Source of the DNA: Prolixibacteraceae bacterium
Lineage (GTDB): Bacteria > Bacteroidota > Bacteroidia > Bacteroidales > Prolixibacteraceae
Direction: 5' to 3'
Assembly: GCA_028683385.1 (NCBI GenBank)
Contig: JAQUIJ010000013.1
Coordinates: forward strand, 62,001 to 126,000
DNA: 64,000 bases
A model generated the notes under the pieces. That model did not search any database, had not been told where the DNA came from, and was given only the letters and a program-made list of their open reading frames with translations. Shown one piece after another: positions 1 through 64,000 of this stretch. A program made the translations under genes and the position numbers. Position 1 is the first letter of the stretch; each line of letters starts with the position of its first letter.

Positions 1-218
1 GACTGAATATTTTTGTTCTCTTCACCGGAAGGAATCGCTACAGTCCGAATTGAAAATTCATCGATAACCGGTTGAATAAGGGGAAGGCAAAATCCCGCAG
101 CCGTTTGATCAGTTAACAGAAACACTTTTCCAACAGGATACTTTTGAACTATTTTACGAAGTTCCACATCAATCTGCTGTGAAAAGATGATATTTGAATG
201 TACTTTTGAATCAGTCAT
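1..218 (-). CDS. aroB: 3-dehydroquinate synthase, N-terminal part (runs off the window)
   Basis: Reading the minus strand from an ATG at 218 gives an open frame of 72 codons that leaves the window at base 1. The visible part has the nucleotide-binding beginning of AroB: a hydrophobic strand leading into LLTDQTAAGFCLPLIQP, then the IPSGEENKN segment that contacts the cofactor in this family. AroB converts DAHP to 3-dehydroquinate in the shikimate pathway in the cytoplasm. The gene is divergent from the membrane-protein gene starting at 318. A -7 motif lies 24-31 bases upstream of the start. The catalytic metal ligands lie outside the window, so the call rests on the N-terminus only. Confidence 0.8.
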   Translation of the reverse strand, partial: MTDSKVHSNIIFSQQIDVELRKIVQKYPVGKVFLLTDQTAAGFCLPLIQPVIDEFSIRTVAIPSGEENKNIQ

Positions 219-241
219 ACACGTTCTAAATTATACTCCGG

Positions 242-249
242 CAAAGTTA
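242..249 (-). promoter_or_regulatory. Candidate -7 box for aroB
   Basis: The minus strand reads TAACTTTG, a perfect match to the Bacteroidota -7 consensus TAnnTTTG. It would start transcription near 236 and give a leader of about 18 bases before the aroB ATG at 218. No convincing -33 TTG is seen. Confidence 0.5.
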
Positions 250-317
250 AGTTATTTTGCCAAAGCTTGGAATTTGTCAGCAAAAAGCCGGGATTATTTA
301 CAATTTTATCAGGAACC

Positions 318-767
318 ATGGAAATTTCGAATCAAAAAAGAAGCAAGCAAATTAAAAGAACCTTTAACCTCACGGGTATCGTAATTGTTGTGATTGGCCT
401 GATTTTTCTAGGATTAAAACAGGATACTGCTGTTTTAATTACCGCTGGTGTGTTTGCTGTTTATGTTGGTATTGCGCAATTCGCCAATCTCTGCTATGTG
501 TATTTCAATTCCGGAAACGGGAAGGTTTTAATCCGATACTACCCGGTTATTTCAATCCTGAAAAAGGAATATGAAGCCATTGAATTCGCTCACTCAGCGC
601 TGGTAAATTTCAACATCGAAAAAGCGATGGGATTTACAGACCTTACCATTGCCATCAAAACCAAACGCGGAATTGCCGAGTATCCGACCATCAGTCTGGC
701 CGCAATGAGTAAAGCCGAAATCGATCAAATAAGTTCAGAGTTGTCTGAAATTATGAAAAATCGCTAG
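318..767 (+). CDS. Small hypothetical membrane protein
   Basis: A 149-residue protein from the ATG at 318. A TTG at 267 is in frame but would add a non-hydrophobic leader. I chose the ATG because residues 1-15 then form a short basic cytoplasmic start (MEISNQKRSKQIKRTF), followed at once by two adjacent hydrophobic spans (about residues 17-34 and 40-58). The remaining 90 residues look like a soluble, PH-like or YcxB-like mixed alpha/beta domain, but I cannot name a family. It lies between aroB (divergent) and dprA (same strand, 53 bases downstream) and may be cotranscribed with dprA. Function unknown. Confidence 0.6.
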   Translation: MEISNQKRSKQIKRTFNLTGIVIVVIGLIFLGLKQDTAVLITAGVFAVYVGIAQFANLCYVYFNSGNGKVLIRYYPVISILKKEYEAIEFAHSALVNFNIEKAMGFTDLTIAIKTKRGIAEYPTISLAAMSKAEIDQISSELSEIMKNR

Positions 768-820
768 TCGGGTATTTACTTTGAGTGCCGGATTGTTTAT
801 TTTTATGGTAAACTTTCAAA

Positions 821-1930
821 ATGGATACGGCTGAAAACCTTGCATACAAAATAGCCATTTCACTAATTCCCGGGATTGGTTCGGTAACCGCCCGTAACCT
901 GATTGCTTACGTCGGGAGTGTTGAAGGTGTTTTTCAGGAAAAAGAGAAAAACCTGATGAAAATACCAGGCATTGGCGAGGTAAATGCCAAACGAGTTGTA
1001 CGGCAAAATGTGCTGGATCGTGCCAAGCGCGAAGTGGATTTTATCCTGAAAAACAAAATACAAACCTTCTTTTACCTCGACGACAACTACCCAACCCGAT
1101 TAAAAGGATGCAGCGATTCTCCAATTATTATGTATTTTAAGGGAAATGCCAACCTCAACGAGCAACGGATTATTTCGGTTGTTGGAACCCGAAGCGCGAC
1201 AAACTATGGAAAAGAAATTTGTGAAGAATTGATCCGAAGTTTTTCTGAAAAAAGCTATCCAATTCTCGTTGTTTCAGGACTGGCCTACGGAATTGATGTT
1301 CATGCGCACAAAGCCTGCCTGAAATACAACATTCCAACTGTCGGCGTTTTTGCCCATGGATTGGATACAATTTACCCATCGCTCCACGCCCCAATTGCCA
1401 GCAAAATGCTCGAAAAAGGAGGTCTGATTTCCGATTTTATCAGCGAAACCAAAATCGATCGGCAGAATTTCCTGCGTCGAAACCGCATTATTGCCGGACT
1501 TGCTGATGCAACAATTATTGTTGAAAGTGCTGAAAAAGGTGGGGCTCTGGTGACCGCCGACATTGCCAATTCGTACAACCGCGATGTTTTTGCTTTTCCG
1601 GGTCGCAGCACAGATCTGTATTCCAGAGGCTGCAATAAAATCATTAAACTGAATGAAGCTGTTTTAGTTGAGAATCAGGCAGACATTGAAAAAGCCATGA
1701 ATTGGGACGTCAAAGTTTCGGCAAACCGTGTCTACCAGACCTCCCTTTTTGTGGAATTAACTCCGGAAGAACAAAAACTGGTGGATCTGTTAAAAGGGGG
1801 CGACCACTTTGTGGATGAGATTACCATAAAAACACAATTACCCATGAGCAAAGTTTCTGCCTTGCTTCTCGGGCTTGAATTTAAAGGACTGATTACCAGT
1901 CTACCCGGGAAGATTTACCGGTTGAAATAA
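821..1930 (+). CDS. dprA: DNA-processing protein DprA
   Basis: A 369-residue protein of normal DprA length. The N-terminus (about residues 10-70) holds helix-hairpin-helix-like segments (IPGIGSVTARNL and IPGIGEVNAKRVV). The central Rossmann-like DNA_processg_A domain (about 75-290) shows VVGTRSATNYG, VVSGLAYGIDVHAHKACL, a GLDTIYPSLH segment, FLRRNRIIAGLADATIIVESAEKGGALVTA and FAFPGR. A winged-helix domain closes the C-terminus (about 310-369). DprA binds incoming single-stranded DNA and loads RecA in natural transformation. The gene is widespread even in bacteria not known to be competent. It converges on the ferredoxin gene that ends 18 bases away. Confidence 0.95.
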   Translation: MDTAENLAYKIAISLIPGIGSVTARNLIAYVGSVEGVFQEKEKNLMKIPGIGEVNAKRVVRQNVLDRAKREVDFILKNKIQTFFYLDDNYPTRLKGCSDSPIIMYFKGNANLNEQRIISVVGTRSATNYGKEICEELIRSFSEKSYPILVVSGLAYGIDVHAHKACLKYNIPTVGVFAHGLDTIYPSLHAPIASKMLEKGGLISDFISETKIDRQNFLRRNRIIAGLADATIIVESAEKGGALVTADIANSYNRDVFAFPGRSTDLYSRGCNKIIKLNEAVLVENQADIEKAMNWDVKVSANRVYQTSLFVELTPEEQKLVDLLKGGDHFVDEITIKTQLPMSKVSALLLGLEFKGLITSLPGKIYRLK

Positions 1931-1948
1931 TAAACTCCTGATTACCTC

Positions 1949-2740
1949 TCATTTGATTTTCGAATACGCTGCATCAAACCAGTTTTTTCGCTTAACTACG
2001 TGCAGAATAAGAAAAATAACCAATAGAAGAGCCAATTTGTCGTGTATTTCAACGAAAACGAACCTATAGATACTTGTACTGCCCAATAAATCAATCAACC
2101 AAGGTACAATTCCGGTTAACGAGGTAAACAAGAAAATAGCTGACAAAATCATCACCTGCACATTTTTACCCATTAAATTTCGGGAAATAATTCCCTGATA
2201 CCACTTCAGGTGTTTGTAAATATGGAAAATCATCAGCAAGAAAAAACATACAACTAAAACCTTATGGATGGCCGACCAGCCCGAATAATTAATTCCCCAA
2301 ACATCCGGCATTTGATCAAATCCCCTGACTTGTTCGTAATCGGCATCCCTGAAACCGGCATCATGGTTTTGCCTTGCCGCCTGGATATGAAATCCGAATT
2401 GCAAGACTAAACCCGAGATTATTGTTATCGCTCCTGACAACAAAAGCAAATTATTAATAAAAAATAGCAGGACGGACTTTCCCTTTGGGCGAACTGCATC
2501 CTGACCAGATTTATCATTTTTTGAATACGCACCGTATAGGCAGGTTTTTATACAATTCAGGCACCCGCAACAAAAATCCGGGTTAATTAGGAGTGCATGT
2601 TTGTGCCACGGCAAATCAATTTTTCCAATAACCTGGCTGGGACAAGCCTCAATACATTTCCAGCAAGCTTTACATTTACTGGTGTTTAACTGGACACTTA
2701 ATGTTCGTGCATGTCTGCGACTAAAAAAAACTGGCTTCAT
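1949..2740 (-). CDS. 4Fe-4S ferredoxin fused to a cytochrome-b-like (DUF4405-type) membrane domain
   Basis: A 263-residue protein. Residues 20-75 contain two 4Fe-4S motifs, CKACWKCIEACP and CCGCLNCIKTC. After a linker come four hydrophobic spans (about 88-110, 155-180, 198-220 and 228-252). These carry histidines in an arrangement expected for b-type heme: IHKVL and FHIYKH in one pair of helices, EIHDKL and LHVVKR in the other. This suggests an inner-membrane electron-transfer subunit passing electrons between a quinone/heme site and a cytoplasmic or periplasmic partner. No catalytic partner gene is adjacent. The Crp-family regulator 74 bases upstream, on the same strand, is a plausible controller. 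The redox partner is unknown. Confidence 0.75.
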   Translation of the reverse strand: MKPVFFSRRHARTLSVQLNTSKCKACWKCIEACPSQVIGKIDLPWHKHALLINPDFCCGCLNCIKTCLYGAYSKNDKSGQDAVRPKGKSVLLFFINNLLLLSGAITIISGLVLQFGFHIQAARQNHDAGFRDADYEQVRGFDQMPDVWGINYSGWSAIHKVLVVCFFLLMIFHIYKHLKWYQGIISRNLMGKNVQVMILSAIFLFTSLTGIVPWLIDLLGSTSIYRFVFVEIHDKLALLLVIFLILHVVKRKNWFDAAYSKIK

Positions 2741-2814
2741 ATTGTACTGTTTCTTTCGGCAAAAATGCCTCTCAAATCAGTAATTGCACGATAACAATTG
2801 TTAAGAAATGATGC

Positions 2815-3372
2815 TTATCGCTTTCTGTTTCGTATCCGGCTTAGCGAGATGGGCGTTATTCCAAGGTAAGAAGCAATGTAATGCTGCGGCACTCGCTTAA
2901 TTATTTCAGGATAATTCTCTATCAGGTCCTTATATCTTTCCTGAGGGGTGTCTTTTATACGCGAAAGAAAAAGTTTTGCATAGTTCCTGAAGCGCTGAAA
3001 AATAATTCGCTGAAACATGTTTTTCAATTCCGGATAAGTATGGAGTAAAAGATCAAAATTCTCCTTGCTGATAGAAACCAATGAAGTAGGTTCAATACTT
3101 TCAATGGTGAACAAACTCGGGTTCCGACTTTCGAAACTCTCGATTGAAGCAACGGATTGATCTTCAAAGAAAAACTGCAAGGTGATGTCCTTCCCGTCTT
3201 TATTAAACCACATGCGAAGGCAGCCCTTTTTGATGAAAAAAATATTGGTGGCTATTTCCCCTTCACCAAGCAAAATATATTTTGAAGGAATTTCCCTTTC
3301 AACAAAGAAATGCTGGAACTTATTCCAGTTCTCTTTGTCATTTTTGATTCGTTCAATCAAACTATCGATCAT
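2815..3372 (-). CDS. Crp/Fnr-family transcriptional regulator
   Basis: A 185-residue protein with the usual layout of Bacteroidota Crp-like regulators. An N-terminal cyclic-nucleotide-binding-type beta roll (about 15-125) includes GEIATNIFFIKKGCLRMWF and the FFEDQSVASIESF segment. A C-terminal helix-turn-helix (about 150-185) ends with HYIASYLGITPISLSRIRNRK. No cysteine cluster is seen, so it is not an iron-sulphur Fnr. The ligand is unknown; many members of this group bind no cAMP. It lies upstream of the ferredoxin/cytochrome gene in the same orientation and probably controls itself or that gene (inference from position). Confidence 0.9.
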   Translation of the reverse strand: MIDSLIERIKNDKENWNKFQHFFVEREIPSKYILLGEGEIATNIFFIKKGCLRMWFNKDGKDITLQFFFEDQSVASIESFESRNPSLFTIESIEPTSLVSISKENFDLLLHTYPELKNMFQRIIFQRFRNYAKLFLSRIKDTPQERYKDLIENYPEIIKRVPQHYIASYLGITPISLSRIRNRKR

Positions 3373-3481
3373 AGCAAAATGTGATTAATCGTGTAAAATC
3401 AGGAATTGGTGATGTCAAAGCTAAGAAATCCTTACCTGTTATTCTTCTGTTCCTTCTCCCAACGAAATCAAAATAAGCCAC

Positions 3482-3489
3482 TATCTTTG
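3482..3489 (+). promoter_or_regulatory. Candidate -7 box immediately upstream of the helicase gene
   Basis: TATCTTTG is a perfect TAnnTTTG motif. It ends only 4 bases before the helicase ATG at 3494, so transcription from it would give a leaderless or nearly leaderless message. No clear -33 element. Confidence 0.4.
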
Positions 3490-3493
3490 CAAC

Positions 3494-4825
3494 ATGGCAA
3501 CATTCGAAGATTTAAAAATAAGCAAATCGGTTTTAAAAGCAATTGAAGAACTGGGCTTTACCGAACCAACGCCCATTCAGGAGAAGGCGATCCCGATGAT
3601 TCGCTCGGGAGTGGACGTTTTGGGAATTGCACAAACCGGAACAGGCAAAACGGCAGCCTACTTCATTCCTTTAATTATGAAACTGGTGAAAGCCGAGGGG
3701 AACGATCCACGTGCAATCGTGCTGGTTCCAACGCGCGAACTGGCTATTCAGGTGGGTGAAGATCTGGAAGACCTGACCAAATTCACGAATCTCCGCCGTG
3801 CAACTGTTTATGGTGGCGTTGGCTGGACTAAGCATGCCGAGCTGATTAAACCCGGAGTTGATATTCTGGTTGCAACTCCTGGCCGTTTGTGGGATCTGTA
3901 TAGAGCAGAAGCTGTTTCGTTCAAAAAAGTAAAGACATTAGTTATTGACGAAGCAGACCGGATGCTGGATATGGGTTTCATGCCGCAAATCCGCAATTTT
4001 CTGGAAATCCTTCCACTGAAAAGGCAAAACCTGCTTTTCTCGGCTACCTTCAACGAAAAGGTAGAAGAAATGAGCCACGAGTTTCTCGATTTCCCCGAAC
4101 GCGTTGAAGTTGCACCATCAGCAACACCAGCCGAACTGATTAACCAGGTTTATTATAAAGTGCCTAATTTTCAGACTAAACTGAACCTGATTAACTATTT
4201 GCTTCGCGACGAGGAAACATTCTCCAGGGTGATTATTTTCGTCGGGACCAAAGAAAATGCCGAACAGGTTTTCAAAATCATCAAACGTCGCTCAGAAGGA
4301 GAAAAGCGTATTCTGCATTCAAACAAAGGTCAAAGCACACGCTTAAACGCTATCAATGCTTTTAAAAGCGGTGTTGTTCGCATCCTGATTACTACAGATA
4401 TTTCGTCGCGCGGAATTGATGTGGAACTGATCAGCCATGTTATTAATTTTGATCTGCCATCGAACCACGAAGATTACGTTCACCGCATTGGTCGCACCGC
4501 ACGCGCCAACAATACAGGAACAGCCATTTCGCTGGTCAATCCTGCTGAAGAGCTCAACCTTCGGAAAATTGAGGAACTAATCCGGATGGAAATTCCAAGA
4601 CTTGAACTTCCGGCTGATTTGGATTTGGTTGCTACTAAAAGTGAAGAAAGTCAAATCCAGTTGCGTGAGATCGACCGTCAGAAAAGAATTGCCGACCCAA
4701 CTTTTAAAGGAGCTTTCCACGAGAAAAAGTTCGTTTTTGGCCGGGACAGCAAAAAAGAAAAACGGAACTTACCCAAAGATAAAGCCAAGGAAAAACGATT
4801 CCGGGGGAGAAGAAAACCTTCGTAA
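3494..4825 (+). CDS. DEAD-box ATP-dependent RNA helicase (RhlE-like)
   Basis: A 443-residue protein with all helicase motifs in order: Q motif (FTEPTPIQEKAIP), motif I AQTGTGKTA, Ia PTRELAIQ, Ib TPGR, II DEAD in VIDEADRML, III SAT, IV IIFVGTK, V TTDISSRGIDV and VI HRIGRTAR. The two RecA-like domains end near residue 375. A Lys/Arg-rich tail (about 400-443) follows and likely aids RNA binding. Such proteins remodel RNA during ribosome assembly or decay in the cytoplasm. The gene stands alone, with a hairpin terminator 18 bases downstream that it shares with the convergent GH9 gene. Confidence 0.93.
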   Translation: MATFEDLKISKSVLKAIEELGFTEPTPIQEKAIPMIRSGVDVLGIAQTGTGKTAAYFIPLIMKLVKAEGNDPRAIVLVPTRELAIQVGEDLEDLTKFTNLRRATVYGGVGWTKHAELIKPGVDILVATPGRLWDLYRAEAVSFKKVKTLVIDEADRMLDMGFMPQIRNFLEILPLKRQNLLFSATFNEKVEEMSHEFLDFPERVEVAPSATPAELINQVYYKVPNFQTKLNLINYLLRDEETFSRVIIFVGTKENAEQVFKIIKRRSEGEKRILHSNKGQSTRLNAINAFKSGVVRILITTDISSRGIDVELISHVINFDLPSNHEDYVHRIGRTARANNTGTAISLVNPAEELNLRKIEELIRMEIPRLELPADLDLVATKSEESQIQLREIDRQKRIADPTFKGAFHEKKFVFGRDSKKEKRNLPKDKAKEKRFRGRRKPS

Positions 4826-4842
4826 GAATCAGATATGATGAT

Positions 4843-4895
4843 AAAAGGGGAAAGAGCAAGATCCATTAGATTTTACTCTTTCCCTTTTTCTTTTT
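4843..4895. terminator. Bidirectional hairpin terminator between the helicase and GH9 genes
   Basis: Purine arm AAAAGGGGAAAGAG at 4843-4856 pairs with CTCTTTCCCTTTTT at 4876-4889, with one bulged G. T-rich sequence follows on the plus strand and the A-rich arm gives T's on the minus strand. It serves both convergent genes. Confidence 0.75.
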
Positions 4896-4905
4896 GCACC
4901 AACTA

Positions 4906-7392
4906 TTATTTCAGCACATCTTTTGCGGCGAGCACCAAGAACATAAAATTGGAAGAACCTCCACCCAAAACGTATTCGGTTTGTTGCCAGAAATAAGGCC
5001 ATTCTTTTAACTCCGGAAAGTCGGGACGAATAATTCCGGTTCCTGAAACTGAACCTCCGGGAATAAAGGAGCGGTCAGCTCGGTTTACGCCATAGGCCTG
5101 GGTTACTGATCTCGAACCCACACCGGAAACAAACGATGAAGTGTTTTCGCCCGGATGATTTCCTAACACAAAGTTCAAGGCATTCAGCATGTATTTCGAA
5201 TCATATATTTCGGGAAACCCTTTCTGAAGAAAATACTGGTTTACTCCGAAACTCTGAATGTTCCAGCCATCGCCCCAAATGTGCGGACGATAAGGTACTC
5301 CAAACGGATTTTCCTTTTGCAGATTATCAACTTCAACTTTGTAATTTTTGGCGGCTGTTAAAACCATCGAAGAAAGATTTGCATCGTCAATCTGTTTCAA
5401 AACACGACCCAGATATCCAATTATTTCGTTCCATTTCAGCAATTCAGGATTGGTGAATTTCAGAATATCTTCCTTATACTTCTTATTTCCGGTGGTGATC
5501 AGCAACTCAACGGCTGCTTTTACTTTTGCACCAGCCATCCGCTGATTTTTACTGGCATCCACCGAGGCATAAAGTGCCTCAGCAGCAATAACCGATTGGG
5601 CGGACAATGTATCATTAAAACCTTTCAAAACCCGGGCTCCTGTTGCCAGATCTTTGGCTACGTCCAGTTCTCTCCACGGATTTTCTTCGGTAAAAACCAA
5701 ACGATCGTCCAGAACACCTGATTCATGAGCTGTAACCTCATCTTTTTTCAAATCCGGATTGTATTTGCGTCCGTCGGTAATTGTAGAAGCATCGCCCAAA
5801 TGAACATACTGACGCAAACTATTTTCAATGATTCCGCGATACAGGCGCCCCAGACTTTGATATCCGGCCAAAATGGTAATTGTTCCATGCTCAATTTGCT
5901 GAAGGATATCGTTTTTACCATCAGGCCGATGGATTTCAACCAAATGATTTTGCTGGTCAACGGTAGTTTGATCCCACTCAGGATGAAACAATTCATATGC
6001 CTGAGACAATATCCAAACTTCACCGGCCTGCGACTCTACACGCAAATCGTAATCGCCGGCATCGTGCCAGCCACCACGGTCCAGTCCCGGCACCTGTTCC
6101 AGAGGTTTAAACTTAGTGAGAGTGGAGTGTCCCTGAGCATAACCGTCAAAATGGTTGGTATCAACCGGAGCCATCAACGCATCGTCCATGTGACACAGGC
6201 CATGCCAAACACGGTAACCTTCGTTAACACGCATGTGGCACATTTGTACCGGCAGAAAATATTCAATAACTGGCTGCCACACATTTCGATCGTATACGGT
6301 TGAGCTTATCCGGAAGGGTTCTGAAGTATTTCCGGCATATTTAACCTGGTAAATTCCGGGCGTTGTGATGTCCGAAAAATCGAACTGATAATAATTAAAA
6401 CGCAGGAATTTACCCCACTTCTTCGGATCAATGGTTCGGATTTCTTTCAAACCGCCATCTTCGGAAATTCGGTACAAACTGGCTTTTTCGGCTGTCGGAG
6501 TATTTTTATCAACTTCTATTACTGCAATTTTTTCCTGATTGGGCTCATAGCCAATCTGGCTGATGTGCACAACCGGTTTCGACTGAAAATTAGGTAACAC
6601 ATTGCAATCGACCACCCACTCTACAGCTCCAATAGTTTTCCCCGGAGTAACCAGCGAACGAACCACAAACCATCCGTTATTGTGATAGAAACGGCCATCG
6701 AGCAACTGCAATGGCTGACCTTTACTTTCGATCACCATAGTTTGAGCAGTCGTCTCCGGAGCAATGGTAAGTTTTTGACCTGAAGCCATTGGGAAAGCCT
6801 GCCAGCTGCCGTCAACATCCTTTTCCATCGGGCCGTTGGCCTGCGTTGGAAAGATTCCGGATTGAGAGTCAAGATACCAGCTTTTACCAAATAATATGGC
6901 TGGAAATAATTCAAAATTAAACCCGACTTTCTTTTCCCATCCTGCAGGAAGTGGCTTATCCAGATCAACCAGAATGCGGAATTTGTTTCCTTCGCCGACT
7001 ACACGAACATGGTAATTGAAGTACAAATCAGGATATTCAACAGGATTAAAACCTTTGCGGTTGATGCTTGAATCGGGGAACGTGCATTTTACGCTGATTT
7101 CGTTTTTTACACGGTCGACCTGCCGTTTGCCTACTTTGGGAATAGGCTGCCATTGTCCGGGCGTAGGTTCCAGACGCAAATCGCCATTGGTAGCCACTCG
7201 CGTACCATTCTGAATAATGCCGACAGCTCCCTGATGACCTTCAGGATAAATGTCAAAAAAGACCATGACATTCAGTCCGGGCTTTTCGAAATACTCATTT
7301 TCGTTGATCTGAAGCGACTGAGCGCTTAGATTCGAACTGGCAAACAGGAATAAAATTAGTGCAAAGCACATCAAAAAATGGTTCTTCATCAT
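4906..7392 (-). CDS. Secreted glycoside hydrolase family 9 enzyme (cellulase-type)
   Basis: An 828-residue protein with a signal peptide (about 1-25, ending LSAQ). Residues 30-265 form an extra N-terminal domain that resembles a beta-rich carbohydrate-binding/CBM9-like fold; its role is unproven. Residues 273-365 match the CelD_N immunoglobulin-like domain (PVVHISQIGYEP). The (alpha/alpha)6 GH9 catalytic domain follows. It has the catalytic DAGDY at about 444-448 and a candidate acid Glu806 in QQTEYVLGGGSSNF near the C-terminus. GH9 enzymes hydrolyse beta-1,4-glucans or related polymers by inversion. It faces the helicase and is followed upstream by DUF5916 and fucosidase genes on the same strand, each with its own terminator. 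Exact substrate not predictable. Confidence 0.9.
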   Translation of the reverse strand: MMKNHFLMCFALILFLFASSNLSAQSLQINENEYFEKPGLNVMVFFDIYPEGHQGAVGIIQNGTRVATNGDLRLEPTPGQWQPIPKVGKRQVDRVKNEISVKCTFPDSSINRKGFNPVEYPDLYFNYHVRVVGEGNKFRILVDLDKPLPAGWEKKVGFNFELFPAILFGKSWYLDSQSGIFPTQANGPMEKDVDGSWQAFPMASGQKLTIAPETTAQTMVIESKGQPLQLLDGRFYHNNGWFVVRSLVTPGKTIGAVEWVVDCNVLPNFQSKPVVHISQIGYEPNQEKIAVIEVDKNTPTAEKASLYRISEDGGLKEIRTIDPKKWGKFLRFNYYQFDFSDITTPGIYQVKYAGNTSEPFRISSTVYDRNVWQPVIEYFLPVQMCHMRVNEGYRVWHGLCHMDDALMAPVDTNHFDGYAQGHSTLTKFKPLEQVPGLDRGGWHDAGDYDLRVESQAGEVWILSQAYELFHPEWDQTTVDQQNHLVEIHRPDGKNDILQQIEHGTITILAGYQSLGRLYRGIIENSLRQYVHLGDASTITDGRKYNPDLKKDEVTAHESGVLDDRLVFTEENPWRELDVAKDLATGARVLKGFNDTLSAQSVIAAEALYASVDASKNQRMAGAKVKAAVELLITTGNKKYKEDILKFTNPELLKWNEIIGYLGRVLKQIDDANLSSMVLTAAKNYKVEVDNLQKENPFGVPYRPHIWGDGWNIQSFGVNQYFLQKGFPEIYDSKYMLNALNFVLGNHPGENTSSFVSGVGSRSVTQAYGVNRADRSFIPGGSVSGTGIIRPDFPELKEWPYFWQQTEYVLGGGSSNFMFLVLAAKDVLK

Positions 7393-7450
7393 TGGTTAGG
7401 TTTAAGTTTCAGATCTATAACAACTGAGAAAGATTTTACCCTTAACTCTT

Positions 7451-7467
7451 ATTGTAATAATTACAAT
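7451..7467. promoter_or_regulatory. 17-bp perfect inverted repeat upstream of the GH9 gene (candidate operator)
   Basis: Arms ATTGTAAT and ATTACAAT flank a single A. It lies 59-75 bases upstream of the GH9 start at 7392. The dyad size suits a dimeric regulator. No regulator gene is adjacent, so the role is inferred from symmetry only. Confidence 0.4.
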
Positions 7468-7547
7468 CAATAGAGTTTAAAGATAGAAAATATCTTCTTT
7501 TAGAAAGAGAATTTTCACCTATGTCTGAAAACTTAAATACCTAACCT

Positions 7548-7588
7548 CAAAAAAACAACTCACAGGTGACATTTCGGCCACCTGTGAG
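7548..7588 (-). terminator. Rho-independent terminator after the DUF5916 gene
   Basis: Arms CTCACAGGTG (7559-7568) and CACCTGTGAG (7579-7588) form a perfect 10-bp stem with a 10-base loop. On the minus strand the stem is followed by TTGTTTTTTTG. It starts 8 bases past the stop of the 7596 gene. Confidence 0.85.
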
Positions 7589-7595
7589 ATACTTT

Positions 7596-10244
7596 TTACA
7601 ACGAGAACCAGTATGAAAATTTGATCAGGAAAACATTATGAGGCTGGATCCCAAACAAATCTTTCATATCCTGTCCGTAAGCAAACGATCCGTCGGATGC
7701 TGAGCTTGTCCGGCCTTGTGACCAAACCAGGAACAATGTCGATCCGGGCAAATATTCCCACCGAACAACCAAATTTGACCGAAACTGCCGGAAATTAAAA
7801 TCGGGGTTATCGAAGGAATAATCTGTATTTCCATCACGATCCTCATCAATTGTATAGTCGTTGCTTGCTGATCGATAGCCTATTTCATTTCCTGAAAAGA
7901 TGCGGTATCTGTCTCTGAATCGATCTGCTTTTGTATTGGTGGTCCGCTTAAAATCGGTGTACTTTCCTGCTGAAATAAATGGTTGACCATAGTACTCGAG
8001 GGAGAGTTCAGGAGTAAAAGTATAATTCAAACGGAAGGTAAAGCTTGCCGTTTTCTGATCTAACCGGGCAAATATATACCTGGGATCATTGGCCATTTTT
8101 GTAGTCGAAACATATTGCAATTCACTGTTCGTAATGCCATAACTCGGCGAAATCGATATGGATAATGCATTTGTCGGCCTGACATTTAAACCCATCCAGT
8201 ATTCCATATTGCGATAACTATTCACATCGCCAAACCCCTGATAGCTTCCAATGTTGAATTTGAATTTCTTGGATTGGTCAGTCGAGATATTTAAATTCAT
8301 TTCTTCACCACCTGGCTGAATAAACGATGGACCGCCACGTAACAGACTCGTTGAAGTATTTTCGCCGGCTCGCGTAAAATTTCCATTGATTTGCCAACGA
8401 TTCTTAAACTGAGAATAAAAATTGGTGTTAACGAAGGTCGACAAAAGCTTTCCGGAGAAATTCCAGTACATCCAGTAATTGGTGTTCAGGTAGAAATTAT
8501 TGAAGATCGAAAAGGGATTGCGAATGTAATAAGCAGCCCACGAACCGTGGTGAATAACATCAGAATAACGCATATAACCAATATCGTTGAATTCCAATCC
8601 GGGCGAACGAACGGTTAAACTGGTTTCAAATTGTAACCTCTTTTTACTCGACCTCCCCAGTTTAAAAGTTCCACCATACCCAGCCAACGATGTTCTGGAA
8701 GAATCAACGGAAACGTAATTGGCATCGGGGCGCTGAAAATACCTGGCAGACGATTGCTGGGCATTCAGAATAGCTTCTTCCTTTCCTTTCAAATAACTGA
8801 ACTCAGCATTTCCGGTCACATACCAGGTTCGTTCTTTCCATTTATGGCTAAAATCGATTCCACCTGTGTATGCCGCAGTTGGAAGATAGTTGAGGGCTGG
8901 GTTCGTAATATCCCTGTTCACAGCGGTAATAATTCCGCCAAGAACAGTTTCTCCCTTATCGAAATCCTTTTGCAGACGTCCGACAAAATAATTGGTTAAT
9001 GGCTCAACTGATTCTTTTCTTCGAACTCCGGCATTGTCAATTACTGCATTTTCGTTGGCGGTAACACTCTCCAATAAGCCAATTGATAAACCTTTCTTTG
9101 TTTTTCCTGAAAGTTTCATCGCCCCTAAAATCGTTGACGACTCCGGAATGTCGGCATATTCGTTTTCCGAAAGATTGGGTGAATTATGTGGAGATCGTCC
9201 AATGCGACGCGAATAGAAAAGATTGTCGGCCCCCATGTTGTGAATCACAATTGAATTGGAAGGCTGAAACTGGTATATATTTTTTCCTTCGACAAAAAAC
9301 GGTCGTCGTTCCGAAAAATAGGATTCAAACGCGGTGAGGTTTACTTCCGAGGGATCGGCCTCCACTTGCCCGAAGTCGGGATTGATTGAAAAATCGAGTG
9401 TGAGGTCGTTGGTAATTGCCGCTTTTCCATCGAGACCAGCCGAAATGGCACTCTTTTTCCCATCAAGAAAAGGATTATTTTCTTCATTTTTAAATCGCTC
9501 CATACGAGCTACAGTATAGGGGAGCAACTCTATCTTCCGTTTAGGTTTAATGTTATTTATTCCATGTAACTCGCCATACAAGTGAACCTGACCGGGCGAT
9601 CCCTTGGGAATAAACTGCCAGGTAGAGCGCTCATCTAATCGAAAGATGTGGCGCATAAGCTGAATTCCCCAGATATGCTCATCCTTTTTGCCAAACCTGA
9701 GTTGGCTGAGTGGAATTTTCATTTCGGCACACCAACCTTGGTTGTCGATGGATGTTTTAAGATACCAGATGGGGTTCCAGCTGTCGTCCCAATTATTCCC
9801 ATCTTCAGTAACAGCCTCGTCACCTTTTGCTCCTGCAGCCGTTGCTGTAAAAGAGAAGGCCGTTTGCTGATCGTAATAGCTATCAACAATGAACGAAACC
9901 ATGTCACCATCAAAATTATCACGACGTGAAATTCGGCGGCTTATCTTTTTCGGTTCAGTGTCCAAAGCACGTATAAATACATACAGGTTATTATCGTCGT
10001 AAAGAATCTTAAATTTAGTTTGCTGAGATGGTGGCTTGTTCTCTGCAGGTTGAATTTGAATAAAATCTCCACTCCATTCCACACTATTCCAGCATGAATC
10101 GTTATCCAATCCATCGATTTCGGGGGCTGTTTTCGTAAAAAGAGTCTGGTAGGTTTTCTTTTCGATAGTTTGCGAATAAATATCAAAGGAAAAGATAATC
10201 ATTAACAGCATTATGGCTGTTTGAGCTAGAAAGATACGTTTCAT
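7596..10244 (-). CDS. CBM9-like/DUF5916 outer-membrane beta-barrel protein
   Basis: I place the start at the ATG at 10244 because it begins a good signal peptide (MKRIFLAQTAIMLLMIIFSF, cleavage near IYSQ). An upstream in-frame ATG at 10277 would bury it. The 882-residue protein has an N-terminal family-9 carbohydrate-binding-like domain (about 25-220: PEIDGLDNDSCW, DDNNLYVFIRALD, WGIQLMRHIF). The DUF5916 domain follows, a long beta-rich region with alternating aromatic strands that ends in an aromatic residue-rich outer-membrane-barrel terminus (FLIKFSYWFSL). It probably sits in the outer membrane and handles glycans or their products; the activity of this family is not established. Own terminator downstream. 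Confidence 0.85.
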   Translation of the reverse strand: MKRIFLAQTAIMLLMIIFSFDIYSQTIEKKTYQTLFTKTAPEIDGLDNDSCWNSVEWSGDFIQIQPAENKPPSQQTKFKILYDDNNLYVFIRALDTEPKKISRRISRRDNFDGDMVSFIVDSYYDQQTAFSFTATAAGAKGDEAVTEDGNNWDDSWNPIWYLKTSIDNQGWCAEMKIPLSQLRFGKKDEHIWGIQLMRHIFRLDERSTWQFIPKGSPGQVHLYGELHGINNIKPKRKIELLPYTVARMERFKNEENNPFLDGKKSAISAGLDGKAAITNDLTLDFSINPDFGQVEADPSEVNLTAFESYFSERRPFFVEGKNIYQFQPSNSIVIHNMGADNLFYSRRIGRSPHNSPNLSENEYADIPESSTILGAMKLSGKTKKGLSIGLLESVTANENAVIDNAGVRRKESVEPLTNYFVGRLQKDFDKGETVLGGIITAVNRDITNPALNYLPTAAYTGGIDFSHKWKERTWYVTGNAEFSYLKGKEEAILNAQQSSARYFQRPDANYVSVDSSRTSLAGYGGTFKLGRSSKKRLQFETSLTVRSPGLEFNDIGYMRYSDVIHHGSWAAYYIRNPFSIFNNFYLNTNYWMYWNFSGKLLSTFVNTNFYSQFKNRWQINGNFTRAGENTSTSLLRGGPSFIQPGGEEMNLNISTDQSKKFKFNIGSYQGFGDVNSYRNMEYWMGLNVRPTNALSISISPSYGITNSELQYVSTTKMANDPRYIFARLDQKTASFTFRLNYTFTPELSLEYYGQPFISAGKYTDFKRTTNTKADRFRDRYRIFSGNEIGYRSASNDYTIDEDRDGNTDYSFDNPDFNFRQFRSNLVVRWEYLPGSTLFLVWSQGRTSSASDGSFAYGQDMKDLFGIQPHNVFLIKFSYWFSL

Positions 10245-10370
10245 TAAACACAATTTAAGGTTGTTTTCTATGGACATTCATAAAGCAAAGACTTCATTTT
10301 TTCAGAAACGTTACACTAAACAATTCCTTTTATGCAAATCCCCATCAACAATAACCCTAACTATTCATAA

Positions 10371-10411
10371 CAAAAAAAAGGCGATCCCGAATGTATCAAA
10401 ACCGCCCTTCT
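10371..10411 (-). terminator. Probable terminator after the fucosidase gene
   Basis: On the minus strand a short GC-rich stem (AAGGGCG with CGCCTTT) encloses a long loop and is followed by a run of eight T's. It lies 21 bases beyond the fucosidase stop codon. The loop is long, so confidence is moderate. Confidence 0.55.
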
Positions 10412-10431
10412 AACAATCAAATATGTCTTAT

Positions 10432-11799
10432 TTATTTCAATATCAGCTCAATTACAGGTATTTCAACATTTGGCTTAATAACCGGTAAGCTTAAATTTAG
10501 ATCCGTCGAAGTTGAACCTTCCTTTGCCCCATGTTCGGTTCTTGCAGTAATTTTAATTTCGGATGCATCGTGCAGAAACTGGGCATATTTGATTTTTCCG
10601 GCATAACCAGGCAAAGCGAGGTTTTGCAGCGGGTAATCCAGTAAATGAATGTACAGTCGATTGGTTTTTGGGTTGTATGTCATCAAACTGTTATCAGGAG
10701 CTTTAAACTCTTCGGGTGCCTGAGTACAACCATAAATCGACTGGTTATTCAGGCTCATCCATTCGCCCATCGATTTTAACCTTGATTGTGCACGTTCGTC
10801 AAACATTCCACGGGCGGTTGGTCCAACGTTCAGGAGCAAATTTCCACCTTTGCTCACCGATTCGATCAACAAAACCAACAATTGTTTGGTGTCTTTCCAT
10901 GTATTTTCATCGCGGTAATAACCCCACGATCCGCTGAAAGTCTGGCAGGTTTCCCAGGGCACTCGTTTGCCATTCACTTCGGGCCATTTCGAAACTTTGT
11001 ACTGTTCCGGAGTAGTGAAATCCCAGCCATCTTCATATTCTTTCAGGTCGAGGCGGTCGTTCACCAAAATGCCGGGCTGTAACCCACGAACCATTTTAAT
11101 TAGCTTTTCAGAGTCCCAGTCTTTATGGTCTTTGCCATTTTCTCCCGGATATGAAAAATCGAGCCAAAGCATGTCCACTTTTCCATAATTGGTTAGTAAC
11201 TCGCGAACCTGATTGTGCAGGTATTCGCGGTACTTATTCATGTCGCGATTTTTATTGAGTTCTGCCAGTTTTGCTTTGTCATCGGTACGCTGCGGATGAA
11301 CGCGGTCGATTGTAAAATCCGGGTGATGCCAGTCGATCAGGCTGTAATAGAATCCGATTTTCAAACCTTCGGCGCGGAAAGCTTCGACCCATTCTTTAAG
11401 CAAGTCTTTTCCGGCAGCCGTATTTGGGGCCTTGTAATCGGTAAATTTCGAATCGAACAAGCAGAATCCTTCGTGATGTTTGGTGGTAATCACGGCATAT
11501 TTCATTCCGGCAGCTTTCGCCATTTTAGCCCATTCGCGTGGGTTATACAAATCCGGATTAAAATTATCGAAGTATTTCTGGTAGTCTTCGTTGGTAATCC
11601 GTTCCTGATTTTTTACCCATTCGTGACGTGCAGGGAGTGCGTACAATCCCCAGTGAATGAACATACCAAAGCGGTCGTTTGTCCACCAGGCCATGCGTTC
11701 TTTTTTCTGTTCTTCGGTTTCCTTAAAAAGTTTTTGCTGAGCATTCGAGCCTTGAACAAACACGACTGCTAAAAGAAATAACAAAATTAATTTCCTCAT
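10432..11799 (-). CDS. Alpha-L-fucosidase, glycoside hydrolase family 29
   Basis: A 455-residue secreted protein with signal peptide 1-20 (ending GSNA). Typical GH29 segments are present: WWTNDRFGMFIHWGLYALP near 38-56, AGMKYAVITTKHHEGFCLFDS near 97-117 with the conserved HHE, and VDMLWLDFSYPG, in which Asp214 is the expected catalytic nucleophile. Residues 215-345 complete the barrel (ILVNDRL, WETCQTFSGSWGY, GGNLLLNVGPTARG). A small beta-sandwich ends the protein. GH29 enzymes release fucose from glycans with retention. A terminator follows and a perfect 50-bp palindrome lies 90-139 bases upstream of the start. Confidence 0.93.
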   Translation of the reverse strand: MRKLILLFLLAVVFVQGSNAQQKLFKETEEQKKERMAWWTNDRFGMFIHWGLYALPARHEWVKNQERITNEDYQKYFDNFNPDLYNPREWAKMAKAAGMKYAVITTKHHEGFCLFDSKFTDYKAPNTAAGKDLLKEWVEAFRAEGLKIGFYYSLIDWHHPDFTIDRVHPQRTDDKAKLAELNKNRDMNKYREYLHNQVRELLTNYGKVDMLWLDFSYPGENGKDHKDWDSEKLIKMVRGLQPGILVNDRLDLKEYEDGWDFTTPEQYKVSKWPEVNGKRVPWETCQTFSGSWGYYRDENTWKDTKQLLVLLIESVSKGGNLLLNVGPTARGMFDERAQSRLKSMGEWMSLNNQSIYGCTQAPEEFKAPDNSLMTYNPKTNRLYIHLLDYPLQNLALPGYAGKIKYAQFLHDASEIKITARTEHGAKEGSTSTDLNLSLPVIKPNVEIPVIELILK

Positions 11800-11888
11800 T
11801 TGATGCGGTTTAGGTTATAAGACTATGAAAATTCAAGAGGTGTATTACGAAGAATAAAATTATAATATCCGACTGGATTTACAATCCT

Positions 11889-11938
11889 GTACTGTGCTGT
11901 AATTTGATGTTTCGAAACATCAAATTACAGCACAGTAC
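11889..11938. repeat. Perfect 50-bp palindrome
   Basis: Twenty-five bases (beginning GTACTGTGCTG) are followed with no spacer by their exact reverse complement; the centre is TTTCGAAA. It sits between the stop of the 11978 gene and the start of the fucosidase gene. There is no T-run on either side, so it does not look like an ordinary intrinsic terminator. Confidence 0.95.
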
Positions 11939-11977
11939 CTTCAAGAAAAGAAACTAAACTGTTGAGTGACTAAATTA

Positions 11978-12682
11978 CTAATTTATCTTGCTGAGGTAGA
12001 GCTTTCTCAGTTCCTGAAGGTATTCAGGCCCAATCTGATCTGAATAAATTCGAATAATTTCATGTAAACTACCGTCATAATAAAAGGCCCCCATAGCAGC
12101 ATCGAATTTGCTTTCCAACCAATTGTTTTTCACTTTGCCTGTGAGAACCTCAAATTCTTCCCAACTCAAATGACTCGGAATTTCAAAATAGGCATGATTT
12201 TTTTCACGCTTATCCAGGTAAATTTTTTCAGCAATTTCTTCAAGATCATAAAATTTGATAATCCTGATTTTCACCAATTCATCCTTATATTTTTTCGACT
12301 TGATCAAAAATTTAATTCCATTTTCAGAGAATGAGCGTTGCAATTTTTCAAGCAAATTATAATCCTCCAAATGCCTGACTCGCAACACATTGTATTTTTC
12401 ATCATAAATACTCAGAAATCCTTTCCCTGCATCAAACGAAACATTAAAATCGAGCTGAATCTTTTGTGATGCACGAATAATATCTTCCAACGGATATTGT
12501 TCTTCAAGTGCCAGATACAAATACATTGGTTTTGCTGTCATTGCTGCGTCATTGAAGTAATCAGGAAATGGTTTGAGCGCTTCAAAAACCAAGGTTCCGT
12601 GTAAAATCTTTTGATCGATCGTAAAAATTGTCTCGGTTTTCGTTAAAGTTCCAAAAACTTCAAATCGTTTGTTCTGTTCCAT
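11978..12682 (-). CDS. Hypothetical protein, 234 residues
   Basis: I do not recognise the family. The protein is soluble, has no signal peptide, and is a mixed alpha/beta sequence rich in Lys, Glu and Tyr. Its start, MEQNKRFEVFGTLTKTETIF, suggests a cytoplasmic beta-strand-first fold. Codon use resembles the neighbours, with no sign of recent transfer. The start ATG at 12682 faces the metallopeptidase gene that begins at 12735 on the other strand, so the 52-base gap must hold both promoters. The 50-bp palindrome lies 40 bases past its stop codon and may form its transcript's 3' end. Confidence 0.6.
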   Translation of the reverse strand: MEQNKRFEVFGTLTKTETIFTIDQKILHGTLVFEALKPFPDYFNDAAMTAKPMYLYLALEEQYPLEDIIRASQKIQLDFNVSFDAGKGFLSIYDEKYNVLRVRHLEDYNLLEKLQRSFSENGIKFLIKSKKYKDELVKIRIIKFYDLEEIAEKIYLDKREKNHAYFEIPSHLSWEEFEVLTGKVKNNWLESKFDAAMGAFYYDGSLHEIIRIYSDQIGPEYLQELRKLYLSKIN

Positions 12683-12734
12683 GAGTTTAGTTTTTCTGGT
12701 TTGATTACTTTAGCAAAATATTCAATTGGATTGA

Positions 12735-13445
12735 ATGACTACAAAATACATAAATATTGAACAAGTTGGATCAGTTTCATTCACAATAAATGAGCGATCG
12801 AAAAGAATTCGTCTAAGCATCAAGTCTGACGGCGAAATTGTTGTTTCCATGCCCTCATCTGTTCCTGTGCGCGATGCAATCCGTTTCGTTGAATCGAAGG
12901 TAGATTGGATACTTAAACAGAAGACAAAAATACAGGCACAATCAACTCTTTTTGCTCCTGAAAGTTGTTTTAGAACCCGATTCCATAAACTTGCCATTAC
13001 AAAAGGGAATACCGACAAAGTTTATAACCGGGTTGGAAACGGTGTAATCCAGATATTTATTCCTGAACGGGTCAATCACGAGCAACCCAAAGTTCAGGAA
13101 TTCATAAAAAATACCTTGATTGACGTCATGCGCTGGGAAGCCAAAGTTTACTTACCCAAACGGCTGAAAGAACTGGCTGACAAGCATGGATTCAGGTACG
13201 AAAATGTAAGTATTAAAAATGCTTCGACCCGCTGGGGAAGCTGCTCGTCGGTCAATAACATCAACCTAAACCTGCACCTGATGCGCGTACCTGAACATTT
13301 GATTGACTATGTTCTTTTGCATGAACTGGCTCATACAGTCGTAAAAAATCATGGCGAGAAATTTTGGCTTTTGCTCGAACATTGCTACCCAAATGCCCGA
13401 AAAGCCGACAAAGAAATGAACAACTACCGGACACAAACTTTTTAG
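12735..13445 (+). CDS. YgjP-like (DUF45/M48-type) zinc metallopeptidase
   Basis: A 236-residue protein. The C-terminal half carries the zinc motif HELAH at 196-200, with a third likely ligand at His206 (NHGEKFW). The family signature RWGSCSS is at about 166-172. These are diagnostic of the YgjP-like metallopeptidase family. The N-terminal half (about 10-110) is the beta-rich domain typical of that family. Substrate unknown; one homologue has been reported as a UTP pyrophosphatase-like protein, so the annotation as peptidase is by motif. It lies 36 bases upstream of dgt on the same strand. Confidence 0.85.
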   Translation: MTTKYINIEQVGSVSFTINERSKRIRLSIKSDGEIVVSMPSSVPVRDAIRFVESKVDWILKQKTKIQAQSTLFAPESCFRTRFHKLAITKGNTDKVYNRVGNGVIQIFIPERVNHEQPKVQEFIKNTLIDVMRWEAKVYLPKRLKELADKHGFRYENVSIKNASTRWGSCSSVNNINLNLHLMRVPEHLIDYVLLHELAHTVVKNHGEKFWLLLEHCYPNARKADKEMNNYRTQTF

Positions 13446-13466
13446 CAACATTCAGGCAAAACACAC

Positions 13467-13474
13467 TATTTTTG
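13467..13474 (+). promoter_or_regulatory. Candidate -7 box for dgt
   Basis: TATTTTTG matches TAnnTTTG. Initiation about 7 bases downstream would fall at 13481-13483, on the first possible ATG (13482). The message would then be leaderless, or would start translation at the second ATG at 13491. Confidence 0.45.
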
Positions 13475-13481
13475 TAGAAAC

Positions 13482-14828
13482 ATGACTTTAATGAATTGGA
13501 ACCAGATTATATCGACCACCCGACTGGGACAGGAAGAACTTGCAACTGAAGACAACAAGCACAGCCGGACTCAGTTTCAGCGCGACTACGATCGCATTAT
13601 CTTTTCGTCGCCTTTCCGGAGAATGCAAAATAAAACACAGGTTTTTCCTTTACCCGGAAGTGTGTTTGTCCACAACCGGCTCACTCACAGCCTGGAAGTT
13701 GCCAGCGTAGGACGCTCGTTAGGAAGCATGTTTGTCGAAAAAGCTGAAAGTGGAAAAATGGAAATCGAAAATCCACTTTTTCATGAGATTGGTGCAGTCG
13801 TTTCGGCAGCTTGCCTGGCTCACGACATGGGAAATCCACCATTTGGACATTCAGGAGAAGATGCCATTGCACAGTTTTTCAAAAAGAGTACCGAACCTCG
13901 ATTGGTAAAAGAACTTACAGAAGGACAATGGAAAGACTTTACGCAGTTCGATGGTAATGCCAATGCCTTTAGGTTGTTGAGTCACCAGTTTAATGGCCGA
14001 CGCGCAGGTGGTTTTGCGCTAACCTACACTACCTTGGCTTCTGTCGTAAAGTATCCCTACGAATCACTTCTGACCGAAAAGCCAAAATTTGGTTTTTTTC
14101 AATCCGAAAAATCGATTTATGCCCGAATTGCCAGCGAACTTGGGCTTTTGCAGCTATCCGAAAATCCGGCTAAATTCGTTAGGCATCCGTTGGTATTTTT
14201 GGTTGAAGCCGCCGATGACATTTGTTATCAGTTGATGGATTTGGAAGACGCTCACAAACTAAAAATTCATAGTTTCGACCAAACCCGTTCGCTGTTGATG
14301 GAGTTTTTCGATCAGCAAACCGAGTCAAAGCAGATCAACCGCATCAATGAAACACTGAAGCTGGTTTCGGACCCCAATGAACAAATTGCCTATTTACGTG
14401 CCAGTGTGATCGGTAAACTGGTGAAACAATGTGTTGATGTTTTCTGGGAGAAACAAGGAGAAATTTTATCGGGAAGTTTCCAGAAACCGTTGATTGATTG
14501 TGTTCAGCCAACATCGCTTGCCGCAATGAATACGATCAAGAAAGTCAGTGTGAAAAACATTTACAACGACCGCTCTGTGGTTGAAATCGAGATTTCGGGA
14601 TACCAGATTATCGGAACTTTAATTGAGGTCTTCACCGAAGCAATTCTGAACCCCAAGGAAGGATTCTCGAAAAAGCTAATTCAGCTCATGCCCGATCAGT
14701 ATGGCGGAAATCATGAATCGACTTACGAAAAAGTTCAGGCAGTTGTCGATTTTGTTTCAGGAATGACCGATCTGTATGCACTTGATTTATATCGAAAAAT
14801 TAAAGGAATTAACATTCCTGGAATATAA
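13482..14828 (+). CDS. dgt: Deoxyguanosinetriphosphate triphosphohydrolase (dGTPase), HD domain
   Basis: A 448-residue protein; a second in-frame ATG at 13491 (MNWNQII) is an alternative start. The HD phosphohydrolase signature is clear: FRRMQNKTQVFPL, NRLTHSLEVASVGRSLG (first metal His), and CLAHDMGNPPFGHSGEDAI (the HD pair). EAADDICYQLMDLEDAHKL supplies the later Asp. This enzyme hydrolyses dGTP to deoxyguanosine and triphosphate and takes part in nucleotide pool control. A REP-like repeat follows the stop. It may share a transcript with the metallopeptidase gene upstream but also has its own -7 motif. Confidence 0.93.
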   Translation: MTLMNWNQIISTTRLGQEELATEDNKHSRTQFQRDYDRIIFSSPFRRMQNKTQVFPLPGSVFVHNRLTHSLEVASVGRSLGSMFVEKAESGKMEIENPLFHEIGAVVSAACLAHDMGNPPFGHSGEDAIAQFFKKSTEPRLVKELTEGQWKDFTQFDGNANAFRLLSHQFNGRRAGGFALTYTTLASVVKYPYESLLTEKPKFGFFQSEKSIYARIASELGLLQLSENPAKFVRHPLVFLVEAADDICYQLMDLEDAHKLKIHSFDQTRSLLMEFFDQQTESKQINRINETLKLVSDPNEQIAYLRASVIGKLVKQCVDVFWEKQGEILSGSFQKPLIDCVQPTSLAAMNTIKKVSVKNIYNDRSVVEIEISGYQIIGTLIEVFTEAILNPKEGFSKKLIQLMPDQYGGNHESTYEKVQAVVDFVSGMTDLYALDLYRKIKGINIPGI

Positions 14829-14863
14829 ATTGCTATATTAAAAGTCAAAACACTCGAGGCACT

Positions 14864-14934
14864 CGTCACCCCGAATTCATTGCGGGTCTGACATCAAGCG
14901 AGTTGAGATCCTGAAACAAGTTCAGGATGACTGT
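14864..14934. repeat. REP-like intergenic repeat with terminal hairpin
   Basis: The element begins CGTCACCCCGAATTCATT and ends in the hairpin ATCCTGAA-ACAAG-TTCAGGAT followed by GACT. The TCCTGAAACAAGTTCAGGAT core is a sequence I know from dispersed repeats in several bacterial phyla. It lies between dgt and the DUF5808 gene and could also act as a 3' end for dgt. Confidence 0.6.
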
Positions 14935-14972
14935 AACCAGAACTTTTGAGACCATTTCAAAATATCACGCCA

Positions 14973-15194
14973 ATGAAAACCGATTTTGATCAATTTGAAA
15001 ATGATCGGATGATTGATGATCCGATGAATTATAAATGGGGAATATTCTATTTTAATCGGAAAGATTCCAGAATTGTTGTTCCAAAACGAGTCAGAGGAAT
15101 GGGTTGGACGCTGAATTTTGGCAATATTTACGCTTATATTCTCGTAATATTAATTATTGCTGCAGGAATTCTAATTGGGAAAGTATATCGTTAG
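14973..15194 (+). CDS. Small DUF5808 membrane protein
   Basis: A 73-residue protein from the ATG at 14973. The segment DDPMNYKWGIFYFNRKDSR and the following VPKR and GWTLNFGN match the DUF5808 pattern (a tryptophan- and phenylalanine-rich motif of about 25 residues ending GWTLNF). A single C-terminal transmembrane helix (about 50-70) ends in GKVYR. Members of this family usually sit in or next to small membrane proteins; the function is unknown. An in-frame upstream non-ATG extension to 14946 has no support. Confidence 0.75.
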   Translation: MKTDFDQFENDRMIDDPMNYKWGIFYFNRKDSRIVVPKRVRGMGWTLNFGNIYAYILVILIIAAGILIGKVYR

Positions 15195-15365
15195 AATTTT
15201 GAAAGTTGCGCTATTAGAGCATTTGAGCGTTCTTTAACAAAAATTTCTTCAGATTAAGCATTAAAATTTCTTAATAAAGTTAAAAATCAGGCACATATCA
15301 AGATAACGTAACAACAAATTCACGACATTTGACGTTCTATTCTGGAAATTTAAGTAGGAGAAGAT

Positions 15366-15875
15366 ATGATCGCGGTATTAAAAATCATTCAGGTATTTTT
15401 GTTGGCTTCAGTAAAGTATGTTATTACATTTCCCTTTGCATTGCTCATTGGGCTAAACTTTCTTCAAACGTTAATTGCAGTTACACTTGGTGGAATTGCC
15501 GGATTCTTCTTTTTTTATTACATGAGCGGTTATGCCATTAAACGGCTTCATCATCTTCGAATCTTCCTACGAAAACACCTTCCACTTTCTGTTCGATTGA
15601 AATTTCGTCAATTGATGAATTGGAGAAAAAAGGTAACAGGCGAACGGGTTTTCAGCAAAAGAAATCGGTTTATTGCCTGGTTTCGGGCCAAATTCGGATT
15701 AATTGGAATTGTTGTTCTATCGCCAATCATTTTGAGTATCCCAATCGGAGCATTTCTTCTGAATAAATACTACTCGAAACACAAAATGGCAAAACCCTAT
15801 ATGGTTTTATCTATCGTCAGTTGGACAGCTGTTTTTGTTGCTTTTGCATTGATTTTTCCACATTTGATGAGATAA
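15366..15875 (+). CDS. Hypothetical multi-spanning membrane protein
   Basis: A 169-residue protein preceded by a purine-rich AGTAGGAGAAG ribosome-binding site. It has hydrophobic spans at about 5-23, 27-52, 110-132 and 145-167. Between the second and third lies a very basic cytoplasmic loop (RLHHLRIFLRKHLPLSVRLK and on to about residue 105). By the positive-inside rule the loop faces the cytoplasm. It resembles short putative small-molecule exporters in topology, but I cannot assign a family. It converges on the Nudix gene 14 bases away. Confidence 0.65.
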   Translation: MIAVLKIIQVFLLASVKYVITFPFALLIGLNFLQTLIAVTLGGIAGFFFFYYMSGYAIKRLHHLRIFLRKHLPLSVRLKFRQLMNWRKKVTGERVFSKRNRFIAWFRAKFGLIGIVVLSPIILSIPIGAFLLNKYYSKHKMAKPYMVLSIVSWTAVFVAFALIFPHLMR

Positions 15876-15889
15876 ATATCTCCAAACAA

Positions 15890-16294
15890 TTACTCAAGCC
15901 TTATTTCCATTCTAATGTTTTCTTGATTTTTCAGGATTAGCTCATAATCAGCACCCGACCCGTCGATCGTTTTCCATTGGTCGAAAGTAAACCAGCATTT
16001 AGCCACATGTTCGGTCAGAATAATATCTCCGGAAGCTATTCTACAGATGAACGGGATCAACCGTATTTGTTTGTTGCCATAATCAAATTCGATGGATTCA
16101 AGTTGTTTCTGAACCTCAATCCAAATTCGCAATTCTTCCTCAATCTCACGAATGACGCACTGAGTCGCAGTTTCTTCCGGATGAATTTTACCACCCGGAA
16201 ATTCCCATTTCCACGGATGACTGCTTTCAGGACCACGCTGAACAGCCAGAATTTTCGAATCCTTCAGAATTATTGCACAAGAAACTTCAATCAT
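15890..16294 (-). CDS. MutT-like Nudix hydrolase
   Basis: A 134-residue protein. The Nudix box is at about 36-58: GGKIHPEETATQCVIREIEEEL, giving G-x5-E-x7-REUxEE. The glycine normally found three residues after the second catalytic Glu pair is replaced by Arg (EELRI). The start VSCAIILKDSKILAVQRGP and the WEFPGG segment are typical of 8-oxo-dGTP-type MutT proteins that clean the nucleotide pool. The short CxW(F)TFDQW ending fits the same group. Substrate not certain. Confidence 0.85.
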   Translation of the reverse strand: MIEVSCAIILKDSKILAVQRGPESSHPWKWEFPGGKIHPEETATQCVIREIEEELRIWIEVQKQLESIEFDYGNKQIRLIPFICRIASGDIILTEHVAKCWFTFDQWKTIDGSGADYELILKNQENIRMEIRLE

Positions 16295-16382
16295 TTTCTT
16301 TCTTTCCGGTAAAAATTGAATCTGTAAAGAAGGGAAAAACTATCTTTATTTCAAGATTCAAAACAAGTACTTTTTGCTAATT

Positions 16383-16913
16383 ATGACTGAAAATGACCTC
16401 CGATCGCTGATTCAATCGTGGGAGAATATCGCTCTGCTGGTGCGATATATTGCTGATTACCCTGAACATTTGGATATTCTTATGACCAAAGTTTTGGATG
16501 ATAGTCGACCCGAACATTGGCGCGCCGCTTGGATGGTTGATAAAATTCACGAACGGCATCCGGAACTTGTCGCCCCATATCTTCAGTCAATGACCGATTT
16601 TGTACTGACGACTAAAAATGCAGGTAAAAAGCGGCATCTGTTGAAACTGATCAGTCTCAACGATATTCAGGAGGAAAACCTGGCTTTGTTATTAAATTAC
16701 TGCATCGAAGTATTCACCAATACGACAGAACCTGTTGCCGTCCGTGTTCATGCGATGCAAATACTGTTCAACATTGCTCAAAAAGAACCCGAATTTTCAG
16801 GAGAGCTGATCGAATTGATTGAGAACGAAATTGAACTTCATGGCTCAGCCGGATTATTTTCGAGAGGGAAAAAGTTGTTGAAAAAATTATATCAAAGCAG
16901 AAATCAAGTTTGA
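16383..16913 (+). CDS. HEAT-like helical hypothetical protein
   Basis: A 176-residue protein from the ATG at 16383; an in-frame TTG at 16374 is less likely. It is almost entirely helical with repeated hydrophobic pairs: LLVRYIADYPEHLDILMTKV, HWRAAWMVDKIHERHPELV, VRVHAMQILFNIAQKEPEF. This spacing is consistent with HEAT-like repeats. Similar short proteins in Bacteroidota are sometimes labelled adenylosuccinate lyase without supporting motifs; no such motif is seen here. The SRPEHWRAAWMVD segment looks like the conserved core. Function unknown. A hairpin terminator follows 21 bases after the stop. Confidence 0.65.
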   Translation: MTENDLRSLIQSWENIALLVRYIADYPEHLDILMTKVLDDSRPEHWRAAWMVDKIHERHPELVAPYLQSMTDFVLTTKNAGKKRHLLKLISLNDIQEENLALLLNYCIEVFTNTTEPVAVRVHAMQILFNIAQKEPEFSGELIELIENEIELHGSAGLFSRGKKLLKKLYQSRNQV

Positions 16914-16934
16914 AACCTAAAATTCAAGATAAAA

Positions 16935-16974
16935 GAAGACTGAATAATCTGGGATGATGATTCAGCCTTCTTTT
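16935..16974. terminator. Bidirectional terminator between the HEAT-like gene and rhaD
   Basis: GAAGACTGAAT at 16935-16945 pairs with ATTCAGCCTTC at 16960-16970 (one G-T wobble). T-rich tails lie on both strands. It serves the plus-strand gene and the convergent aldolase gene. Confidence 0.7.
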
Positions 16975-16992
16975 ACAGATGGAAACATGCGG

Positions 16993-17814
16993 CTATTTCT
17001 TCAGGAAAGCTTCTTTTAATTCCAACAATTGCTCGTCGTTCAAACCTTCAGGTTCGTTGCCCGATTGCATAGCCATAAACCAGATTTGTGCCGATTTCGA
17101 AAGAATGTCGATCATATCAAAAGCATCAGAAACTGTTTCGCCAATTGCAAACGCACCATGCTTTTCCCAAATCACAACTTCGTGTCCATTTTTAAACCCT
17201 TCGATGGTTGCATCAGCAATTTTGTGGCTTCCGGGTAAAATATAAGGTACCATAAATACGCCACGTGGTACAAATACAAAGGCTTCGGGGTGCATTCCCC
17301 ACAAAGTTTTGTTCAGCATTTCTGCCGTCTGGAATCGTGGAATCTGTGTCATGGCAACCAGTTCGTTTGGATGAGTATGAACCACTGACTTGTTTTTCGA
17401 ACCGGTGCTAACCAGTAGATTATGAACAGCCAAATGAGTTGGCAATTCGGAAGTTGGCCTGAAATTATACAGGTTGCGCTTTTTCATGGAGATGATGTGG
17501 TAGGCATTCCCCTTTTTGTTCATTTTGATGATACAGGCATTATTCATCGGATTGATTGCCAGATCGCGCATGCGCTTGCCGGTTCCGGTCACAAAAAAAT
17601 AAAGGTTTGCCAGGGCATCGTAACTTCTTTCCAGTTGAAACATGGGGTAGTGCTCCAACTCAAATTCGCTGTCGCCCATCATTTCAGATAAATTTACCGA
17701 GATATTACCGGCATTACGTTCAGCCCAACCCTTTTGCCAAAGATAATTTGCCAAACCTGCCACCTCAGTGATGGTCTTTGCAATTTTTTTGTTTTCCTGA
17801 AAAAATTCTTTCAT
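16993..17814 (-). CDS. rhaD: Rhamnulose-1-phosphate aldolase (class II, zinc)
   Basis: A 273-residue protein, almost the length of the E. coli enzyme (274). Family hallmarks: KGWAERNAGNISV at 28-40, catalytic Glu in TSELPTH (Glu123), the zinc pair in VVHTHPNELV (His146, His148) and a third histidine in WEKHG. It cleaves L-rhamnulose 1-phosphate to DHAP and L-lactaldehyde in the cytoplasm. No rhamnose isomerase, kinase or transporter is adjacent, so it stands apart from the rest of the pathway here. A related class II sugar-phosphate aldolase specificity cannot be excluded. Confidence 0.85.
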   Translation of the reverse strand: MKEFFQENKKIAKTITEVAGLANYLWQKGWAERNAGNISVNLSEMMGDSEFELEHYPMFQLERSYDALANLYFFVTGTGKRMRDLAINPMNNACIIKMNKKGNAYHIISMKKRNLYNFRPTSELPTHLAVHNLLVSTGSKNKSVVHTHPNELVAMTQIPRFQTAEMLNKTLWGMHPEAFVFVPRGVFMVPYILPGSHKIADATIEGFKNGHEVVIWEKHGAFAIGETVSDAFDMIDILSKSAQIWFMAMQSGNEPEGLNDEQLLELKEAFLKK

Positions 17815-17897
17815 CTCTTTTGTCTTTACTGATGTGTCACAAATTATTTTCTATCTGAGAATTATTTCCAAATTCCCCGATGTTGACTATGTTTTTG

Positions 17898-17905
17898 CAA
17901 AAGTA
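17898..17905 (-). promoter_or_regulatory. Candidate -7 box for rhaD
   Basis: The minus strand reads TACTTTTG (TAnnTTTG). Initiation near 17892 gives a leader of about 78 bases before the rhaD ATG at 17814. No convincing -33 element. Confidence 0.45.
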
Positions 17906-18111
17906 CAGGGAATACATGCACTTTGAGCCTGTTCGTCAAATGTATTCCATATAATATTAACAATCAATTTATACACCGTACAAAATGACAAACTCCTGAA
18001 AGTTAAAGGATAATGAAGGCAAAACCTTTTTTGTATTTCGGATGTATAAATAAACATCGCAGACAGAACGAAAAATTATACACAAAACAGAGGTCAAAAA
18101 AATAATTTTTA

Positions 18112-18119
18112 TATTTTTG
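18112..18119 (+). promoter_or_regulatory. Candidate -7 box for the tRNA-Gln genes
   Basis: TATTTTTG, a perfect TAnnTTTG match, lies 31 bases before the first tRNA-Gln gene. The short hairpin-like GTCTTTAAAGAAAAGAC sits between the box and the tRNA. Confidence 0.55.
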
Positions 18120-18150
18120 CACCGTCTTTAAAGAAAAGACGACGAAGGAT

Positions 18151-18223
18151 TGACCCATGGTGTAATTGGCAACACAACTGATTTTGGTTCAGTAGAGTCT
18201 AAGTTCGAGCCTTAGTGGGTCAA
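18151..18223 (+). tRNA. tRNA-Gln (anticodon TTG)
   Basis: Acceptor TGACCCA (18151-18157) pairs with TGGGTCA (18216-18222). D-arm GGTGTAATTGGCAACAC and T-loop GTTCGAGCC are normal. Anticodon stem CTGA/TCAG encloses loop TTTTGGT with anticodon TTG. Discriminator A at 18223; CCA is not encoded. First of a tandem pair 59 bases apart. Confidence 0.95.
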
Positions 18224-18282
18224 CTAATTAAACAAATAATTGAAGCCTAGGCATCTGATTATTTGTTTTACTTATTAAAAAT

Positions 18283-18355
18283 TGTCCTGTGGTGTAATTG
18301 GCAACACGTCTGATTCTGGATCAGAAGAGTTCAGGTTCGAGACCTGACAGGACAA
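18283..18355 (+). tRNA. tRNA-Gln (anticodon CTG)
   Basis: Acceptor TGTCCTG (18283-18289) pairs with CAGGACA (18348-18354). The D-arm is identical to that of the upstream tRNA-Gln. Anticodon stem TCTGA/TCAGA encloses loop TTCTGGA with anticodon CTG. Discriminator A; CCA not encoded. Both glutamine tRNAs probably form one transcript ending at the hairpin at 18373. Confidence 0.95.
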
Positions 18356-18372
18356 CAAACGAAGCCTTCAAG

Positions 18373-18410
18373 CCGCTATAATACAAGATATTATGGCGGT
18401 TTTTATTTTT
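18373..18410 (+). terminator. Terminator of the tRNA-Gln transcript
   Basis: CCGCTATAATA (18373-18383) pairs with TATTATGGCGG (18389-18399) through one G-T wobble, with loop CAAGA. It is followed by TTTTTATTTTT. Confidence 0.85.
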
Positions 18411-18596
18411 CAAGAAGACAGATTGTGTAATAGATTATTTATAACTAATCTTAGATTCCAATTGATCCCATTTAAACGGGTCAGTTCTGAATTTCAATTA
18501 TAATTTGAAGTTTTGAATCGGATATACAGTCCCCATACCCCCAAAACCAACTTATTTCTTAAATTCGAATCTTCATTTACTTTCTAATGTTTATCT

Positions 18597-20000
18597 ATGA
18601 ATAATCAAAGGAATTTGGTCCGAACACTTGGCCTGGGATATGTCATCATTTTCGTAGTTGCAAACATAATTGGTTCCGGAGTATATAAAAAAATTGCTCC
18701 AATGGCAGCCGAGCTTCATTCTTCAATCTGGATACTAATGGCATGGATTGTTGGAGGAGTTATTACGCTGTTCGGAGCATTGAGTAATGCAGAAGTTGCA
18801 GGATTACTGGCCGATACCGGTGGTGAATTTGTTTATCTAAAGAAAATTTACAACCGGTTTTTTTCATTTTTATACGGCTGGTCGTTGTTTACGATCATTC
18901 AAACTGCAACCATCTCTTCATTAGCATATGTTTTTGCCCAATCACTAAACAGCATCATTCCTATACCTCAGATTTTCTCCTCGCTACAACATTTTAGTGT
19001 AGGAGATATTTTCTTCCCTTTTCAGGATTTTGGAATTAAACTGACTGCCATTCTGCTGATTCTACTTTTAACATTCCTCAACATCTCAGGATTAAAAAGT
19101 GGTGCAGGAACCAGTAAAGCCATACTGTTGCTAGTGTTTTCGGGTCTTTTCATGATCGTTTTCTTTGGCTTAACTCATATAACTGCCACACCTGAAAGTT
19201 TTTTAGATATCAAAGACTTGACCAGCGGAACAGTTACACTCTCCTCCTTTTTCACAGCCATGCTGGCTGCTTTCTGGGCATATCAGGGATGGGTTTCAGT
19301 CGGATTTATCGGCGGAGAGGTTAAAGATGCAAAAAGAAATATCCCCAAAGGAATCGTGATCGGCGTTTTGGTGGTGATCTTTATTTATCTGTTGGTCAAT
19401 GTGACCTATCTTTCACTTCTTTCCATTCCTCAACTGGAACAAATTCACGCGGCAGGCAATCAAATTGCTGCCGTTGAGGCAGTCAGGAGTTTCTGGGGAA
19501 CTAGCGGTGTATTTTTTATTTCGATGTTGATATTGCTTACTACGCTGGGTTGTACCAATGCCAGTATCCTCACAGGCGCCCGCCCCTATTACGCCATGTC
19601 GCGCGAACGGCTTTTCTTTACAGGCATTGGAAAATTGAACAAGAACAATGTTCCGGGCAACTCACTTTTGTGGCAAGGATTGTGGGCTTCGGCACTGGTA
19701 TTATCCGGAACTTTTGATCAGTTGACTGACATGGTAATTTTTGCGGTCTTTATTTTTTATGGAGCTACAACACTGGGAGTCTTTATCTTGCGTCGCAAAA
19801 TGCCTGATGCACACCGACCCTACAAAGTTTGGGGATATCCGGTCGTACCGGCAATCTTCATTCTCTTTTGCATCGGCCTAATTTTCAATACTATTGCGAC
19901 AAGGCCGCGCGAAGCAATTATAGGCATGATTCTTATTTTAACTGGAATCCCGGTTTATTTCTTTCTGCGTAAAAAATATTCGAATACCGAGGATGAATAG
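18597..20000 (+). CDS. APC-superfamily amino-acid permease
   Basis: A 467-residue, very hydrophobic protein with about 12 membrane spans. The first span has the APC signature VANIIGSGVYKKIAPMA, where the unwound GSGVY stretch binds the substrate's amino and carboxyl groups. Further family features are FGALSNAEVAGLLADTGGEFVYLKKIY, AFWAYQGWVSVGFIGGEVKDAKRNIPKG and GARPYYAMSRERLFF. This arrangement is closest to the LAT/basic-residue exchanger branch. It moves amino acids across the inner membrane; the substrate cannot be read from sequence. It converges on the O-methyltransferase gene with only 4 bases between stops. Confidence 0.9.
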   Translation: MNNQRNLVRTLGLGYVIIFVVANIIGSGVYKKIAPMAAELHSSIWILMAWIVGGVITLFGALSNAEVAGLLADTGGEFVYLKKIYNRFFSFLYGWSLFTIIQTATISSLAYVFAQSLNSIIPIPQIFSSLQHFSVGDIFFPFQDFGIKLTAILLILLLTFLNISGLKSGAGTSKAILLLVFSGLFMIVFFGLTHITATPESFLDIKDLTSGTVTLSSFFTAMLAAFWAYQGWVSVGFIGGEVKDAKRNIPKGIVIGVLVVIFIYLLVNVTYLSLLSIPQLEQIHAAGNQIAAVEAVRSFWGTSGVFFISMLILLTTLGCTNASILTGARPYYAMSRERLFFTGIGKLNKNNVPGNSLLWQGLWASALVLSGTFDQLTDMVIFAVFIFYGATTLGVFILRRKMPDAHRPYKVWGYPVVPAIFILFCIGLIFNTIATRPREAIIGMILILTGIPVYFFLRKKYSNTEDE

Positions 20001-20004
20001 CTTT

Positions 20005-20652
20005 CTACTGTTCTGAAACCTTTTGCACAACCATAATTCCGTCCCTCACCGGAAGAATTACATTTGTGACCCGCGAATCGTTTTGAACAAGATCGTTAAA
20101 ATCAAGAATTCCGCGGGTTTGTTCTTCGTTTGCAGCTTCCGGATCGACCACTTTGCCATCCCAAAGGATGTTATCTGCCAGAATAAAGCCACCAACCGGA
20201 ACATGATCGAAAATAATGTTGTAATAGTCGCAATATTCGCGTTTGTCGGCATCAATAAACACCAGATCGAACGACTGACCAATTGAAGGAATGATCTCAC
20301 GGGCATCGCCTATGTGTTGAAAAATGCGATCCGCCATTCCTGATTTCAAGAAATATTTTTGTGCTATTTTTTCCAGTTCGTCGTCAATCTCGATGGTATG
20401 CAATTGGCCGCCTTCAGATAATCCCTTTGCCAGACACAGGGCCGAGTAACCGGTAAAAGTTCCAACTTCAAGAATACATTTGGGTTTAATCATGCAACTG
20501 ATCATACTCAATATCTGACCCTGCAAATGTCCCGAAAGCATCCTGGAGCGTAGCACTTTCAGATGAGTTTCGCGGTCAAGTTCGTTCAGGAAATCTTCTT
20601 CAGGAGAAATGTGATTAATTATATATTGGTCGAGCAAAACGTGATCGGTCAT
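20005..20652 (-). CDS. Class I SAM-dependent O-methyltransferase (CCoAOMT-like)
   Basis: A 215-residue protein with the methyltransferase Rossmann fold. SAM-binding motif I is ILEVGTFTGYSALCLAKGL (about 62-80). Acidic motif II is HTIEIDDE. The metal/catalytic region is FDLVFIDADKREYCDYYN (about 130-147), then GGFILADNILWDG. This is the layout of metal-dependent O-methyltransferases related to caffeoyl-CoA O-methyltransferase. Its natural acceptor in this organism is unknown. It starts one base after the stop of the M16 peptidase gene, so the two are translationally close and probably one operon. Confidence 0.9.
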   Translation of the reverse strand: MTDHVLLDQYIINHISPEEDFLNELDRETHLKVLRSRMLSGHLQGQILSMISCMIKPKCILEVGTFTGYSALCLAKGLSEGGQLHTIEIDDELEKIAQKYFLKSGMADRIFQHIGDAREIIPSIGQSFDLVFIDADKREYCDYYNIIFDHVPVGGFILADNILWDGKVVDPEAANEEQTRGILDFNDLVQNDSRVTNVILPVRDGIMVVQKVSEQ

Positions 20653-20653
20653 T

Positions 20654-21871
20654 TTACTGGTAAATTAGCACGCTATTTTGCGATTCGTTAAATATTTCGT
20701 TGGCGATTTCCATGATCTCGCTGCTTTCGATAGCCTCAATCTTTTTAAAGATGACTTCAATCGGATCGACCTGGTTAAAAAACAACATGCTTTTCCCAAT
20801 CGAAAGCATCAAATCTTCCCGATTCTCGGTCGAAATAGCCAATTGTCCGATTAACTGTTTCTTGGCGCGGCTCAACTGTACTATTCCCATCGGCGTTTCT
20901 TTCATTTTACGCAATTCCTTGTTTACCAACCACTGCGCCTGGTCCAAATTCTCTTTATCGGTGCCAAAATACACACTAAACTCGCCCGTATCGAAATATC
21001 CGGTATAGCTCGATTCCACATTGTATGCCATTCCGTTGCGCTCACGTAAAACCATATTCAGTCGCGAGTTCATCGATTGGCCGCCTAAAATATTGTTCAG
21101 CAAAACCATTGGCATTCGTTTCGGACTGTAAATGTCGGGGGCGATATTTCCTACGATGCAATGAGCCTGAAATGTATCCTTTTGTACGATACGTGTTTCC
21201 GGAAGGTAGTTATACACATTTGTCCGTATTTTATTTCTCGGTTTCTCCGGAATTGGACCAAAATATTTTTCAGCTAAACGAATAAATTTGGTCATCGAAA
21301 TATTACCCACCGAGCTCAAAACGATTTGGTCGGTATGGTAATTCTCATCCATGAACTTCAAAATACTTTCTTTATTGAACGTTTTTATCAGCTCGGGAGT
21401 ACCCAGAATATTGCGTGCAATGGGATGCCCATCAAACAAAATTTCTTCAAATTCATCGAAAATCAATTCTGAAGGACTGTCTTTGTACGAATTAATTTCT
21501 TCGATTACCACCTCTTTTTCGCGTTCCAGTTCTTTGGCCGGGAAAGTGCTATTGATCAGGATATCGCTGATCAACTCCATCGAACGCTGATAATACTCAC
21601 TTAGGAAAGTAGCATATACGGCAGTTTCTTCTTTTGTAGTATAGGCATTTAGCTCCCCACCTACATCTTCAATGCGATTAAGAATATGAAAAGCTTTGCG
21701 ATTTTGAGTACCTTTAAAAATCACGTGCTCAATAAAATGAGCGATGCCTTGTTCGTCTGCTTCTTCATCTCTCGATCCGGTATTAATCAGCACACCAAAA
21801 TGTGAAACTGGCGAATTGACCTCTTGATGGATAATCCGGATTCCATTCTTTAAAACGAATGTTTGCATCAT
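20654..21871 (-). CDS. M16-family zinc peptidase (insulinase/processing peptidase type)
   Basis: The real start is most likely the ATG at 21871 (or 21868); an open frame continues upstream to 21961 without family similarity. The 405-residue protein starts MMQTFVLKNGIRIIHQE, a classic M16 first strand. The inverted zinc motif HFIEH is at residues 45-49, with ELNAYTTKEETAVYATFLSEYY and the downstream Glu region following. The second M16 domain (about 200-400) has the R/Y pair region NSRLNMVLRERNGMAYNVESSY. It is a single-chain cytoplasmic peptidase, as it lacks a signal peptide. Operon with the O-methyltransferase. Confidence 0.92.
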   Translation of the reverse strand: MMQTFVLKNGIRIIHQEVNSPVSHFGVLINTGSRDEEADEQGIAHFIEHVIFKGTQNRKAFHILNRIEDVGGELNAYTTKEETAVYATFLSEYYQRSMELISDILINSTFPAKELEREKEVVIEEINSYKDSPSELIFDEFEEILFDGHPIARNILGTPELIKTFNKESILKFMDENYHTDQIVLSSVGNISMTKFIRLAEKYFGPIPEKPRNKIRTNVYNYLPETRIVQKDTFQAHCIVGNIAPDIYSPKRMPMVLLNNILGGQSMNSRLNMVLRERNGMAYNVESSYTGYFDTGEFSVYFGTDKENLDQAQWLVNKELRKMKETPMGIVQLSRAKKQLIGQLAISTENREDLMLSIGKSMLFFNQVDPIEVIFKKIEAIESSEIMEIANEIFNESQNSVLIYQ

Positions 21872-21902
21872 TTTCCTGAAAAGTGTAAAAAAAATTGGTT
21901 TG

Positions 21903-21910
21903 CAAAAGTA
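21903..21910 (-). promoter_or_regulatory. Candidate -7 box for the M16 gene
   Basis: The minus strand reads TACTTTTG. Initiation near 21897 gives a leader of about 26 bases to the ATG at 21871, which supports that start over the longer frame. Confidence 0.5.
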
Positions 21911-22107
21911 TGAAATAGCTATGACTTCAGTATGAATTAATTGCATATTTATTTCAATCATATCGATTCCATGCGCCGATGTGATTATAAACAGGGAAGT
22001 GGTGTTGCGGAAATTCTAAGGATATTTTTTCAGAAGTACAATTACATGAAAAAGAAACGGTTCGGCAGCTCATGCAAAAAAAAATGCCGGAGATGAATTC
22101 TTTTTTT

Positions 22108-22137
22108 TTTGTAGTTTAAATATTTGGTCTATATTTG
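22108..22137 (+). promoter_or_regulatory. Promoter of tRNA-Phe
   Basis: -33 element TTTG (22108-22111) and -7 element TATATTTG (22130-22137) are separated by 18 bases, near the Bacteroidota spacing. The tRNA starts 76 bases downstream of the box. Confidence 0.65.
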
Positions 22138-22213
22138 CAACCCGAAAGCGAAACGGAAATGCCAAAAGCAAAAACGAAAAGCTTCAAAAAAAAGTCCGCA
22201 CCGGACTCAAAAT

Positions 22214-22286
22214 GGTGCCATAGCTCAGTTGGTAGAGCAATGGACTGAAAATCCATGTGTCCCCGGTTCGATTCCTGGTGGCACCA
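22214..22286 (+). tRNA. tRNA-Phe (anticodon GAA)
   Basis: Acceptor GGTGCCA (22214-22220) pairs with TGGCACC (22279-22285). D-arm GCTCAGTTGGTAGAGC, anticodon stem ATGGA/TCCAT with loop CTGAAAA (anticodon GAA), and T-arm with loop GTTCGATTC are all normal. Discriminator A at 22286; CCA not encoded. Confidence 0.97.
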
Positions 22287-22287
22287 C

Positions 22288-22320
22288 AAAGGGAAGCAAA
22301 TTGCTTCCCTTTGTTTTTTA
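22288..22320. terminator. Terminator shared by tRNA-Phe and queG
   Basis: AAAGGGAAGCAA pairs with the following TTGCTTCCCTTT to form a long GC-containing stem with a tight loop, then GTTTTTTA. On the minus strand the A-rich start gives a T tract for queG, whose stop codon is at 22321. Confidence 0.85.
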
Positions 22321-23253
22321 TTATTCCTCCAAAAATTTCAAATTTCGCTTTAACCCTTCAAATCGGGTTCGCTTTACTGCCGAGTTCCTGAACAACTCAT
22401 TAAAGAACGGCTTGTCCATTCCACTCCACTCCTCTTTGGTTAGATTCATTAATTTCAGGTCGGGCGAAAAAGCCGGTTCCTGGTGAGCTTCGGATTTCAA
22501 ATTCCAGGGACAAACATCCTGGCAGATGTCGCAGCCAAATACCCGATTTTCGAACTTACCGGTTAATGCCTGATCAATTTCGCCGCAATTTTCAATCGTT
22601 TGGTATGAAATGCAGCGACGGGCATCCAAAACAAAAGGCGCAACCAAAGCCTGCGTTGGACAGGCATCCAGACAGCGCGTACAATTTCCACAATGATTCC
22701 GGACAATTTTGTCACCGACTGGTAATTCCAAATCAACAATCAGTTCACCGATAAAAAAGAAACTGCCATGTTCCGGAGAAATTAGGTTCGTATTTTTGCC
22801 AATCCAGCCCAAGCCTGCACGAGCAGCCCAGGCACGATCCAAAACCGGTGCCGAATCGACAAAACACCGTCCTCCGCAGGGAGCAATCTCCAACTGGATA
22901 AATTGCAGCAATTCTCCGAGCTTATCTTTCATCACAAAATGATAATCGGTGCCATAAGCATATTTCGAAAGTACGGGAGCTTCAGGATCAATCTGTTTTT
23001 CAGATGGAAAATAATTAAGCAAAACAGAAACCACCGAACGGGCATTATCGACTAAAAGTCCCGGATCGAGCCGTTTTTCCAAGTGATTGGCCATGTATGC
23101 CATTTCGCCATTCATCTCCTCCTGAAGCCAATTCAACAACCGATCTTTTTCCTCAGACAAAAATCGGACTTCCGAAATTCCACAATCTAAAAACCCAAGT
23201 TCTATGGCCTTTTCTTTTATTCGAACTGATGCGTTTTCGTTTGTCTTTTCCAT
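22321..23253 (-). CDS. queG: Epoxyqueuosine reductase
   Basis: A 310-residue protein with two 4Fe-4S motifs near the C-terminal third: HCGNCTRCLDACPTQAL and FGCDICQDVCPWN. The N-terminal cobalamin-binding DUF1730-type region includes VDNARSVVSVLLNYFP, SKYAYGTDYHFVMKDKL and the catalytic-site segment VDSAPVLDRAWAARAGLGWIGKN. The enzyme reduces epoxyqueuosine to queuosine in tRNA, the last step in queuosine synthesis, using cobalamin. It sits beside tRNA-Phe but is not linked to it in function: queuosine occurs in Asn, Asp, His and Tyr tRNAs. Divergent from the TonB receptor operon. Confidence 0.95.
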   Translation of the reverse strand: MEKTNENASVRIKEKAIELGFLDCGISEVRFLSEEKDRLLNWLQEEMNGEMAYMANHLEKRLDPGLLVDNARSVVSVLLNYFPSEKQIDPEAPVLSKYAYGTDYHFVMKDKLGELLQFIQLEIAPCGGRCFVDSAPVLDRAWAARAGLGWIGKNTNLISPEHGSFFFIGELIVDLELPVGDKIVRNHCGNCTRCLDACPTQALVAPFVLDARRCISYQTIENCGEIDQALTGKFENRVFGCDICQDVCPWNLKSEAHQEPAFSPDLKLMNLTKEEWSGMDKPFFNELFRNSAVKRTRFEGLKRNLKFLEE

Positions 23254-23473
23254 CGGGTATTTTCTGAAATTAAAACTAGGCTATTTTATTTATGTTTCGG
23301 ATTTAACGTAAATCATACTTAAGTCAAACAAAAAAAATCAAAACTTACTAAGCTTAAGGATTAAACCTTTCTGTATGCTGTTTGTCAAAAACACAATATT
23401 AAAATGCCATTATCCCGCATAAATATATAAATTTACCAGACCATAAAAACTAAACAAACAGAAGCTCCAATCC

Positions 23474-26203
23474 GTGAATAAATCTTTTGCCCCAACCTAT
23501 CTGAAATTACTGTTTGCTATTTGCATTATAATTCTTTTGAATTTTACAGTTTCAGGCCAAAATATTCAAGAGAAAATCATTACTGGAAATTTTCAGAAAG
23601 TAAAACTAGAACAGTTTTTCAAAACCATTGAAAAAGAATATGGCATCCACTTCTATTACAAATCGGAATGGGTAAAATCTTATACGATCAATCAAGATTT
23701 CAAGGATATGCCATTCATTCAGGTTCTTAACCTGCTGTTTGATCGGAAGTCTCTTACCTTCAAGTTTTTTCAGAACAATTCAGTAGTTATATTTCCAAAA
23801 GGAAGCGATGGGCGCAATGTTCCAGGAAGCAATGAACCACAAGTTATTGTCATTGGTGATCCACTGAATGAAGGCAGGTATGCAACTGCCAAACTGAAAG
23901 GAAAAATTCTGGATGGGAAAAACAGCGAACCTCTGGCCGGAGCTGTCATTTTTCACCCACAAACCGGAATTGGAACTACTACAAACGCATCTGGAAACTA
24001 CGAGCTCGATTTACCTACCGGCGATCACACACTTCAGATTTCATTTATGGGATATGAAGTTTTGAACCAAAAAATTAAACTGATTGAAAGCGGTCGCGGT
24101 GATTTTGAGCTGTTTGAAGAAACTCACAATCTGGAAGAAGTAACTGTAACAGGCGACGGAACCAAAGCTTCGAAAGCTCAAATGAGCATGATCAAAGTGA
24201 ATTCCAGAATCATGAAGGAACTTCCCGTCATGATGGGCGAAGCCGATATTATTAAAAGCGTAATAATGATGCCCGGAGTTCAGAGTGTTGGCGAAATGTC
24301 ATCGGGTTTTAATGTCCGCGGTGGAAATACCGATCAGAATCTGGTTCTGATGGATGGGGCGCCAGTATTCAATACTTCGCATTTGTTCGGGTTCTTTTCC
24401 ATGATCAATCCTGATGCGGTGCAGGATGTGAGCCTTTTCAAAGGTGGAATCCCGGCTTCATACGGCGAGCGAATTTCGTCAATTATGGATGTGAAACTGA
24501 AAGATGGAAATAATGAGAACATTAAATTTTACGGAGGCATTGGACTAATAAACAGCCGATTCACACTTGAAGGCCCATTTGCAAAAAAGAAGAAAAGCAC
24601 ATTCCTGATTGGCGGACGAACAACCTATTCGGACTGGATTATGAGACAATCGAAGAATGCACAGTTTATGAATAGCGTGGCTCACTTTTACGACATCAAC
24701 GGAACCCTGAACCTGGTACTCGGACAAAACAACACACTGAAACTGATGGGTTACGCCAGCAATGATGTTTTCAACCTGAATTCGAATTCGTTGTACACCT
24801 ACGGGAACATTATTAGTTCGGCCAACTGGAAAGCTAATATTTCGAAAAAGCTGATTTCAAATCTAAGTCTGGCTTACAGTAAATATAGTTTTCAACTCGA
24901 CCAAAAAGATGCAAATCTGGCAGAGGATGATTACAAACTGAAAACCGGACTGGAATACGGTAGTATGAAATATATTCTTTCGTGGCTACCCAACGAAAAA
25001 CATCGTATAAACACTGGCATTCAAACTATTGGATACAAGATTTTGCCGGGCGAAATTCGACCAGCAGGTAATCCAACCAATGTAATTCCTGAAAAAGTTG
25101 CCAGCCAGCAGTCTCTGGAACTGGGCGCATTTATTGATGACGATATTGATCTTTCGGCATCTACAGTTCTGAGTATTGGTGTCAGGTATGCCCGGTTTAT
25201 GAGTATGGGCCCCACAACGGTGCTGAATTACGATCCGAATCAGACCATCAATTCCGGTTCGGTGATCGATTCCACCACTTTTGGCGCATGGGAAACAGCA
25301 AAAATGTACCACGGTATAGAACCACGTCTCTCCTTGAAATTTAACCTCGCAAGCAACGGATCAATTCGGCTGAGCTATCAGCGCATGCATCAGTTTATGA
25401 ACCAGGTTTCGAACACTTCAGTTATCTCGCCAGCCGACTTCTGGAAATCGAGCGACTCACATATTCTGCCATTGGTCAGCGATCAGTTCGCGGTTGGATT
25501 ATTTAAAACTCCGCAGAGAGGATTGTTCGAAACTTCGGCTGAAGTCTATTACAAAAAGCTGCAAAACCTTCTGGAATATAAAAATGGAGCAGTGCTGGTA
25601 ATGAACCACCACGTTGAATCTGATATTATTAATGCCAACGGATATTCGTACGGACTTGAACTATTTTTGAAAAAGAACGCAGGAAGACTCAACGGATGGA
25701 TTAGCTATACTTATTCGCGAACCATGAGGCAAACCGATAACCAGTTTCCAGAAGATGTAATAAACAACAAAAAATATTATCCATCGGTGTACGACAAGCC
25801 ACACGATTTATCAACGGTAATGAACTACCAGATCAGTCGGCGATGGAGATTCTCCGGAAATTTCGTGCTTTCATCGGGAAGGCCGGTAACTTTGCCCGAA
25901 CAGAAATACATGTTCGATGGCCGACAAATTGTTTATTATTCTGATCGAAACAAATACCGGATGCCACCCTATCACCGCATGGACGTAAGCATTACGCTTG
26001 ACGAGAACTTGCGCAAAAAACGGATGTGGAAAGGGAGTTGGACTTTCTCAGTTTACAACCTGTATGGCAGGAAAAATCCATATTCTATTTTCTACCGGAA
26101 AGAGGCATCGATCCAACAGGTAACTAAAGATCAATATGCGATTTATAAACTTTCGGTTATTGGTGTGCCTGTGCCATCGATCACCTATAATTTTAAATTC
26201 TGA
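23474..26203 (+). CDS. TonB-dependent receptor with N-terminal STN domain
   Basis: A 909-residue outer-membrane protein starting at a GTG, with a signal peptide (about 1-30, ending TVSGQ). Residues 35-95 are a secretin/TonB short N-terminal domain (LEQFFKTIEKEYGIHFYYKS). This usually contacts an anti-sigma factor, but none is adjacent. Residues 140-220 form a carboxypeptidase-D-like regulatory domain (KGKILDGKNSEPLAGAVIFH). The plug follows (about 235-350) with MKELPVMMGEADIIKSVIMM, FNVRGGNTDQNLVLMDGAPV, and the rest is a 22-strand-type barrel ending in ITYNFKF. Transport substrate unknown. First gene of a four-gene operon; its stop overlaps the next start by one base. Confidence 0.92.
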   Translation: MNKSFAPTYLKLLFAICIIILLNFTVSGQNIQEKIITGNFQKVKLEQFFKTIEKEYGIHFYYKSEWVKSYTINQDFKDMPFIQVLNLLFDRKSLTFKFFQNNSVVIFPKGSDGRNVPGSNEPQVIVIGDPLNEGRYATAKLKGKILDGKNSEPLAGAVIFHPQTGIGTTTNASGNYELDLPTGDHTLQISFMGYEVLNQKIKLIESGRGDFELFEETHNLEEVTVTGDGTKASKAQMSMIKVNSRIMKELPVMMGEADIIKSVIMMPGVQSVGEMSSGFNVRGGNTDQNLVLMDGAPVFNTSHLFGFFSMINPDAVQDVSLFKGGIPASYGERISSIMDVKLKDGNNENIKFYGGIGLINSRFTLEGPFAKKKKSTFLIGGRTTYSDWIMRQSKNAQFMNSVAHFYDINGTLNLVLGQNNTLKLMGYASNDVFNLNSNSLYTYGNIISSANWKANISKKLISNLSLAYSKYSFQLDQKDANLAEDDYKLKTGLEYGSMKYILSWLPNEKHRINTGIQTIGYKILPGEIRPAGNPTNVIPEKVASQQSLELGAFIDDDIDLSASTVLSIGVRYARFMSMGPTTVLNYDPNQTINSGSVIDSTTFGAWETAKMYHGIEPRLSLKFNLASNGSIRLSYQRMHQFMNQVSNTSVISPADFWKSSDSHILPLVSDQFAVGLFKTPQRGLFETSAEVYYKKLQNLLEYKNGAVLVMNHHVESDIINANGYSYGLELFLKKNAGRLNGWISYTYSRTMRQTDNQFPEDVINNKKYYPSVYDKPHDLSTVMNYQISRRWRFSGNFVLSSGRPVTLPEQKYMFDGRQIVYYSDRNKYRMPPYHRMDVSITLDENLRKKRMWKGSWTFSVYNLYGRKNPYSIFYRKEASIQQVTKDQYAIYKLSVIGVPVPSITYNFKF

Positions 26204-27267
26204 TGCGAAAAAAAATCATATATCTAGCTTTATTTTTAGGACTTTTTGCTTCATGCGAAGAGTACTACACTCCTGATCTCGATGTAGTTGAATCCACTCT
26301 TGTTGTAGAATCGCGGATTTGTAATAATCTGGAACAAAGCTTTGTAAAACTTTCAATGACTCAAGATTTCTACAATACTACTGCTAGCCAGGATGTCGTT
26401 GGAGCCAAAGTAGAATTGGTTCAGGTTGGGGGCTTGATCCTAAAAGGAATTGATGGCGGTTCCGGATATTTCACGTTTACATCAAGTCCGGTCCCGGGGA
26501 AAAAATACTTTTTGCGAATTACAAATCAGAAAGACATCTACCAATCAGAAACTGTTTTAATGCCCCCAATTCCTCAAATCGATTCGCTATACACCATTCA
26601 TAACATAGAAAAAAGCTACCGTACCGATGCATTTGGAAATCCTGAATTAGTAGAAACTCCGGGGAGGAAAATTTACATTGATGCTCCAATTACCTCGTCG
26701 CTTGAATATTATCGATTCGACTGGCGCGCTGTATTGCAATGGGCCTACACCCCACCAGCTCCTGCAATTGGTCCACCCCCGCCACCATGGTTCGGATGGA
26801 AATCGATCTATGATCTTGGCTCTTTTAATATCGCCGGGCCTAAGGAATTTAGCGGTTCCGATAAGGTTACCAAACACTCAATCGCTGCGCTGGCATACAA
26901 CAGCCAGAATTATCTCGACTCAATTACTCAAGTTGGAGCAGGCTGGATACTGATTCTTGATGAATATGGCACGACCAAAAGCTCATACGATTTTCATGAA
27001 AAACTCAACAAACAGCTTTCGGCTGAAGGAAGTTTATTTGATCCGGTTCTGACACAAATCTACGGGAACATTACTTGTACCAGCGATCCAACGAAAACTG
27101 TCCTTGGCTTTTTTGAGCTAAATTCATATCGTCAATACCGCTATTTCTTAAATTTAGGGCTAGGTGCTGATGCACAGGTAGTTCAACGACGTCTAAACCA
27201 GTATCCTGACATTTCGTACGAAGGGTACCTGATTGGTGAACGGCCGGTATTCTGGGAATCAAATTAA
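26203..27267 (+). CDS. DUF4249 lipoprotein
   Basis: A 354-residue protein with a lipoprotein signal ending LFASC (Cys18). The sequence EEYYTPDLDVVESTLVVESRI just after the Cys and the beta-rich body match DUF4249, a Bacteroidota family nearly always encoded downstream of a TonB-dependent receptor. It may act like a surface lipoprotein partner, as SusD does for SusC; that is inference from synteny. A proline-rich loop (PPAPAIGPPPPPWFGW, about 184-200) is notable and possibly surface-exposed. Start codon overlaps the receptor's stop (TGATG). Confidence 0.85.
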   Translation: MRKKIIYLALFLGLFASCEEYYTPDLDVVESTLVVESRICNNLEQSFVKLSMTQDFYNTTASQDVVGAKVELVQVGGLILKGIDGGSGYFTFTSSPVPGKKYFLRITNQKDIYQSETVLMPPIPQIDSLYTIHNIEKSYRTDAFGNPELVETPGRKIYIDAPITSSLEYYRFDWRAVLQWAYTPPAPAIGPPPPPWFGWKSIYDLGSFNIAGPKEFSGSDKVTKHSIAALAYNSQNYLDSITQVGAGWILILDEYGTTKSSYDFHEKLNKQLSAEGSLFDPVLTQIYGNITCTSDPTKTVLGFFELNSYRQYRYFLNLGLGADAQVVQRRLNQYPDISYEGYLIGERPVFWESN

Positions 27268-27276
27268 CAACCAACG

Positions 27277-28896
27277 ATGACACAAAAAATCATAATTATA
27301 CTCCTGATGATTATAGCAATATCAGGAAATGCTCAAGAGAAAACGAGTATTGGATTTTTCACCGACCGCGACGCATATGTAAGCGGAGAAATCGTATTGG
27401 CTAAAATCTACAATCCTTCAGATAATGCATCCCGAATTGTTTATATCGATCTGGTAAATTCGGCAGGCACAAGAATTTCAGGAGCTTCAATCGAAATTAA
27501 AAACAAGGAGGCCAATGGGTTCCTTCAGTTACCCGATTCGTTGAGCACCGGAATTTACCTGCTCAGGGCATACTCGAAAAACACGGTAGCAAAACTCAAA
27601 ATAATTCGTGAAATCTGGATTTCGAATCGATTTAACGGTTTGGAAAACACGAAACAATTGAAGCATATTTCCGAATTACAAACGATTCAGGAGGAAAACA
27701 CCTCAGAAATTAATATTGAAGGGATTGACTCCAGTTATCCAACAAACAGCAACACAATAGCCAACATCAAAATCGACGACTCACTTTTAAAAGAAATCGA
27801 TGGAAATCTTTTGGTTTCAGTTGCTCAAATCAATCCGTCATTCGAATCAGCCTCGTACAAATGGAGTTCCGATCAAGAGAAAGACGGATTGGTAGAAAAA
27901 AAAGGAATTATACTTTCAGGAACAGTAACCGACAAAAAGAACTTGGCTCCGGCATCCGGGGCTACCGTTTATATGACTATTCCGGATTCACTTCCCGGAT
28001 TTCAGTATTACCAAACACAAACTGATGGCCGATTCTATTTTAAACTCGACAAGTATTATGGCTCTGTTCAGGCATTTATTCAATGTTATGGGAATTCACC
28101 CGACCAGCGTTTAAAAATTAACATGGACGAGCTTTTTGCCGAACCGGGAGATTTGCCAGAATTCAGCCAACAGCCAATTTCTGAAGAATTTAAAAACAAT
28201 ACGGCCATCAACATTGATGCTGTAACTTTTCAGAAAGTTTTTGGTCAGGAAAAGTTGAAATTTCAGGCGCCATCAAAAGAAAAATTCGATTTGTATCCGT
28301 ATTACGGAAAACCAACCAATATTATTGATCCGCATCTATTTATCGATCTCCCTAATTTCACTGAAATATCAAGAGAATTATTGCCCGGTGTAAAATTCAG
28401 AAATTACAACAACGAACCATCCATGCAGGTTATGAACGCTCAAGCGCGCGATTACTTCGATGAAACGCCTTTAATCCTGATTGACGGGACTCCTGTTCGC
28501 AATCTGAATGTGATTAAGGATATGGGAACTCAAGACATTAAACGAGTTGAAATTTGCCAGAGCGAGCGATATTATGGCAATCTTCGTTTCCCCGGAATCG
28601 TTGCAATTTATACCACAAAGTCCGATTATTCCAGAATTCCTGATTCAGACCAATTCGTTCGACTAAAGCTGGAAGCCATTCAGATTCAGGCCAAACTGGC
28701 AGAACCAGAGAAATCGGAACCAGATGTTCCGGATTTGAGACAAACCTTCTATTGGAATCCTTCAGTAGAACCTCAGGAAACTCTTGCTGTGAACTTCAGT
28801 ACGTCTTCAATATTGGGGAAATTTAAGGTTGTTGTGAGAGGACGGTTAAAAAGTGGAACCATGATTTTAGCAGAAAAACAATTTGAAGTAAAATAA
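27277..28896 (+). CDS. Secreted MG2-like protein with a plug-like C-terminal region
   Basis: A 539-residue protein with a signal peptide (about 1-20, ending GNAQ). Residues 25-115 resemble a macroglobulin MG2 beta-sandwich (TDRDAYVSGEIVLAKIYNPS, then LPDSLSTGIYLLRAYS). Residues 210-285 resemble a carboxypeptidase-D-like domain (ILSGTVTDKKNLAPASGATV). Residues 354-450 look like a TonB receptor plug without a barrel: LILIDGTPVRNLNVIKDMGT, IKRVEICQSERYYGNLRFPGIVAIYTTKSD. A short beta domain ends the protein. I do not know its function. Nine bases downstream of the DUF4249 gene, so translationally close. Confidence 0.6.
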   Translation: MTQKIIIILLMIIAISGNAQEKTSIGFFTDRDAYVSGEIVLAKIYNPSDNASRIVYIDLVNSAGTRISGASIEIKNKEANGFLQLPDSLSTGIYLLRAYSKNTVAKLKIIREIWISNRFNGLENTKQLKHISELQTIQEENTSEINIEGIDSSYPTNSNTIANIKIDDSLLKEIDGNLLVSVAQINPSFESASYKWSSDQEKDGLVEKKGIILSGTVTDKKNLAPASGATVYMTIPDSLPGFQYYQTQTDGRFYFKLDKYYGSVQAFIQCYGNSPDQRLKINMDELFAEPGDLPEFSQQPISEEFKNNTAINIDAVTFQKVFGQEKLKFQAPSKEKFDLYPYYGKPTNIIDPHLFIDLPNFTEISRELLPGVKFRNYNNEPSMQVMNAQARDYFDETPLILIDGTPVRNLNVIKDMGTQDIKRVEICQSERYYGNLRFPGIVAIYTTKSDYSRIPDSDQFVRLKLEAIQIQAKLAEPEKSEPDVPDLRQTFYWNPSVEPQETLAVNFSTSSILGKFKVVVRGRLKSGTMILAEKQFEVK

Positions 28897-28898
28897 TT

Positions 28899-29615
28899 AT
28901 GACACTCAGATTCTCAACTATACTGATGCTCATCCTGGTGTGGAGTTTCTCGCAATTAGTTTGTGCACAGGAACCCATGAGCCCCAATTGGGATGCCCAA
29001 AAAATTAAAGGAGTCCGTCAACTTCCTTACCCTTCCTATACCGGATTGCCATTCCTGACCAACGAGTGGCGCCCGGGGAAAGTTGAATTTACCAATGGCG
29101 AAATTTCGGATAGTTTATTCGTGAGATATAGTTCATATAAAGACGAATTGATCTATTACAACAAAATCGCCGCAGCGCAGATTAACATTGACAAGGCCAG
29201 TATAAATGGATTCGAATTTACTGATGTTGATGGACGCACCCGAACGTTCCGAAAACAACACTTTGATGATTACCTGAAAGGAGACCGCTATTTCGAAATT
29301 CTTTCGTCCGGAGAAATATCCTTGCTGGCCTACCGAAAAGTTGGATTAAATACAACCCCAGCCTATCACGACGTAAGCGGAATATTAAAAAATATGGTTT
29401 ACGATCTCAATTATCAATTTTACTTTTATTCTCAAGAAAAGGGCTACTCATTAGTCCGAATAAGCCAGTCGGGCTTACTCGCCAAATTCGACAAAACACA
29501 ACAAAGGCCAATCAAAAAACTACTCCGGAAAAATAGAATTAAAATTGATGGAGAAAATAGTTTTATTCTGGCATGGAAAGCTATTGAAAAAGAAGGATAC
29601 AAAGTTTTGTTCTGA
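28899..29615 (+). CDS. Hypothetical secreted protein of the TonB-receptor operon
   Basis: A 238-residue protein with a signal peptide (about 1-24, ending LVCAQ). The body is beta-rich with many Tyr and Phe residues (VEFTNGEISDSLFVRYSSYKD, RYFEILSSGEISLLAYRKV). It ends with a basic stretch, KTQQRPIKKLLRKNRIKIDG. I recognise no named family. It begins two bases after the preceding stop and closes the operon. Its constant place after receptor, DUF4249 and MG2-like genes would suggest a shared task at the cell surface. Confidence 0.65.
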   Translation: MTLRFSTILMLILVWSFSQLVCAQEPMSPNWDAQKIKGVRQLPYPSYTGLPFLTNEWRPGKVEFTNGEISDSLFVRYSSYKDELIYYNKIAAAQINIDKASINGFEFTDVDGRTRTFRKQHFDDYLKGDRYFEILSSGEISLLAYRKVGLNTTPAYHDVSGILKNMVYDLNYQFYFYSQEKGYSLVRISQSGLLAKFDKTQQRPIKKLLRKNRIKIDGENSFILAWKAIEKEGYKVLF

Positions 29616-29734
29616 TTCACTTTCCCGGATACATCTAAAATTCAGCCTTAAAAAGCAAATTTTATGAATTCGTTTTGTTAAATTTATTGAGATCAATCAG
29701 AGAACATCATCCCGATCTCCATAAAACCAAACGA

Positions 29735-31015
29735 ATGAAGGAAGAGTTTTTGCAATTTATTTGGGAACACGGGTTGTTCAATCGAACAAACCCACAAACC
29801 GTTGATGGGAAACCGCTCGAAATCATTTCCACCGGACGACCAAACGCCGACTCTGGTCCCGATTTTTTCAATGCACGAATCCGGATTGGCGAAACCATTT
29901 GGGCTGGCAATATCGAAATTCATCAAAAATCATCGCATTGGTATCAACATCATCACGACACCGATGCCGCGTATGACAATGTCATTCTGCATGTTGTCGA
30001 ACTGCACGATAAGCCCATTCAGGTAAAGAACCACGAACTGCCGACACTCGAAATAAGCTATCCACCTGCGATTCTGGAAAATCTTGAACAACTCTTAAAA
30101 TCGAGACGTTGGATTGCCTGCGAAGATAAACTTTCAGAAGTTGATCCATTCGTTCTTCGGTTTTGGTTCAGTTCTCTAATGATCGAAAGGCTTCAATCGA
30201 AAACCAACGACATTTTGGCTATCCTTCAGCAAAACAAAAACAATTGGAACGAGACTTTTTATCAGTTGCTGTCGCGCAACTTCGGCATGAAGACCAATGC
30301 TCTTCCTTTTGAATTACTTGCCAAATCGCTCCCGCTAAATATCCTTTCGAAACACAAAAACAATCTGTTTCAAATCGAAGCTCTGCTGTTTGGCCAATCG
30401 GGCTTGCTTAACGAAGCCCTGTTGGGCGACGATTACTTTTTAGCACTCCGGAAAGAATATTCATACCTGTATCAGAAATACGGATTGTCAGGAATGGAAT
30501 CGCACGTGTGGAAATTCATGCGACTGCGGCCTATCAATTTCCCGACCATCCGAATCGCTCAACTGGCCATGCTGATACACCATTCGTCGGCCTTGTTTTC
30601 GCGAATCCTGGAAACGAATGACCTTGACGATTTACGCCGGTTATTTGACGTTTCGGCTTCAGAATATTGGGATAATCATTACCGATTCAACAAAATATCA
30701 GAAGAAAACAAACCGAAAACGCTGGGCGAAACGGCGTTCAATAATTTGGTCATTAACACAATTGCTCCACTGCTTTTTGTTTATGGCGACCAACACCTGG
30801 ATCAGGCCATGAAAGATCGTGCGTTGCTGCTGTTAGAGAAAACGGCTCCTGAGTCGAATCAAATTATCCGGAAATGGAACGAGCTGGGAATCGACAGTCG
30901 GTCGGCATTCGAAACTCAGGCCTTGATTCAGTTAAAAAACAGTTATTGCGAAGTCAAAAAATGTTTACATTGCCAATTGGGAGCGAAGATCATAACTTCT
31001 GTCAATCATTCATAA
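29735..31015 (+). CDS. DUF2851 family protein
   Basis: A 426-residue protein from the ATG at 29735 (MKEEFLQFIWEHGLFN). The frame extends to an upstream TTG at 29675, but the family begins at this methionine. Landmarks of DUF2851: GPDFFNARIRIGETIWAGNIEIH, SSHWYQHHHDTDAAYDNVILHVV, and a C-terminal CEVKKCLHCQLG cysteine cluster that may bind zinc. The first part resembles a PD-(D/E)XK nuclease-like fold by arrangement (DxxF...GNIEIH), which is only inferred. The family is widespread in Bacteroidota and uncharacterised. One base separates it from the K+ channel gene. Confidence 0.85.
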   Translation: MKEEFLQFIWEHGLFNRTNPQTVDGKPLEIISTGRPNADSGPDFFNARIRIGETIWAGNIEIHQKSSHWYQHHHDTDAAYDNVILHVVELHDKPIQVKNHELPTLEISYPPAILENLEQLLKSRRWIACEDKLSEVDPFVLRFWFSSLMIERLQSKTNDILAILQQNKNNWNETFYQLLSRNFGMKTNALPFELLAKSLPLNILSKHKNNLFQIEALLFGQSGLLNEALLGDDYFLALRKEYSYLYQKYGLSGMESHVWKFMRLRPINFPTIRIAQLAMLIHHSSALFSRILETNDLDDLRRLFDVSASEYWDNHYRFNKISEENKPKTLGETAFNNLVINTIAPLLFVYGDQHLDQAMKDRALLLLEKTAPESNQIIRKWNELGIDSRSAFETQALIQLKNSYCEVKKCLHCQLGAKIITSVNHS

Positions 31016-31016
31016 A

Positions 31017-32048
31017 ATGGATCAACCCTACAATAAATTTCAGGCAGCATCTAATCAGACGATCCGTACTGGTGCAATGTTGCTTTTGTTACTCCTTTCG
31101 ACCGGCACTTTGTTTTATTGGGGTCATGAGCAGTATCCGTTGATCGATGCTTTCTTCATGACCATAATTACGATTTCAACGGTTGGATTTGGGATGATTC
31201 ATCCGCTTTCGGATGTCGGGAAGCTGTTCACTTCAGGATTGATCATGTTCAGTCTGGGAAGTTTGGCTTGGGTTGGATCGAACCTGGCTCGTTTTATTTT
31301 CGATGGAGAACTGAAAAATTACTTAAAAACATACCGCGTGGACAAAAAAATCATGAAACTGAAAGACCATACCATCATTATTGGTTATGGCCGAAATGGA
31401 GAGCAAGCTGCCATGGAATTACGCGATTACGGCGTTGATTTTGTAGTCATCGACAAACGCGAAAATGTAATAAGCCGCATTTGTGAGGATGAAAATCTGT
31501 TGTACATTCGTGGGGATGCCACCCGCGAAGAAGTCCTTTTGCAGGCTCGCATCGAACATGCCAAAGCCCTGATTGCTACTACACCAAACGATGCCGACAA
31601 TGTATTTGTGGTTCTGACGGCGCGAAGCATGAACCCCGGATTGAAAATCATCAGTAGGGCATCGGAAGTTGAGTCCATCACCAAACTTCGCAGGGCTGGC
31701 GCAACGAATGTTATTATGCCCGAACGGATTGGCGGACAACGAATGGCCAAGCTGGTTACTCAGCCCGATGTGGTCGAATTTCTGGAATACATTCTTTTAC
31801 AGAAAAGCAACGATGTCAGTCTCGAAGAAATATCGTGTACACACATGGCCTCCCATTTTGTGAACAAAGCACTGAAGACATTACAGTCCAAAGACAAATC
31901 AGGAATCAACATTGTTGGTATTAAAATCAGTGGTGCCAAATACGTATTCAATCCAGATCCTGAATTAACCCTCAGCCGTGGCGATCAGCTTTTTGTGTTG
32001 GGATCACCGATTCAAATCAAGGAATTCAGAAATTTGCTGGAGAATTAA
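31017..32048 (+). CDS. Two-TM potassium channel with RCK domains
   Basis: A 343-residue protein. Two hydrophobic helices (about 17-38 and 70-95) flank a pore loop with the selectivity filter TVGFG (ISTVGFGMI). Residues 118-235 form an RCK/TrkA_N Rossmann domain (HTIIIGYGRNGEQAAMELRDY, VVIDKRENV, LIATTPNDADNVFVVLTAR). Residues 265-343 are a TrkA_C domain (GINIVGIKISGAKYVFNP, LFVLGSPIQI). It is a homotetrameric MthK/GsuK-like K+ channel of the inner membrane, gated by a ligand such as nucleotide, NAD(H) or Ca2+. Probably cotranscribed with DUF2851, though no functional link is known. Confidence 0.92.
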   Translation: MDQPYNKFQAASNQTIRTGAMLLLLLLSTGTLFYWGHEQYPLIDAFFMTIITISTVGFGMIHPLSDVGKLFTSGLIMFSLGSLAWVGSNLARFIFDGELKNYLKTYRVDKKIMKLKDHTIIIGYGRNGEQAAMELRDYGVDFVVIDKRENVISRICEDENLLYIRGDATREEVLLQARIEHAKALIATTPNDADNVFVVLTARSMNPGLKIISRASEVESITKLRRAGATNVIMPERIGGQRMAKLVTQPDVVEFLEYILLQKSNDVSLEEISCTHMASHFVNKALKTLQSKDKSGINIVGIKISGAKYVFNPDPELTLSRGDQLFVLGSPIQIKEFRNLLEN

Positions 32049-32100
32049 AAATAATAAGAGGTTGAAAGTGTCCGGTCATCAGTCGCAGCAAAAGCAAGTC

Positions 32101-32787
32101 ATGAAAAGAGTTTTAGCAATTGTAAGTATTTTCTTATTTTCATTCACATTTAATACCGTCGGACAGAAAGTTTGTAAAACAGATTTTTCATTTGGCATAA
32201 ACAGTTCAACCCCAAAAGGTTCTGAAACATATTGGGAAGCACCTCGGCCAAACAATCTTATATTCAACGCTGCAAAAAGTTGGGATAGCAACCAACATAG
32301 AATCTCACTCAGAAAACAGTTGGGTGCTAATCTACAATATTCGAACATTAGATATGGAAGAGGCAATTTGACCGAAAGTTATACATTCAAAGGAAATAAC
32401 CTTAGCCTATTTGCAAATACAGCACTATTGGCTCATTTCCGTATTACTGGCAAACTAGCATTCAGTGCAGGCCCCGAAGTAGAAATCCTGCTAATCGGGA
32501 TTAACAATTTGAAAAAATCACCCTATACAACTTTTACTAGTCCTCCCAGCTCAGAAATAATTAGAGAAAGAGGCATGAATCGTGATTATTTCAACGAACC
32601 TTCATTTGGGATAAAGGCTTGCCTGTTTGAAACTGACATTAACGAAAAGACCACTTTAGGAATTAATTTTAGCTATTTGCGGACAAAAAGTGACTATTCA
32701 AATTTCTTTGCTTCCAATTATACCAGAATCAGTTTCTTAGTTGGGTTCAAGCATAAAGGATCTATCCCTAAGAATAAAATTGAATAA
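32101..32787 (+). CDS. Secreted outer-membrane beta-barrel-like protein
   Basis: A 228-residue protein from the ATG at 32101 (MKRVLAIVSIFLFSF). The frame reaches upstream to 31978 inside the K+ channel gene, but only the ATG at 32101 yields a signal peptide (cleavage near TVGQ). The mature part has alternating polar/hydrophobic strands (FNAAKSWDSNQHRISLRKQLG, HFRITGKLAFSAGPEVEILL, TTLGINFSYLRTKSDYSN) and ends with a strand plus a basic tail. This suggests a small 8-stranded-type barrel or an OmpW-like protein; I cannot assign a family. Confidence 0.6.
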   Translation: MKRVLAIVSIFLFSFTFNTVGQKVCKTDFSFGINSSTPKGSETYWEAPRPNNLIFNAAKSWDSNQHRISLRKQLGANLQYSNIRYGRGNLTESYTFKGNNLSLFANTALLAHFRITGKLAFSAGPEVEILLIGINNLKKSPYTTFTSPPSSEIIRERGMNRDYFNEPSFGIKACLFETDINEKTTLGINFSYLRTKSDYSNFFASNYTRISFLVGFKHKGSIPKNKIE

Positions 32788-32846
32788 GTTTCATATATCC
32801 TGAATGGTACATCAACTTGCCATCAGAAAAATATTCTTCTACCCAC

Positions 32847-32876
32847 TTGAATTTCAAAGATATTTGATTATTTTTG
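32847..32876 (+). promoter_or_regulatory. Promoter of rpsO
   Basis: TTG at 32847-32849 and TATTTTTG at 32869-32876 are separated by 19 bases, the expected Bacteroidota -33/-7 arrangement. It leaves a leader of about 80 bases before the rpsO ATG at 32965, long enough for control by S15 binding (inference). Confidence 0.7.
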
Positions 32877-32964
32877 TGCAGCTTTTAAAAAATTAATTTT
32901 AAGCGGTTGTTATTGAAAGCAATGCTGCTGCTTAAACATTGTACAACAATTTAAAAAACGTTAC

Positions 32965-33234
32965 ATGTATTTAACACCTGAAAAGAAGATTGAATTCTTC
33001 GAAAAATACGGCGAATCAGCCGTAAACACCGGATCGTCAGAAGCGCAGATTGCATTGTTTTCATACCGCATCAGCCGCCTGACCGAGCACCTGAAGTTAA
33101 ACAAAAAAGATTTTAGCACTCAGCGTGCTTTGATCACCTTAGTAGGTAAACGCCGTAGTCTTTTGGATTATTTAAAGAAAAAGGACATCAACCGTTACCG
33201 TGCGATTATCAAAGACCTTAACTTACGTCGATAA
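32965..33234 (+). CDS. rpsO: 30S ribosomal protein S15
   Basis: An 89-residue protein, exactly the usual length. It carries the S15 core: TGSSEAQIALFSYRISRLTEHL, the HLKLNKKDFSTQRALITLVG region and KRRSLLDYLKKKDINRYRAII. The protein binds the 16S rRNA central-domain three-way junction and bridges subunits. It is monocistronic here, with its own promoter and terminator, and pnp follows 173 bases downstream. The rpsO-pnp order is conserved widely. Confidence 0.98.
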   Translation: MYLTPEKKIEFFEKYGESAVNTGSSEAQIALFSYRISRLTEHLKLNKKDFSTQRALITLVGKRRSLLDYLKKKDINRYRAIIKDLNLRR

Positions 33235-33244
33235 TTTATCACTG

Positions 33245-33280
33245 AAAAGGCAATATTTTTATTGCCTTTTCTTATTTTTA
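33245..33280 (+). terminator. Terminator of rpsO
   Basis: AAAAGGCAAT (33245-33254) and ATTGCCTTTT (33261-33270) form a perfect 10-bp stem with loop ATTTTT, followed by CTTATTTTTA. Confidence 0.9.
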
Positions 33281-33406
33281 TACGCCTTATTAAAATATGC
33301 AGGTACCATGTTTTAACGGCAAACTTCAGCAAACTCGTTTTTCTGAATAAAAATACCCCACCACGCCCATTTGTAGTACCATAAAAATTTATTTATTCAA
33401 AAAATT

Positions 33407-35677
33407 ATGAATCAAGCAATTATTAAAACAATTGACCTTGGGGATGGCCGCACCATTACCATTGAAACAGGCCGCTTAGCCAAACAGGCCGACGGCGCGG
33501 TGGTTGTTCGGATGGGTGACACAATGTTACTGGCAACCGTTGTGGCTGCACAAGATGCCAAAGAAGACGTGGATTTTATGCCACTTTCGGTTGACTACCG
33601 TGAAAAATTTGCCGCTGCGGGTCGTTTCCCAGGCGGATTCCTGAAACGTGAATCACGTCCTTCTGACGAAGAAGTACTGATTGGCCGCTTGGTGGATCGT
33701 GCTTTGCGTCCATTATTCCCTGCCGATTTCCATGCTGAAACAGCCATGATGGTTTCGCTAATTTCATCGGATAGCGAAGTAATGGCCGACTCTTTAGCCG
33801 GTCTTGCCGCTTCTGCAGCTATTGCCGTTTCCGACATTCCGTTCGAAACTCCGATTTCTGAAGTTCGCGTGGCACGCATCGACGGAAAAATGATTGTGAA
33901 CCCAACTTTTTCACAGCTCAAAAAAGCTGATTTGGATATCATGGTTGGCGCATCATACGACAACATCATGATGGTTGAAGGCGAAATGGACGAGGTATCG
34001 GAAGAAGTGATGCTCGAAGCCATTAAAGTAGCCCACGACGCCATCAAAATACATTGCAAAGCTCAGGAAGAACTTTCAGCTTTGGTTGGAAAAACCAAAC
34101 GCACGTATTGCCACGAAGTAAACGATGCCGATCTGAAAGCAAAAGTTTTCGAAGATTTATATCCTGCCTGCTATGCTTTGGCAACACAACGTATCAACGA
34201 TAAAGCGCTTCGTATCGAAGGGTTCCATGCAATCGTTGAAAAATACATTGAAGAATATTCTGCCGCAAACGCTGAAAATACAGAAATCAATCTTGGAACA
34301 AATATCAAGTTGATTAAAAAGTATTACCACGACGTTGAAAAAGAAGCCATGCGCCGCATGATTCTCGATGAAGGTATCCGTTTGGATGGTCGTACAACGA
34401 CTCAAATCCGTCCGATCTGGGGTGAAGTTGATTATTTACCAGGATCACACGGATCTGCAATTTTCACCCGTGGTGAAACTCAGTCGCTTTCGTCAATCAC
34501 CCTGGGAACAAAAATGGACGAAAAGAAAATTGACAGCGTGACCTACCAGGGAGTTGAAAAATTTATGTTGCACTATAATTTTCCACCGTTCTCGGTTGGG
34601 GAAGCCAAAGTCCCTCGTGGAGTTGGTCGCCGCGAAATCGGTCACGGAAACCTTGCTTTACGTGCCTTGAAAAAAATGATTCCTGAAGACTTCCCATATG
34701 TTGTCCGCGTTGTTTCAGATATCCTGGAATCAAACGGATCATCATCAATGGCTACCGTTTGTGCCGGAACCATGTGTATGCTTGACGCTGGTGTGAAAAT
34801 GAAACGTCCGGTTTCGGGGATTGCTATGGGTTTGATTACCGATCCTGCAAACAATAAATTCGCTGTACTTTCAGATATTCTGGGCGACGAGGATCACCTC
34901 GGCGACATGGACTTTAAGGTAACCGGTACCACGAAGGGAATCACCGCAACCCAGATGGACATCAAAGTTGGAGGACTTTCGTACGAAATTCTTTCTCAGG
35001 CATTGGAACAAGCCAAACAGGGTCGTGCACACATTCTTGGCGAAATTCTGAAAGTGATTTCTGAACCACGCGAAGACTACAAACCAAACGTTCCACGTGT
35101 GGTAGTCATCCAGGTGCCTAAAGAATTTATCGGACCAATTATCGGCCCTGGTGGAAAAAACATTCAGAAACTTCAGGAAGAAACCAAAACTGTTATTTCT
35201 ATTGAAGAAAAAGACGACATTGGTTTTGTGCAGATTTCGAGCGTGAACAAAGAATCGCTTGACGCTGCCGTTGCCCGCATCAAAATGATTGTAGCTATTC
35301 CTGAAAAAGGAGAAATCTACAAAGGAAAAGTAAAATCGATCACTTCTTTCGGTGCATTTGTTGAAATTATGCCAGGAAAAGAAGGTTTGCTGCATATTTC
35401 TGAAATCAGTTGGAACCGTTTGCAAACGGTTGAAGAAGAACTTCAGGAAGGCCAGGAAGTTGAAGTAAAACTTTTGGATATGGATCGTGATGGCAAGATG
35501 AAATTATCTCGCCGTGTATTGCTTCCAAAACCTGAAGGAATGCCAGACAGACCTGAGAGACCAGAACGCAGCAACGATGATCGTCCTCCACGTCGCGATG
35601 ACAATCGTGGTGGTGACCGCAGAGACAATCGTGGCGGAGATCGCCGTGATAACCGCGGTGGTGGCGATCGCCGATAA
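33407..35677 (+). CDS. pnp: Polynucleotide phosphorylase
   Basis: A 756-residue protein. Two RNase PH domains (about 10-230 and 310-545) flank a helical domain. The first contains [10 protein letters not shown] and [22 protein letters not shown]; the catalytic second has [12 protein letters not shown] and [18 protein letters not shown] domain follows ([19 protein letters not shown], about 565-625), then an S1 domain ([20 protein letters not shown], about 635-705). The last 45 residues are a low-complexity Arg/Asp/Gly tail with repeated DNRGGDRR units. The enzyme degrades RNA 3'-5' phosphorolytically. The tail is an added RNA-binding or disordered extension. Confidence 0.98.
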
Positions 35678-35703
35678 TCAGAACAATAACATCACAGATA
35701 AAT

Positions 35704-35732
35704 AAAAAATGCCCGCTAGTCGGGCATTTTTT
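35704..35732 (+). terminator. Terminator of pnp
   Basis: AAAAAATGCCCG and CGGGCATTTTTT form an 8-10 bp GC-rich stem with loop CTAGT, followed by a T-run. It is 26 bases beyond the pnp stop. Confidence 0.9.
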
Positions 35733-35744
35733 ATTTGGATTCAT

Positions 35745-35840
35745 GTCCGTCACATAAATGTGACGGCAAATGATATTGCTCCGATGAGGATTTGATTGAT
35801 TATCCTTTGCCGTTCCGCTTTAGCGAACGGATACTGAGGA
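35745..35840 (-). repeat. Composite palindromic repeat, copy A
   Basis: Holds two hairpins: CGTCACATAAATGTGACG and CCGTTCCGCTTTAGCGAACGG. They are joined by sequence that in the other orientation reads CGGCAAAGGATAA...GGAGCAATAT. The same parts, in the opposite orientation, occur at 54776-54890. It lies between the pnp terminator and the rhodanese gene. Confidence 0.7.
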
Positions 35841-35852
35841 TAAATTAATCCA

Positions 35853-36245
35853 TCAGCAACCGCATGTGAGAACTTCTTTGCCGCCTGAATTATTTCCTTC
35901 AGTCTTATGGCCATCGCGTTTCCACCAATCGAGCCCTCCAATTAATTCCTTCACATTAAATCCAAGATTTACCATATTCAGTGCTCCTTTGGTCGATGCA
36001 TTGCAGCCAATTCCATCACAATAGGTTACAACCAAAGCGTCCTTGTCCAGATGAGAGGTTGAAGATTCGGTCATTGACCGGTGTGGTATGTTAATCGATC
36101 CCGGAATATGCTCTTTTTGGTAAGCCTCGGATGATCTGGTATCAATCACTATAATTTTGTCTCCTCCGGAAAGTGCTAAAGATAAATCCCAGGAATCTAT
36201 CTCGAATTGCAGCTTCTGCTGATAAAACGACAGTTGATCATTCAT
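35853..36245 (-). CDS. Single-domain rhodanese-like protein
   Basis: A 130-residue protein from the ATG at 36245; the frame extends upstream into the promoter region without family sequence. Rhodanese features: VIDTRSSEAYQKEHIPGSINIPHR (about 33-56) and the active loop CDGIGC (Cys76 to Cys81), where Cys76 is the sulphur-carrying residue. The C-terminus ends KEVLTCGC, adding two more cysteines (128 and 130). It transfers or senses sulphane sulphur in the cytoplasm. The Cys tail is unusual and may bind metal or form a disulphide. It diverges from the prolyl oligopeptidase gene. Confidence 0.85.
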   Translation of the reverse strand: MNDQLSFYQQKLQFEIDSWDLSLALSGGDKIIVIDTRSSEAYQKEHIPGSINIPHRSMTESSTSHLDKDALVVTYCDGIGCNASTKGALNMVNLGFNVKELIGGLDWWKRDGHKTEGNNSGGKEVLTCGC

Positions 36246-36344
36246 GATAAATACAAAGATTAATGGTGTAATTAAAATATGGGAACAGATACAAATAAGA
36301 TTTTGTTCCCTACAAACAGTATATTTACAACCAAACAATATTTT

Positions 36345-38453
36345 ATGAAACGAATTATTATTTCCTTTTTAGCACTATCATTTATGATGTCCTGCTCTGA
36401 AAAACCACTCCAGTATCCGCCAACAAAGAAAGGCGATGTAAAAGACACTTACTTCGGCACCGAAGTTGAGGACCCCTACCGCTGGCTCGAAGACGACAAT
36501 TCAGCCGAAACAGCCGAATGGGTAAAAACCGAGAACAAGTTAACGTTCGATTACCTGAATAAACTACCGTATCGCGATCAGATTAAAACCCGCTTGACTG
36601 AATTGTGGGATTACCCAAAATATGGAACTCCATTTAAAGAAGCTGGAAAATATTTCTTCTATAAAAACAATGGATTGCAAAACCAGAGTGTTTTGTATAT
36701 GACCTCCGATCTAGCCACCGAACCAACTGTTTTGCTCGATCCGAACACCTTATCAAACGATGGAACCGCCGCTCTTTCAGGAATTGAAATTTCGAATGAT
36801 GGGAAATACCTCATCTATCAGGTTGCCAAATCAGGATCGGACTGGAACGAGATTTTCGTTAAAAACATTGAAACCGGAGAAATGATGCCCGACCATATTT
36901 TGTGGGTCAAATTTTCAGGAGTAAGCTGGTGCAACGACGGATTTTACTATAGCGCCTATGACAAACCTGAAGCTGGCAGCGAATTATCGAAAGCCAACGA
37001 ATTTCAAAAAGTCTATTTTCACAAATTGGGCACAGAACAGTCGGCTGACCAGTTGATTGTAAATGACACGAAAAACCCAAAACTCATGTTTGGTGCCGGC
37101 CTAACAGAAGACAAACGCTTCCTGCTGGTTTCAAAAAGCATCGGAACAAATGGGAACGCGCTCGACTTCAAAGATCTCAGCAAAAAAAACAGCGGGTTCA
37201 TCAAACTGCTGGATAGCTACGAATCTGAATTCAATCCGGTTGACAACATTGGCGACAACCTTTATGTACGCACCAATTACAAAGCACCTAAATACCGACT
37301 GATCAGAATCGATACCAATAAACCAGAAGAAGCAAACTGGGTAGATGTAATTCCGGAGAAAAAAGATGTGATGGAATCGGTTAGCATGATTGCAGGCAAA
37401 CTGGTTGTGAATTACATGACCGATGCCCACAGTAAAACCGAACTTTACTCGTACGATGGAGTTCTTGATCGGGAAATTAAACTTCCGGGAATTGGCACCG
37501 TTGGCGGCTTCTCGGGAAAGAAAAATGACACAATGGCATTCTACAGCTATACTTCATTCAACACTCCGGGCGAAGTTTACAAATATGATTTTACAACCAA
37601 CCAATCATCGCTCCATTTCAGGCCTGAAGTAAAGTTTAATCCTGATGATTTTGAAGTAAATCAGGTATTTTATGCCAGCAAAGACGGCACCAAAATACCG
37701 ATGTTCATTGTTAACAAAAAAGGATTGAAGCTGAATGGTAAAAACCCAACTCTTCTTTATGCCTACGGTGGGTTCAACATCAGCCTAACTCCTTCATTTT
37801 CTTCAGCGCGCATTGCATTTATCGAGAATGGTGGCGTGTTTGCCATGGCTAACCTTCGTGGTGGTGGCGAATACGGCGAAGAATGGCATCTGGCAGGAAC
37901 TAAATTAAAGAAACAAAATGTGTTTGACGATTTCATTGGTGCAGCCGAGTACCTGATCGACCAAAAATATACTTCCAGCGAAAAACTGGCTATTCAGGGA
38001 GGATCGAATGGCGGATTGCTTATTGGTGCCGTTACCAATCAACGTCCCGAATTGTTTAAAGTGGCGCTTCCTCAGGTTGGGGTAATGGATATGCTTCGTT
38101 TCAATAAATTCACCATTGGCTGGGCTTGGGCAGGCGATTACGGAACCAGCGAAGACAGTGAAGAAATGTTTAAATACCTTTATGGTTATTCGCCTTACCA
38201 TACCATAAAAAAAGGAACAGCCTATCCGGCAGTTCTGGCAACAACCGCCGATCACGACGACCGGGTTGTTCCGGCACACACGTTTAAATACATGGCTCGC
38301 CTTCAGGAATATGGCGCAGGAAATAAACTACCTCTTTTGGTGCGTATCGATTCAAAAGCTGGTCATGGTGCAGGGAAACCAACAGCCAAGGTTATTGAAG
38401 AATATACTGATGTCTGGTCGTTTGTTTTCTATCATTTAGGCATGAAGATGTAA
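36345..38453 (+). CDS. Prolyl oligopeptidase (S9A), lipoprotein
   Basis: A 702-residue protein from the ATG at 36345 (MKRIIISFLALSFMMSC, lipobox Cys17). The frame continues upstream to 36279, but only this start gives the signal. Residues 20-420 form the seven-bladed propeller (PYRWLEDDNSAETAEWVKTEN is typical of S9A). The C-terminal alpha/beta hydrolase has the catalytic Ser in GGSNGGLLIG, Asp in ADHDDRVVPAH and His in KAGHGAGKP. It cleaves short peptides after proline and would face the periplasm or the outer membrane. A GC-rich inverted repeat follows the stop. Confidence 0.93.
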   Translation: MKRIIISFLALSFMMSCSEKPLQYPPTKKGDVKDTYFGTEVEDPYRWLEDDNSAETAEWVKTENKLTFDYLNKLPYRDQIKTRLTELWDYPKYGTPFKEAGKYFFYKNNGLQNQSVLYMTSDLATEPTVLLDPNTLSNDGTAALSGIEISNDGKYLIYQVAKSGSDWNEIFVKNIETGEMMPDHILWVKFSGVSWCNDGFYYSAYDKPEAGSELSKANEFQKVYFHKLGTEQSADQLIVNDTKNPKLMFGAGLTEDKRFLLVSKSIGTNGNALDFKDLSKKNSGFIKLLDSYESEFNPVDNIGDNLYVRTNYKAPKYRLIRIDTNKPEEANWVDVIPEKKDVMESVSMIAGKLVVNYMTDAHSKTELYSYDGVLDREIKLPGIGTVGGFSGKKNDTMAFYSYTSFNTPGEVYKYDFTTNQSSLHFRPEVKFNPDDFEVNQVFYASKDGTKIPMFIVNKKGLKLNGKNPTLLYAYGGFNISLTPSFSSARIAFIENGGVFAMANLRGGGEYGEEWHLAGTKLKKQNVFDDFIGAAEYLIDQKYTSSEKLAIQGGSNGGLLIGAVTNQRPELFKVALPQVGVMDMLRFNKFTIGWAWAGDYGTSEDSEEMFKYLYGYSPYHTIKKGTAYPAVLATTADHDDRVVPAHTFKYMARLQEYGAGNKLPLLVRIDSKAGHGAGKPTAKVIEEYTDVWSFVFYHLGMKM

Positions 38454-38455
38454 TT

Positions 38456-38490
38456 TAGTAAGCGGGTGACTTGAAGTCACCCGCTTACTA
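38456..38490. terminator. Perfect 17-bp-arm hairpin after the prolyl oligopeptidase gene
   Basis: Left arm TAGTAAGCGGGTGACTT (38456-38472) and its exact complement (38474-38490) are separated by one G. In RNA the innermost pairs would open to form a loop. No T-run follows, so it may be an RNA-stabilising or Rho-type 3' structure. A standard terminator lies 55 bases further on. Confidence 0.6.
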
Positions 38491-38544
38491 TTGCATTACT
38501 TGATGCAAAAAATCATTCCAGATTGCACAAAATATTGTACTTTT

Positions 38545-38577
38545 AAAATCCCGGAAAACAACATCCGGGATTTTTTT
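38545..38577 (+). terminator. Rho-independent terminator upstream of the deoxynucleoside kinase gene
   Basis: AAATCCCGG (38546-38554) and CCGGGATTT (38565-38573) with loop AAAACAACAT, then seven T's (38571-38577). It lies just before the kinase ATG at 38589, so the kinase must start within or after it, or be read through. Confidence 0.8.
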
Positions 38578-38588
38578 ATGCCCTGATT

Positions 38589-39227
38589 ATGAGCTTAAAT
38601 TATTTGGTTATAGAAGGAAATATTGGAGCCGGGAAAACCACGCTCGCCCAAATGATCAGTGAAAAGTACAAAACCAAGCTGGTACTGGAACAATTTGCCG
38701 ATAATCCTTTTCTGCCCAAATTCTACGAAAATCAGGAACAATATTCCTTTCCGCTTGAAATGGCCTTTCTTGCCGAAAGGTACAACCAGCTTAATCGAGA
38801 ACTCAGTAATCTCGATCTGTTCAGTCCATTTACGATTTCTGATTACTACTTTATGAAATCGCTTATCTTCGCGCAAAACACCTTACAGCCCGACGAATAC
38901 AATTTATACCGACAATTTTTCACCATCATCTATGAAAAAATGCCTAAACCCGATTTGTATGTCTATCTGCATAAAGATGCCGATTTGCTATTGAAGAATA
39001 TTGCTGTAAGAGGCAGAACCTACGAAACGTTCATCACCAAAGAGTATCTGGACAAGATTTCACAAGGATATTTTGGCTATTTCAGGCAACAAACCAACTT
39101 CCCAATTTTAATTATTGACACTAATGGTATAGATTTTGTTGAAAAGCCGGCTGACTTTGAAAAACTAACAGATACCATATTCAATAGTCAGTTTAACAAA
39201 GGAGTGACACGTGTAATATTGGATTAA
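38589..39227 (+). CDS. Deoxynucleoside kinase
   Basis: A 212-residue protein with a P-loop at the N-terminus (GNIGAGKT, residues 10-17). It has the dNK signature EGNIGAGKTTLAQMISEKY and the family's FLAERYNQL and YLHKDADLL segments. The arginine-rich lid is in NIAVRGRTYETFI. It phosphorylates deoxynucleosides (the deoxyadenosine/deoxyguanosine kinase type is common in Bacteroidota) in the salvage pathway, cytoplasmic. The substrate (purine or pyrimidine) cannot be settled by eye. Its start lies 12 bases after a T-run terminator. Confidence 0.9.
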   Translation: MSLNYLVIEGNIGAGKTTLAQMISEKYKTKLVLEQFADNPFLPKFYENQEQYSFPLEMAFLAERYNQLNRELSNLDLFSPFTISDYYFMKSLIFAQNTLQPDEYNLYRQFFTIIYEKMPKPDLYVYLHKDADLLLKNIAVRGRTYETFITKEYLDKISQGYFGYFRQQTNFPILIIDTNGIDFVEKPADFEKLTDTIFNSQFNKGVTRVILD

Positions 39228-39263
39228 AACCTTTTTTATGCTTTTATTTAAAGGAAACATTAC

Positions 39264-39271
39264 TAATTTTG
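39264..39271 (+). promoter_or_regulatory. Candidate -7 box for the TPR lipoprotein
   Basis: TAATTTTG, a perfect TAnnTTTG match. Initiation near 39277 gives a leader of about 40 bases before the ATG at 39318. No clear -33 element. Confidence 0.55.
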
Positions 39272-39317
39272 TACATATTCATTGTATTATACCAACTTCA
39301 AATTTAATATACACATT

Positions 39318-41072
39318 ATGAGTAGAATTAACTTAAAACCACTTGCTTTAGTTGCGTTGGCGGCTGTGCTATTTTCGAGCTGCGCAAGTTTGCAAAAGAT
39401 GAAAAAGAACGCAAACTTGATCAATTTCAAAACAACGCCTGAAATCCTTGAAACCCACGCCGGGAAAGTTGATGTTGCCATCGATGGCAAATTCCCTGCT
39501 AAGTATTTTGCCAAGAAAGTAACTTTGGTGGCCACTCCGGTATTGAAATACGATGGTGGCGAAAAAGCTTTTGAACCTGTAACTCTTCAGGGCGAGAAAG
39601 TTGATGCCAACAACAAAGTAATCACTTTGAAAAATGGCGGAAGCTTTGCCTATAAAGATGCGGTTCCTTATGCAGAAGCCATGCGTTTATCAAATCTCGA
39701 GCTGCGCATCACGGCATCTCAGGGTGCAAAAAGCCTTGACTTTGCTCCAATTCAATTAGCTAAAGGTGTTCTTGCACTCCCTACTTTGGTAGTTAATTAC
39801 CCAACTCCAATTATTGGTGTAACCCGCGAAAAAAACAACACTGGGAAATACGATCCAAACATCGATGCCTTCCAACGTATCGTTCCTGATGAATACACTG
39901 CTGACATCAAATATCTGATCAACAAGGCCGATATTCGTAAAGAAGAATTGACCAAGGAAGAAATGACCAGATTGAACGAATACAATAAAGAAGCAGCCAA
40001 AGATCCACGGAAAAAAATTAGAAGTATGGAAGTGTCTTCATATGCTTCTCCTGACGGTGGAATGGAATTAAATACTAAACTGGCTGAAAAACGTATGGAC
40101 GTTTCTTCAAAATTCTTAACCAAAGAATTGAAAAAAGACGAAGTTGAAGCCGAATTCAAAACTAAATTCACTCCTGAAGACTGGGACGGATTTAAAGAAA
40201 TGATGAGCAAATCAAACATTCAGGATAAAGAATTGATCCTTCGTGTACTTTCAATGTACACTGATCCTGAAGTTCGTGAACGCGAAATCAAAAATCTTTC
40301 AGCTGCTTTCACAAGTGTTGCTGCCGAAATTTTACCACAATTACGTCGTTCAAAATTCACTACAAGCATTGACTTGATTGGCAAAACTGACGAAGAAATC
40401 GCTGCTTTGGCCGATTCAGATCCATCGAAACTGAACCCGGCAGAATTGCTTTATGCTGCCACTTTAACTAAAGATGCCAACAAACAACTTGCTATCTACA
40501 ATTCGTTCATGAAAGTCTATCCAAACGATTGGAGAGGATATAACAATGCAGGTATGGTTTTGGTAAAACAGCAGAAATATGCCGATGCAAAGAGTTTGTT
40601 CGAAAAAGCTGAAAAGTTGAACAACAATGAGCCAATCATTAAAAACAACTTAGGCGTTTGCGAATTGAAAGCAGGCAATTTAGCTCAGGCAGAAACCTAT
40701 TTTGGCGCTGCTTCAGGTGCTGGCGATGCTGTAAACAACAACCTTGGAATTTTAAGCATCATTAAAGGTGACTATGCCAAAGCTGTTAAATATTTTGGTG
40801 ATTCAGATTCTCCAAACACTGGCTTAGCTAAAATCCTTACAGGCGACAACAACGGAGCTTTAAAAGCTTTGGATAACTGTACCTGGGAAGGCTGCTACTG
40901 GAAAGAATATTTCAAAGCAGTGGTTGGTGCACGCACAGCTAAGGAAAACCTGATGTACGAAAGCCTTGAAAAAGCTACAAAAATGAAACCTGAATTGAAA
41001 AAAACAGCAGCTACCGATATGGAATTTGCTAAATATTTCGATGAAGCCCGTTTCAAAGAAATCGTAAAATAA
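39318..41072 (+). CDS. TPR-containing lipoprotein
   Basis: A 584-residue protein from the ATG at 39318 with a lipobox (LFSSC, Cys22); the frame extends 12 codons upstream without purpose. The N-terminal half (about 30-330) is beta/helix-mixed and holds an OmpA-like stretch (MEVSSYASPDGGMELNTKLAEKRM). The C-terminal half (about 385-560) has TPR-like pairs, seen in WRGYNNAGMVLVKQQKYADAKSLFEKAEKL and NNLGVCELKAGNLAQAETYF. Lysine-rich codon use and a strong -7 motif suggest high expression. Probably anchored in the outer membrane; function unknown. Transcription ends at a shared terminator facing the LytTR gene. Confidence 0.75.
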   Translation: MSRINLKPLALVALAAVLFSSCASLQKMKKNANLINFKTTPEILETHAGKVDVAIDGKFPAKYFAKKVTLVATPVLKYDGGEKAFEPVTLQGEKVDANNKVITLKNGGSFAYKDAVPYAEAMRLSNLELRITASQGAKSLDFAPIQLAKGVLALPTLVVNYPTPIIGVTREKNNTGKYDPNIDAFQRIVPDEYTADIKYLINKADIRKEELTKEEMTRLNEYNKEAAKDPRKKIRSMEVSSYASPDGGMELNTKLAEKRMDVSSKFLTKELKKDEVEAEFKTKFTPEDWDGFKEMMSKSNIQDKELILRVLSMYTDPEVREREIKNLSAAFTSVAAEILPQLRRSKFTTSIDLIGKTDEEIAALADSDPSKLNPAELLYAATLTKDANKQLAIYNSFMKVYPNDWRGYNNAGMVLVKQQKYADAKSLFEKAEKLNNNEPIIKNNLGVCELKAGNLAQAETYFGAASGAGDAVNNNLGILSIIKGDYAKAVKYFGDSDSPNTGLAKILTGDNNGALKALDNCTWEGCYWKEYFKAVVGARTAKENLMYESLEKATKMKPELKKTAATDMEFAKYFDEARFKEIVK

Positions 41073-41091
41073 TCGGATACGATACGATCAC

Positions 41092-41127
41092 AAAAAAGAG
41101 CGACCCAATACGGATCGCTCTTTTTTT
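41092..41127. terminator. Bidirectional terminator between the TPR lipoprotein and the LytTR regulator
   Basis: AAAAGAGCGA (41094-41103) and TCGCTCTTTT (41115-41124), with A-rich and T-rich flanks on either side. Serves both convergent genes. Confidence 0.88.
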
Positions 41128-41146
41128 ATATCTTTTTCAGAAGTTT

Positions 41147-41863
41147 CTACAAAAAATTCTTGTCCAGGTATTCCTGAAATTTGTCTTTATACTGATCGCT
41201 TACCGGAATGTAGGTCTTGCCGAAAATGATGCGGCTACGCTCGATGGTGTCGATCTTATTGAGGTTGACGATGAATGACCGATGCACACGCATAAACTGA
41301 TCTTCAGGCAATTTTTGTTCGAGCGATTTGATGGAATTGAGCGACAGAACCGGTTTATCTTCACCTGTTGTATATACTTTAATGTAATCTTTCAATCCTT
41401 CGATGTAAAGGATGTCGTTGAAATTGATGCGCCGTATTTTGTATTCCGACTTTAGGAACAGAAACTGGCTGTTTGCTTCAATCGATGGAAGCACACTTGA
41501 TTCCAGTTCCGACTGTTTACGCGCCTTCTGTGCCGCTTTCAGGAATTCTTCGTAGCTGAATGGCTTCAACAGATAATCAATCGCATTTAGCCTGAATCCT
41601 TCGAGTGCATATTTTTCGTAGGCTGTGGTAAAAATGATTTTTGGCGCATTTTCAAGGCTTCGGGCAAATTCAATTCCAGTCAAATCAGGCATCTGAATGT
41701 CTACAAAAATCAAATCAGCCGATTCAGTTGAAAGAAAATCGATAGCATCCAGCGGATTATCGAAAGCGCCTGTCAGCTCCAAAAAAGGTGTCTTGCTGAT
41801 GTAATCGCTCACTAACCGGAGGGCTAGCGGCTCATCATCTATGGCAATAGTTCTCAGCTTCAT
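41147..41863 (-). CDS. LytTR-family response regulator
   Basis: A 238-residue protein. Residues 1-120 form a receiver domain: acidic pair in IDDEPLALRL, phospho-acceptor Asp in LIFVDIQMPDLTG, and the Thr and Lys in FTTAYEKYALEG and YLLKPFSYEEF. Residues 140-238 are a LytTR DNA-binding domain (FLFLKSEYKIRRINFNDILY, FMRVHRSFIVNLNKIDTIERS). The start ATG overlaps the stop of the sensor kinase by 4 bases (ATGA), so the pair is translated together. It is the last gene after the efflux operon and probably controls it or an envelope response. Confidence 0.95.
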   Translation of the reverse strand: MKLRTIAIDDEPLALRLVSDYISKTPFLELTGAFDNPLDAIDFLSTESADLIFVDIQMPDLTGIEFARSLENAPKIIFTTAYEKYALEGFRLNAIDYLLKPFSYEEFLKAAQKARKQSELESSVLPSIEANSQFLFLKSEYKIRRINFNDILYIEGLKDYIKVYTTGEDKPVLSLNSIKSLEQKLPEDQFMRVHRSFIVNLNKIDTIERSRIIFGKTYIPVSDQYKDKFQEYLDKNFL

Positions 41864-42948
41864 ACCTTTGACTTTTTAATTGAAAGATTAACGTGAAAAA
41901 TGGTCTCGTTGCTTTCAATGGTTAGTTTATGATTGTCGGGAAACAACAAATGCAACCGTTTTCGTACGTTTTCGAGGCCAATTCCGGAGTGTTGCATATC
42001 GCCAGACTGACTGCTTTTACCTATGCTATTTTCGGAAACGAAATTAATCTGATCGTTTTCAATGGTCATCCGAAGATGAATGAATGAACGATCGCGATGA
42101 CTAACTCCGTGTTTAAATGCATTTTCGACAAACGGAACAAAAAGCAATGGCGGAATAGTAAAGTCAGAAAAGTTATCCGGAAAATCAATCACTAATTCAA
42201 CTTTTGGGCTAAGTCTTAACTTCATCAGGTCGATGTAATTGTTCATGAAATCAATTTCGTGACTCATTAACGTTTCACCATGTTCTGATTCATAAAGCAG
42301 ATAACGCATCAACTTAGACAGTTTGAGCACAGAATCCTGCGCTGTAGGTCCGTCAATGCCAATCAATGAGTAAATGTTATTCAGAGTATTAAAGAAAAAA
42401 TGAGGGCTAACCTGATTTTTAAGGAATGCCAGTTCCGAATTCAGCTTTTCCTTTTCCAGTTCCTTTTGTTTCTTCTCGTTTTGCTTCAAAGTCTCCATCA
42501 ATCCAAGCCCAATAGCAAAACCTGACAATAACAATGATGTAATGAGATGACTAAAAAAGCCAAACACATCGCCATTCTTAGGACCTTCGTCTTTGCCATT
42601 TAGCATTTTCATGGCTTCGCGGAACTTAGCATCGGCAACGGGGTCACTTAAGAAAGTCTTATCAATATAACTGGCAATGTAGTGAGTAGCAAGAATAAAC
42701 GCAATAAGGATAAGAAGATAAGTTAACTGTTTGTTCTGAACAAAGTAACGGGGAACTAACCAAAGATAACCTACATAAAAAATGATTGCAGCCGACAAGG
42801 TATGCAGATAAAACCCATATAAGCGCATAACATTACCACCTCCGAATGAATTATGCAAGTATAGCGCAAAAAGTATTATAACGATCCAGACGATTGTATG
42901 AAGCGTAACCCTAATCCATTTATCGGAGAATGATATTATTTTACCCAT
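41860..42948 (-). CDS. LytS/YehU-type sensor histidine kinase
   Basis: A 362-residue protein from the ATG at 42948; a TTG at 42966 is in frame but less likely. The N-terminal 165 residues hold four to five hydrophobic spans (about 12-36, 42-63, 72-96, 133-160). A short coiled segment (LKQNEKKQKELEKEKLN) leads into the His_kinase box QVSPHFFFNTLNNIYSL, with the phospho-accepting His in SPHFFFN. The ATPase domain follows (PPLLFVPFVENAFKHG, GIGLENVRKRL). It pairs with the downstream LytTR regulator. Signal unknown; it may respond to the efflux pump substrates or to membrane stress. Confidence 0.93.
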   Translation of the reverse strand: MGKIISFSDKWIRVTLHTIVWIVIILFALYLHNSFGGGNVMRLYGFYLHTLSAAIIFYVGYLWLVPRYFVQNKQLTYLLILIAFILATHYIASYIDKTFLSDPVADAKFREAMKMLNGKDEGPKNGDVFGFFSHLITSLLLSGFAIGLGLMETLKQNEKKQKELEKEKLNSELAFLKNQVSPHFFFNTLNNIYSLIGIDGPTAQDSVLKLSKLMRYLLYESEHGETLMSHEIDFMNNYIDLMKLRLSPKVELVIDFPDNFSDFTIPPLLFVPFVENAFKHGVSHRDRSFIHLRMTIENDQINFVSENSIGKSSQSGDMQHSGIGLENVRKRLHLLFPDNHKLTIESNETIFHVNLSIKKSKV

Positions 42949-42963
42949 TTGATGTCTTTTTTT

Positions 42964-42971
42964 CAAAGATA
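42964..42971 (-). promoter_or_regulatory. Candidate -7 box for the kinase/regulator pair
   Basis: The minus strand reads TATCTTTG. Initiation near 42958 gives a leader of about 10 bases to the kinase ATG at 42948. This would allow the two-component genes to be expressed apart from the efflux operon. Confidence 0.5.
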
Positions 42972-42989
42972 ATATACCAATTACAATTT

Positions 42990-43059
42990 ACCATTTCGCG
43001 ATTTACTATTTACCAGGCATTAATGAATGCCAATAGTAAATAGTAAAATCGTGAATGGG
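42990..43059 (-). terminator. Long imperfect hairpin between the ABC permease and the sensor kinase
   Basis: The two halves of this 70-base stretch mirror each other: ACCATTTCGCGATTTACTATTTAC against GTAAATAGTAAAATCGTGAATGGGT, around GGCATT-AATG-AATGCC. There are a few mismatches. It starts 3 bases past the permease stop and could end or slow the efflux transcript. No T-run, so a 3'-stabilising structure is equally possible. Confidence 0.55.
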
Positions 43060-43061
43060 TT

Positions 43062-44282
43062 TTATTCGTACCTCAACGCATCAATCGGGTTCAGATTCGA
43101 AGCTTTTCGAGCCGGATACCATCCAAAGAAGATACCAATGGCCGAACAAACCAGGAATCCCAATGCTTGCACTTCTGGCATAATAATCATGCCCCAACCT
43201 AATGCTGAAGTAACGCCATAGGTTACCATCATACCAAAAATAATCCCGATTACTCCTCCAAATATGCTCAAAAGAACCGATTCGATCAGGAACTGCATCA
43301 TAATATCGTGAGCACGACCACCCACCGACAGACGCAAGCCAATTTCGCGGGTACGTTCGGTAACCGACACAAACATGATATTCATAATACCTATACCTCC
43401 AACCAACAATGAGATACCGGCAATTGATCCCAACAAGATAGTCAACATATTCATCACTGAAGAAAATGTCTGTACCATCTCAGCCTGCGACCTTACCTGG
43501 AAATCATCTATTTCACCATCTTTTAGTTTGTGGCTTTTGCGAAGCGAATTGGTAACCTGACTGATTGCTTCACTATTTTTTTCCTCGCTGACCGCAGAAC
43601 CATAAATACTTTGAATATGGGTAATTGCCAGAATACGCTTCTGAACTGTAGTGTACGGTGCAATAATCAGGTCGTCCTGATCCTGCCCCATGCCGTTTTC
43701 ACCTTTTTCTGTTAAAACACCTATAATAAGAAGCGGTATGCCCTTAAACCTGACTGATTGACCAATTGGATCGGTCTTCCCCTCAAAAAGTTTCTCGATA
43801 ATGGTTTGGCCAACCAAACAAACTTTGGCATAGGTTTGTATCTCCCTTTCTGAAAAACCGCGTCCTGATTTAATCGAATATTTTCGGATACCAAGATACT
43901 TGTTATTAACTCCGTAAACCGAAGTTGGCCAGTTTGAATTACCCACCACAGCTTGTCCGCTTGAGCGAACTTCAGGAGACACGGCAGATAGCGCCGGGCA
44001 ATCTTTTTCAATGGCCGCAATATCATTCAAAGTCATACTTTGCGCATTCGAGTTTCCCATCGCTACACCGCCACGCTGTTGCGATGCGGGCATAACCATA
44101 ATCAGGTTAGTTCCCATGCTCGACATTTGGTTTGCGATGCTTTTTTTCGATCCTTCCCCAATAGCAAGCATCACAATCACCGACGCTACACCGATAATAA
44201 TCCCAAGCATGGTTAAGAATGCCCTGAATTTATTTCGCTTCAATGCATTCACCGATATTTTTATAGTATTCGTATAGTTCAT
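43062..44282 (-). CDS. MacB-like ABC transporter permease
   Basis: A 406-residue protein with one N-terminal span (about 20-42, TMLGIIIGVASVIVMLAIG), a large periplasmic domain (about 45-280) and three C-terminal spans in the FtsX-type domain (about 285-400). Typical sequence: FRAFLTMLGIIIGVASVIVM, GIGIMNIMFVSVTERTREIGLRLSVG, and the ending FFGWYPARKASNLNPIDALRYE. MacB permeases couple ATP hydrolysis to periplasmic extrusion via MacA and TolC. Here the ATPase is a separate gene upstream, so this is the split version of MacB. Gap of 17 bases to the ATPase gene. Confidence 0.93.
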   Translation of the reverse strand: MNYTNTIKISVNALKRNKFRAFLTMLGIIIGVASVIVMLAIGEGSKKSIANQMSSMGTNLIMVMPASQQRGGVAMGNSNAQSMTLNDIAAIEKDCPALSAVSPEVRSSGQAVVGNSNWPTSVYGVNNKYLGIRKYSIKSGRGFSEREIQTYAKVCLVGQTIIEKLFEGKTDPIGQSVRFKGIPLLIIGVLTEKGENGMGQDQDDLIIAPYTTVQKRILAITHIQSIYGSAVSEEKNSEAISQVTNSLRKSHKLKDGEIDDFQVRSQAEMVQTFSSVMNMLTILLGSIAGISLLVGGIGIMNIMFVSVTERTREIGLRLSVGGRAHDIMMQFLIESVLLSIFGGVIGIIFGMMVTYGVTSALGWGMIIMPEVQALGFLVCSAIGIFFGWYPARKASNLNPIDALRYE

Positions 44283-44299
44283 GACTTTACTTTTTTGGG

Positions 44300-45046
44300 T
44301 TAAACCAATTCTTCTGCCGGAAGGCCTTTTAGTAATTCCAGGGCATTATACCTCTCAGTTACCATATCTTCACGAATGATATGTCCATCGCGGAAAACAA
44401 CCTCACGGGTCATAAATTTGGCGATGTCGGGTTCATGGGTTACAAATACAATGGTTTTGCCTTTCGAATTTAAATCCTGAAGCAACGCCATGATTTCGTA
44501 TGAAGTTCGGGTATCGAGGTTACCAGTGGCTTCATCAGCCAAAATAACCACAGGGTCGTTTACCAGTGAACGTGCAATAGCCACGCGCTGTTGCTGTCCA
44601 CCCGACATTTGGTTTGGCATGTGGTGCATCCGATCTGCAAGACCCACTGCTTCCAGCGCTGCAATGGCTCTTTCTCTTCGCTCTTTCGGTTTTACCTCCG
44701 AATTGTAGAACAATGGAAGCTCAACATTCTCCAGAGCCGTAGTACGAGGTAATAAATTGTACGATTGAAAAACAAACCCCAGTTTTCTATTCCGCAGACC
44801 TGCAAGTTCGTTTCTCGAAAGTTCTCCCATACTTATCCCGTCTAACATATAGCTTCCTGATGTAGGTTTGTCTAAGCATCCTAAGACATTCAGCATAGTT
44901 GACTTTCCCGAGCCGCTGGTGCCCATAATGGCCACAAACTCACCCTCCTTTATCTCAAGGTTTATTCCACGCAAGGCATGAACCGTGATTTCTTCCATAT
45001 AGAAATCTTTTTTTAGGTCCTTAACCTCTATAATTGTCTTTTTCAT
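44300..45046 (-). CDS. MacB/LolD-type ABC transporter ATP-binding protein
   Basis: A 248-residue protein from the ATG at 45046 (preceded by an AAAAAAGAG stretch); a GTG at 45073 would add nine lysine-rich residues. Walker A is [21 protein letters not shown], the Q-loop [10 protein letters not shown], signature [15 protein letters not shown], Walker [13 protein letters not shown], and the H-loop FVTHEPD. This belongs to the MacB/LolD ABC ATPase branch. It drives the permease encoded immediately downstream. Part of the TolC-MacA-ATPase-permease operon. Confidence 0.95.
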
Positions 45047-45237
45047 TTTTCTCTTTTTTTCCTGATTATTCACTGACCCTATTTTTCATCTGTCTATAAT
45101 TTGATTTTTAATTGCCAGATGGAACTCGCCATCATAGTCATACTCCTGTGCGTGAGGTTATCTCTCATGGCTCGTTTCATATTTCAATTTGGGTGAATTG
45201 ATAACAGAACATCGTAAATCCGATCGGCTTGCCTAAA

Positions 45238-46506
45238 TTATTGTGGTGGACCACCTCGTTGGGTGTTTGTAGTTGCTGTTCTCTTTTCACTTCCAGGAGG
45301 CCTAAAGAAACCACCTGTTGTCTTGGCCTTTTGTGTCGCCCCGGTGGTCATTGTAGTAACTACGACTTCCCCTTCATTCAATCCATTTACAACTTCAAAA
45401 TTAATTTCATCAGTAACCCCAACTTTAACCTTCTTCGGGTGAATGCTTCCATTGCTTTCTTCAACCCAAACAGTATGGATTGAATCGTTACCTGCTTCTT
45501 TTACAAACCCGCCATCGCCACCCATTGGTGGAGTTGCTGGTTCTGAAGCCTGAGCATCGCCCATTTGTGGCATATATGCTGCCAAAGCTGCTGGATCAGG
45601 AGTAAAGCGAGTTGCTTTTGCAGGAATAATAAGTATATTTTTCTTTTCTGTAACATAGAAAGTTGCATTAGCAGTCATTCCGGGTTTCAGGATGTTGTCA
45701 GGATTAGGAGCCCCAATTACAACAGTATAGGTAACAACATTATTTGTAGTAGTAGGTTGAAGCCTGATTTCGGTCACCTCACCAGAGAATTTCTTGACAG
45801 GAAACGCATCAACAGTAAATTCAACACGCTGTCCATCAACTAACTGACCTATATCTGCCTCGTCAACTTTGGCTTCTACTCGCATCTGCGTAAGATCGTT
45901 CGCAATTGTAAAAAGTGTTGGCGTATTGAAACTGGCAGCTACAGTCTGTCCTTCATCAACAGCGCGGTTAAGGATAATTCCATCAATTGGAGAGTAAATG
46001 CGGGCATACGAAAGATTGATCTTATTCTTATCGTACATTGATTTGGCGTTACTTAACGAGCCTAAGGCATTGTTGTAGTTATACTCAACCTGATCGAAAT
46101 CTGCCTGAGCAATTAATTTTTTAGCTAGCAGTGCTTTGTAGCGTTCGTAAGTCGCTTTCTGATATTTTACCTGTGCTTCAGCCTGGTCTACAGAGGCTTT
46201 ACTTTGATCGAGCTGAGCAATCAATGGTGTTTCGTCTAATTGAGCCAAAAGCTGACCTTTTTTAACCTGCGAATTAAAATCAGCAAATATTTTCTCAATT
46301 ACACCTGAAACCTGAGTACCAACTGCAACTGTTTTAACAGCTTCGAGTGTACCTGTTGCGGTAACCGTATTACTAATCGTTCCTCGTTCAACTTTGGCTG
46401 TTTCAATCGAAACAGTCTGTTTGGTTTTCGTGACTGATTTGTAAATCAGAAAACCTGCGGCAAGCACCACAACTGCCGATCCGATGTATATCAAACTCTT
46501 TTTCAT
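45238..46506 (-). CDS. MacA-like periplasmic adaptor of an ABC efflux pump
   Basis: A 422-residue protein from the ATG at 46506 (MKKSLIYIGSAVVVLAAGFLIYK, an N-terminal anchor); the frame extends 14 codons upstream. After the anchor come the biotin-lipoyl-type beta domain (VERGTISNTVTATGTLEAVKTVAVG), a coiled hairpin (SKASVDQAEAQVKYQKATYERYKALL), and the second half with GIILNRAVDEGQTVAA and FTVDAFPVKKFSGEVTEI. The C-terminus is Gly/Pro-rich. This matches MacA-type membrane-fusion proteins, which link inner-membrane permease to TolC. 191 bases of sequence with no clear gene separate it from the ATPase gene. Confidence 0.92.
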   Translation of the reverse strand: MKKSLIYIGSAVVVLAAGFLIYKSVTKTKQTVSIETAKVERGTISNTVTATGTLEAVKTVAVGTQVSGVIEKIFADFNSQVKKGQLLAQLDETPLIAQLDQSKASVDQAEAQVKYQKATYERYKALLAKKLIAQADFDQVEYNYNNALGSLSNAKSMYDKNKINLSYARIYSPIDGIILNRAVDEGQTVAASFNTPTLFTIANDLTQMRVEAKVDEADIGQLVDGQRVEFTVDAFPVKKFSGEVTEIRLQPTTTNNVVTYTVVIGAPNPDNILKPGMTANATFYVTEKKNILIIPAKATRFTPDPAALAAYMPQMGDAQASEPATPPMGGDGGFVKEAGNDSIHTVWVEESNGSIHPKKVKVGVTDEINFEVVNGLNEGEVVVTTMTTGATQKAKTTGGFFRPPGSEKRTATTNTQRGGPPQ

Positions 46507-46547
46507 GATTATGTATATTATTGTTTTAATTTTTTCTAAAATATTCA

Positions 46548-47885
46548 CTACAACGTCAAAGGAATGCCTTTGTAAAAATCAACTATTTTGTAGCTGAAAA
46601 TCATGTTGAATTTAGATTGCAACAATTTGCTTTCTGAGGTAATCAGGTTCGTTTTTTGAATCAGGAAATCAACTGAGTTGATCAAACCTTGATTATATTT
46701 TTCAGTAGTCACATCATACGATTCCTGCGCTGATTGATTTTGTTCCTGGCTGGCCAGATATTGACTTTTCGCTGAAACAACATCGGCACATGCCTGCTCG
46801 ATGCTCTTACGAAGTTCGTTCTTCGTGTTGATTTCAGTGAGTTCTGCATCGGCAACCGAAATATTGGCTGATGCAATGTTTGTTTTTATTTGCTTTTTCT
46901 GAAAGATTGGAATCGAAAGCGATAATCCAACCGATGGATTTACTTTATCTTTCAACTGACTGGTGTAGGTTGAATTTTTGGTCAGGCTCGAATAACCTGT
47001 TGACAGGCCTGCATCCATCGAAAGGCTGGGAATTGCATCGGCTTTGGCAATTTTAACGTCCAGGGCAGCACTTTCTTTGTTCAGCTCAGCGCTTTTAATT
47101 TGCGGTTTAATCCCTAGTGCAAGATTATAAATTTCCTGAGCATCGGGTTGTGACGAATCGATCAGCAAACTCTCGATGTTCGGCGAAGATATCTCGAAAT
47201 TAGGATCAACAGGCAACTCCATTAGCTGCATCAATGTTACCTTACCTATCGACAACTGACTCTGTGCTGAAGCCAGAGTTGATTTTTCTGTAGCCAATTC
47301 TGATTTGATCTGCAAATAGTCTGACATTGAAATAACTCCCAGATCCATGCGCTCTTTCGACAAGTTCAGTTGTTCGGTAGTAGATACGATTTGTTTTTCA
47401 GCATTGCTGACACTTTCGTTGGCATACAAAACCTGCAGATAAGCATTGAGTATACTTAATCCAACCGATTCTTTTACGGCATCGGAGTTAAATCTTCCGC
47501 TTTGCAAGTCAATCTCTGCCTGCTTAATCTTGTTATCCAGTTTCTGTCCGTTGAATAAGGATACACTTGAACTAACTGAATAGTTCGTGCTGTTTGATCC
47601 ACTACTGCTTCCGTATCCACCTGTTGCAGAATCGAACCCTTTGTACCAGTTAAAGCTTTCACGAACCGAGGCGTTAACCGATGGCAAGCGGTTAGCCTGT
47701 GCCTGATCAGCAGATAGCTGATTTCTGTCGTTGACCAAACCTGTTTTCTGTATCTGAATGTTTTTACTCAACGCATAGTTGATACATTCTTCCAGTGTCC
47801 AGGTTTTGCTCTGCGCACTACCGGTGAATCCTGAAAAGAGAATCAGAAACCCGGCGATCAGTAAACTTGTTTGAATTGTTTTCAT
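46548..47885 (-). CDS. TolC-family outer-membrane efflux protein
   Basis: A 445-residue protein with signal peptide (about 1-24, ending GSAQ). The first residues after it, TWTLEECINYALSKNIQIQKTGL, are the typical start of the OEP family. Two long helical hairpins with repeated Ala/Gln/Ser heptads follow (LSADQAQANRLPSVNASVRES; SKSQYLASQEQNQSAQESYDVTTEKYNQGLINSVDFL). TolC trimers form the outer-membrane exit duct for the efflux pump. First gene of the operon, with a -7 motif about 30-37 bases upstream. Confidence 0.93.
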   Translation of the reverse strand: MKTIQTSLLIAGFLILFSGFTGSAQSKTWTLEECINYALSKNIQIQKTGLVNDRNQLSADQAQANRLPSVNASVRESFNWYKGFDSATGGYGSSSGSNSTNYSVSSSVSLFNGQKLDNKIKQAEIDLQSGRFNSDAVKESVGLSILNAYLQVLYANESVSNAEKQIVSTTEQLNLSKERMDLGVISMSDYLQIKSELATEKSTLASAQSQLSIGKVTLMQLMELPVDPNFEISSPNIESLLIDSSQPDAQEIYNLALGIKPQIKSAELNKESAALDVKIAKADAIPSLSMDAGLSTGYSSLTKNSTYTSQLKDKVNPSVGLSLSIPIFQKKQIKTNIASANISVADAELTEINTKNELRKSIEQACADVVSAKSQYLASQEQNQSAQESYDVTTEKYNQGLINSVDFLIQKTNLITSESKLLQSKFNMIFSYKIVDFYKGIPLTL

Positions 47886-47914
47886 AACGTCTATTGCTTG
47901 TTACTATTTTGAAC

Positions 47915-47922
47915 CAAAACTA
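47915..47922 (-). promoter_or_regulatory. Candidate -7 box for the efflux operon
   Basis: The minus strand reads TAGTTTTG. Initiation near 47908 gives a leader of about 24 bases to the TolC ATG at 47885. No clear -33 element. Confidence 0.55.
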
Positions 47923-48165
47923 CAATGGCTTTGGTTTCCTATAAAATGCAATAGACGTTTGGCTTGTTTTTACCGACAGATTGGACGATTTTGAGCTTAT
48001 TCTGAAAATGGAATTGTCAGGAATAAAACGCCTTTTTATTAAATGGCCGGCCAGTTGTTAATGTTTCTTAAGGCTTCAGCTCTTTTAAAACAATGTCAAT
48101 AACTCGCTGTTTCATTTTAAATTACGCTAGACAGTTCGATCAATTAAAACAAAAAAATTAAGGTT

Positions 48166-48690
48166 ATGAAAAAACATTTTTATGCATTCGCAGCATTCGT
48201 AGTTTTGTTTGCCTCGGCTTTTACCGCTTTTCAATCGATGGATTGGAAAATCTCTGAAAATTATTCAGTTAAATTCGATGGTGGTGATCCATCTGGTGAA
48301 TTTAAAGGATTAAAAGGAACGATCAGTTTTGACCCAAATAACCTAAAGGACTCCAAATTTGCGGTATCAATTGATGTAGCAACTATCAATACCGGAAATG
48401 GGATGAAGAATACTCACGCCAAAAGCGACAAGTGGCTTGACGCTGAAAAATACCCGCTAATTTCATTTACCTCGAAAGAAATTACGAAAGCAGCTTCAGG
48501 CTACCAGGCAAAAGGAATTCTTGATATGCATGGTGTACAAAAAGAAATTTCCCTTCCTTTTACATTTGATGGCAATGTTTTTACCGGTAGTATTTCGGTG
48601 AACCGGATGGATTACAACATTAATACTGCAGAACCAAATCATGGTGGGCAAGTCATGAAAGTTGACATTAATGTTCCGGTCTCAAAATAA
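48166..48690 (+). CDS. YceI-family secreted protein
   Basis: A 174-residue protein with a signal peptide (about 1-22, ending TAFQS). The body has the YceI pattern: WKISENYSVKFDGGDPSGEFKGLKGTISFD, then KNTHAKSDKWLDAEKYPLISFTSKEI and KGILDMHGVQKEISLPFTFDG. YceI proteins form a lipocalin-like beta barrel in the periplasm that binds isoprenoid-like lipids. A purine-rich ribosome-binding site (AATTAAGG) precedes the ATG. Eight bases separate it from the next gene. Confidence 0.92.
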   Translation: MKKHFYAFAAFVVLFASAFTAFQSMDWKISENYSVKFDGGDPSGEFKGLKGTISFDPNNLKDSKFAVSIDVATINTGNGMKNTHAKSDKWLDAEKYPLISFTSKEITKAASGYQAKGILDMHGVQKEISLPFTFDGNVFTGSISVNRMDYNINTAEPNHGGQVMKVDINVPVSK

Positions 48691-48698
48691 GAATTGAG

Positions 48699-49094
48699 AT
48701 GTTTAAGAACGACTTCACACATGGAATAATTGCCGGCATATTGGCTTCAATTGCCGGCATTATTTATTCGCATGTCTATTTTTTTGCCAACGAGGCCAAT
48801 TTTTCAAGCATTGTGAATGTTTTCAGCATCATCGGACTAAACGTATCAGCTTGTATCGTCATCGCCTTTTTACATGCATTTTCAGTCAAATGGCTTAAGA
48901 AAAGCGCCGAACTGGTTTTTAATCTGGTATTATCAGTTCTTTCATTTGCCCTGATTGTTGTTCCACTTTCAATAACACTTCCTTTGAATATTCAATTTCC
49001 TGAATTATTCCCCGGACTTGTTGTTCCCATGATGTTTTTCCCTTCAATCGCATGGTTGACCATAAATCCTGTTTTTAGCAATCCGGAGAAGTAA
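48699..49094 (+). CDS. Hypothetical four-span membrane protein
   Basis: A 131-residue protein with four predicted membrane helices (about 10-30, 40-62, 70-92 and 100-122). It begins MFKNDFTHGIIAGILASIAGIIYSHVYFFANEAN. It is translated just after yceI (8-base gap), probably in the same operon. It has the look of a small DUF4199-like Bacteroidota membrane protein, but I cannot confirm the family. Function unknown. Confidence 0.65.
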   Translation: MFKNDFTHGIIAGILASIAGIIYSHVYFFANEANFSSIVNVFSIIGLNVSACIVIAFLHAFSVKWLKKSAELVFNLVLSVLSFALIVVPLSITLPLNIQFPELFPGLVVPMMFFPSIAWLTINPVFSNPEK

Positions 49095-49153
49095 AAAATA
49101 GTATTCGATTTTGTAAATTTACTGATTACAAACCCCAAGTAAATCAAACCAAT

Positions 49154-49492
49154 ATGCAAAAACTAATAGCTTGTTGCGGATTAAATTGTGCGACTTGCGA
49201 TGCAAGAATAGCCACGATTGCGAATGACAATGAATTGCGCGCCCAGACAGCAGAGAAATGGAAAACTCAATACGGAGCCTCAGAAATTACTCCTGAAATG
49301 ATTAATTGTACCGGGTGTCGGGAAGAAGGCGCAAAATTTAGCCATTGCGCGGAATGTGAAATCCGAAATTGTGCGATATCCAAAGATTTTAAAACCTGTG
49401 CCAATTGCAGCAAAACGGAAGGTTGTGGCTTGTTGGTAAACTTGCACCAATTTGTTCCTGAAGCATTGGAAAATCTTAAATCGCTGAATTAG
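49154..49492 (+). CDS. DUF3795 cysteine-rich protein
   Basis: A 112-residue protein with about 14 cysteines in several pairs: CCGLNCATCDARIA at the start, CTGCREEG, HCAECEIRNCAI, TCANCSKTEGCGLL. This is the DUF3795 pattern, common in Bacteroidota and Firmicutes, probably binding zinc or an iron-sulphur centre. Cytoplasmic, as no signal peptide is seen. Function unknown. It converges on the 49502 gene (9 bases between stops). Confidence 0.85.
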   Translation: MQKLIACCGLNCATCDARIATIANDNELRAQTAEKWKTQYGASEITPEMINCTGCREEGAKFSHCAECEIRNCAISKDFKTCANCSKTEGCGLLVNLHQFVPEALENLKSLN

Positions 49493-49501
49493 TACTATCC
49501 T

Positions 49502-50230
49502 TCAAAATATCACTCTAATTCCAAGTCCTCCCGGGTAGGCTTCAAGATACCAATTGACTTCCGGCAGATAAGAAATGTCTCCTTCATTCTCCAGATATTT
49601 TTGCTGGTATTTCTTATAATTTCGTCTGGCAAAGGTTGGCTGTGTCCAAATCTGTGTTTCGGTAATTGCTGAATTCAACACAAAATAGCCAACTCCAGCA
49701 CCAAAGCTTCGCTTAAAACCCAACCAGGTAATTAATCCACCGCCCAAATTAACGGTGCTGCAAATAGCATGATTTTTCCAGCTTCGGGCTAATTTCTCCC
49801 GCATCGCACATTCTTCCAATAACTTTTCAGCGTACGCCAGTTTATTCAAACGTTCAACTCCAGTTGTTGCAGAAAATAAATTCAATTGTTCAGACTCGTT
49901 GTGCGGAATCAGCGGGCTGATAAACTGACCAGCCGCACCCAACAATGTGGTTGCTGCGCCCAGCACCATATCCTGTCGCATTCCCCTTTCATTATTATTG
50001 AAATAAACGATGCTTTGCCCGATAGTTGCTGCGCTATATCCGCCAAGCCAGCCATACCACCAGCGTTTTGTATTTGTCTTATCGTGCTCAAGTGTATTCT
50101 TGATGTATTGAATTCGCTCAATTACCAATGAATCAGAAATTTTATCTTGAGCTTGAAGAGGAACGAATTGGAGACAAAAAATCAGCAGTAGAAGGATCGT
50201 CCAAAACAATTGATTTAAAATTAACCTCAT
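49502..50230 (-). CDS. Hypothetical secreted protein
   Basis: A 242-residue protein from the ATG at 50230, which gives a clear signal peptide (MRLILNQLFWTILLLLIFC..., ending LQAQ). An ATG at 50260 is in frame and would add ten residues. After the leader come a helical, Lys-rich part (IERIQYIKNTLEHDKTNTKRWW) and glycine-rich hydrophobic stretches (GWLGGYSAATIGQSIVYF, VLGAATTLLGAAGQF, STVNLGGGLITWLGF) that could be membrane or barrel segments. I do not recognise the family. Confidence 0.55.
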   Translation of the reverse strand: MRLILNQLFWTILLLLIFCLQFVPLQAQDKISDSLVIERIQYIKNTLEHDKTNTKRWWYGWLGGYSAATIGQSIVYFNNNERGMRQDMVLGAATTLLGAAGQFISPLIPHNESEQLNLFSATTGVERLNKLAYAEKLLEECAMREKLARSWKNHAICSTVNLGGGLITWLGFKRSFGAGVGYFVLNSAITETQIWTQPTFARRNYKKYQQKYLENEGDISYLPEVNWYLEAYPGGLGIRVIF

Positions 50231-50299
50231 CAACTTAAATACACTTTTGTGATGGATCATTTTCAGTATTTGAAAAATTCCTTGTGAAGATATTAAGAA

Positions 50300-50833
50300 T
50301 CAGGAGACATGAAGCAACTGACTGTATAACTCGTAATTCTCCTGATCGAAGCAAACAAAATAAACCTGTTTGATCTGATCGTTTTCGGATAAAAACTGAG
50401 TTACCGCTTCAATGGCAATGTGCGACGCGTTCTCCTTCGGAAAGCCATAAACACCAGTGCTGATGTTCGGAAAAGCAATCGTTTCAATGCCATTTTCGAC
50501 AGCCATTTTAAGCGAATTCAAATAGGCATCCCAGAGCAAGTCCGCTTCGCTATTATTACCACCATGCCAAACCGGGCCAACGGTGTGAACAACAAATTTC
50601 GCCGGAAGATTTCCTCCGGAAGTGATCACCGCCTGACCAGTTTCGCATCGCCCTTGCCTTACAACAATCTCGCGGCATTCGGCTAAAATAGCTGGTCCAC
50701 CGGCACGATGAATGGCGCCATCTACACCTCCACCACCCATCAGCGACGAGTTTGCTGCATTCACAATCGCATCCACTTCGAGTTTGGTGATGTCGCCCTG
50801 AATTAGCGTTATTCGGCTAAGAATTGGGTCCAT
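50300..50833 (-). CDS. Macro-domain O-acetyl-ADP-ribose deacetylase
   Basis: A 177-residue protein with the macro-domain ADP-ribose pocket: [27 protein letters not shown] (about 19-45), [30 protein letters not shown]. This is the YmdB-type hydrolase of O-acetyl-ADP-ribose and mono-ADP-ribosyl ester bonds, cytoplasmic. A -7 motif sits 18-25 bases upstream. A cluster of short palindromic repeats begins just upstream. Confidence 0.93.
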
Positions 50834-50850
50834 TTTGATGAATTTAAAAC

Positions 50851-50858
50851 CAAAATTA
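50851..50858 (-). promoter_or_regulatory. Candidate -7 box for the macro-domain gene
   Basis: The minus strand reads TAATTTTG, a perfect TAnnTTTG match. Initiation near 50845 leaves about 12 bases before the ATG at 50833. Confidence 0.5.
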
Positions 50859-50874
50859 CGATTTATTGAGGAGT

Positions 50875-51019
50875 TTTGTCCGTCAGGACATCAACGACAA
50901 TAGAAAATACGAATTTAGCAGCCGCTCACCCGTTAGGACATAAACAATTGTTGACTCCCTCCTGGAAATGATTACCATTTCTTTGGAGATAACTATTAGT
51001 ATTAATCTCCTAAGGAGAA
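50875..51019. repeat. Cluster of short palindromic repeats, copy C
   Basis: Includes TTGTCCGTCAGGACATCAA, CCGTTAGGACATAAAC and TCTCCTAAGGAGA, a mix of TGTCC-N4-GGACA and CTCCT-N-AGGAG dyads. The stretch is AT-rich between them. A similar set occurs at 58527-58672 (copy D). Confidence 0.65.
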
Positions 51020-51060
51020 ACAAAAAAGTCAGGGCTTCATTGGAATGAAACCCTGACTTA
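51020..51060 (-). terminator. Terminator after the first Gfo/Idh/MocA gene
   Basis: AAGTCAGGGCTTCATT and AATGAAACCCTGACTT (one mismatch) around a short loop. On the minus strand the stem is followed by TTTTTTG. It lies 21 bases past the stop at 51081. Confidence 0.85.
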
Positions 51061-51080
51061 TATTTTTAGAAGCTTTTCGT

Positions 51081-52484
51081 TTACTTTTTCGCCATTTTCA
51101 AGGCTTCAGTAGTTGTATAGTATTTCGTAATCATGTTTGGAACTTCCCATTCCGGCAATTTACCATCTTTCAAGTATTGCAGGTATTGTTCGGTTACCTG
51201 ACCGAAATGAGCTTCATGACCAACTTTAAACGAATCAGGAATTTCGACAACCCAACTTTTATCAGCTAGTTTGCTTAATTTTAAACCTGCGTATTTAGCC
51301 GAAATAGTCTCTTCTACAGCTTTTTTCAGGCTGGATTCGAATGCGGCTAAATCAGTTGCGCCAGTTGCTTCAATGTAAACAGTTGGTTTGTATTTTTCTT
51401 CTTTTGTTTGTTTAATCAACACGTTGCACAATTTCCCACGCATCAGGCAATAATGCGAATCTCCGGCACCTTCCGGCGCTTCAAAATCCCACAAAGTAGT
51501 CACCTTGACAACTTTGTCTTTCAACTTATGTTCCATTTCACCGTTGGCATATACTTTTAGCTTGCCATCAGCAACATCTTTCTTTAGGAATTCAGGAAAT
51601 TCTTTCATTCCGGTTACTTTCTCGAATTGCTCCGGAGAAAAATCGGTTGTCCATCGTTTGGCAGAAATCATCTGAACATCGGTTTTATTCAGGATGACTT
51701 CAGGGAAAGCACTCCATTGAATCAAATCGACCAGATGTGTGGCAACATCGGCATTTCCTTCGCCCTGCTGGGTAATATCGAAAAACCATGCCGGACGTTT
51801 CAACGCAACGCCCGAAACTACTTTGCAGAAATTATGCACACTTTCGATAACAACAGCAGGTTCATCAACAGTGCCATCTACCAGTCCTCCAAAAACATCA
51901 GGCGTGTTGGCCAGTTCGCGCTGAACGATGTTGGTAATTTCATGACGTTCAGTCATAATATCGTAAAGCAAAACTCCCTTTTCAGCAGCCGTTTTGAAAG
52001 CCTGCTCTAAAAGAGGAAAAGCTTCAGGAGTAATTACCATGGGTTTATCAGCAAAAACATTGATCCCAGCCTCAACTGCTTTCTGAATGTACTCGGTCTT
52101 TTTTGCATTGTTCCCAGCTACCATCATTACGTTTCCAGGTTTTTCGGCCAACATTTTTTCGAGGTAATCGGTACCTGTATATACTTTTTCGACCCAAGCT
52201 GTTGGATTGTCGGTGCGTTTATTAAATGCTTCGATGCGTCCCAGATGTTGAGCTACATCGTCACCTTCAGGAGCATACACATAAACCGTCGGATCGATTT
52301 GGTCGTACATCGATTTTTGGATGAGAGCCGCATGAAAATGGCCGGGATCGAGAGTCATTAGTTTCACTTCGCCTTTGACGCCGGTAAACTTTGGAGTCGC
52401 TTTTTCGACACCTTTTTGACCGCCACCGGCACAAGCGGATAAAATTGTTGCCATTGCCAGCACAGGAATTAAGTTTTTATTCAT
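51081..52484 (-). CDS. Gfo/Idh/MocA-family oxidoreductase, lipoprotein
   Basis: A 467-residue protein with a lipoprotein signal (MNKNLIPVLAMATILSAC, Cys18). The Rossmann part has VKLMTLDPGHFHAALIQKSMY instead of a canonical GxGxxG, then NVMMVAGNNAKKTEYI and the family's DKPMVITPEAFPLLEQAF (the K-P motif). The C-terminal half has the PF16490-type oxidoreductase C-terminal pattern, including DITQQGEGNADVATHLVDLIQW. Family members oxidise or reduce sugars with NAD(P); this membrane-anchored version with a modified nucleotide loop may work in the periplasm (inference). It is the last gene of the 51-60 kb cluster. Confidence 0.85.
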   Translation of the reverse strand: MNKNLIPVLAMATILSACAGGGQKGVEKATPKFTGVKGEVKLMTLDPGHFHAALIQKSMYDQIDPTVYVYAPEGDDVAQHLGRIEAFNKRTDNPTAWVEKVYTGTDYLEKMLAEKPGNVMMVAGNNAKKTEYIQKAVEAGINVFADKPMVITPEAFPLLEQAFKTAAEKGVLLYDIMTERHEITNIVQRELANTPDVFGGLVDGTVDEPAVVIESVHNFCKVVSGVALKRPAWFFDITQQGEGNADVATHLVDLIQWSAFPEVILNKTDVQMISAKRWTTDFSPEQFEKVTGMKEFPEFLKKDVADGKLKVYANGEMEHKLKDKVVKVTTLWDFEAPEGAGDSHYCLMRGKLCNVLIKQTKEEKYKPTVYIEATGATDLAAFESSLKKAVEETISAKYAGLKLSKLADKSWVVEIPDSFKVGHEAHFGQVTEQYLQYLKDGKLPEWEVPNMITKYYTTTEALKMAKK

Positions 52485-52519
52485 GGTTTAATTATTAGGG
52501 TTGTCTGATTTATTGTCCA

Positions 52520-52527
52520 CAAAAATA
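52520..52527 (-). promoter_or_regulatory. Candidate -7 box for the first Gfo/Idh/MocA gene
   Basis: The minus strand reads TATTTTTG, just downstream of the DUF2264 stop. Initiation near 52514 gives a leader of about 30 bases to the ATG at 52484. It would let the oxidoreductase be expressed apart from DUF2264. Confidence 0.5.
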
Positions 52528-52549
52528 AAACTTTCCGCCAAAGAAAAAC

Positions 52550-54604
52550 TTAGCACGACCGTTTTCCATCGATGTCTTTAAAATCAATTTCATACTTTTC
52601 ATCATTGTAAAGAGTGATCGTTGCACCCAAAGCCGAATATTCCGGTGTAATGTCCATGATCTGAATATCCTTTATTGGCGACAATTCTTCTTCTGTCCAT
52701 TCCTGATTATCCATTCGATGTATCATCACGCTAATCATCAGTTCCATTGGTGGGTTTTTAGCCTTGCGTTTTTTATAGGCGTAGATCACTGTGCTTTCGT
52801 CAGCCTCAGCATTTCGGTCGGAGTGTACCAAACTATCCAGCTTATCCCATCCATGATAGGTTATCAAGGCAACTCGTCGTCCCGGGATAGAGGCAGTAAT
52901 CACCTTTTTGTCACCAAGTTCGAATTGATTAACAACAGCTTTCTGGCTACCGATATGCGGCATTCCGAAATGCCCAAGCGTTAATTCGTATTCAAAAGCC
53001 AGCCGCGAACGATCGACACGAATTACTCCGCCCGGAATGGTAATTTCGGCCAAATCGATGATATACCCTACCCCATTGTTTGGCGGACGCCGCATGATGG
53101 CCTGACGATACAATACATCTTTGCGCACGCCGTTAAAAAACATGCTTTGCGAAATGGTAAACGAACGGTTCTTTTCTGAATCGTTTTCCACTTTTTTGCC
53201 GGTGAGGTAAAAATTCACATCGTCGCCACGCACATCGCGCGGATCCTGGCTTCGGTAGCTGTATTCCATCGAGGTTCCGCCCTGCGGATTGTGATCTTCC
53301 CAGGGGAAATGCGTGTTGTAAACAAGCTTCGAATAATTTGGATCGTCGTAATAAACCTTGCCCGGAATAATTTCGGAAGCACCGGTTTTTCCGTGGTTCA
53401 CAAGCACCAGTCCAGGGCTTTCAAGAACTACTTTTTTCGATTCGTCTCCAAGTGTTTCCCAGTCTCCTTCATTTTCTTTGGCAGTCCAGAACGGCGAATC
53501 GTTGGGCAAAGCGAGGCAGATAAATGGCAAAAACATCAGGAAAGGACTGGCAGCACAACTGTAGTTTTGCACCATGTATTCCTTCTGTCCGTAAAATCCC
53601 AAACTTGGAATATCGTTGTCATAAAATTCTTCGCGAGTAACAAATTGCAGCAACGAGCCTGAACAAAGCCTCCGTGCCCAACCCGCATCCAGCAAGGTCT
53701 TATCTTTCAACATAAAGGCAACGGGAAACGCTCCTGAAACCCATGTGCGGTAACAGATACTACGCGACCACATATTGATGTAACCATCACGTCCGAAGAA
53801 ACTGGTTAGCGATTCCATTAATTTTTGAGCCGACTTTTCAATGATAGCAGCCACTTCAGGATAATATTCGTCGCCAAACGTCCTGTTCCAGATGGTGGTA
53901 TAAACGATAAACAGGCTTATTGAATAGTAATTGTAGGTTTGTTCCAAATACCAGCCATTCCCTGAATGATAGGAAGCCACCCACAGAAGATGACTTTTCA
54001 ATAGTTCATCGTCGATTTCGTAGCCGTATTTTTTCAGGAACGAAAGGGTGATGATGTTAAAAATCCGCCAGTTGTTTTGTGTGGTTCGATGATGAGCCCA
54101 TTTCGAAATAGTAACAACCATCTCTTCGCGCTGCTTTTCGGTATAAGTGAACCAAATGGTTTCGGGCATTAAAAGCAGGGTTTTAAACAGACCTCCAAAC
54201 TCGCAGGTAAACTGGTAATTGGAATCGGGCAATTCTTCAGGTAGAGGCAGTGAGTTAGCATGACCGGGAGTGAAGGCATTATAGATTTGCAAACTGTAAT
54301 AATCGCGAAGATTGATACCCTTAATTGTAGTTTCTGGATCAATGTGAATTAGCGGTCCTGCAAGGGTGAATGTTCTTTCCAATGCTTCGAACTCCAGGGA
54401 ACGGTAACGCCAGTCAGGAGCATTGGGCTCCGGATAGGTCTTACCAGGAACCGATGGAAAAGTCAATGGTGTATCAATGGAGCCAACATGTTCAAAAGTC
54501 CGTTCCAACAGGTACTTTGCCAATTCGATGTAATGTTTTTTCGACATCCCGGTGTATGGACTCAACTCCATATCGGGACTTTGAACTTCAAAAGCTTTCT
54601 TCAC
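52550..54604 (-). CDS. DUF2264 protein
   Basis: A 684-residue protein without a signal peptide. It matches DUF2264: a helical (alpha/alpha)-barrel-like region (about 15-400) with PFYLERTFEH-type and TWVSGAFPVAFMLKDKTLLDAGWARR segments, then a beta-sandwich (about 400-684) with TEYSYRSQDPRDVRGDD. This fold resembles that of polysaccharide lyases and unsaturated glucuronyl hydrolases, but no catalytic pair is established. In Bacteroidota it lies near sugar-degradation genes. Its 5' leader holds a stem-loop (54644-54672). Substrate unknown. Confidence 0.85.
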   Translation of the reverse strand: MKKAFEVQSPDMELSPYTGMSKKHYIELAKYLLERTFEHVGSIDTPLTFPSVPGKTYPEPNAPDWRYRSLEFEALERTFTLAGPLIHIDPETTIKGINLRDYYSLQIYNAFTPGHANSLPLPEELPDSNYQFTCEFGGLFKTLLLMPETIWFTYTEKQREEMVVTISKWAHHRTTQNNWRIFNIITLSFLKKYGYEIDDELLKSHLLWVASYHSGNGWYLEQTYNYYSISLFIVYTTIWNRTFGDEYYPEVAAIIEKSAQKLMESLTSFFGRDGYINMWSRSICYRTWVSGAFPVAFMLKDKTLLDAGWARRLCSGSLLQFVTREEFYDNDIPSLGFYGQKEYMVQNYSCAASPFLMFLPFICLALPNDSPFWTAKENEGDWETLGDESKKVVLESPGLVLVNHGKTGASEIIPGKVYYDDPNYSKLVYNTHFPWEDHNPQGGTSMEYSYRSQDPRDVRGDDVNFYLTGKKVENDSEKNRSFTISQSMFFNGVRKDVLYRQAIMRRPPNNGVGYIIDLAEITIPGGVIRVDRSRLAFEYELTLGHFGMPHIGSQKAVVNQFELGDKKVITASIPGRRVALITYHGWDKLDSLVHSDRNAEADESTVIYAYKKRKAKNPPMELMISVMIHRMDNQEWTEEELSPIKDIQIMDITPEYSALGATITLYNDEKYEIDFKDIDGKRSC

Positions 54605-54643
54605 GTGAAAATATTTAAGTTATTAATTTGATATCTGCTTTAG

Positions 54644-54672
54644 GCGCTAAGCAGTTTAGAACCGCTTAGCGC
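54644..54672 (-). promoter_or_regulatory. Stem-loop in the leader of the DUF2264 gene
   Basis: GCGCTAAGC (54644-54652) pairs perfectly with GCTTAGCGC (54664-54672) across an 11-base loop. It ends 40 bases before the ATG at 54604 and could be a translation-control hairpin, an operator, or a 5' stabiliser. No T-run. Confidence 0.45.
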
Positions 54673-54775
54673 AGTGCACTTTTGCAAACACTTTATATGC
54701 CACTACCATTCCGTCCGAAAGAATATTTTGCATTGAAACACACTTTGGCGCGGACGGCATATTTTTTCACATTTT

Positions 54776-54890
54776 GTCCGTTGGCTGAAGCCAACGGCAA
54801 AGGATAGTGCTACGAATATGCAATTTAGCCAATCAGAGCAATATCCCTGCCTTCGGCTGGTAGGCTTTGCCGTCACATTTATGTGACGAA
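54776..54890 (+). repeat. Composite palindromic repeat, copy B
   Basis: Contains CCGTTGGCT-GA-AGCCAACGG, then CGGCAAAGGATAG, AGAGCAATAT and CGTCACAT-TT-ATGTGACG. The same blocks in the same order (on the opposite strand) form copy A at 35745-35840. The flanking sequences differ. Confidence 0.7.
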
Positions 54891-54905
54891 CAGGGATTTT
54901 TGCGA

Positions 54906-56285
54906 TTATTTCCTCTTGATATTACTAATTCCATAAGGGAAACGTTCCGGACGGCTGAGCATGGCATTAGCCTGATCGTCATTTTCAAAACGTTCGGTTC
55001 CCGGATTCCACTGTAATTTGCGGTTCAGTTTCATGGCAATATGAGTAATCAAACAAATGGTACATGCACGGTGCCCGATTTCAGCCGGAGAAATAGGTTC
55101 TTTTTTCGTTTGGATACAATCGAGCCAGTTGCCATGCTGCTCGTCACTTTTATACAAGTGAATTTCGTTTTCGCCGATCACCGATTCCAGAATTTTCGGA
55201 TCGCTGGCATCCAAAGCCTTCGCTCTTTGTCCTTTTGAAACTGGATCGCTGGACGAAGCCATATAGTCGCCCCTCGAAACAAAGATCCAGCCTTCGGTTC
55301 CCTCGTAGCGAATTCCATTCGGATAGCCGCCACTGGTGTACATGGTTATTCCGTTTGCATATTCGGCTTTGGCCATGAAATCGCCATGAACATTCCACAA
55401 ACCTGATTTCGGAAATTCGGCTACTGCCTGAATCGAAATCGGGCCAGTCAATTCAGTATCCATCCCCCATGCAGCTGAATCGTAATGGTGCTGTCCCCAA
55501 CCGGTGATCATTCCGGCACCAAATTGCTCGCGACGTAACCAACCCGGACGATCGTATCCTTTTTGAGGATGAACACCAATTTCGGTATAAGGTACATATG
55601 GTGTTTCGCCCAACCACATGTCGTAGTTGAACCCTTTTGGTATCACCATTTCAGCCGCTTCAGGACCAGACGGATCGCCAGGCAAACCAATTTTTACGGT
55701 ATGCAAACGACCAATGCGGCCGTTTCGAACCAATTCGGCAGCTACACGAAACTGTGTTGACGAACGTTGCTGAGTTCCCACCTGAAGTACAATTCCTTTT
55801 TCTTTCACAATGTCGGCCATGATCCGGCCTTCAGTTACTGTTAATGAAGTAGGTTTCTGCACATAAACATGTTTGCCGGCCAAAGCAGCTTCGATGGCAG
55901 GTTGTGCATGCCAATGGTCGGGCGTACTAATCACCACCGCGTCAATGTCTTTATTCAGGAGCATTTCTTTGTAATCGTCGTACATTTTCACATTGACGTA
56001 ATTATCCTGACCAGTTTTCTTTTTGTAGTAATCTTCCACCAGTTTTTTGCCGTCAGCCATTCGGTTTTTATCGAGGTCGCTTACCGCAATATACCGGGCA
56101 ATATCATGCTGTAAAGTCCCAGGCATGTCATGACCTTGGGCAATACGGCCACAACCGATCTGTCCGATATTAATTTTGTTACTCGGAGCATTTTTCCCCA
56201 TCACACTCGATGGAATAATGGTTGGTAAAATGATGGCTCCAGCTGTTCCGGCACTCACTTTTTTTAAAAAATTTCGTCGTTCCAT
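54906..56285 (-). CDS. Gfo/Idh/MocA-family oxidoreductase with Tat-like signal
   Basis: A 459-residue protein. The N-terminus MERRNFLKKVSAGTAGAIIL contains the twin-arginine motif RRNFLKK followed by a hydrophobic run, so export folded by Tat is likely. The Rossmann motif is NIGQIGCGRIAQGHDMPG, and the conserved K-P region is GKHVYVQKPTSLTVTEGRIM. The C-terminal alpha/beta domain (about 170-430) includes DMWLGETPYVPYTEIGVHPQ. Tat-exported, cofactor-bound oxidoreductases of this type act on sugars in the periplasm. 30 bases separate it from the ThuA gene upstream, so probably one operon. Confidence 0.9.
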   Translation of the reverse strand: MERRNFLKKVSAGTAGAIILPTIIPSSVMGKNAPSNKINIGQIGCGRIAQGHDMPGTLQHDIARYIAVSDLDKNRMADGKKLVEDYYKKKTGQDNYVNVKMYDDYKEMLLNKDIDAVVISTPDHWHAQPAIEAALAGKHVYVQKPTSLTVTEGRIMADIVKEKGIVLQVGTQQRSSTQFRVAAELVRNGRIGRLHTVKIGLPGDPSGPEAAEMVIPKGFNYDMWLGETPYVPYTEIGVHPQKGYDRPGWLRREQFGAGMITGWGQHHYDSAAWGMDTELTGPISIQAVAEFPKSGLWNVHGDFMAKAEYANGITMYTSGGYPNGIRYEGTEGWIFVSRGDYMASSSDPVSKGQRAKALDASDPKILESVIGENEIHLYKSDEQHGNWLDCIQTKKEPISPAEIGHRACTICLITHIAMKLNRKLQWNPGTERFENDDQANAMLSRPERFPYGISNIKRK

Positions 56286-56315
56286 AAGATATAGTTATTG
56301 ATTAGGTTGTTAAGT

Positions 56316-57233
56316 TTAAAATTTAGCAGGAGAATCGTCGCATTTCAAATCGCCCAACACATATTGAGCACCATCCAGATAAAACTTCAAAAGCCTTGCG
56401 TCTTCAAAGCTTTGAGCATTGTGTGAGGGAGAGACATAGAAAACCCTTCCCTTTCCAAATCGTTTGATCCAGGATACATATTTGATCTTCTCATCAATTT
56501 CTTTGGTCTTTTGGGTCAGTTTCGAAGTGTCCATGTACAATAAAGGCCTGAAATTCTTTTGGGTGTACGCTTTATTGAACAAATAAGGTTCATCGGTATG
56601 CATGAACGATTTCCCGCCAAATCCTTTAACCAAAGGATGATTCGGTTCGCACAATTCGAGTGTTACCTCCTGTTGTGCCGGATGATAATCGAAACTTCCG
56701 CCAACCATTTCGCTGAAAGCCATTGAATTGTTCTGCATCACAATCGCTCCATGGATAACCATCAACCCACCACCTTTTCTGACATACTCAATCAGGTTCG
56801 ATTCGAGTTCGGCCGCTTTCTTTTTACGCTGGTCGTCGGTCAGACTTTTATCCTGATCCAATACATCGAGCAACAAATCCCTTCGCGGACCAACCGAGCA
56901 GTTATTATTCAGAACAACAGCATCGTAATTCTTAAGGTTCTTCTTTTCAAACTTGTAAATGTCTTTGCTGAATTCCACTTCAAAAGCCCCGGTTTTTTCG
57001 GCCAAAACTTTCATAACCGCATCTGTATGAGGAACTACCCAATGATCGAAACCTGTAAACAAACTAAATTCCAACACTTTGTGATGTTTTTTAGCTTGAA
57101 CTTCAGCTTTAGCCGGAGCCAGTTTTTCAATCTTCTGTACCCACTCATCTGTCAAGGTAAATTCTTTCAATTGTGCTTTAACTGAACAAAAAGAAAGAAT
57201 AATTGAAACAGTAATTACAATTTTTTTGTACAT
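56316..57233 (-). CDS. ThuA-domain protein
   Basis: A 305-residue secreted protein (signal 1-20, ending SVKA). The ThuA/class-I-glutamine-amidotransferase-like domain includes EFSLFTGFDHWVVPHTDAVM, NYDAVVLNNNC, VRKGGGLMVIHGAIVMQN, GGSFDYHPAQQEVTLEL and SWIKRFGKGRVFYVSPSHNAQ. In rhizobia ThuA works with a Gfo/Idh-type ThuB in trehalose/maltitol utilisation. Here it lies between a DUF6807 gene and a Gfo/Idh oxidoreductase, matching that kind of partnership. The substrate in this organism is not known. Confidence 0.88.
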   Translation of the reverse strand: MYKKIVITVSIILSFCSVKAQLKEFTLTDEWVQKIEKLAPAKAEVQAKKHHKVLEFSLFTGFDHWVVPHTDAVMKVLAEKTGAFEVEFSKDIYKFEKKNLKNYDAVVLNNNCSVGPRRDLLLDVLDQDKSLTDDQRKKKAAELESNLIEYVRKGGGLMVIHGAIVMQNNSMAFSEMVGGSFDYHPAQQEVTLELCEPNHPLVKGFGGKSFMHTDEPYLFNKAYTQKNFRPLLYMDTSKLTQKTKEIDEKIKYVSWIKRFGKGRVFYVSPSHNAQSFEDARLLKFYLDGAQYVLGDLKCDDSPAKF

Positions 57234-57248
57234 GGTTTTGGCTTTGGT

Positions 57249-58568
57249 TCACTTTTTAACTGCACTGTTCACAATCGCAACCTGTGGTGGATTGGCAAAT
57301 GCCTGCCAGTAATTTTCAGCTTCTTCAGGGGTCATTTTCCCGTCGAAAATAACCAGTCGATAGCGGAGTGTGTAATCATTACCTTTATCAATCTTCCAAT
57401 CTTTATGCCTGATTGGACAGAACTCGAAATACACATCGCCGCGTCCATTCTGGTCTTCAGGCCAAACACGCATTGGTTCCGGATGCATCCGGTTGGCCGG
57501 AAAACTCATGAATAATATTCCTGAACGACCTTCTTTCGTAGCTGATTCTCCTTCGATAATACACCATCTGGCATTGCTGCCATCCGCATTCTTACGAACT
57601 TTCCCTTCCGAAGTTAAAACAGAACTGTTGTCTTTGTTCCATTTTTCGGTAGCGCGATATCCTATTCCACCACCGTAACGATAGGCTGCCAACAAAATTC
57701 CTGAATCGAGCGGTGTATTCAAAGTGCTAATGTAATCGAACAGATAGCGCTGATTGGCAATATTCCAGACGCGGACATCAAACAATTCATTCATGGCAAC
57801 AGCATCGCCGCCTTTAGCTCCAAAATCAATGTGTTCCTGAAGTGATTTGAATCCGGTGTAAACAGGGCCTTCAACTTGCGAAACCAAACCGGCAAAACGC
57901 ACAGTTCCTTCACCTTTCATCAAGTTCCAGAAATCAACTTCACGCTTACCAATGAAGGTTAAAGTCCATGGATTCCAGATTCCATAATGGTGATAATGGT
58001 CGGGTGCTTGAATGCGCGTTAACACTTCACCTTCCGGAGAATAAACAGGATGGATGAAAGCAGAACGCTTGTAAAACGGACTGACTCCTTTTGGCGGATT
58101 TACAGTTTCGATCTGGTAACTCAAAATTGGCTTTTCACCAGCCTTCAGGGTTAAAGCTCCATCTTTCTGGATTGCACTGATTGCTGATTTGAATGTTTGT
58201 GGATTTAAAGTTTTCCGGAATACAAAAATACGTTTGGAATTTTTAAGAGTTTGTCCGCTTAAGACAAACCATACTTTGGCTCCAGCAGAAGTTTCCAATT
58301 GAAACGGAACAGCAACTTCGGTCTTCCCTTTGATCTCGAAAAGCGCCAGTTTTAATGAATCAGCATTGTAATTCAATTGGTCTATTGAAAGGCTAACCGG
58401 GCAATCCGATCTGTCAGTGTTTCCGGCCGAAACTTCAAATTTCAGAAGGTCTTGTGCTGATACAGAAAAAGAAAAAAACGATAGCAGAAAAACGAAAAGA
58501 GGTATATAAAATGTTGGCAGCTTCTTTTTGTCCTTTAGGACATGAATGTCAATAGCAGGAAAAACCAT
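57249..58568 (-). CDS. DUF6807 (PmoA-like) secreted protein
   Basis: I take the ATG at 58568 as start (an ATG at 58577 is also in frame), giving about 439 residues. A signal peptide follows (KLPTFYIPLFVFLLSFF, ending VSAQ). The body matches DUF6807/PmoA: FIHPVYSPEGEVLTRIQAPDHYHHYGIW, KREVDFWNLMKGEGTVRFAG, SFPANRMHPEPMRVWPEDQNGRGDVYFEFCPI. Its open frame continues upstream to 58850 without similarity. The start lies inside the palindromic repeat copy D, which codes for the residues VLKDK. Function unknown; often found with sugar-degradation genes. 15 bases to ThuA. Confidence 0.8.
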   Translation of the reverse strand: MVFPAIDIHVLKDKKKLPTFYIPLFVFLLSFFSFSVSAQDLLKFEVSAGNTDRSDCPVSLSIDQLNYNADSLKLALFEIKGKTEVAVPFQLETSAGAKVWFVLSGQTLKNSKRIFVFRKTLNPQTFKSAISAIQKDGALTLKAGEKPILSYQIETVNPPKGVSPFYKRSAFIHPVYSPEGEVLTRIQAPDHYHHYGIWNPWTLTFIGKREVDFWNLMKGEGTVRFAGLVSQVEGPVYTGFKSLQEHIDFGAKGGDAVAMNELFDVRVWNIANQRYLFDYISTLNTPLDSGILLAAYRYGGGIGYRATEKWNKDNSSVLTSEGKVRKNADGSNARWCIIEGESATKEGRSGILFMSFPANRMHPEPMRVWPEDQNGRGDVYFEFCPIRHKDWKIDKGNDYTLRYRLVIFDGKMTPEEAENYWQAFANPPQVAIVNSAVKK

Positions 58569-58672
58569 CGACAACATTTGTCCGTCAGGACATTGACCAG
58601 ACATAATTAATTCCCTACGGAAAATAATTTGCATTCCGACAAATTCTATTGACATGAATCTCCTATGGAGAA
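58527..58672. repeat. Cluster of short palindromic repeats, copy D (overlaps the DUF6807 start)
   Basis: Contains TGTCC-TTTA-GGACA, TGTCC-GTCA-GGACA, TTCCCTACGGAA and TCTCCTATGGAGA. These are the same dyad types as in copy C at 50875-51019. It spans the 5' end of the DUF6807 reading frame and the spacer before the URO-D-like gene. Confidence 0.65.
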
Positions 58673-58704
58673 GATTTAAAAAGTTGCTTAAAAAAATCTT
58701 CATT

Positions 58705-59745
58705 TTATTGGTTTTCCAGTTTTTGTATGGTTTTGATAAACGCCTGCATGTTTTCGGTTGCCACATTCTGCGGAACTCCGCCACCACACGACCAGATGAT
58801 TCCTTTTTTATCCTGAACTTCGTTCCACATCTTTTCGGTTTGTGCAACAACTTCTTCAGGAGAAGCTGCCATCAAGACATCGCGCGGCGGAAGATTTCCC
58901 AGAAGCGCCACTTCAGATCCGGCCAATTCGCGTATTTCGTTGATGGAATGTTCGAAGCTGAAATTAAACAGATTCACTCCGATTCCTTTCAGAAAAGGAG
59001 TACTTATTAATCCCTGTGCATCGTTGTGAAAAAATCTAACTTTGGTTTCAAAAGCAGAGAAAATTGGAGTCAGGTATGGCACCACAAATTCGCGGCATTC
59101 GTCTTCGCCCACAAAACCAACAATATCGTCCAAAACCAGAATTCCCTCAATTGAAGGAAACTGTTCTTTTTGATAGCGAAGCCAATCCACCGTAAATTCA
59201 GAAATAACTTTCAGCAGTTGATGAGCTTCTTCCGGATTCATCATCAGGGCCATCATAAATTCGGTGGTTCCCATCAGGAACGAAGCAATATTCAGCGGTC
59301 CGCGGGCAATCGCAAATTTGATTTCGTGCCCAATTTTGTGAATTTCAGGTTCGAATTCTTTCAGTCGCTGAATAATAAACGGCAATAAACCGTCCAGCTT
59401 TGGATTCGGCTTTTTAATGTCGGCAATATCTTCATTCGAATGAATGGTTTTATCGGCGTGAGGCAGGTTGCTTTCGTACCAAACCTGTTTGGCGCCAAAA
59501 GCCGATGGCTCACTACACATGCCGTATTCAGACCAAAACCCAGGTAAAAAAATCGTATCAGGGAAAGTATCAATGGCCTTTTTATTCGTCTCGAACCACT
59601 GCTTGCCACTGGCGTAATAATCGAGCGTAGAAATTCCAGCCCAGCCAGGAAGCCAGGGGCTATCAATAATAAATCCAACAGGTGCCGGACCCTTGTGCTT
59701 TCGATTGATAACATCAACCAGCAAATTCCACTGTTCGTTAGTCAT
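58705..59745 (-). CDS. Uroporphyrinogen decarboxylase-family protein (MtaA/CmuA-like)
   Basis: A 346-residue cytoplasmic protein with a URO-D-type TIM-barrel. The core includes ILVLDDIVGFVGEDECREFVVPYL and the C-terminal CGGGVPQNVATENMQAFI, which resembles the S-G-C-G-x-P-x-x-T-x-x-E-N pattern of MtaA-type methyltransferases. The first zinc motif, H-x-C in MtaA, reads HND here (His240-Asn-Asp242); the late cysteine is Cys320. No corrinoid protein is adjacent. First gene of the minus-strand catabolic cluster, divergent from the AraC gene; a methyl transfer or decarboxylation role in sugar use is possible. Confidence 0.8.
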   Translation of the reverse strand: MTNEQWNLLVDVINRKHKGPAPVGFIIDSPWLPGWAGISTLDYYASGKQWFETNKKAIDTFPDTIFLPGFWSEYGMCSEPSAFGAKQVWYESNLPHADKTIHSNEDIADIKKPNPKLDGLLPFIIQRLKEFEPEIHKIGHEIKFAIARGPLNIASFLMGTTEFMMALMMNPEEAHQLLKVISEFTVDWLRYQKEQFPSIEGILVLDDIVGFVGEDECREFVVPYLTPIFSAFETKVRFFHNDAQGLISTPFLKGIGVNLFNFSFEHSINEIRELAGSEVALLGNLPPRDVLMAASPEEVVAQTEKMWNEVQDKKGIIWSCGGGVPQNVATENMQAFIKTIQKLENQ

Positions 59746-59767
59746 AGGTATTCATTTAGTAGTATTT

Positions 59768-59775
59768 CAAAAGTA
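59768..59775 (-). promoter_or_regulatory. Candidate -7 box for the URO-D-like gene
   Basis: The minus strand reads TACTTTTG. Initiation near 59762 leaves about 17 bases to the ATG at 59745. It lies in the 109-base gap shared with the AraC promoter, so one operator could control both. Confidence 0.5.
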
Positions 59776-59823
59776 ACTGTTTCACGACAGTTTATCCAGT
59801 ACTATTTTAACGAGCATTTATAC

Positions 59824-59831
59824 TATTTTTG
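59824..59831 (+). promoter_or_regulatory. Candidate -7 box for the AraC gene
   Basis: TATTTTTG, a perfect TAnnTTTG match. Initiation near 59837 gives a leader of about 18 bases before the ATG at 59855. Divergent from the box at 59768. Confidence 0.55.
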
Positions 59832-59854
59832 CAGAATCTTAAATACTTCCGACA

Positions 59855-60727
59855 ATGAAAATTATGCACGAACAGGTGAGTTTTGCACCGCGCACCATGC
59901 TGAAGGTCAAGTGGGACGACTTTCCACACTTTACCTATCCATGGCATTTTCACAGCGAATTCGAGATTGTTTATGTACTGAAAAGTTCGGGAAAACGTTT
60001 TGTGGCCGACAGCGTTGAATCGTTTCAGGAAGGTGACATCACACTGATGGGCAGCTATCTTCCCCATTTCTGGAAAAGCGACGTACCGGACGGAATCGAA
60101 GCAGGAAGCCGTGTAAACGCGATTGTCGTTCAGTTTCACAAAGACTTTTTTCGGGATGAAATCAATTCGTATCCTGAATTTCATAGCATCAATGAACTCC
60201 TGAAAAGAGCCGCCCGCGGAATTCATTTCAGCAAAACTTCGGGAGAAAAAATTGGACGAATGCTTAAGCGATTACTGAAACTGAATGGATTGGAACGAAT
60301 GCTCTATTTCATCAAACTGATGGACACCATGGGTCGAACAGAAAACTATCGGATTTTGGCCAGTAAAGCGTACCTTTTGGAGGAGCACAAGGAACTGAAC
60401 AACCGGCTCGACAAAATCATGCATTTCATTAACACCAATTACCAACGGAAAATTACTCAAGAGGAGGTTGCCACCAAAATTGGGATGACTACGGCAGCTT
60501 TTTGCCGCTATTTCAAGGAAAAAACGGGCAAAGGATTTATCTTTTTTGTAAATGAAATGCGCATTGGCTATGCCTGTAAACTCCTGATCGAAAACCACCT
60601 GTCGATTTCTCAGATTTGCTTTGAGTGCGGATTCAACAACATTTCGAATTTTAACCGGATGTTCAAGCGGCAAACCGGATATACGCCGGGCGAGTATCAG
60701 CAACAATTTATCAAGGCAACTGTTTAG
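59855..60727 (+). CDS. AraC-family transcriptional regulator with cupin sensor
   Basis: A 290-residue protein. The N-terminal half (about 15-145) is a cupin-like sugar-binding domain (HFTYPWHFHSEFEIVYVLKSSG, FQEGDITLMGSYLPHFWKSD). The C-terminus (about 190-290) has two helix-turn-helix units: ITQEEVATKIGMTTAAFCRYFKE and LSISQICFECGFNNISNFNRMFK, ending RQTGYTPGEYQQQF. It is the divergent neighbour of the URO-D/DUF6807/ThuA/Gfo-Idh cluster and the only regulator there, so it probably senses the cluster's substrate and activates it. Confidence 0.95.
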   Translation: MKIMHEQVSFAPRTMLKVKWDDFPHFTYPWHFHSEFEIVYVLKSSGKRFVADSVESFQEGDITLMGSYLPHFWKSDVPDGIEAGSRVNAIVVQFHKDFFRDEINSYPEFHSINELLKRAARGIHFSKTSGEKIGRMLKRLLKLNGLERMLYFIKLMDTMGRTENYRILASKAYLLEEHKELNNRLDKIMHFINTNYQRKITQEEVATKIGMTTAAFCRYFKEKTGKGFIFFVNEMRIGYACKLLIENHLSISQICFECGFNNISNFNRMFKRQTGYTPGEYQQQFIKATV

Positions 60728-60827
60728 AACAAAAATAAGGGAGTCGTTAACACAACATCGCAACATCAGGAACAGAATTGGCTCCTATTTGTATTTATGA
60801 ATATCCGATAAAATACCTAAACGAATA

Positions 60828-61048
60828 AGCTTTGTGGGGCTTTGCCCCAAACCCCAATTCCTTTTTTGTCTTGACACAAAAAAGGAATCAAAAAAAGTCA
60901 AGGCTACGTCCACTTCGCACGAAAAACTTGCGTTCGATGGCTAAAATCTTTTAAACTCCCCCGAATTCTCGGGGTCAAACAGAAAAGATTTTTTAACGCC
61001 ATCTTCACTTGTTTTTCGGCTCACCGGACGAGGCTGGTCTCTGGCCAA
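60828..61048. repeat. Dispersed multi-hairpin repeat element
   Basis: A 220-base element that fills most of the 428-base gap between the AraC and FUSC genes. Dyads: GGGGC-TTT-GCCCC; a perfect 12-bp stem of TTCCTTTTTTGT and ACAAAAAAGGAA with 6-base loop; and a nested stem (ATGGC...AAAATC / GATTTTTT...GCCAT) around CCCCGAATTCTCGGGG. I have seen the AAAAAGTCAAGGCTACG region as a frequent intergenic repeat in Bacteroidota (memory, not searched). No gene is seen in the gap. Confidence 0.65.
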
Positions 61049-61119
61049 ACTCATTAGGTAAAGTTACGGTCATTCATATTGTATTTTCACCTTTAGAATT
61101 AAGTTGAGCATGGATTTAC

Positions 61120-61127
61120 TAAATTTG
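61120..61127 (+). promoter_or_regulatory. Candidate -7 box for the FUSC gene
   Basis: TAAATTTG, a perfect TAnnTTTG match. Initiation near 61133 gives a leader of about 23 bases to the ATG at 61156. Confidence 0.55.
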
Positions 61128-61155
61128 TGCTAACGGCAGCAACATTCAAATCTCA

Positions 61156-63324
61156 ATGGCTAAAGGCAAAGACTATCATTTTATTTCCAAATTAGGAATC
61201 ACTGTTAAAAATAAAGCATGGTATGAGCCGGCAAGGCGTGCCTTTTGGTCCGACCCGAACCGGTTGATGGCAGCTAAGTCGATTTTTGCCATTGCACTGC
61301 TGGCCGTTCCTTTTATGCTGGCCGGGAAACCCGTTTTTGCAGTTACACTGGCCTTAGGAGCCGTGGCTGGAGCATTGTCAGAAACCGACGACCATCCTAA
61401 AGGCCGTATTAAATCACTTGCGCTCAAAGTATTTAGTTTTGGCATTTCCAGCATGGCCGTGCAGTTGCTTTATAATTATCCGGTTCTTTTAGGAATTGGA
61501 TTGGCTATGTCGACCATCTTCTTTTTGATTGTTGGGGGATTAGGTGAACGTTACCGTGGAGTTACTTTTGGGGCCATATTGGTTGGCATTTATGCCATGA
61601 TTGGCGCTCCGAATAGTCCGATCTGGTACTTGCAACCGCTGTTACTTTCTTCCGGAGCTTTATTTTATGGGTTGTTGTCGCTGGGATTGCTGTTTCTTCA
61701 CCCCTGGCGTCTGTTGGACGAGCAACTGGCTCGCGGGTTCGTTACACTTTCGAACTACATGAACGAAAAAGCCCGCTTGTTTCCAAGCGACAAAAAAATA
61801 CAAGGTGAAATCCGCAACAAGCTGGCACTGCTCAACGTGCAGGTTGTTGAAGCGCTCGACCGCTGCAAGGAAGTGCTAAACAGTTACAGCAATGCGCTGA
61901 AAGATGATACTCCGCTGATTCCTTACCTTCGCTATTTTATGCTTTTGCAGAGTTTGCACGAACGGGCTGCATCGAGCCACGAACGTTACGACGTGCTTAG
62001 TGAAGATCCGGCGAACCAGCAACTCATGGAGGGAATCGGGCAACTGCTAAAACAATTGGCTGAAGCAACTAAAAAACTATCGTACAGCCTGCTTACAGGA
62101 ATTCCCTATCGCCATCCGGTATCGCTGGCATGGACGGTAAATGCGTTAAACGATCAACTGGAAAAATACGGAACTGAAAGCAATCCACAGCTTTCGCTAC
62201 TTATCACAAACCTTTCCCGCTCCAACACCTCGCTGCAAAACCTGAACGACGAACACCAGCGAAGCATGACACCAAGGCTGGCAAAAGACGACCGCTCGTT
62301 GTTGCAACGGTTAACAGATCAGCTTCATTGGGACAATCCGCGACTGAGACATGCCATTCGGTTAAGCTTGTGTTTCCTGATTGGATTTACAATTGCCCGG
62401 GTTTTCGATTTGTCGAAAGGCGAATGGATTGTATTGACCAGCCTGTTTGTTTGCCAGCCGAGCTATAGCCAGACACGCCGCAAACTCGAACAGCGCATCC
62501 TTGGAACCCTCACCGGAGTTGTGGCTGCGGTTGTCCTGATTAGTTTATTGCCCACGTTGGAAGGACAATCGTTGTTGATGTTGTTCGCTGCCTACCAATT
62601 CTTTATCTGGATGAAGCGAAACTATTCGGTCTCGGTTATTTTCATTACCATTTTTGTATTGACTGCCTTTAACCTGACAGCCAACCAAGGGGTTGCACTC
62701 ATGCTCCCACGCCTGGCCGACACCTTGATCGGATCGGCTTTGGCGCTATTTACGGTGAGGTTTTTATGGCCCGACTGGCAATACAAGCGGTTGCCCTCCC
62801 TGCTTTCATATACGCTCCTGAAGAATCTGGGATACTTCCGGGCCGTTTTAAACGAATACGAATCGGGTGAAACCGATGACGATTTTGGATATCGGCTTGC
62901 ACGGCGTGAGGCCCATCGTGCCGACAATGCTTTGGCTTTAGCCTGGCAGGACATGCAGGTTGAACCGAAAAAGCAACAGCAGTTTATGGAAAAGGCATTT
63001 ACCTTAACTTATCTGAACCATGCTTTACTTTCTTACATTTCGGCTTTGGGGGCACACCGCGGGCTTGAACGGACTAGCGACTCCCAGTTGCTGATATTTT
63101 CTGCCGAAATTACGAAAGCCTTGCAGCAAGCCATTCAAAAGCTAACGCAAGAGAAAAACCAGAATCCGGCCCTCATCAAAAACATGTTAAAGGAAATCCG
63201 CGTACATATCGATCAATCCGAAAAAACGATTGAAAAACAACAATTTATTCTACTCTATAACATTGCTGAAGTAAGCGGTCAGTTGCTCAAACAGATAGAA
63301 ATCTTCAGGCTGGATGAAAAGTAG
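61156..63324 (+). CDS. FUSC/YccS-like inner-membrane protein
   Basis: A 722-residue protein with two sets of hydrophobic spans: about 37-185 (six helices, including SIFAIALLAVPFMLAGKPVF and FAVTLALGAVAGALSETDDHPKG) and about 405-535 (starting IRLSLCFLIGFTIARVFDLSKGEWIVLTSLFVCQPSYSQTRRKLEQRILGT). The second set carries the FUSC signature QPSYSQTRRKLEQRI-G-T. A soluble domain separates them (about 190-395) and another follows (about 540-722). This is the YccS/YhfK architecture. Homologues are putative transporters of aromatic acids or related anions. Own -7 motif upstream. Standalone. Confidence 0.9.
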   Translation: MAKGKDYHFISKLGITVKNKAWYEPARRAFWSDPNRLMAAKSIFAIALLAVPFMLAGKPVFAVTLALGAVAGALSETDDHPKGRIKSLALKVFSFGISSMAVQLLYNYPVLLGIGLAMSTIFFLIVGGLGERYRGVTFGAILVGIYAMIGAPNSPIWYLQPLLLSSGALFYGLLSLGLLFLHPWRLLDEQLARGFVTLSNYMNEKARLFPSDKKIQGEIRNKLALLNVQVVEALDRCKEVLNSYSNALKDDTPLIPYLRYFMLLQSLHERAASSHERYDVLSEDPANQQLMEGIGQLLKQLAEATKKLSYSLLTGIPYRHPVSLAWTVNALNDQLEKYGTESNPQLSLLITNLSRSNTSLQNLNDEHQRSMTPRLAKDDRSLLQRLTDQLHWDNPRLRHAIRLSLCFLIGFTIARVFDLSKGEWIVLTSLFVCQPSYSQTRRKLEQRILGTLTGVVAAVVLISLLPTLEGQSLLMLFAAYQFFIWMKRNYSVSVIFITIFVLTAFNLTANQGVALMLPRLADTLIGSALALFTVRFLWPDWQYKRLPSLLSYTLLKNLGYFRAVLNEYESGETDDDFGYRLARREAHRADNALALAWQDMQVEPKKQQQFMEKAFTLTYLNHALLSYISALGAHRGLERTSDSQLLIFSAEITKALQQAIQKLTQEKNQNPALIKNMLKEIRVHIDQSEKTIEKQQFILLYNIAEVSGQLLKQIEIFRLDEK

Positions 63325-63417
63325 CCCAGACATGAATTGGCTTAATATGACAATCCTTCTGTTTATTCTGATTTAAAAACTTTATTTTTCTGAACTTGAA
63401 ACATTCAAAATTAAATT

Positions 63418-64000
63418 ATGAAATACATTGAACAGTACATCGAAGAAAACAAAGACCGTTTTTTGAAAGAATTATTCGGCTTAATCCAAATTCCATCGGT
63501 CAGCTCAATTGCTGAAAACAAACCGGATATGCTGAAAGCTGCTGAATATTGGAAAAAACTTTTGCTTGAAGCCGGAGCCGACCGTGCACAAGTTTATGAG
63601 TCGGACGGAAATCCGGTTACCTACGGCGAAAAGATCATCGATCCGGCCAAACCAACCGTTTTGATTTATGCGCACATGGATGTGATGCCGGTTGACCCGA
63701 TTAATTTATGGATCTCACCTCCGTTTGAACCTGAAATCCGCGACGGAAAAATCTGGGGACGGGGCGCCGAAGACAACAAAGGACAAAGTTTTATGCACGC
63801 CAAAGCCTTCGAGTTGATGGTTCGCACGAATACGCTGCCCTGCAACGTCAAATTCATGATTGAAGGCGAAGAGGAAATTGGATCGCCGAACCTTGGGAAA
63901 TGGTGCGAGCAGCACAAAGAAATGCTGAAAGCCGACATCATCCTGGTATCCGACACGTCGATGATTGCCCGCGACATGCCATCAATTACTACCGGATTAC
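63418..64000 (+). CDS. M20-family dipeptidase, N-terminal part (runs off the window)
   Basis: From the ATG at 63418, 194 complete codons are visible. The start MKYIEQYIEENKDRFLKELFGLIQIPSVSS is typical of M20 dipeptidases. Metal-binding motifs in order: YAHMDVMPV (HxD), WGRGAEDNKGQ (Asp ligand) and IEGEEEIGSPN (the catalytic Glu pair). This points to a cytosolic non-specific dipeptidase (CNDP-like) with two zinc ions. The rest of the gene, including the dimerisation domain, lies outside the window. Confidence 0.9.
   Translation, partial: MKYIEQYIEENKDRFLKELFGLIQIPSVSSIAENKPDMLKAAEYWKKLLLEAGADRAQVYESDGNPVTYGEKIIDPAKPTVLIYAHMDVMPVDPINLWISPPFEPEIRDGKIWGRGAEDNKGQSFMHAKAFELMVRTNTLPCNVKFMIEGEEEIGSPNLGKWCEQHKEMLKADIILVSDTSMIARDMPSITTGL

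Follow-up and report, generated by a model that had tools for sequence, protein, structure and literature searches.

A Prolixibacteraceae gene cluster with Gfo/Idh/MocA, ThuA, DUF6807 and DUF2264 genes probably encodes a little-known oxidative route for glucuronic-acid-containing sugars

A seven-gene cluster of a Prolixibacteraceae bacterium probably encodes an oxidative pathway, as yet little known, that frees and degrades sugars containing glucuronic acid, itself an acidic sugar of plants. It lies in the window, the whole 64,000-nucleotide stretch of DNA analyzed here, and we read it with moderate confidence as a D-glucuronate (hexuronate) release-and-catabolism operon; a hexuronate module is the most likely assignment because genes of glucuronate and mannonate catabolism accompany it. 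The gene content, conserved neighborhood, uronate partners, catalytic residues and slot swaps that point to this function are all read from sequence, and a periplasmic oxidation-elimination route is a plausible account of how the sugar would be freed.

Gene content and conservation of the cluster

All seven genes named in the first-pass annotation are present as open reading frames with Pfam matches over cut-off. An AraC-family regulator (59855..60727, forward strand; HTH_18, 79.5 bits) is divergent from an operon on the reverse strand, which codes for a URO-D-superfamily protein (58705..59745; PF01208, 120 bits), a probably exported DUF6807 protein (57249..58568; PF14100, 208 bits), a ThuA-domain protein with a signal-peptide-like N terminus (56316..57233; PF06283, 117 bits against a cut-off of 33.4), a Tat-exported Gfo/Idh/MocA oxidoreductase, here GfoTat (54906..56285; GFO_IDH_MocA and C2 domain), a long-form DUF2264 protein of 684 amino acids with a GTG start (52550..54604; PF10022, 217 bits against a curated cut-off of 25), and a lipoprotein Gfo/Idh/MocA-like oxidoreductase, GfoLip (51081..52484; Oxidoreduct_C PF16490, 397 bits, and a partial GFO_IDH_MocA match). 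The DUF6807 open reading frame spans 57249-58850; its real start is probably near 58568, with several ATG codons at 58568-58703 ahead of a signal-peptide-like stretch.

The gene arrangement is more than chance, because the neighborhood recurs within the genus and across the order, and the divergent AraC position is kept in many relatives. The genes thus stay together, as the first-pass annotation required of its proposal. Pfam finds no SusC, SusD, glycoside-hydrolase family or transporter match among the seven cluster proteins, and without a SusC/SusD pair the cluster does not classify as a polysaccharide utilization locus. The initial description of a cluster with no recognized glycoside hydrolase is therefore accurate, and that of one lacking SusC/SusD holds for the cluster but not as a property of the system, as 13/57 loci have a SusC relative no more than 12 kb from GfoTat.

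Two exported oxidoreductases and their distant relatives

Both oxidoreductases are predicted to be exported, as first proposed: GfoTat passes the Tat signal model TIGR01409 (17.7 against a cut-off of 16.7), and GfoLip has a lipobox, LSAC, read directly in the sequence, whose Cys is kept in ≥95% of 30 homologues. Among 60 aligned proteins, the GfoTat residues R3, R4, K144-P145, H266 and D269 each reach at least 95% conservation, and in alignments both oxidoreductases retain the Lys-Pro and Asp/His motifs, which we take to be the catalytic positions of Gfo/Idh enzymes. The solved homologue of GfoLip, 4oo3 (E 1.6e-172), is named only as a hypothetical protein.

The pair of Gfo/Idh enzymes recalls the BT_2156-BT_2160 genes of Bacteroides, reportedly a 3-keto-glycoside pathway (NCBIfam BT_2158 and BT_2159 families), which likewise combines two exported Gfo/Idh/MocA enzymes with two further exported proteins. 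The cluster could thus follow the same oxidative disaccharide logic on a neutral glycoside, with the uronate genes as bystanders. The best NCBIfam match of GfoTat is indeed the BT_2158 glycoside 3-dehydrogenase family (NF058561), but at 133 bits (cut-off 750) it is not a member and is only distantly related to known glycoside 3-dehydrogenases, and GfoLip has no match among the characterized NCBIfam families of this type. Moreover, none of nine window proteins scanned with Pfam is a DUF1080 (PF06439) lyase, and DUF6807 and ThuA are present instead. ThuA itself, known from rhizobial disaccharide oxidation, and the pairing of DUF6807 with Gfo genes in other loci also suit a neutral glycoside. In several genera, however, genes for D-mannonate oxidoreductase and UxuA adjoin the module or lie within it; this and the uronate-dehydratase residues kept in DUF2264 speak against such a substrate, and on balance we regard it as unlikely.

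DUF6807 and ThuA as alternative occupants of one slot

DUF6807 has no relative by sequence in the PDB. In the open-access literature searched, DUF6807 is named in a single paper, purely as a Pfam number, and its accession PF14100 occurs in two, in one of which it carries the former label methane oxygenase. Its AlphaFold2 model (pLDDT 86, pTM 0.89) has as its best Foldseek match a PL26 rhamnogalacturonan lyase; the exo-rhamnogalacturonan lyase 5xqg aligns at E 1.3e-7, with TM scores by query of 0.53-0.60 over the listed PL26 chains, but identity is 8-10% and the match covers part of a larger enzyme. The predicted likeness to PL26 and mutarotase-like sandwiches is no more than suggestive.

A same-strand Gfo gene adjoins DUF6807 in 20/23 picked loci, and this habit, the conserved neighborhood and the retained Gfo/Idh positions together make an oxidation-based sugar chemistry plausible. 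The redox logic of the first-pass annotation survives to that extent, whereas its neutral disaccharide is not the likeliest substrate, the companions of the module being glucuronate and mannonate genes. In other genomes the ThuA slot holds a second, short DUF6807 or a divergent ThuA. ThuA and the second DUF6807 never occur together (0/47 loci with GfoTat and DUF6807), and from this mutual exclusion a shared function is predicted for them. Nine of the 47 have neither on the stretch examined, most of them with GfoTat and DUF6807 side by side, so the slot can be empty. Rhizobial ThuA/ThuB are said to carry out disaccharide oxidation, and there too a ThuA-domain protein adjoins a Gfo/Idh/MocA oxidoreductase; the cluster differs in its exported ThuA, its uronate partners and the interchangeable DUF6807.

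DUF2264 as a predicted uronate dehydratase

A 2025 study re-assigned the DUF2264 family, formerly "GH154", as beta-glucuronate 4,5-dehydratases (PMC12269599). Two members had earlier been reported as glycosidases, no hydrolase activity was found in BcGDH, which requires a GH88 enzyme afterwards, both BcGDH and BT_3677 show dehydratase activity, and the characterized proteins act on terminal glucuronosides and are not known to act on free glucuronate (PMC12269599). The first-pass annotation counted DUF2264 among families of unknown chemistry, which no longer holds.

The window protein shares with BcGDH and BT_3677 the PF10022 domain, the (alpha/alpha) toroid fold and the catalytic Tyr/Arg/Tyr, and with BT_3677 a two-domain length. 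Y227, R281 and Y285 correspond to Y229, R285 and Y289 of BcGDH, the Tyr229 equivalence coming from a multiple alignment across a 3-residue gap in which BcGDH is not among the aligned sequences; the three residues are invariant in 16/16 aligned homologues and 32/32 long forms. The window protein differs in its distant kinship to BcGDH. Neither it nor its close homologues show, by eye, an evident signal peptide, so that it is probably cytosolic. We therefore predict that it is probably a cytosolic uronate 4,5-dehydratase.

The proposal that DUF2264 is the chain-cleaving enzyme, as a beta-glucuronidase or polymer lyase, is very improbable and has been dropped. Its whole-chain fold does resemble the uronate lyases PL17, PL12 and PL35 (TM ~0.4), and the former glycosidase reports would agree, but the fold also resembles the dehydratase 9o4u, and the re-assigned family, the kept residues and the activities of BcGDH and BT_3677 all argue for a dehydratase. 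A protein with no signal peptide, as judged by eye, should also not meet a periplasmic chain.

GH88/GH105 genes are frequent, though not defining, neighbors of the former GH154 dehydratases, and none is seen beside the window subfamily: 0/80 long-DUF2264 loci hold a relative of the single GH88 reference used (BLAST). We note that a GH88 gene does occur near a more distant DUF2264 homologue (L077). No GfoTat ortholog is seen in 63/80 long-DUF2264 loci, many of them on short contigs, and DUF2264 is therefore not tied to the module. Module and DUF2264 occur together in Tangfeifania diversioriginum DSM 27063 and Draconibacterium sediminis; Mariniphaga sediminis encodes DUF2264 and lacks the module. 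A Pfam tally of 125/327 proteins near long DUF2264 (same strand, 200-900 amino acids, up to 4 kb away, a single representative for each cluster, with eight loci omitted as repeats) has no single dominant partner among the best 25 of 166 families, which include GH43 (4), MFS (4), sigma-70 region 4 (4), GH10 (3), 3keto-disac_hyd (2), URO-D (2) and GH67 (1). One locus (L091) was rejected as a uronate operon: two of its neighbors give scores below cut-off, one to a D-galactonate-type transporter and the other to a keto-acid cleavage enzyme, and two are unmatched at that threshold. Near L115, L121 and L122 there may be rhamnose-type genes, a guess based on a single aldolase/SDR fusion that scored in L122.

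The URO-D-like protein and a 4-O-methyl-glucuronate alternative

A URO-D-like protein is coded near GfoTat in 26/57 loci, with D206, D207, H240, N241 and D242 invariant in 26/26 aligned sequences and C320 present in 23/26. It falls far below the cut-offs of the HemE equivalog TIGR01464 (55 against 303 bits) and the MtaA/CmuA model TIGR01463 (56 against 235 bits). Methylcobamide methyltransferases are among its distant characterized relatives, and the target could conceivably be the 4-O-methyl-glucuronate of glucuronoxylan, with DUF2264 eliminating the C4 methanol and the URO-D-superfamily protein handling the methyl group. Relatives of at least one of four xylan-locus references (GH10, GH43, acetyl esterase and glucuronoyl esterase) occur in 12/80 long-DUF2264 loci and the window genome encodes a GH67 alpha-glucuronidase, but such enzymes are found in 0/17 of the module-bearing loci among the 80, and the methyltransferase score is much below cut-off. 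In the window the URO-D gene is flanked by AraC and DUF6807. The methyl-glucuronate of xylan is alpha-linked, whereas characterized DUF2264 members act on beta-glucuronides, and we consider this target quite unlikely.

Glucuronate and mannonate genes accompany the module

The D-glucuronate reading draws on the neighbors of the module in other genomes. Within the genus, genes for D-mannonate oxidoreductase and mannonate dehydratase fill the DUF2264 slot of other genomes or share it with DUF2264. D-mannonate oxidoreductase lies within the operon of one such genome (358 against an NCBIfam cut-off of 281), and this SDR-type enzyme and UxuA equivalogs (the latter at 490 and 500 against a cut-off of 200) are at the DUF2264 position in others, where 5/5 UxuA copies are also above the Pfam UxuA cut-off. 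Hexuronate enzymes (UxaC/UxuB/UxuA) are thus present in the operon of same-genus relatives and absent from that of the window, whose slot holds DUF2264 and whose genome has no UxuA match. Elsewhere this genome codes for UxaC, the SDR and the hexonate epimerase (L178), as well as a KduI equivalog (441 against 250).

Across 23 genomes of the genus, long DUF2264 and UxuA (matches >300 bits) tend towards mutual exclusion (1/9 against 9/14, one-sided Fisher 0.017, in related genomes); Pfam's own cut-off adds one genome, G005 (10/14). The exclusion is a hint only, because it loses significance when the 16 genomes of best quality are taken alone (1/5 against 6/11, one-sided 0.23).

Outside the genus, 8/26 loci holding a GfoTat ortholog have DUF2264, UxuA or SDR genes (eight SDR and UxuA matches verified), and no uronate enzyme is seen in the other 18/26. 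Four of 13 full-length UxuA genes in the outside-genus GfoTat genomes adjoin the module, with a chance probability of ~1e-6 assuming independent genomes. L104 has glucuronate isomerase next to the module (660 against 387), along with D-mannonate oxidoreductase (368 against 281), and UxaE is also present; 6-phosphogluconate dehydrogenase (scored in L113) and hexonate epimerase (scored in L119) adjoin the module too, with counterparts in the remaining two of these three loci identified by BLAST.

A proposed route and its implications

In the proposed route, the two exported Gfo/Idh/MocA enzymes would oxidize and then re-reduce a glucuronide in the periplasm, and the bond-breaking elimination/hydration on the oxidized sugar would fall to DUF6807 and whichever protein fills the neighboring slot, ThuA or a second DUF6807. 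The freed uronate would pass into the cytosol via a carrier, where long-form DUF2264 may eliminate at C4-C5, giving a product that would rearrange to 5-keto-4-deoxyuronate and be converted to KDG by KduI, encoded elsewhere in the genome, and an SDR dehydrogenase. The same slot in sister genomes holds D-mannonate oxidoreductase (fructuronate reductase), accompanied or not by UxuA, on a path that likewise runs from glucuronate towards KDG, so that DUF2264 resembles an alternative dehydration step.

A fuller combination of these steps is possible but rather doubtful: a periplasmic route of oxidation and elimination, with DUF6807 and ThuA as exchangeable catalysts, would free glucuronate without a glycoside hydrolase, and long cytosolic DUF2264 would be a monosaccharide-level eliminase of uronate (perhaps of 4-O-methyl-glucuronate, losing methanol) replacing mannonate dehydratase, in a previously undescribed pathway.

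DUF6807 gains a candidate substrate class in glucuronic-acid glycosides, and one DUF2264 subfamily is suggested to act in the cytosol with no GH88/GH105 nearby; this would extend the GH154 re-assignment of 2025. If the proposed route is true, glucuronate release without a glycosidase would be encoded across Bacteroidales.

Organization of the cluster

The seven genes that the first-pass annotation assigned to window positions 51081-60727 are all present there with the named domains (ORF calling and Pfam), and the cluster, within a 5.9-Mb genome, is real and conserved. Same-genus genomes keep the order of a divergent AraC gene followed by URO-D, DUF6807, either ThuA or a short DUF6807, and the Tat-exported Gfo/Idh/MocA oxidoreductase GfoTat (54906-56285, minus strand; above the cut-off of the Tat signal model), with URO-D missing from locus L062. 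As called, the DUF6807 ORF shares sequence with the end of URO-D; its start candidates place the likely start near 58568, with a signal-peptide-like stretch after it. The URO-D-superfamily gene (58705-59745) lies near GfoTat in 26 of 57 loci (56 distinct, since L210 and L105 are one contig, with identical GfoTat); its protein falls under both the HemE and MtaA/CmuA cut-offs, and H240-N-D242 and D206-D207 are invariant. We note that a macro-domain gene (50300-50833) comes after the cluster, and likewise in L062, L082, L084, L097, L167, L169, and L176.

ThuA and the short DUF6807 appear to exclude one another. Among 47 loci with GfoTat and DUF6807, 16 have ThuA alone, 22 the short DUF6807 alone, none both, and nine neither (Fisher 1.4e-6, ignoring kinship). 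GfoTat and DUF6807 are immediate neighbors in most of these nine, and the slot between them can therefore be empty. In 23 further loci picked from DUF6807 matches, which include orthologous groups and are thus non-independent, a Gfo/Idh/MocA gene directly adjoins DUF6807 on the same strand in 20 and on the other strand in one, and is absent from two. The DUF6807 model (pLDDT 86, pTM 0.89) best matches a PL26 exo-rhamnogalacturonan lyase, with glycosidase sandwiches and galactose mutarotase lower, and the alignment has invariant histidines. We read DUF6807 and ThuA as putative enzymes acting on a Gfo-oxidized sugar, for which elimination, hydration, or epimerization would all be possible.

Among solved structures, GfoTat comes closest to 8tdf and 8tdh (E about 1e-22); 8tdi, whose chain is named glucuronide-3-dehydrogenase, also matches (E 8e-8), along with dozens of further Gfo/Idh chains. 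GfoTat scores 133 bits against the BT_2158 glycoside 3-dehydrogenase family, short of its cut-off of 750. The lipoprotein oxidoreductase GfoLip (51081-52484, minus strand) has 4oo3 as its sole PDB match at E <= 0.01. Its Gfo/Idh Rossmann profile is matched only from position 36, and residues 46-52 read DPGHFHA where a glycine-rich loop is usual, with P47-A52 conserved in homologues.

Association with uronate catabolism

The module of GfoTat and its usual neighbors tracks predicted uronate catabolism genes. In same-genus loci without the long DUF2264 (684 aa in the window), GfoTat is followed by an SDR-type D-mannonate oxidoreductase alone (L162 and L165), by this gene and the mannonate dehydratase UxuA (L164, L166, L167, L168, and L175), or directly by GfoLip (L169 and L176); L083 and L084 have both DUF2264 and the SDR. 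NCBIfam scores are 347 (L164), 371 (L167), and 358 (L063) for the SDR (cut-off 281) and 490 (L164) and 500 (L167) for UxuA (cut-off 200); other UxuA copies passed the Pfam cut-off, and other SDRs were assigned by BLAST.

Across 393 genomes of the order, GfoTat orthologs (E <= 1e-130) are present in 26, including the window's own. DUF2264, UxuA, or the SDR is present in eight of the 26 GfoTat loci outside the genus (L208-L232 and L173), namely L209, L210, L212, L217, L219, L221, L226, and L229, with SDR or UxuA matches verified in all of these except L210 and L229; none of the three is in the other 18, many of which are on short contigs. Four of 13 full-length UxuA genes in the outside-genus genomes are on the same analyzed stretch as GfoTat (Poisson 1.2e-6 for 24 kb in 4.2 Mb, treating genomes as independent). 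At L173, a sulfatase (9417-10907) lies between two Tat-type Gfo copies, pointing to a possible sulfated substrate.

SDR D-mannonate oxidoreductase genes recur in a string with sugar-kinase-like, 6-phosphogluconate dehydrogenase, and nickel-dependent hexonate epimerase genes at L104:452-8286, L113:3302-7295, L119:425-1711, L212:705-5561, and L178:1259-4656, although no 6-phosphogluconate dehydrogenase is seen in L178. At L104, L113, and L119 the string is by the module, with the dehydrogenase scored in L113 and the epimerase in L119; L104 additionally has UxaE and a glucuronate isomerase and SDR over cut-off, the remaining assignments being BLAST-based. These genes point to a second way out of mannonate, on a route that would run from glucuronate through mannonate and gluconate to 6-phosphogluconate. 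L178, on contig C28 of the window's own genome, groups UxaC, the SDR, the epimerase, and a KDG-kinase-like gene scoring below its model's cut-off.

DUF2264 as a putative uronate dehydratase

DUF2264 (52550-54604, minus strand) had been taken as a family of unknown chemistry, but it belongs to GH154, proposed to be a dehydratase family (PMC12269599). The three solved sequences matched by the window protein comprise two named glucuronate dehydratase, the first described in PMC12269599, and one named beta-galactosidase. Bacteroides caccae BcGDH is reported to convert chondrosine to a 4,5-unsaturated uronate, and BT_3677 to show dehydratase activity on methyl glucuronide; Y229, R285, and Y289 are the proposed catalytic residues of BcGDH (PMC12269599). 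These align with Y227, R281, and Y285 of the window protein (offset derived by hand); all 16 aligned homologues, at identities down to 19%, and all 32 long forms keep the three residues. Over its whole chain the AlphaFold model (mean pLDDT 74, pTM 0.67) superposes loosely (TM about 0.4) on PL17 alginate lyase, PL12 heparinase III, and PL35 GAGase VII, and its toroid matches dehydratase 9o4u (TM 0.65 by target); all four act on uronates by beta-elimination. By eye, a signal peptide is absent from the window protein and its 74-95% relatives in the 16-homologue alignment, whereas in relatives near 30-32% identity the N terminus is extended by a hydrophobic stretch. Family, residues, and the absent signal peptide together make the suggested chain-cleaving role unlikely.

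It is possible that DUF2264 stands in for the UxuA step. UxuA has no match in the window's own genome, and is present (>300 bits) in one of nine genus genomes with long DUF2264 versus nine of 14 without (one-sided Fisher 0.017, n = 23); in the 16 best genomes, however, the counts are one of five versus six of 11 (0.23), and substitution is therefore only hinted at. A second, short DUF2264 in the same genome (L080, G000:C33:159964-162962) is flanked by a KduI equivalog, which it adjoins, and by an SDR that scored as a gluconate 5-dehydrogenase, surroundings that would be expected of a uronate dehydratase.

Among the best 80 of 334 long-DUF2264 relatives in named genomes (69-95% identical to the window copy), most are from Bacteroidota, with others in bins labeled Chloroflexi, Spirochaetes, Ignavibacteria, and Oscillospiraceae. 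Searches of these 80 loci with four xylan-type reference enzymes and one GH88 reference gave relatives of one or more of the former in 12 and of the latter in none. A GfoTat ortholog is present in 17, and no locus combines it with a xylan-type relative; no recurrent carbohydrate context was found among labeled neighbors of the remainder. Identities of 69-77% are seen in L125, L132, L143, and L154 (Chloroflexi bins), L155-L157 and L161 (Spirochaetes bins), and L151; the presence in other-phylum bins suggests horizontal transfer or mis-binned contigs.

The proposal of a redox-based sugar pathway thus loses its chain-cleaving component, and the redox logic itself survives as something we infer. 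Glucuronate is most likely what this cluster handles.
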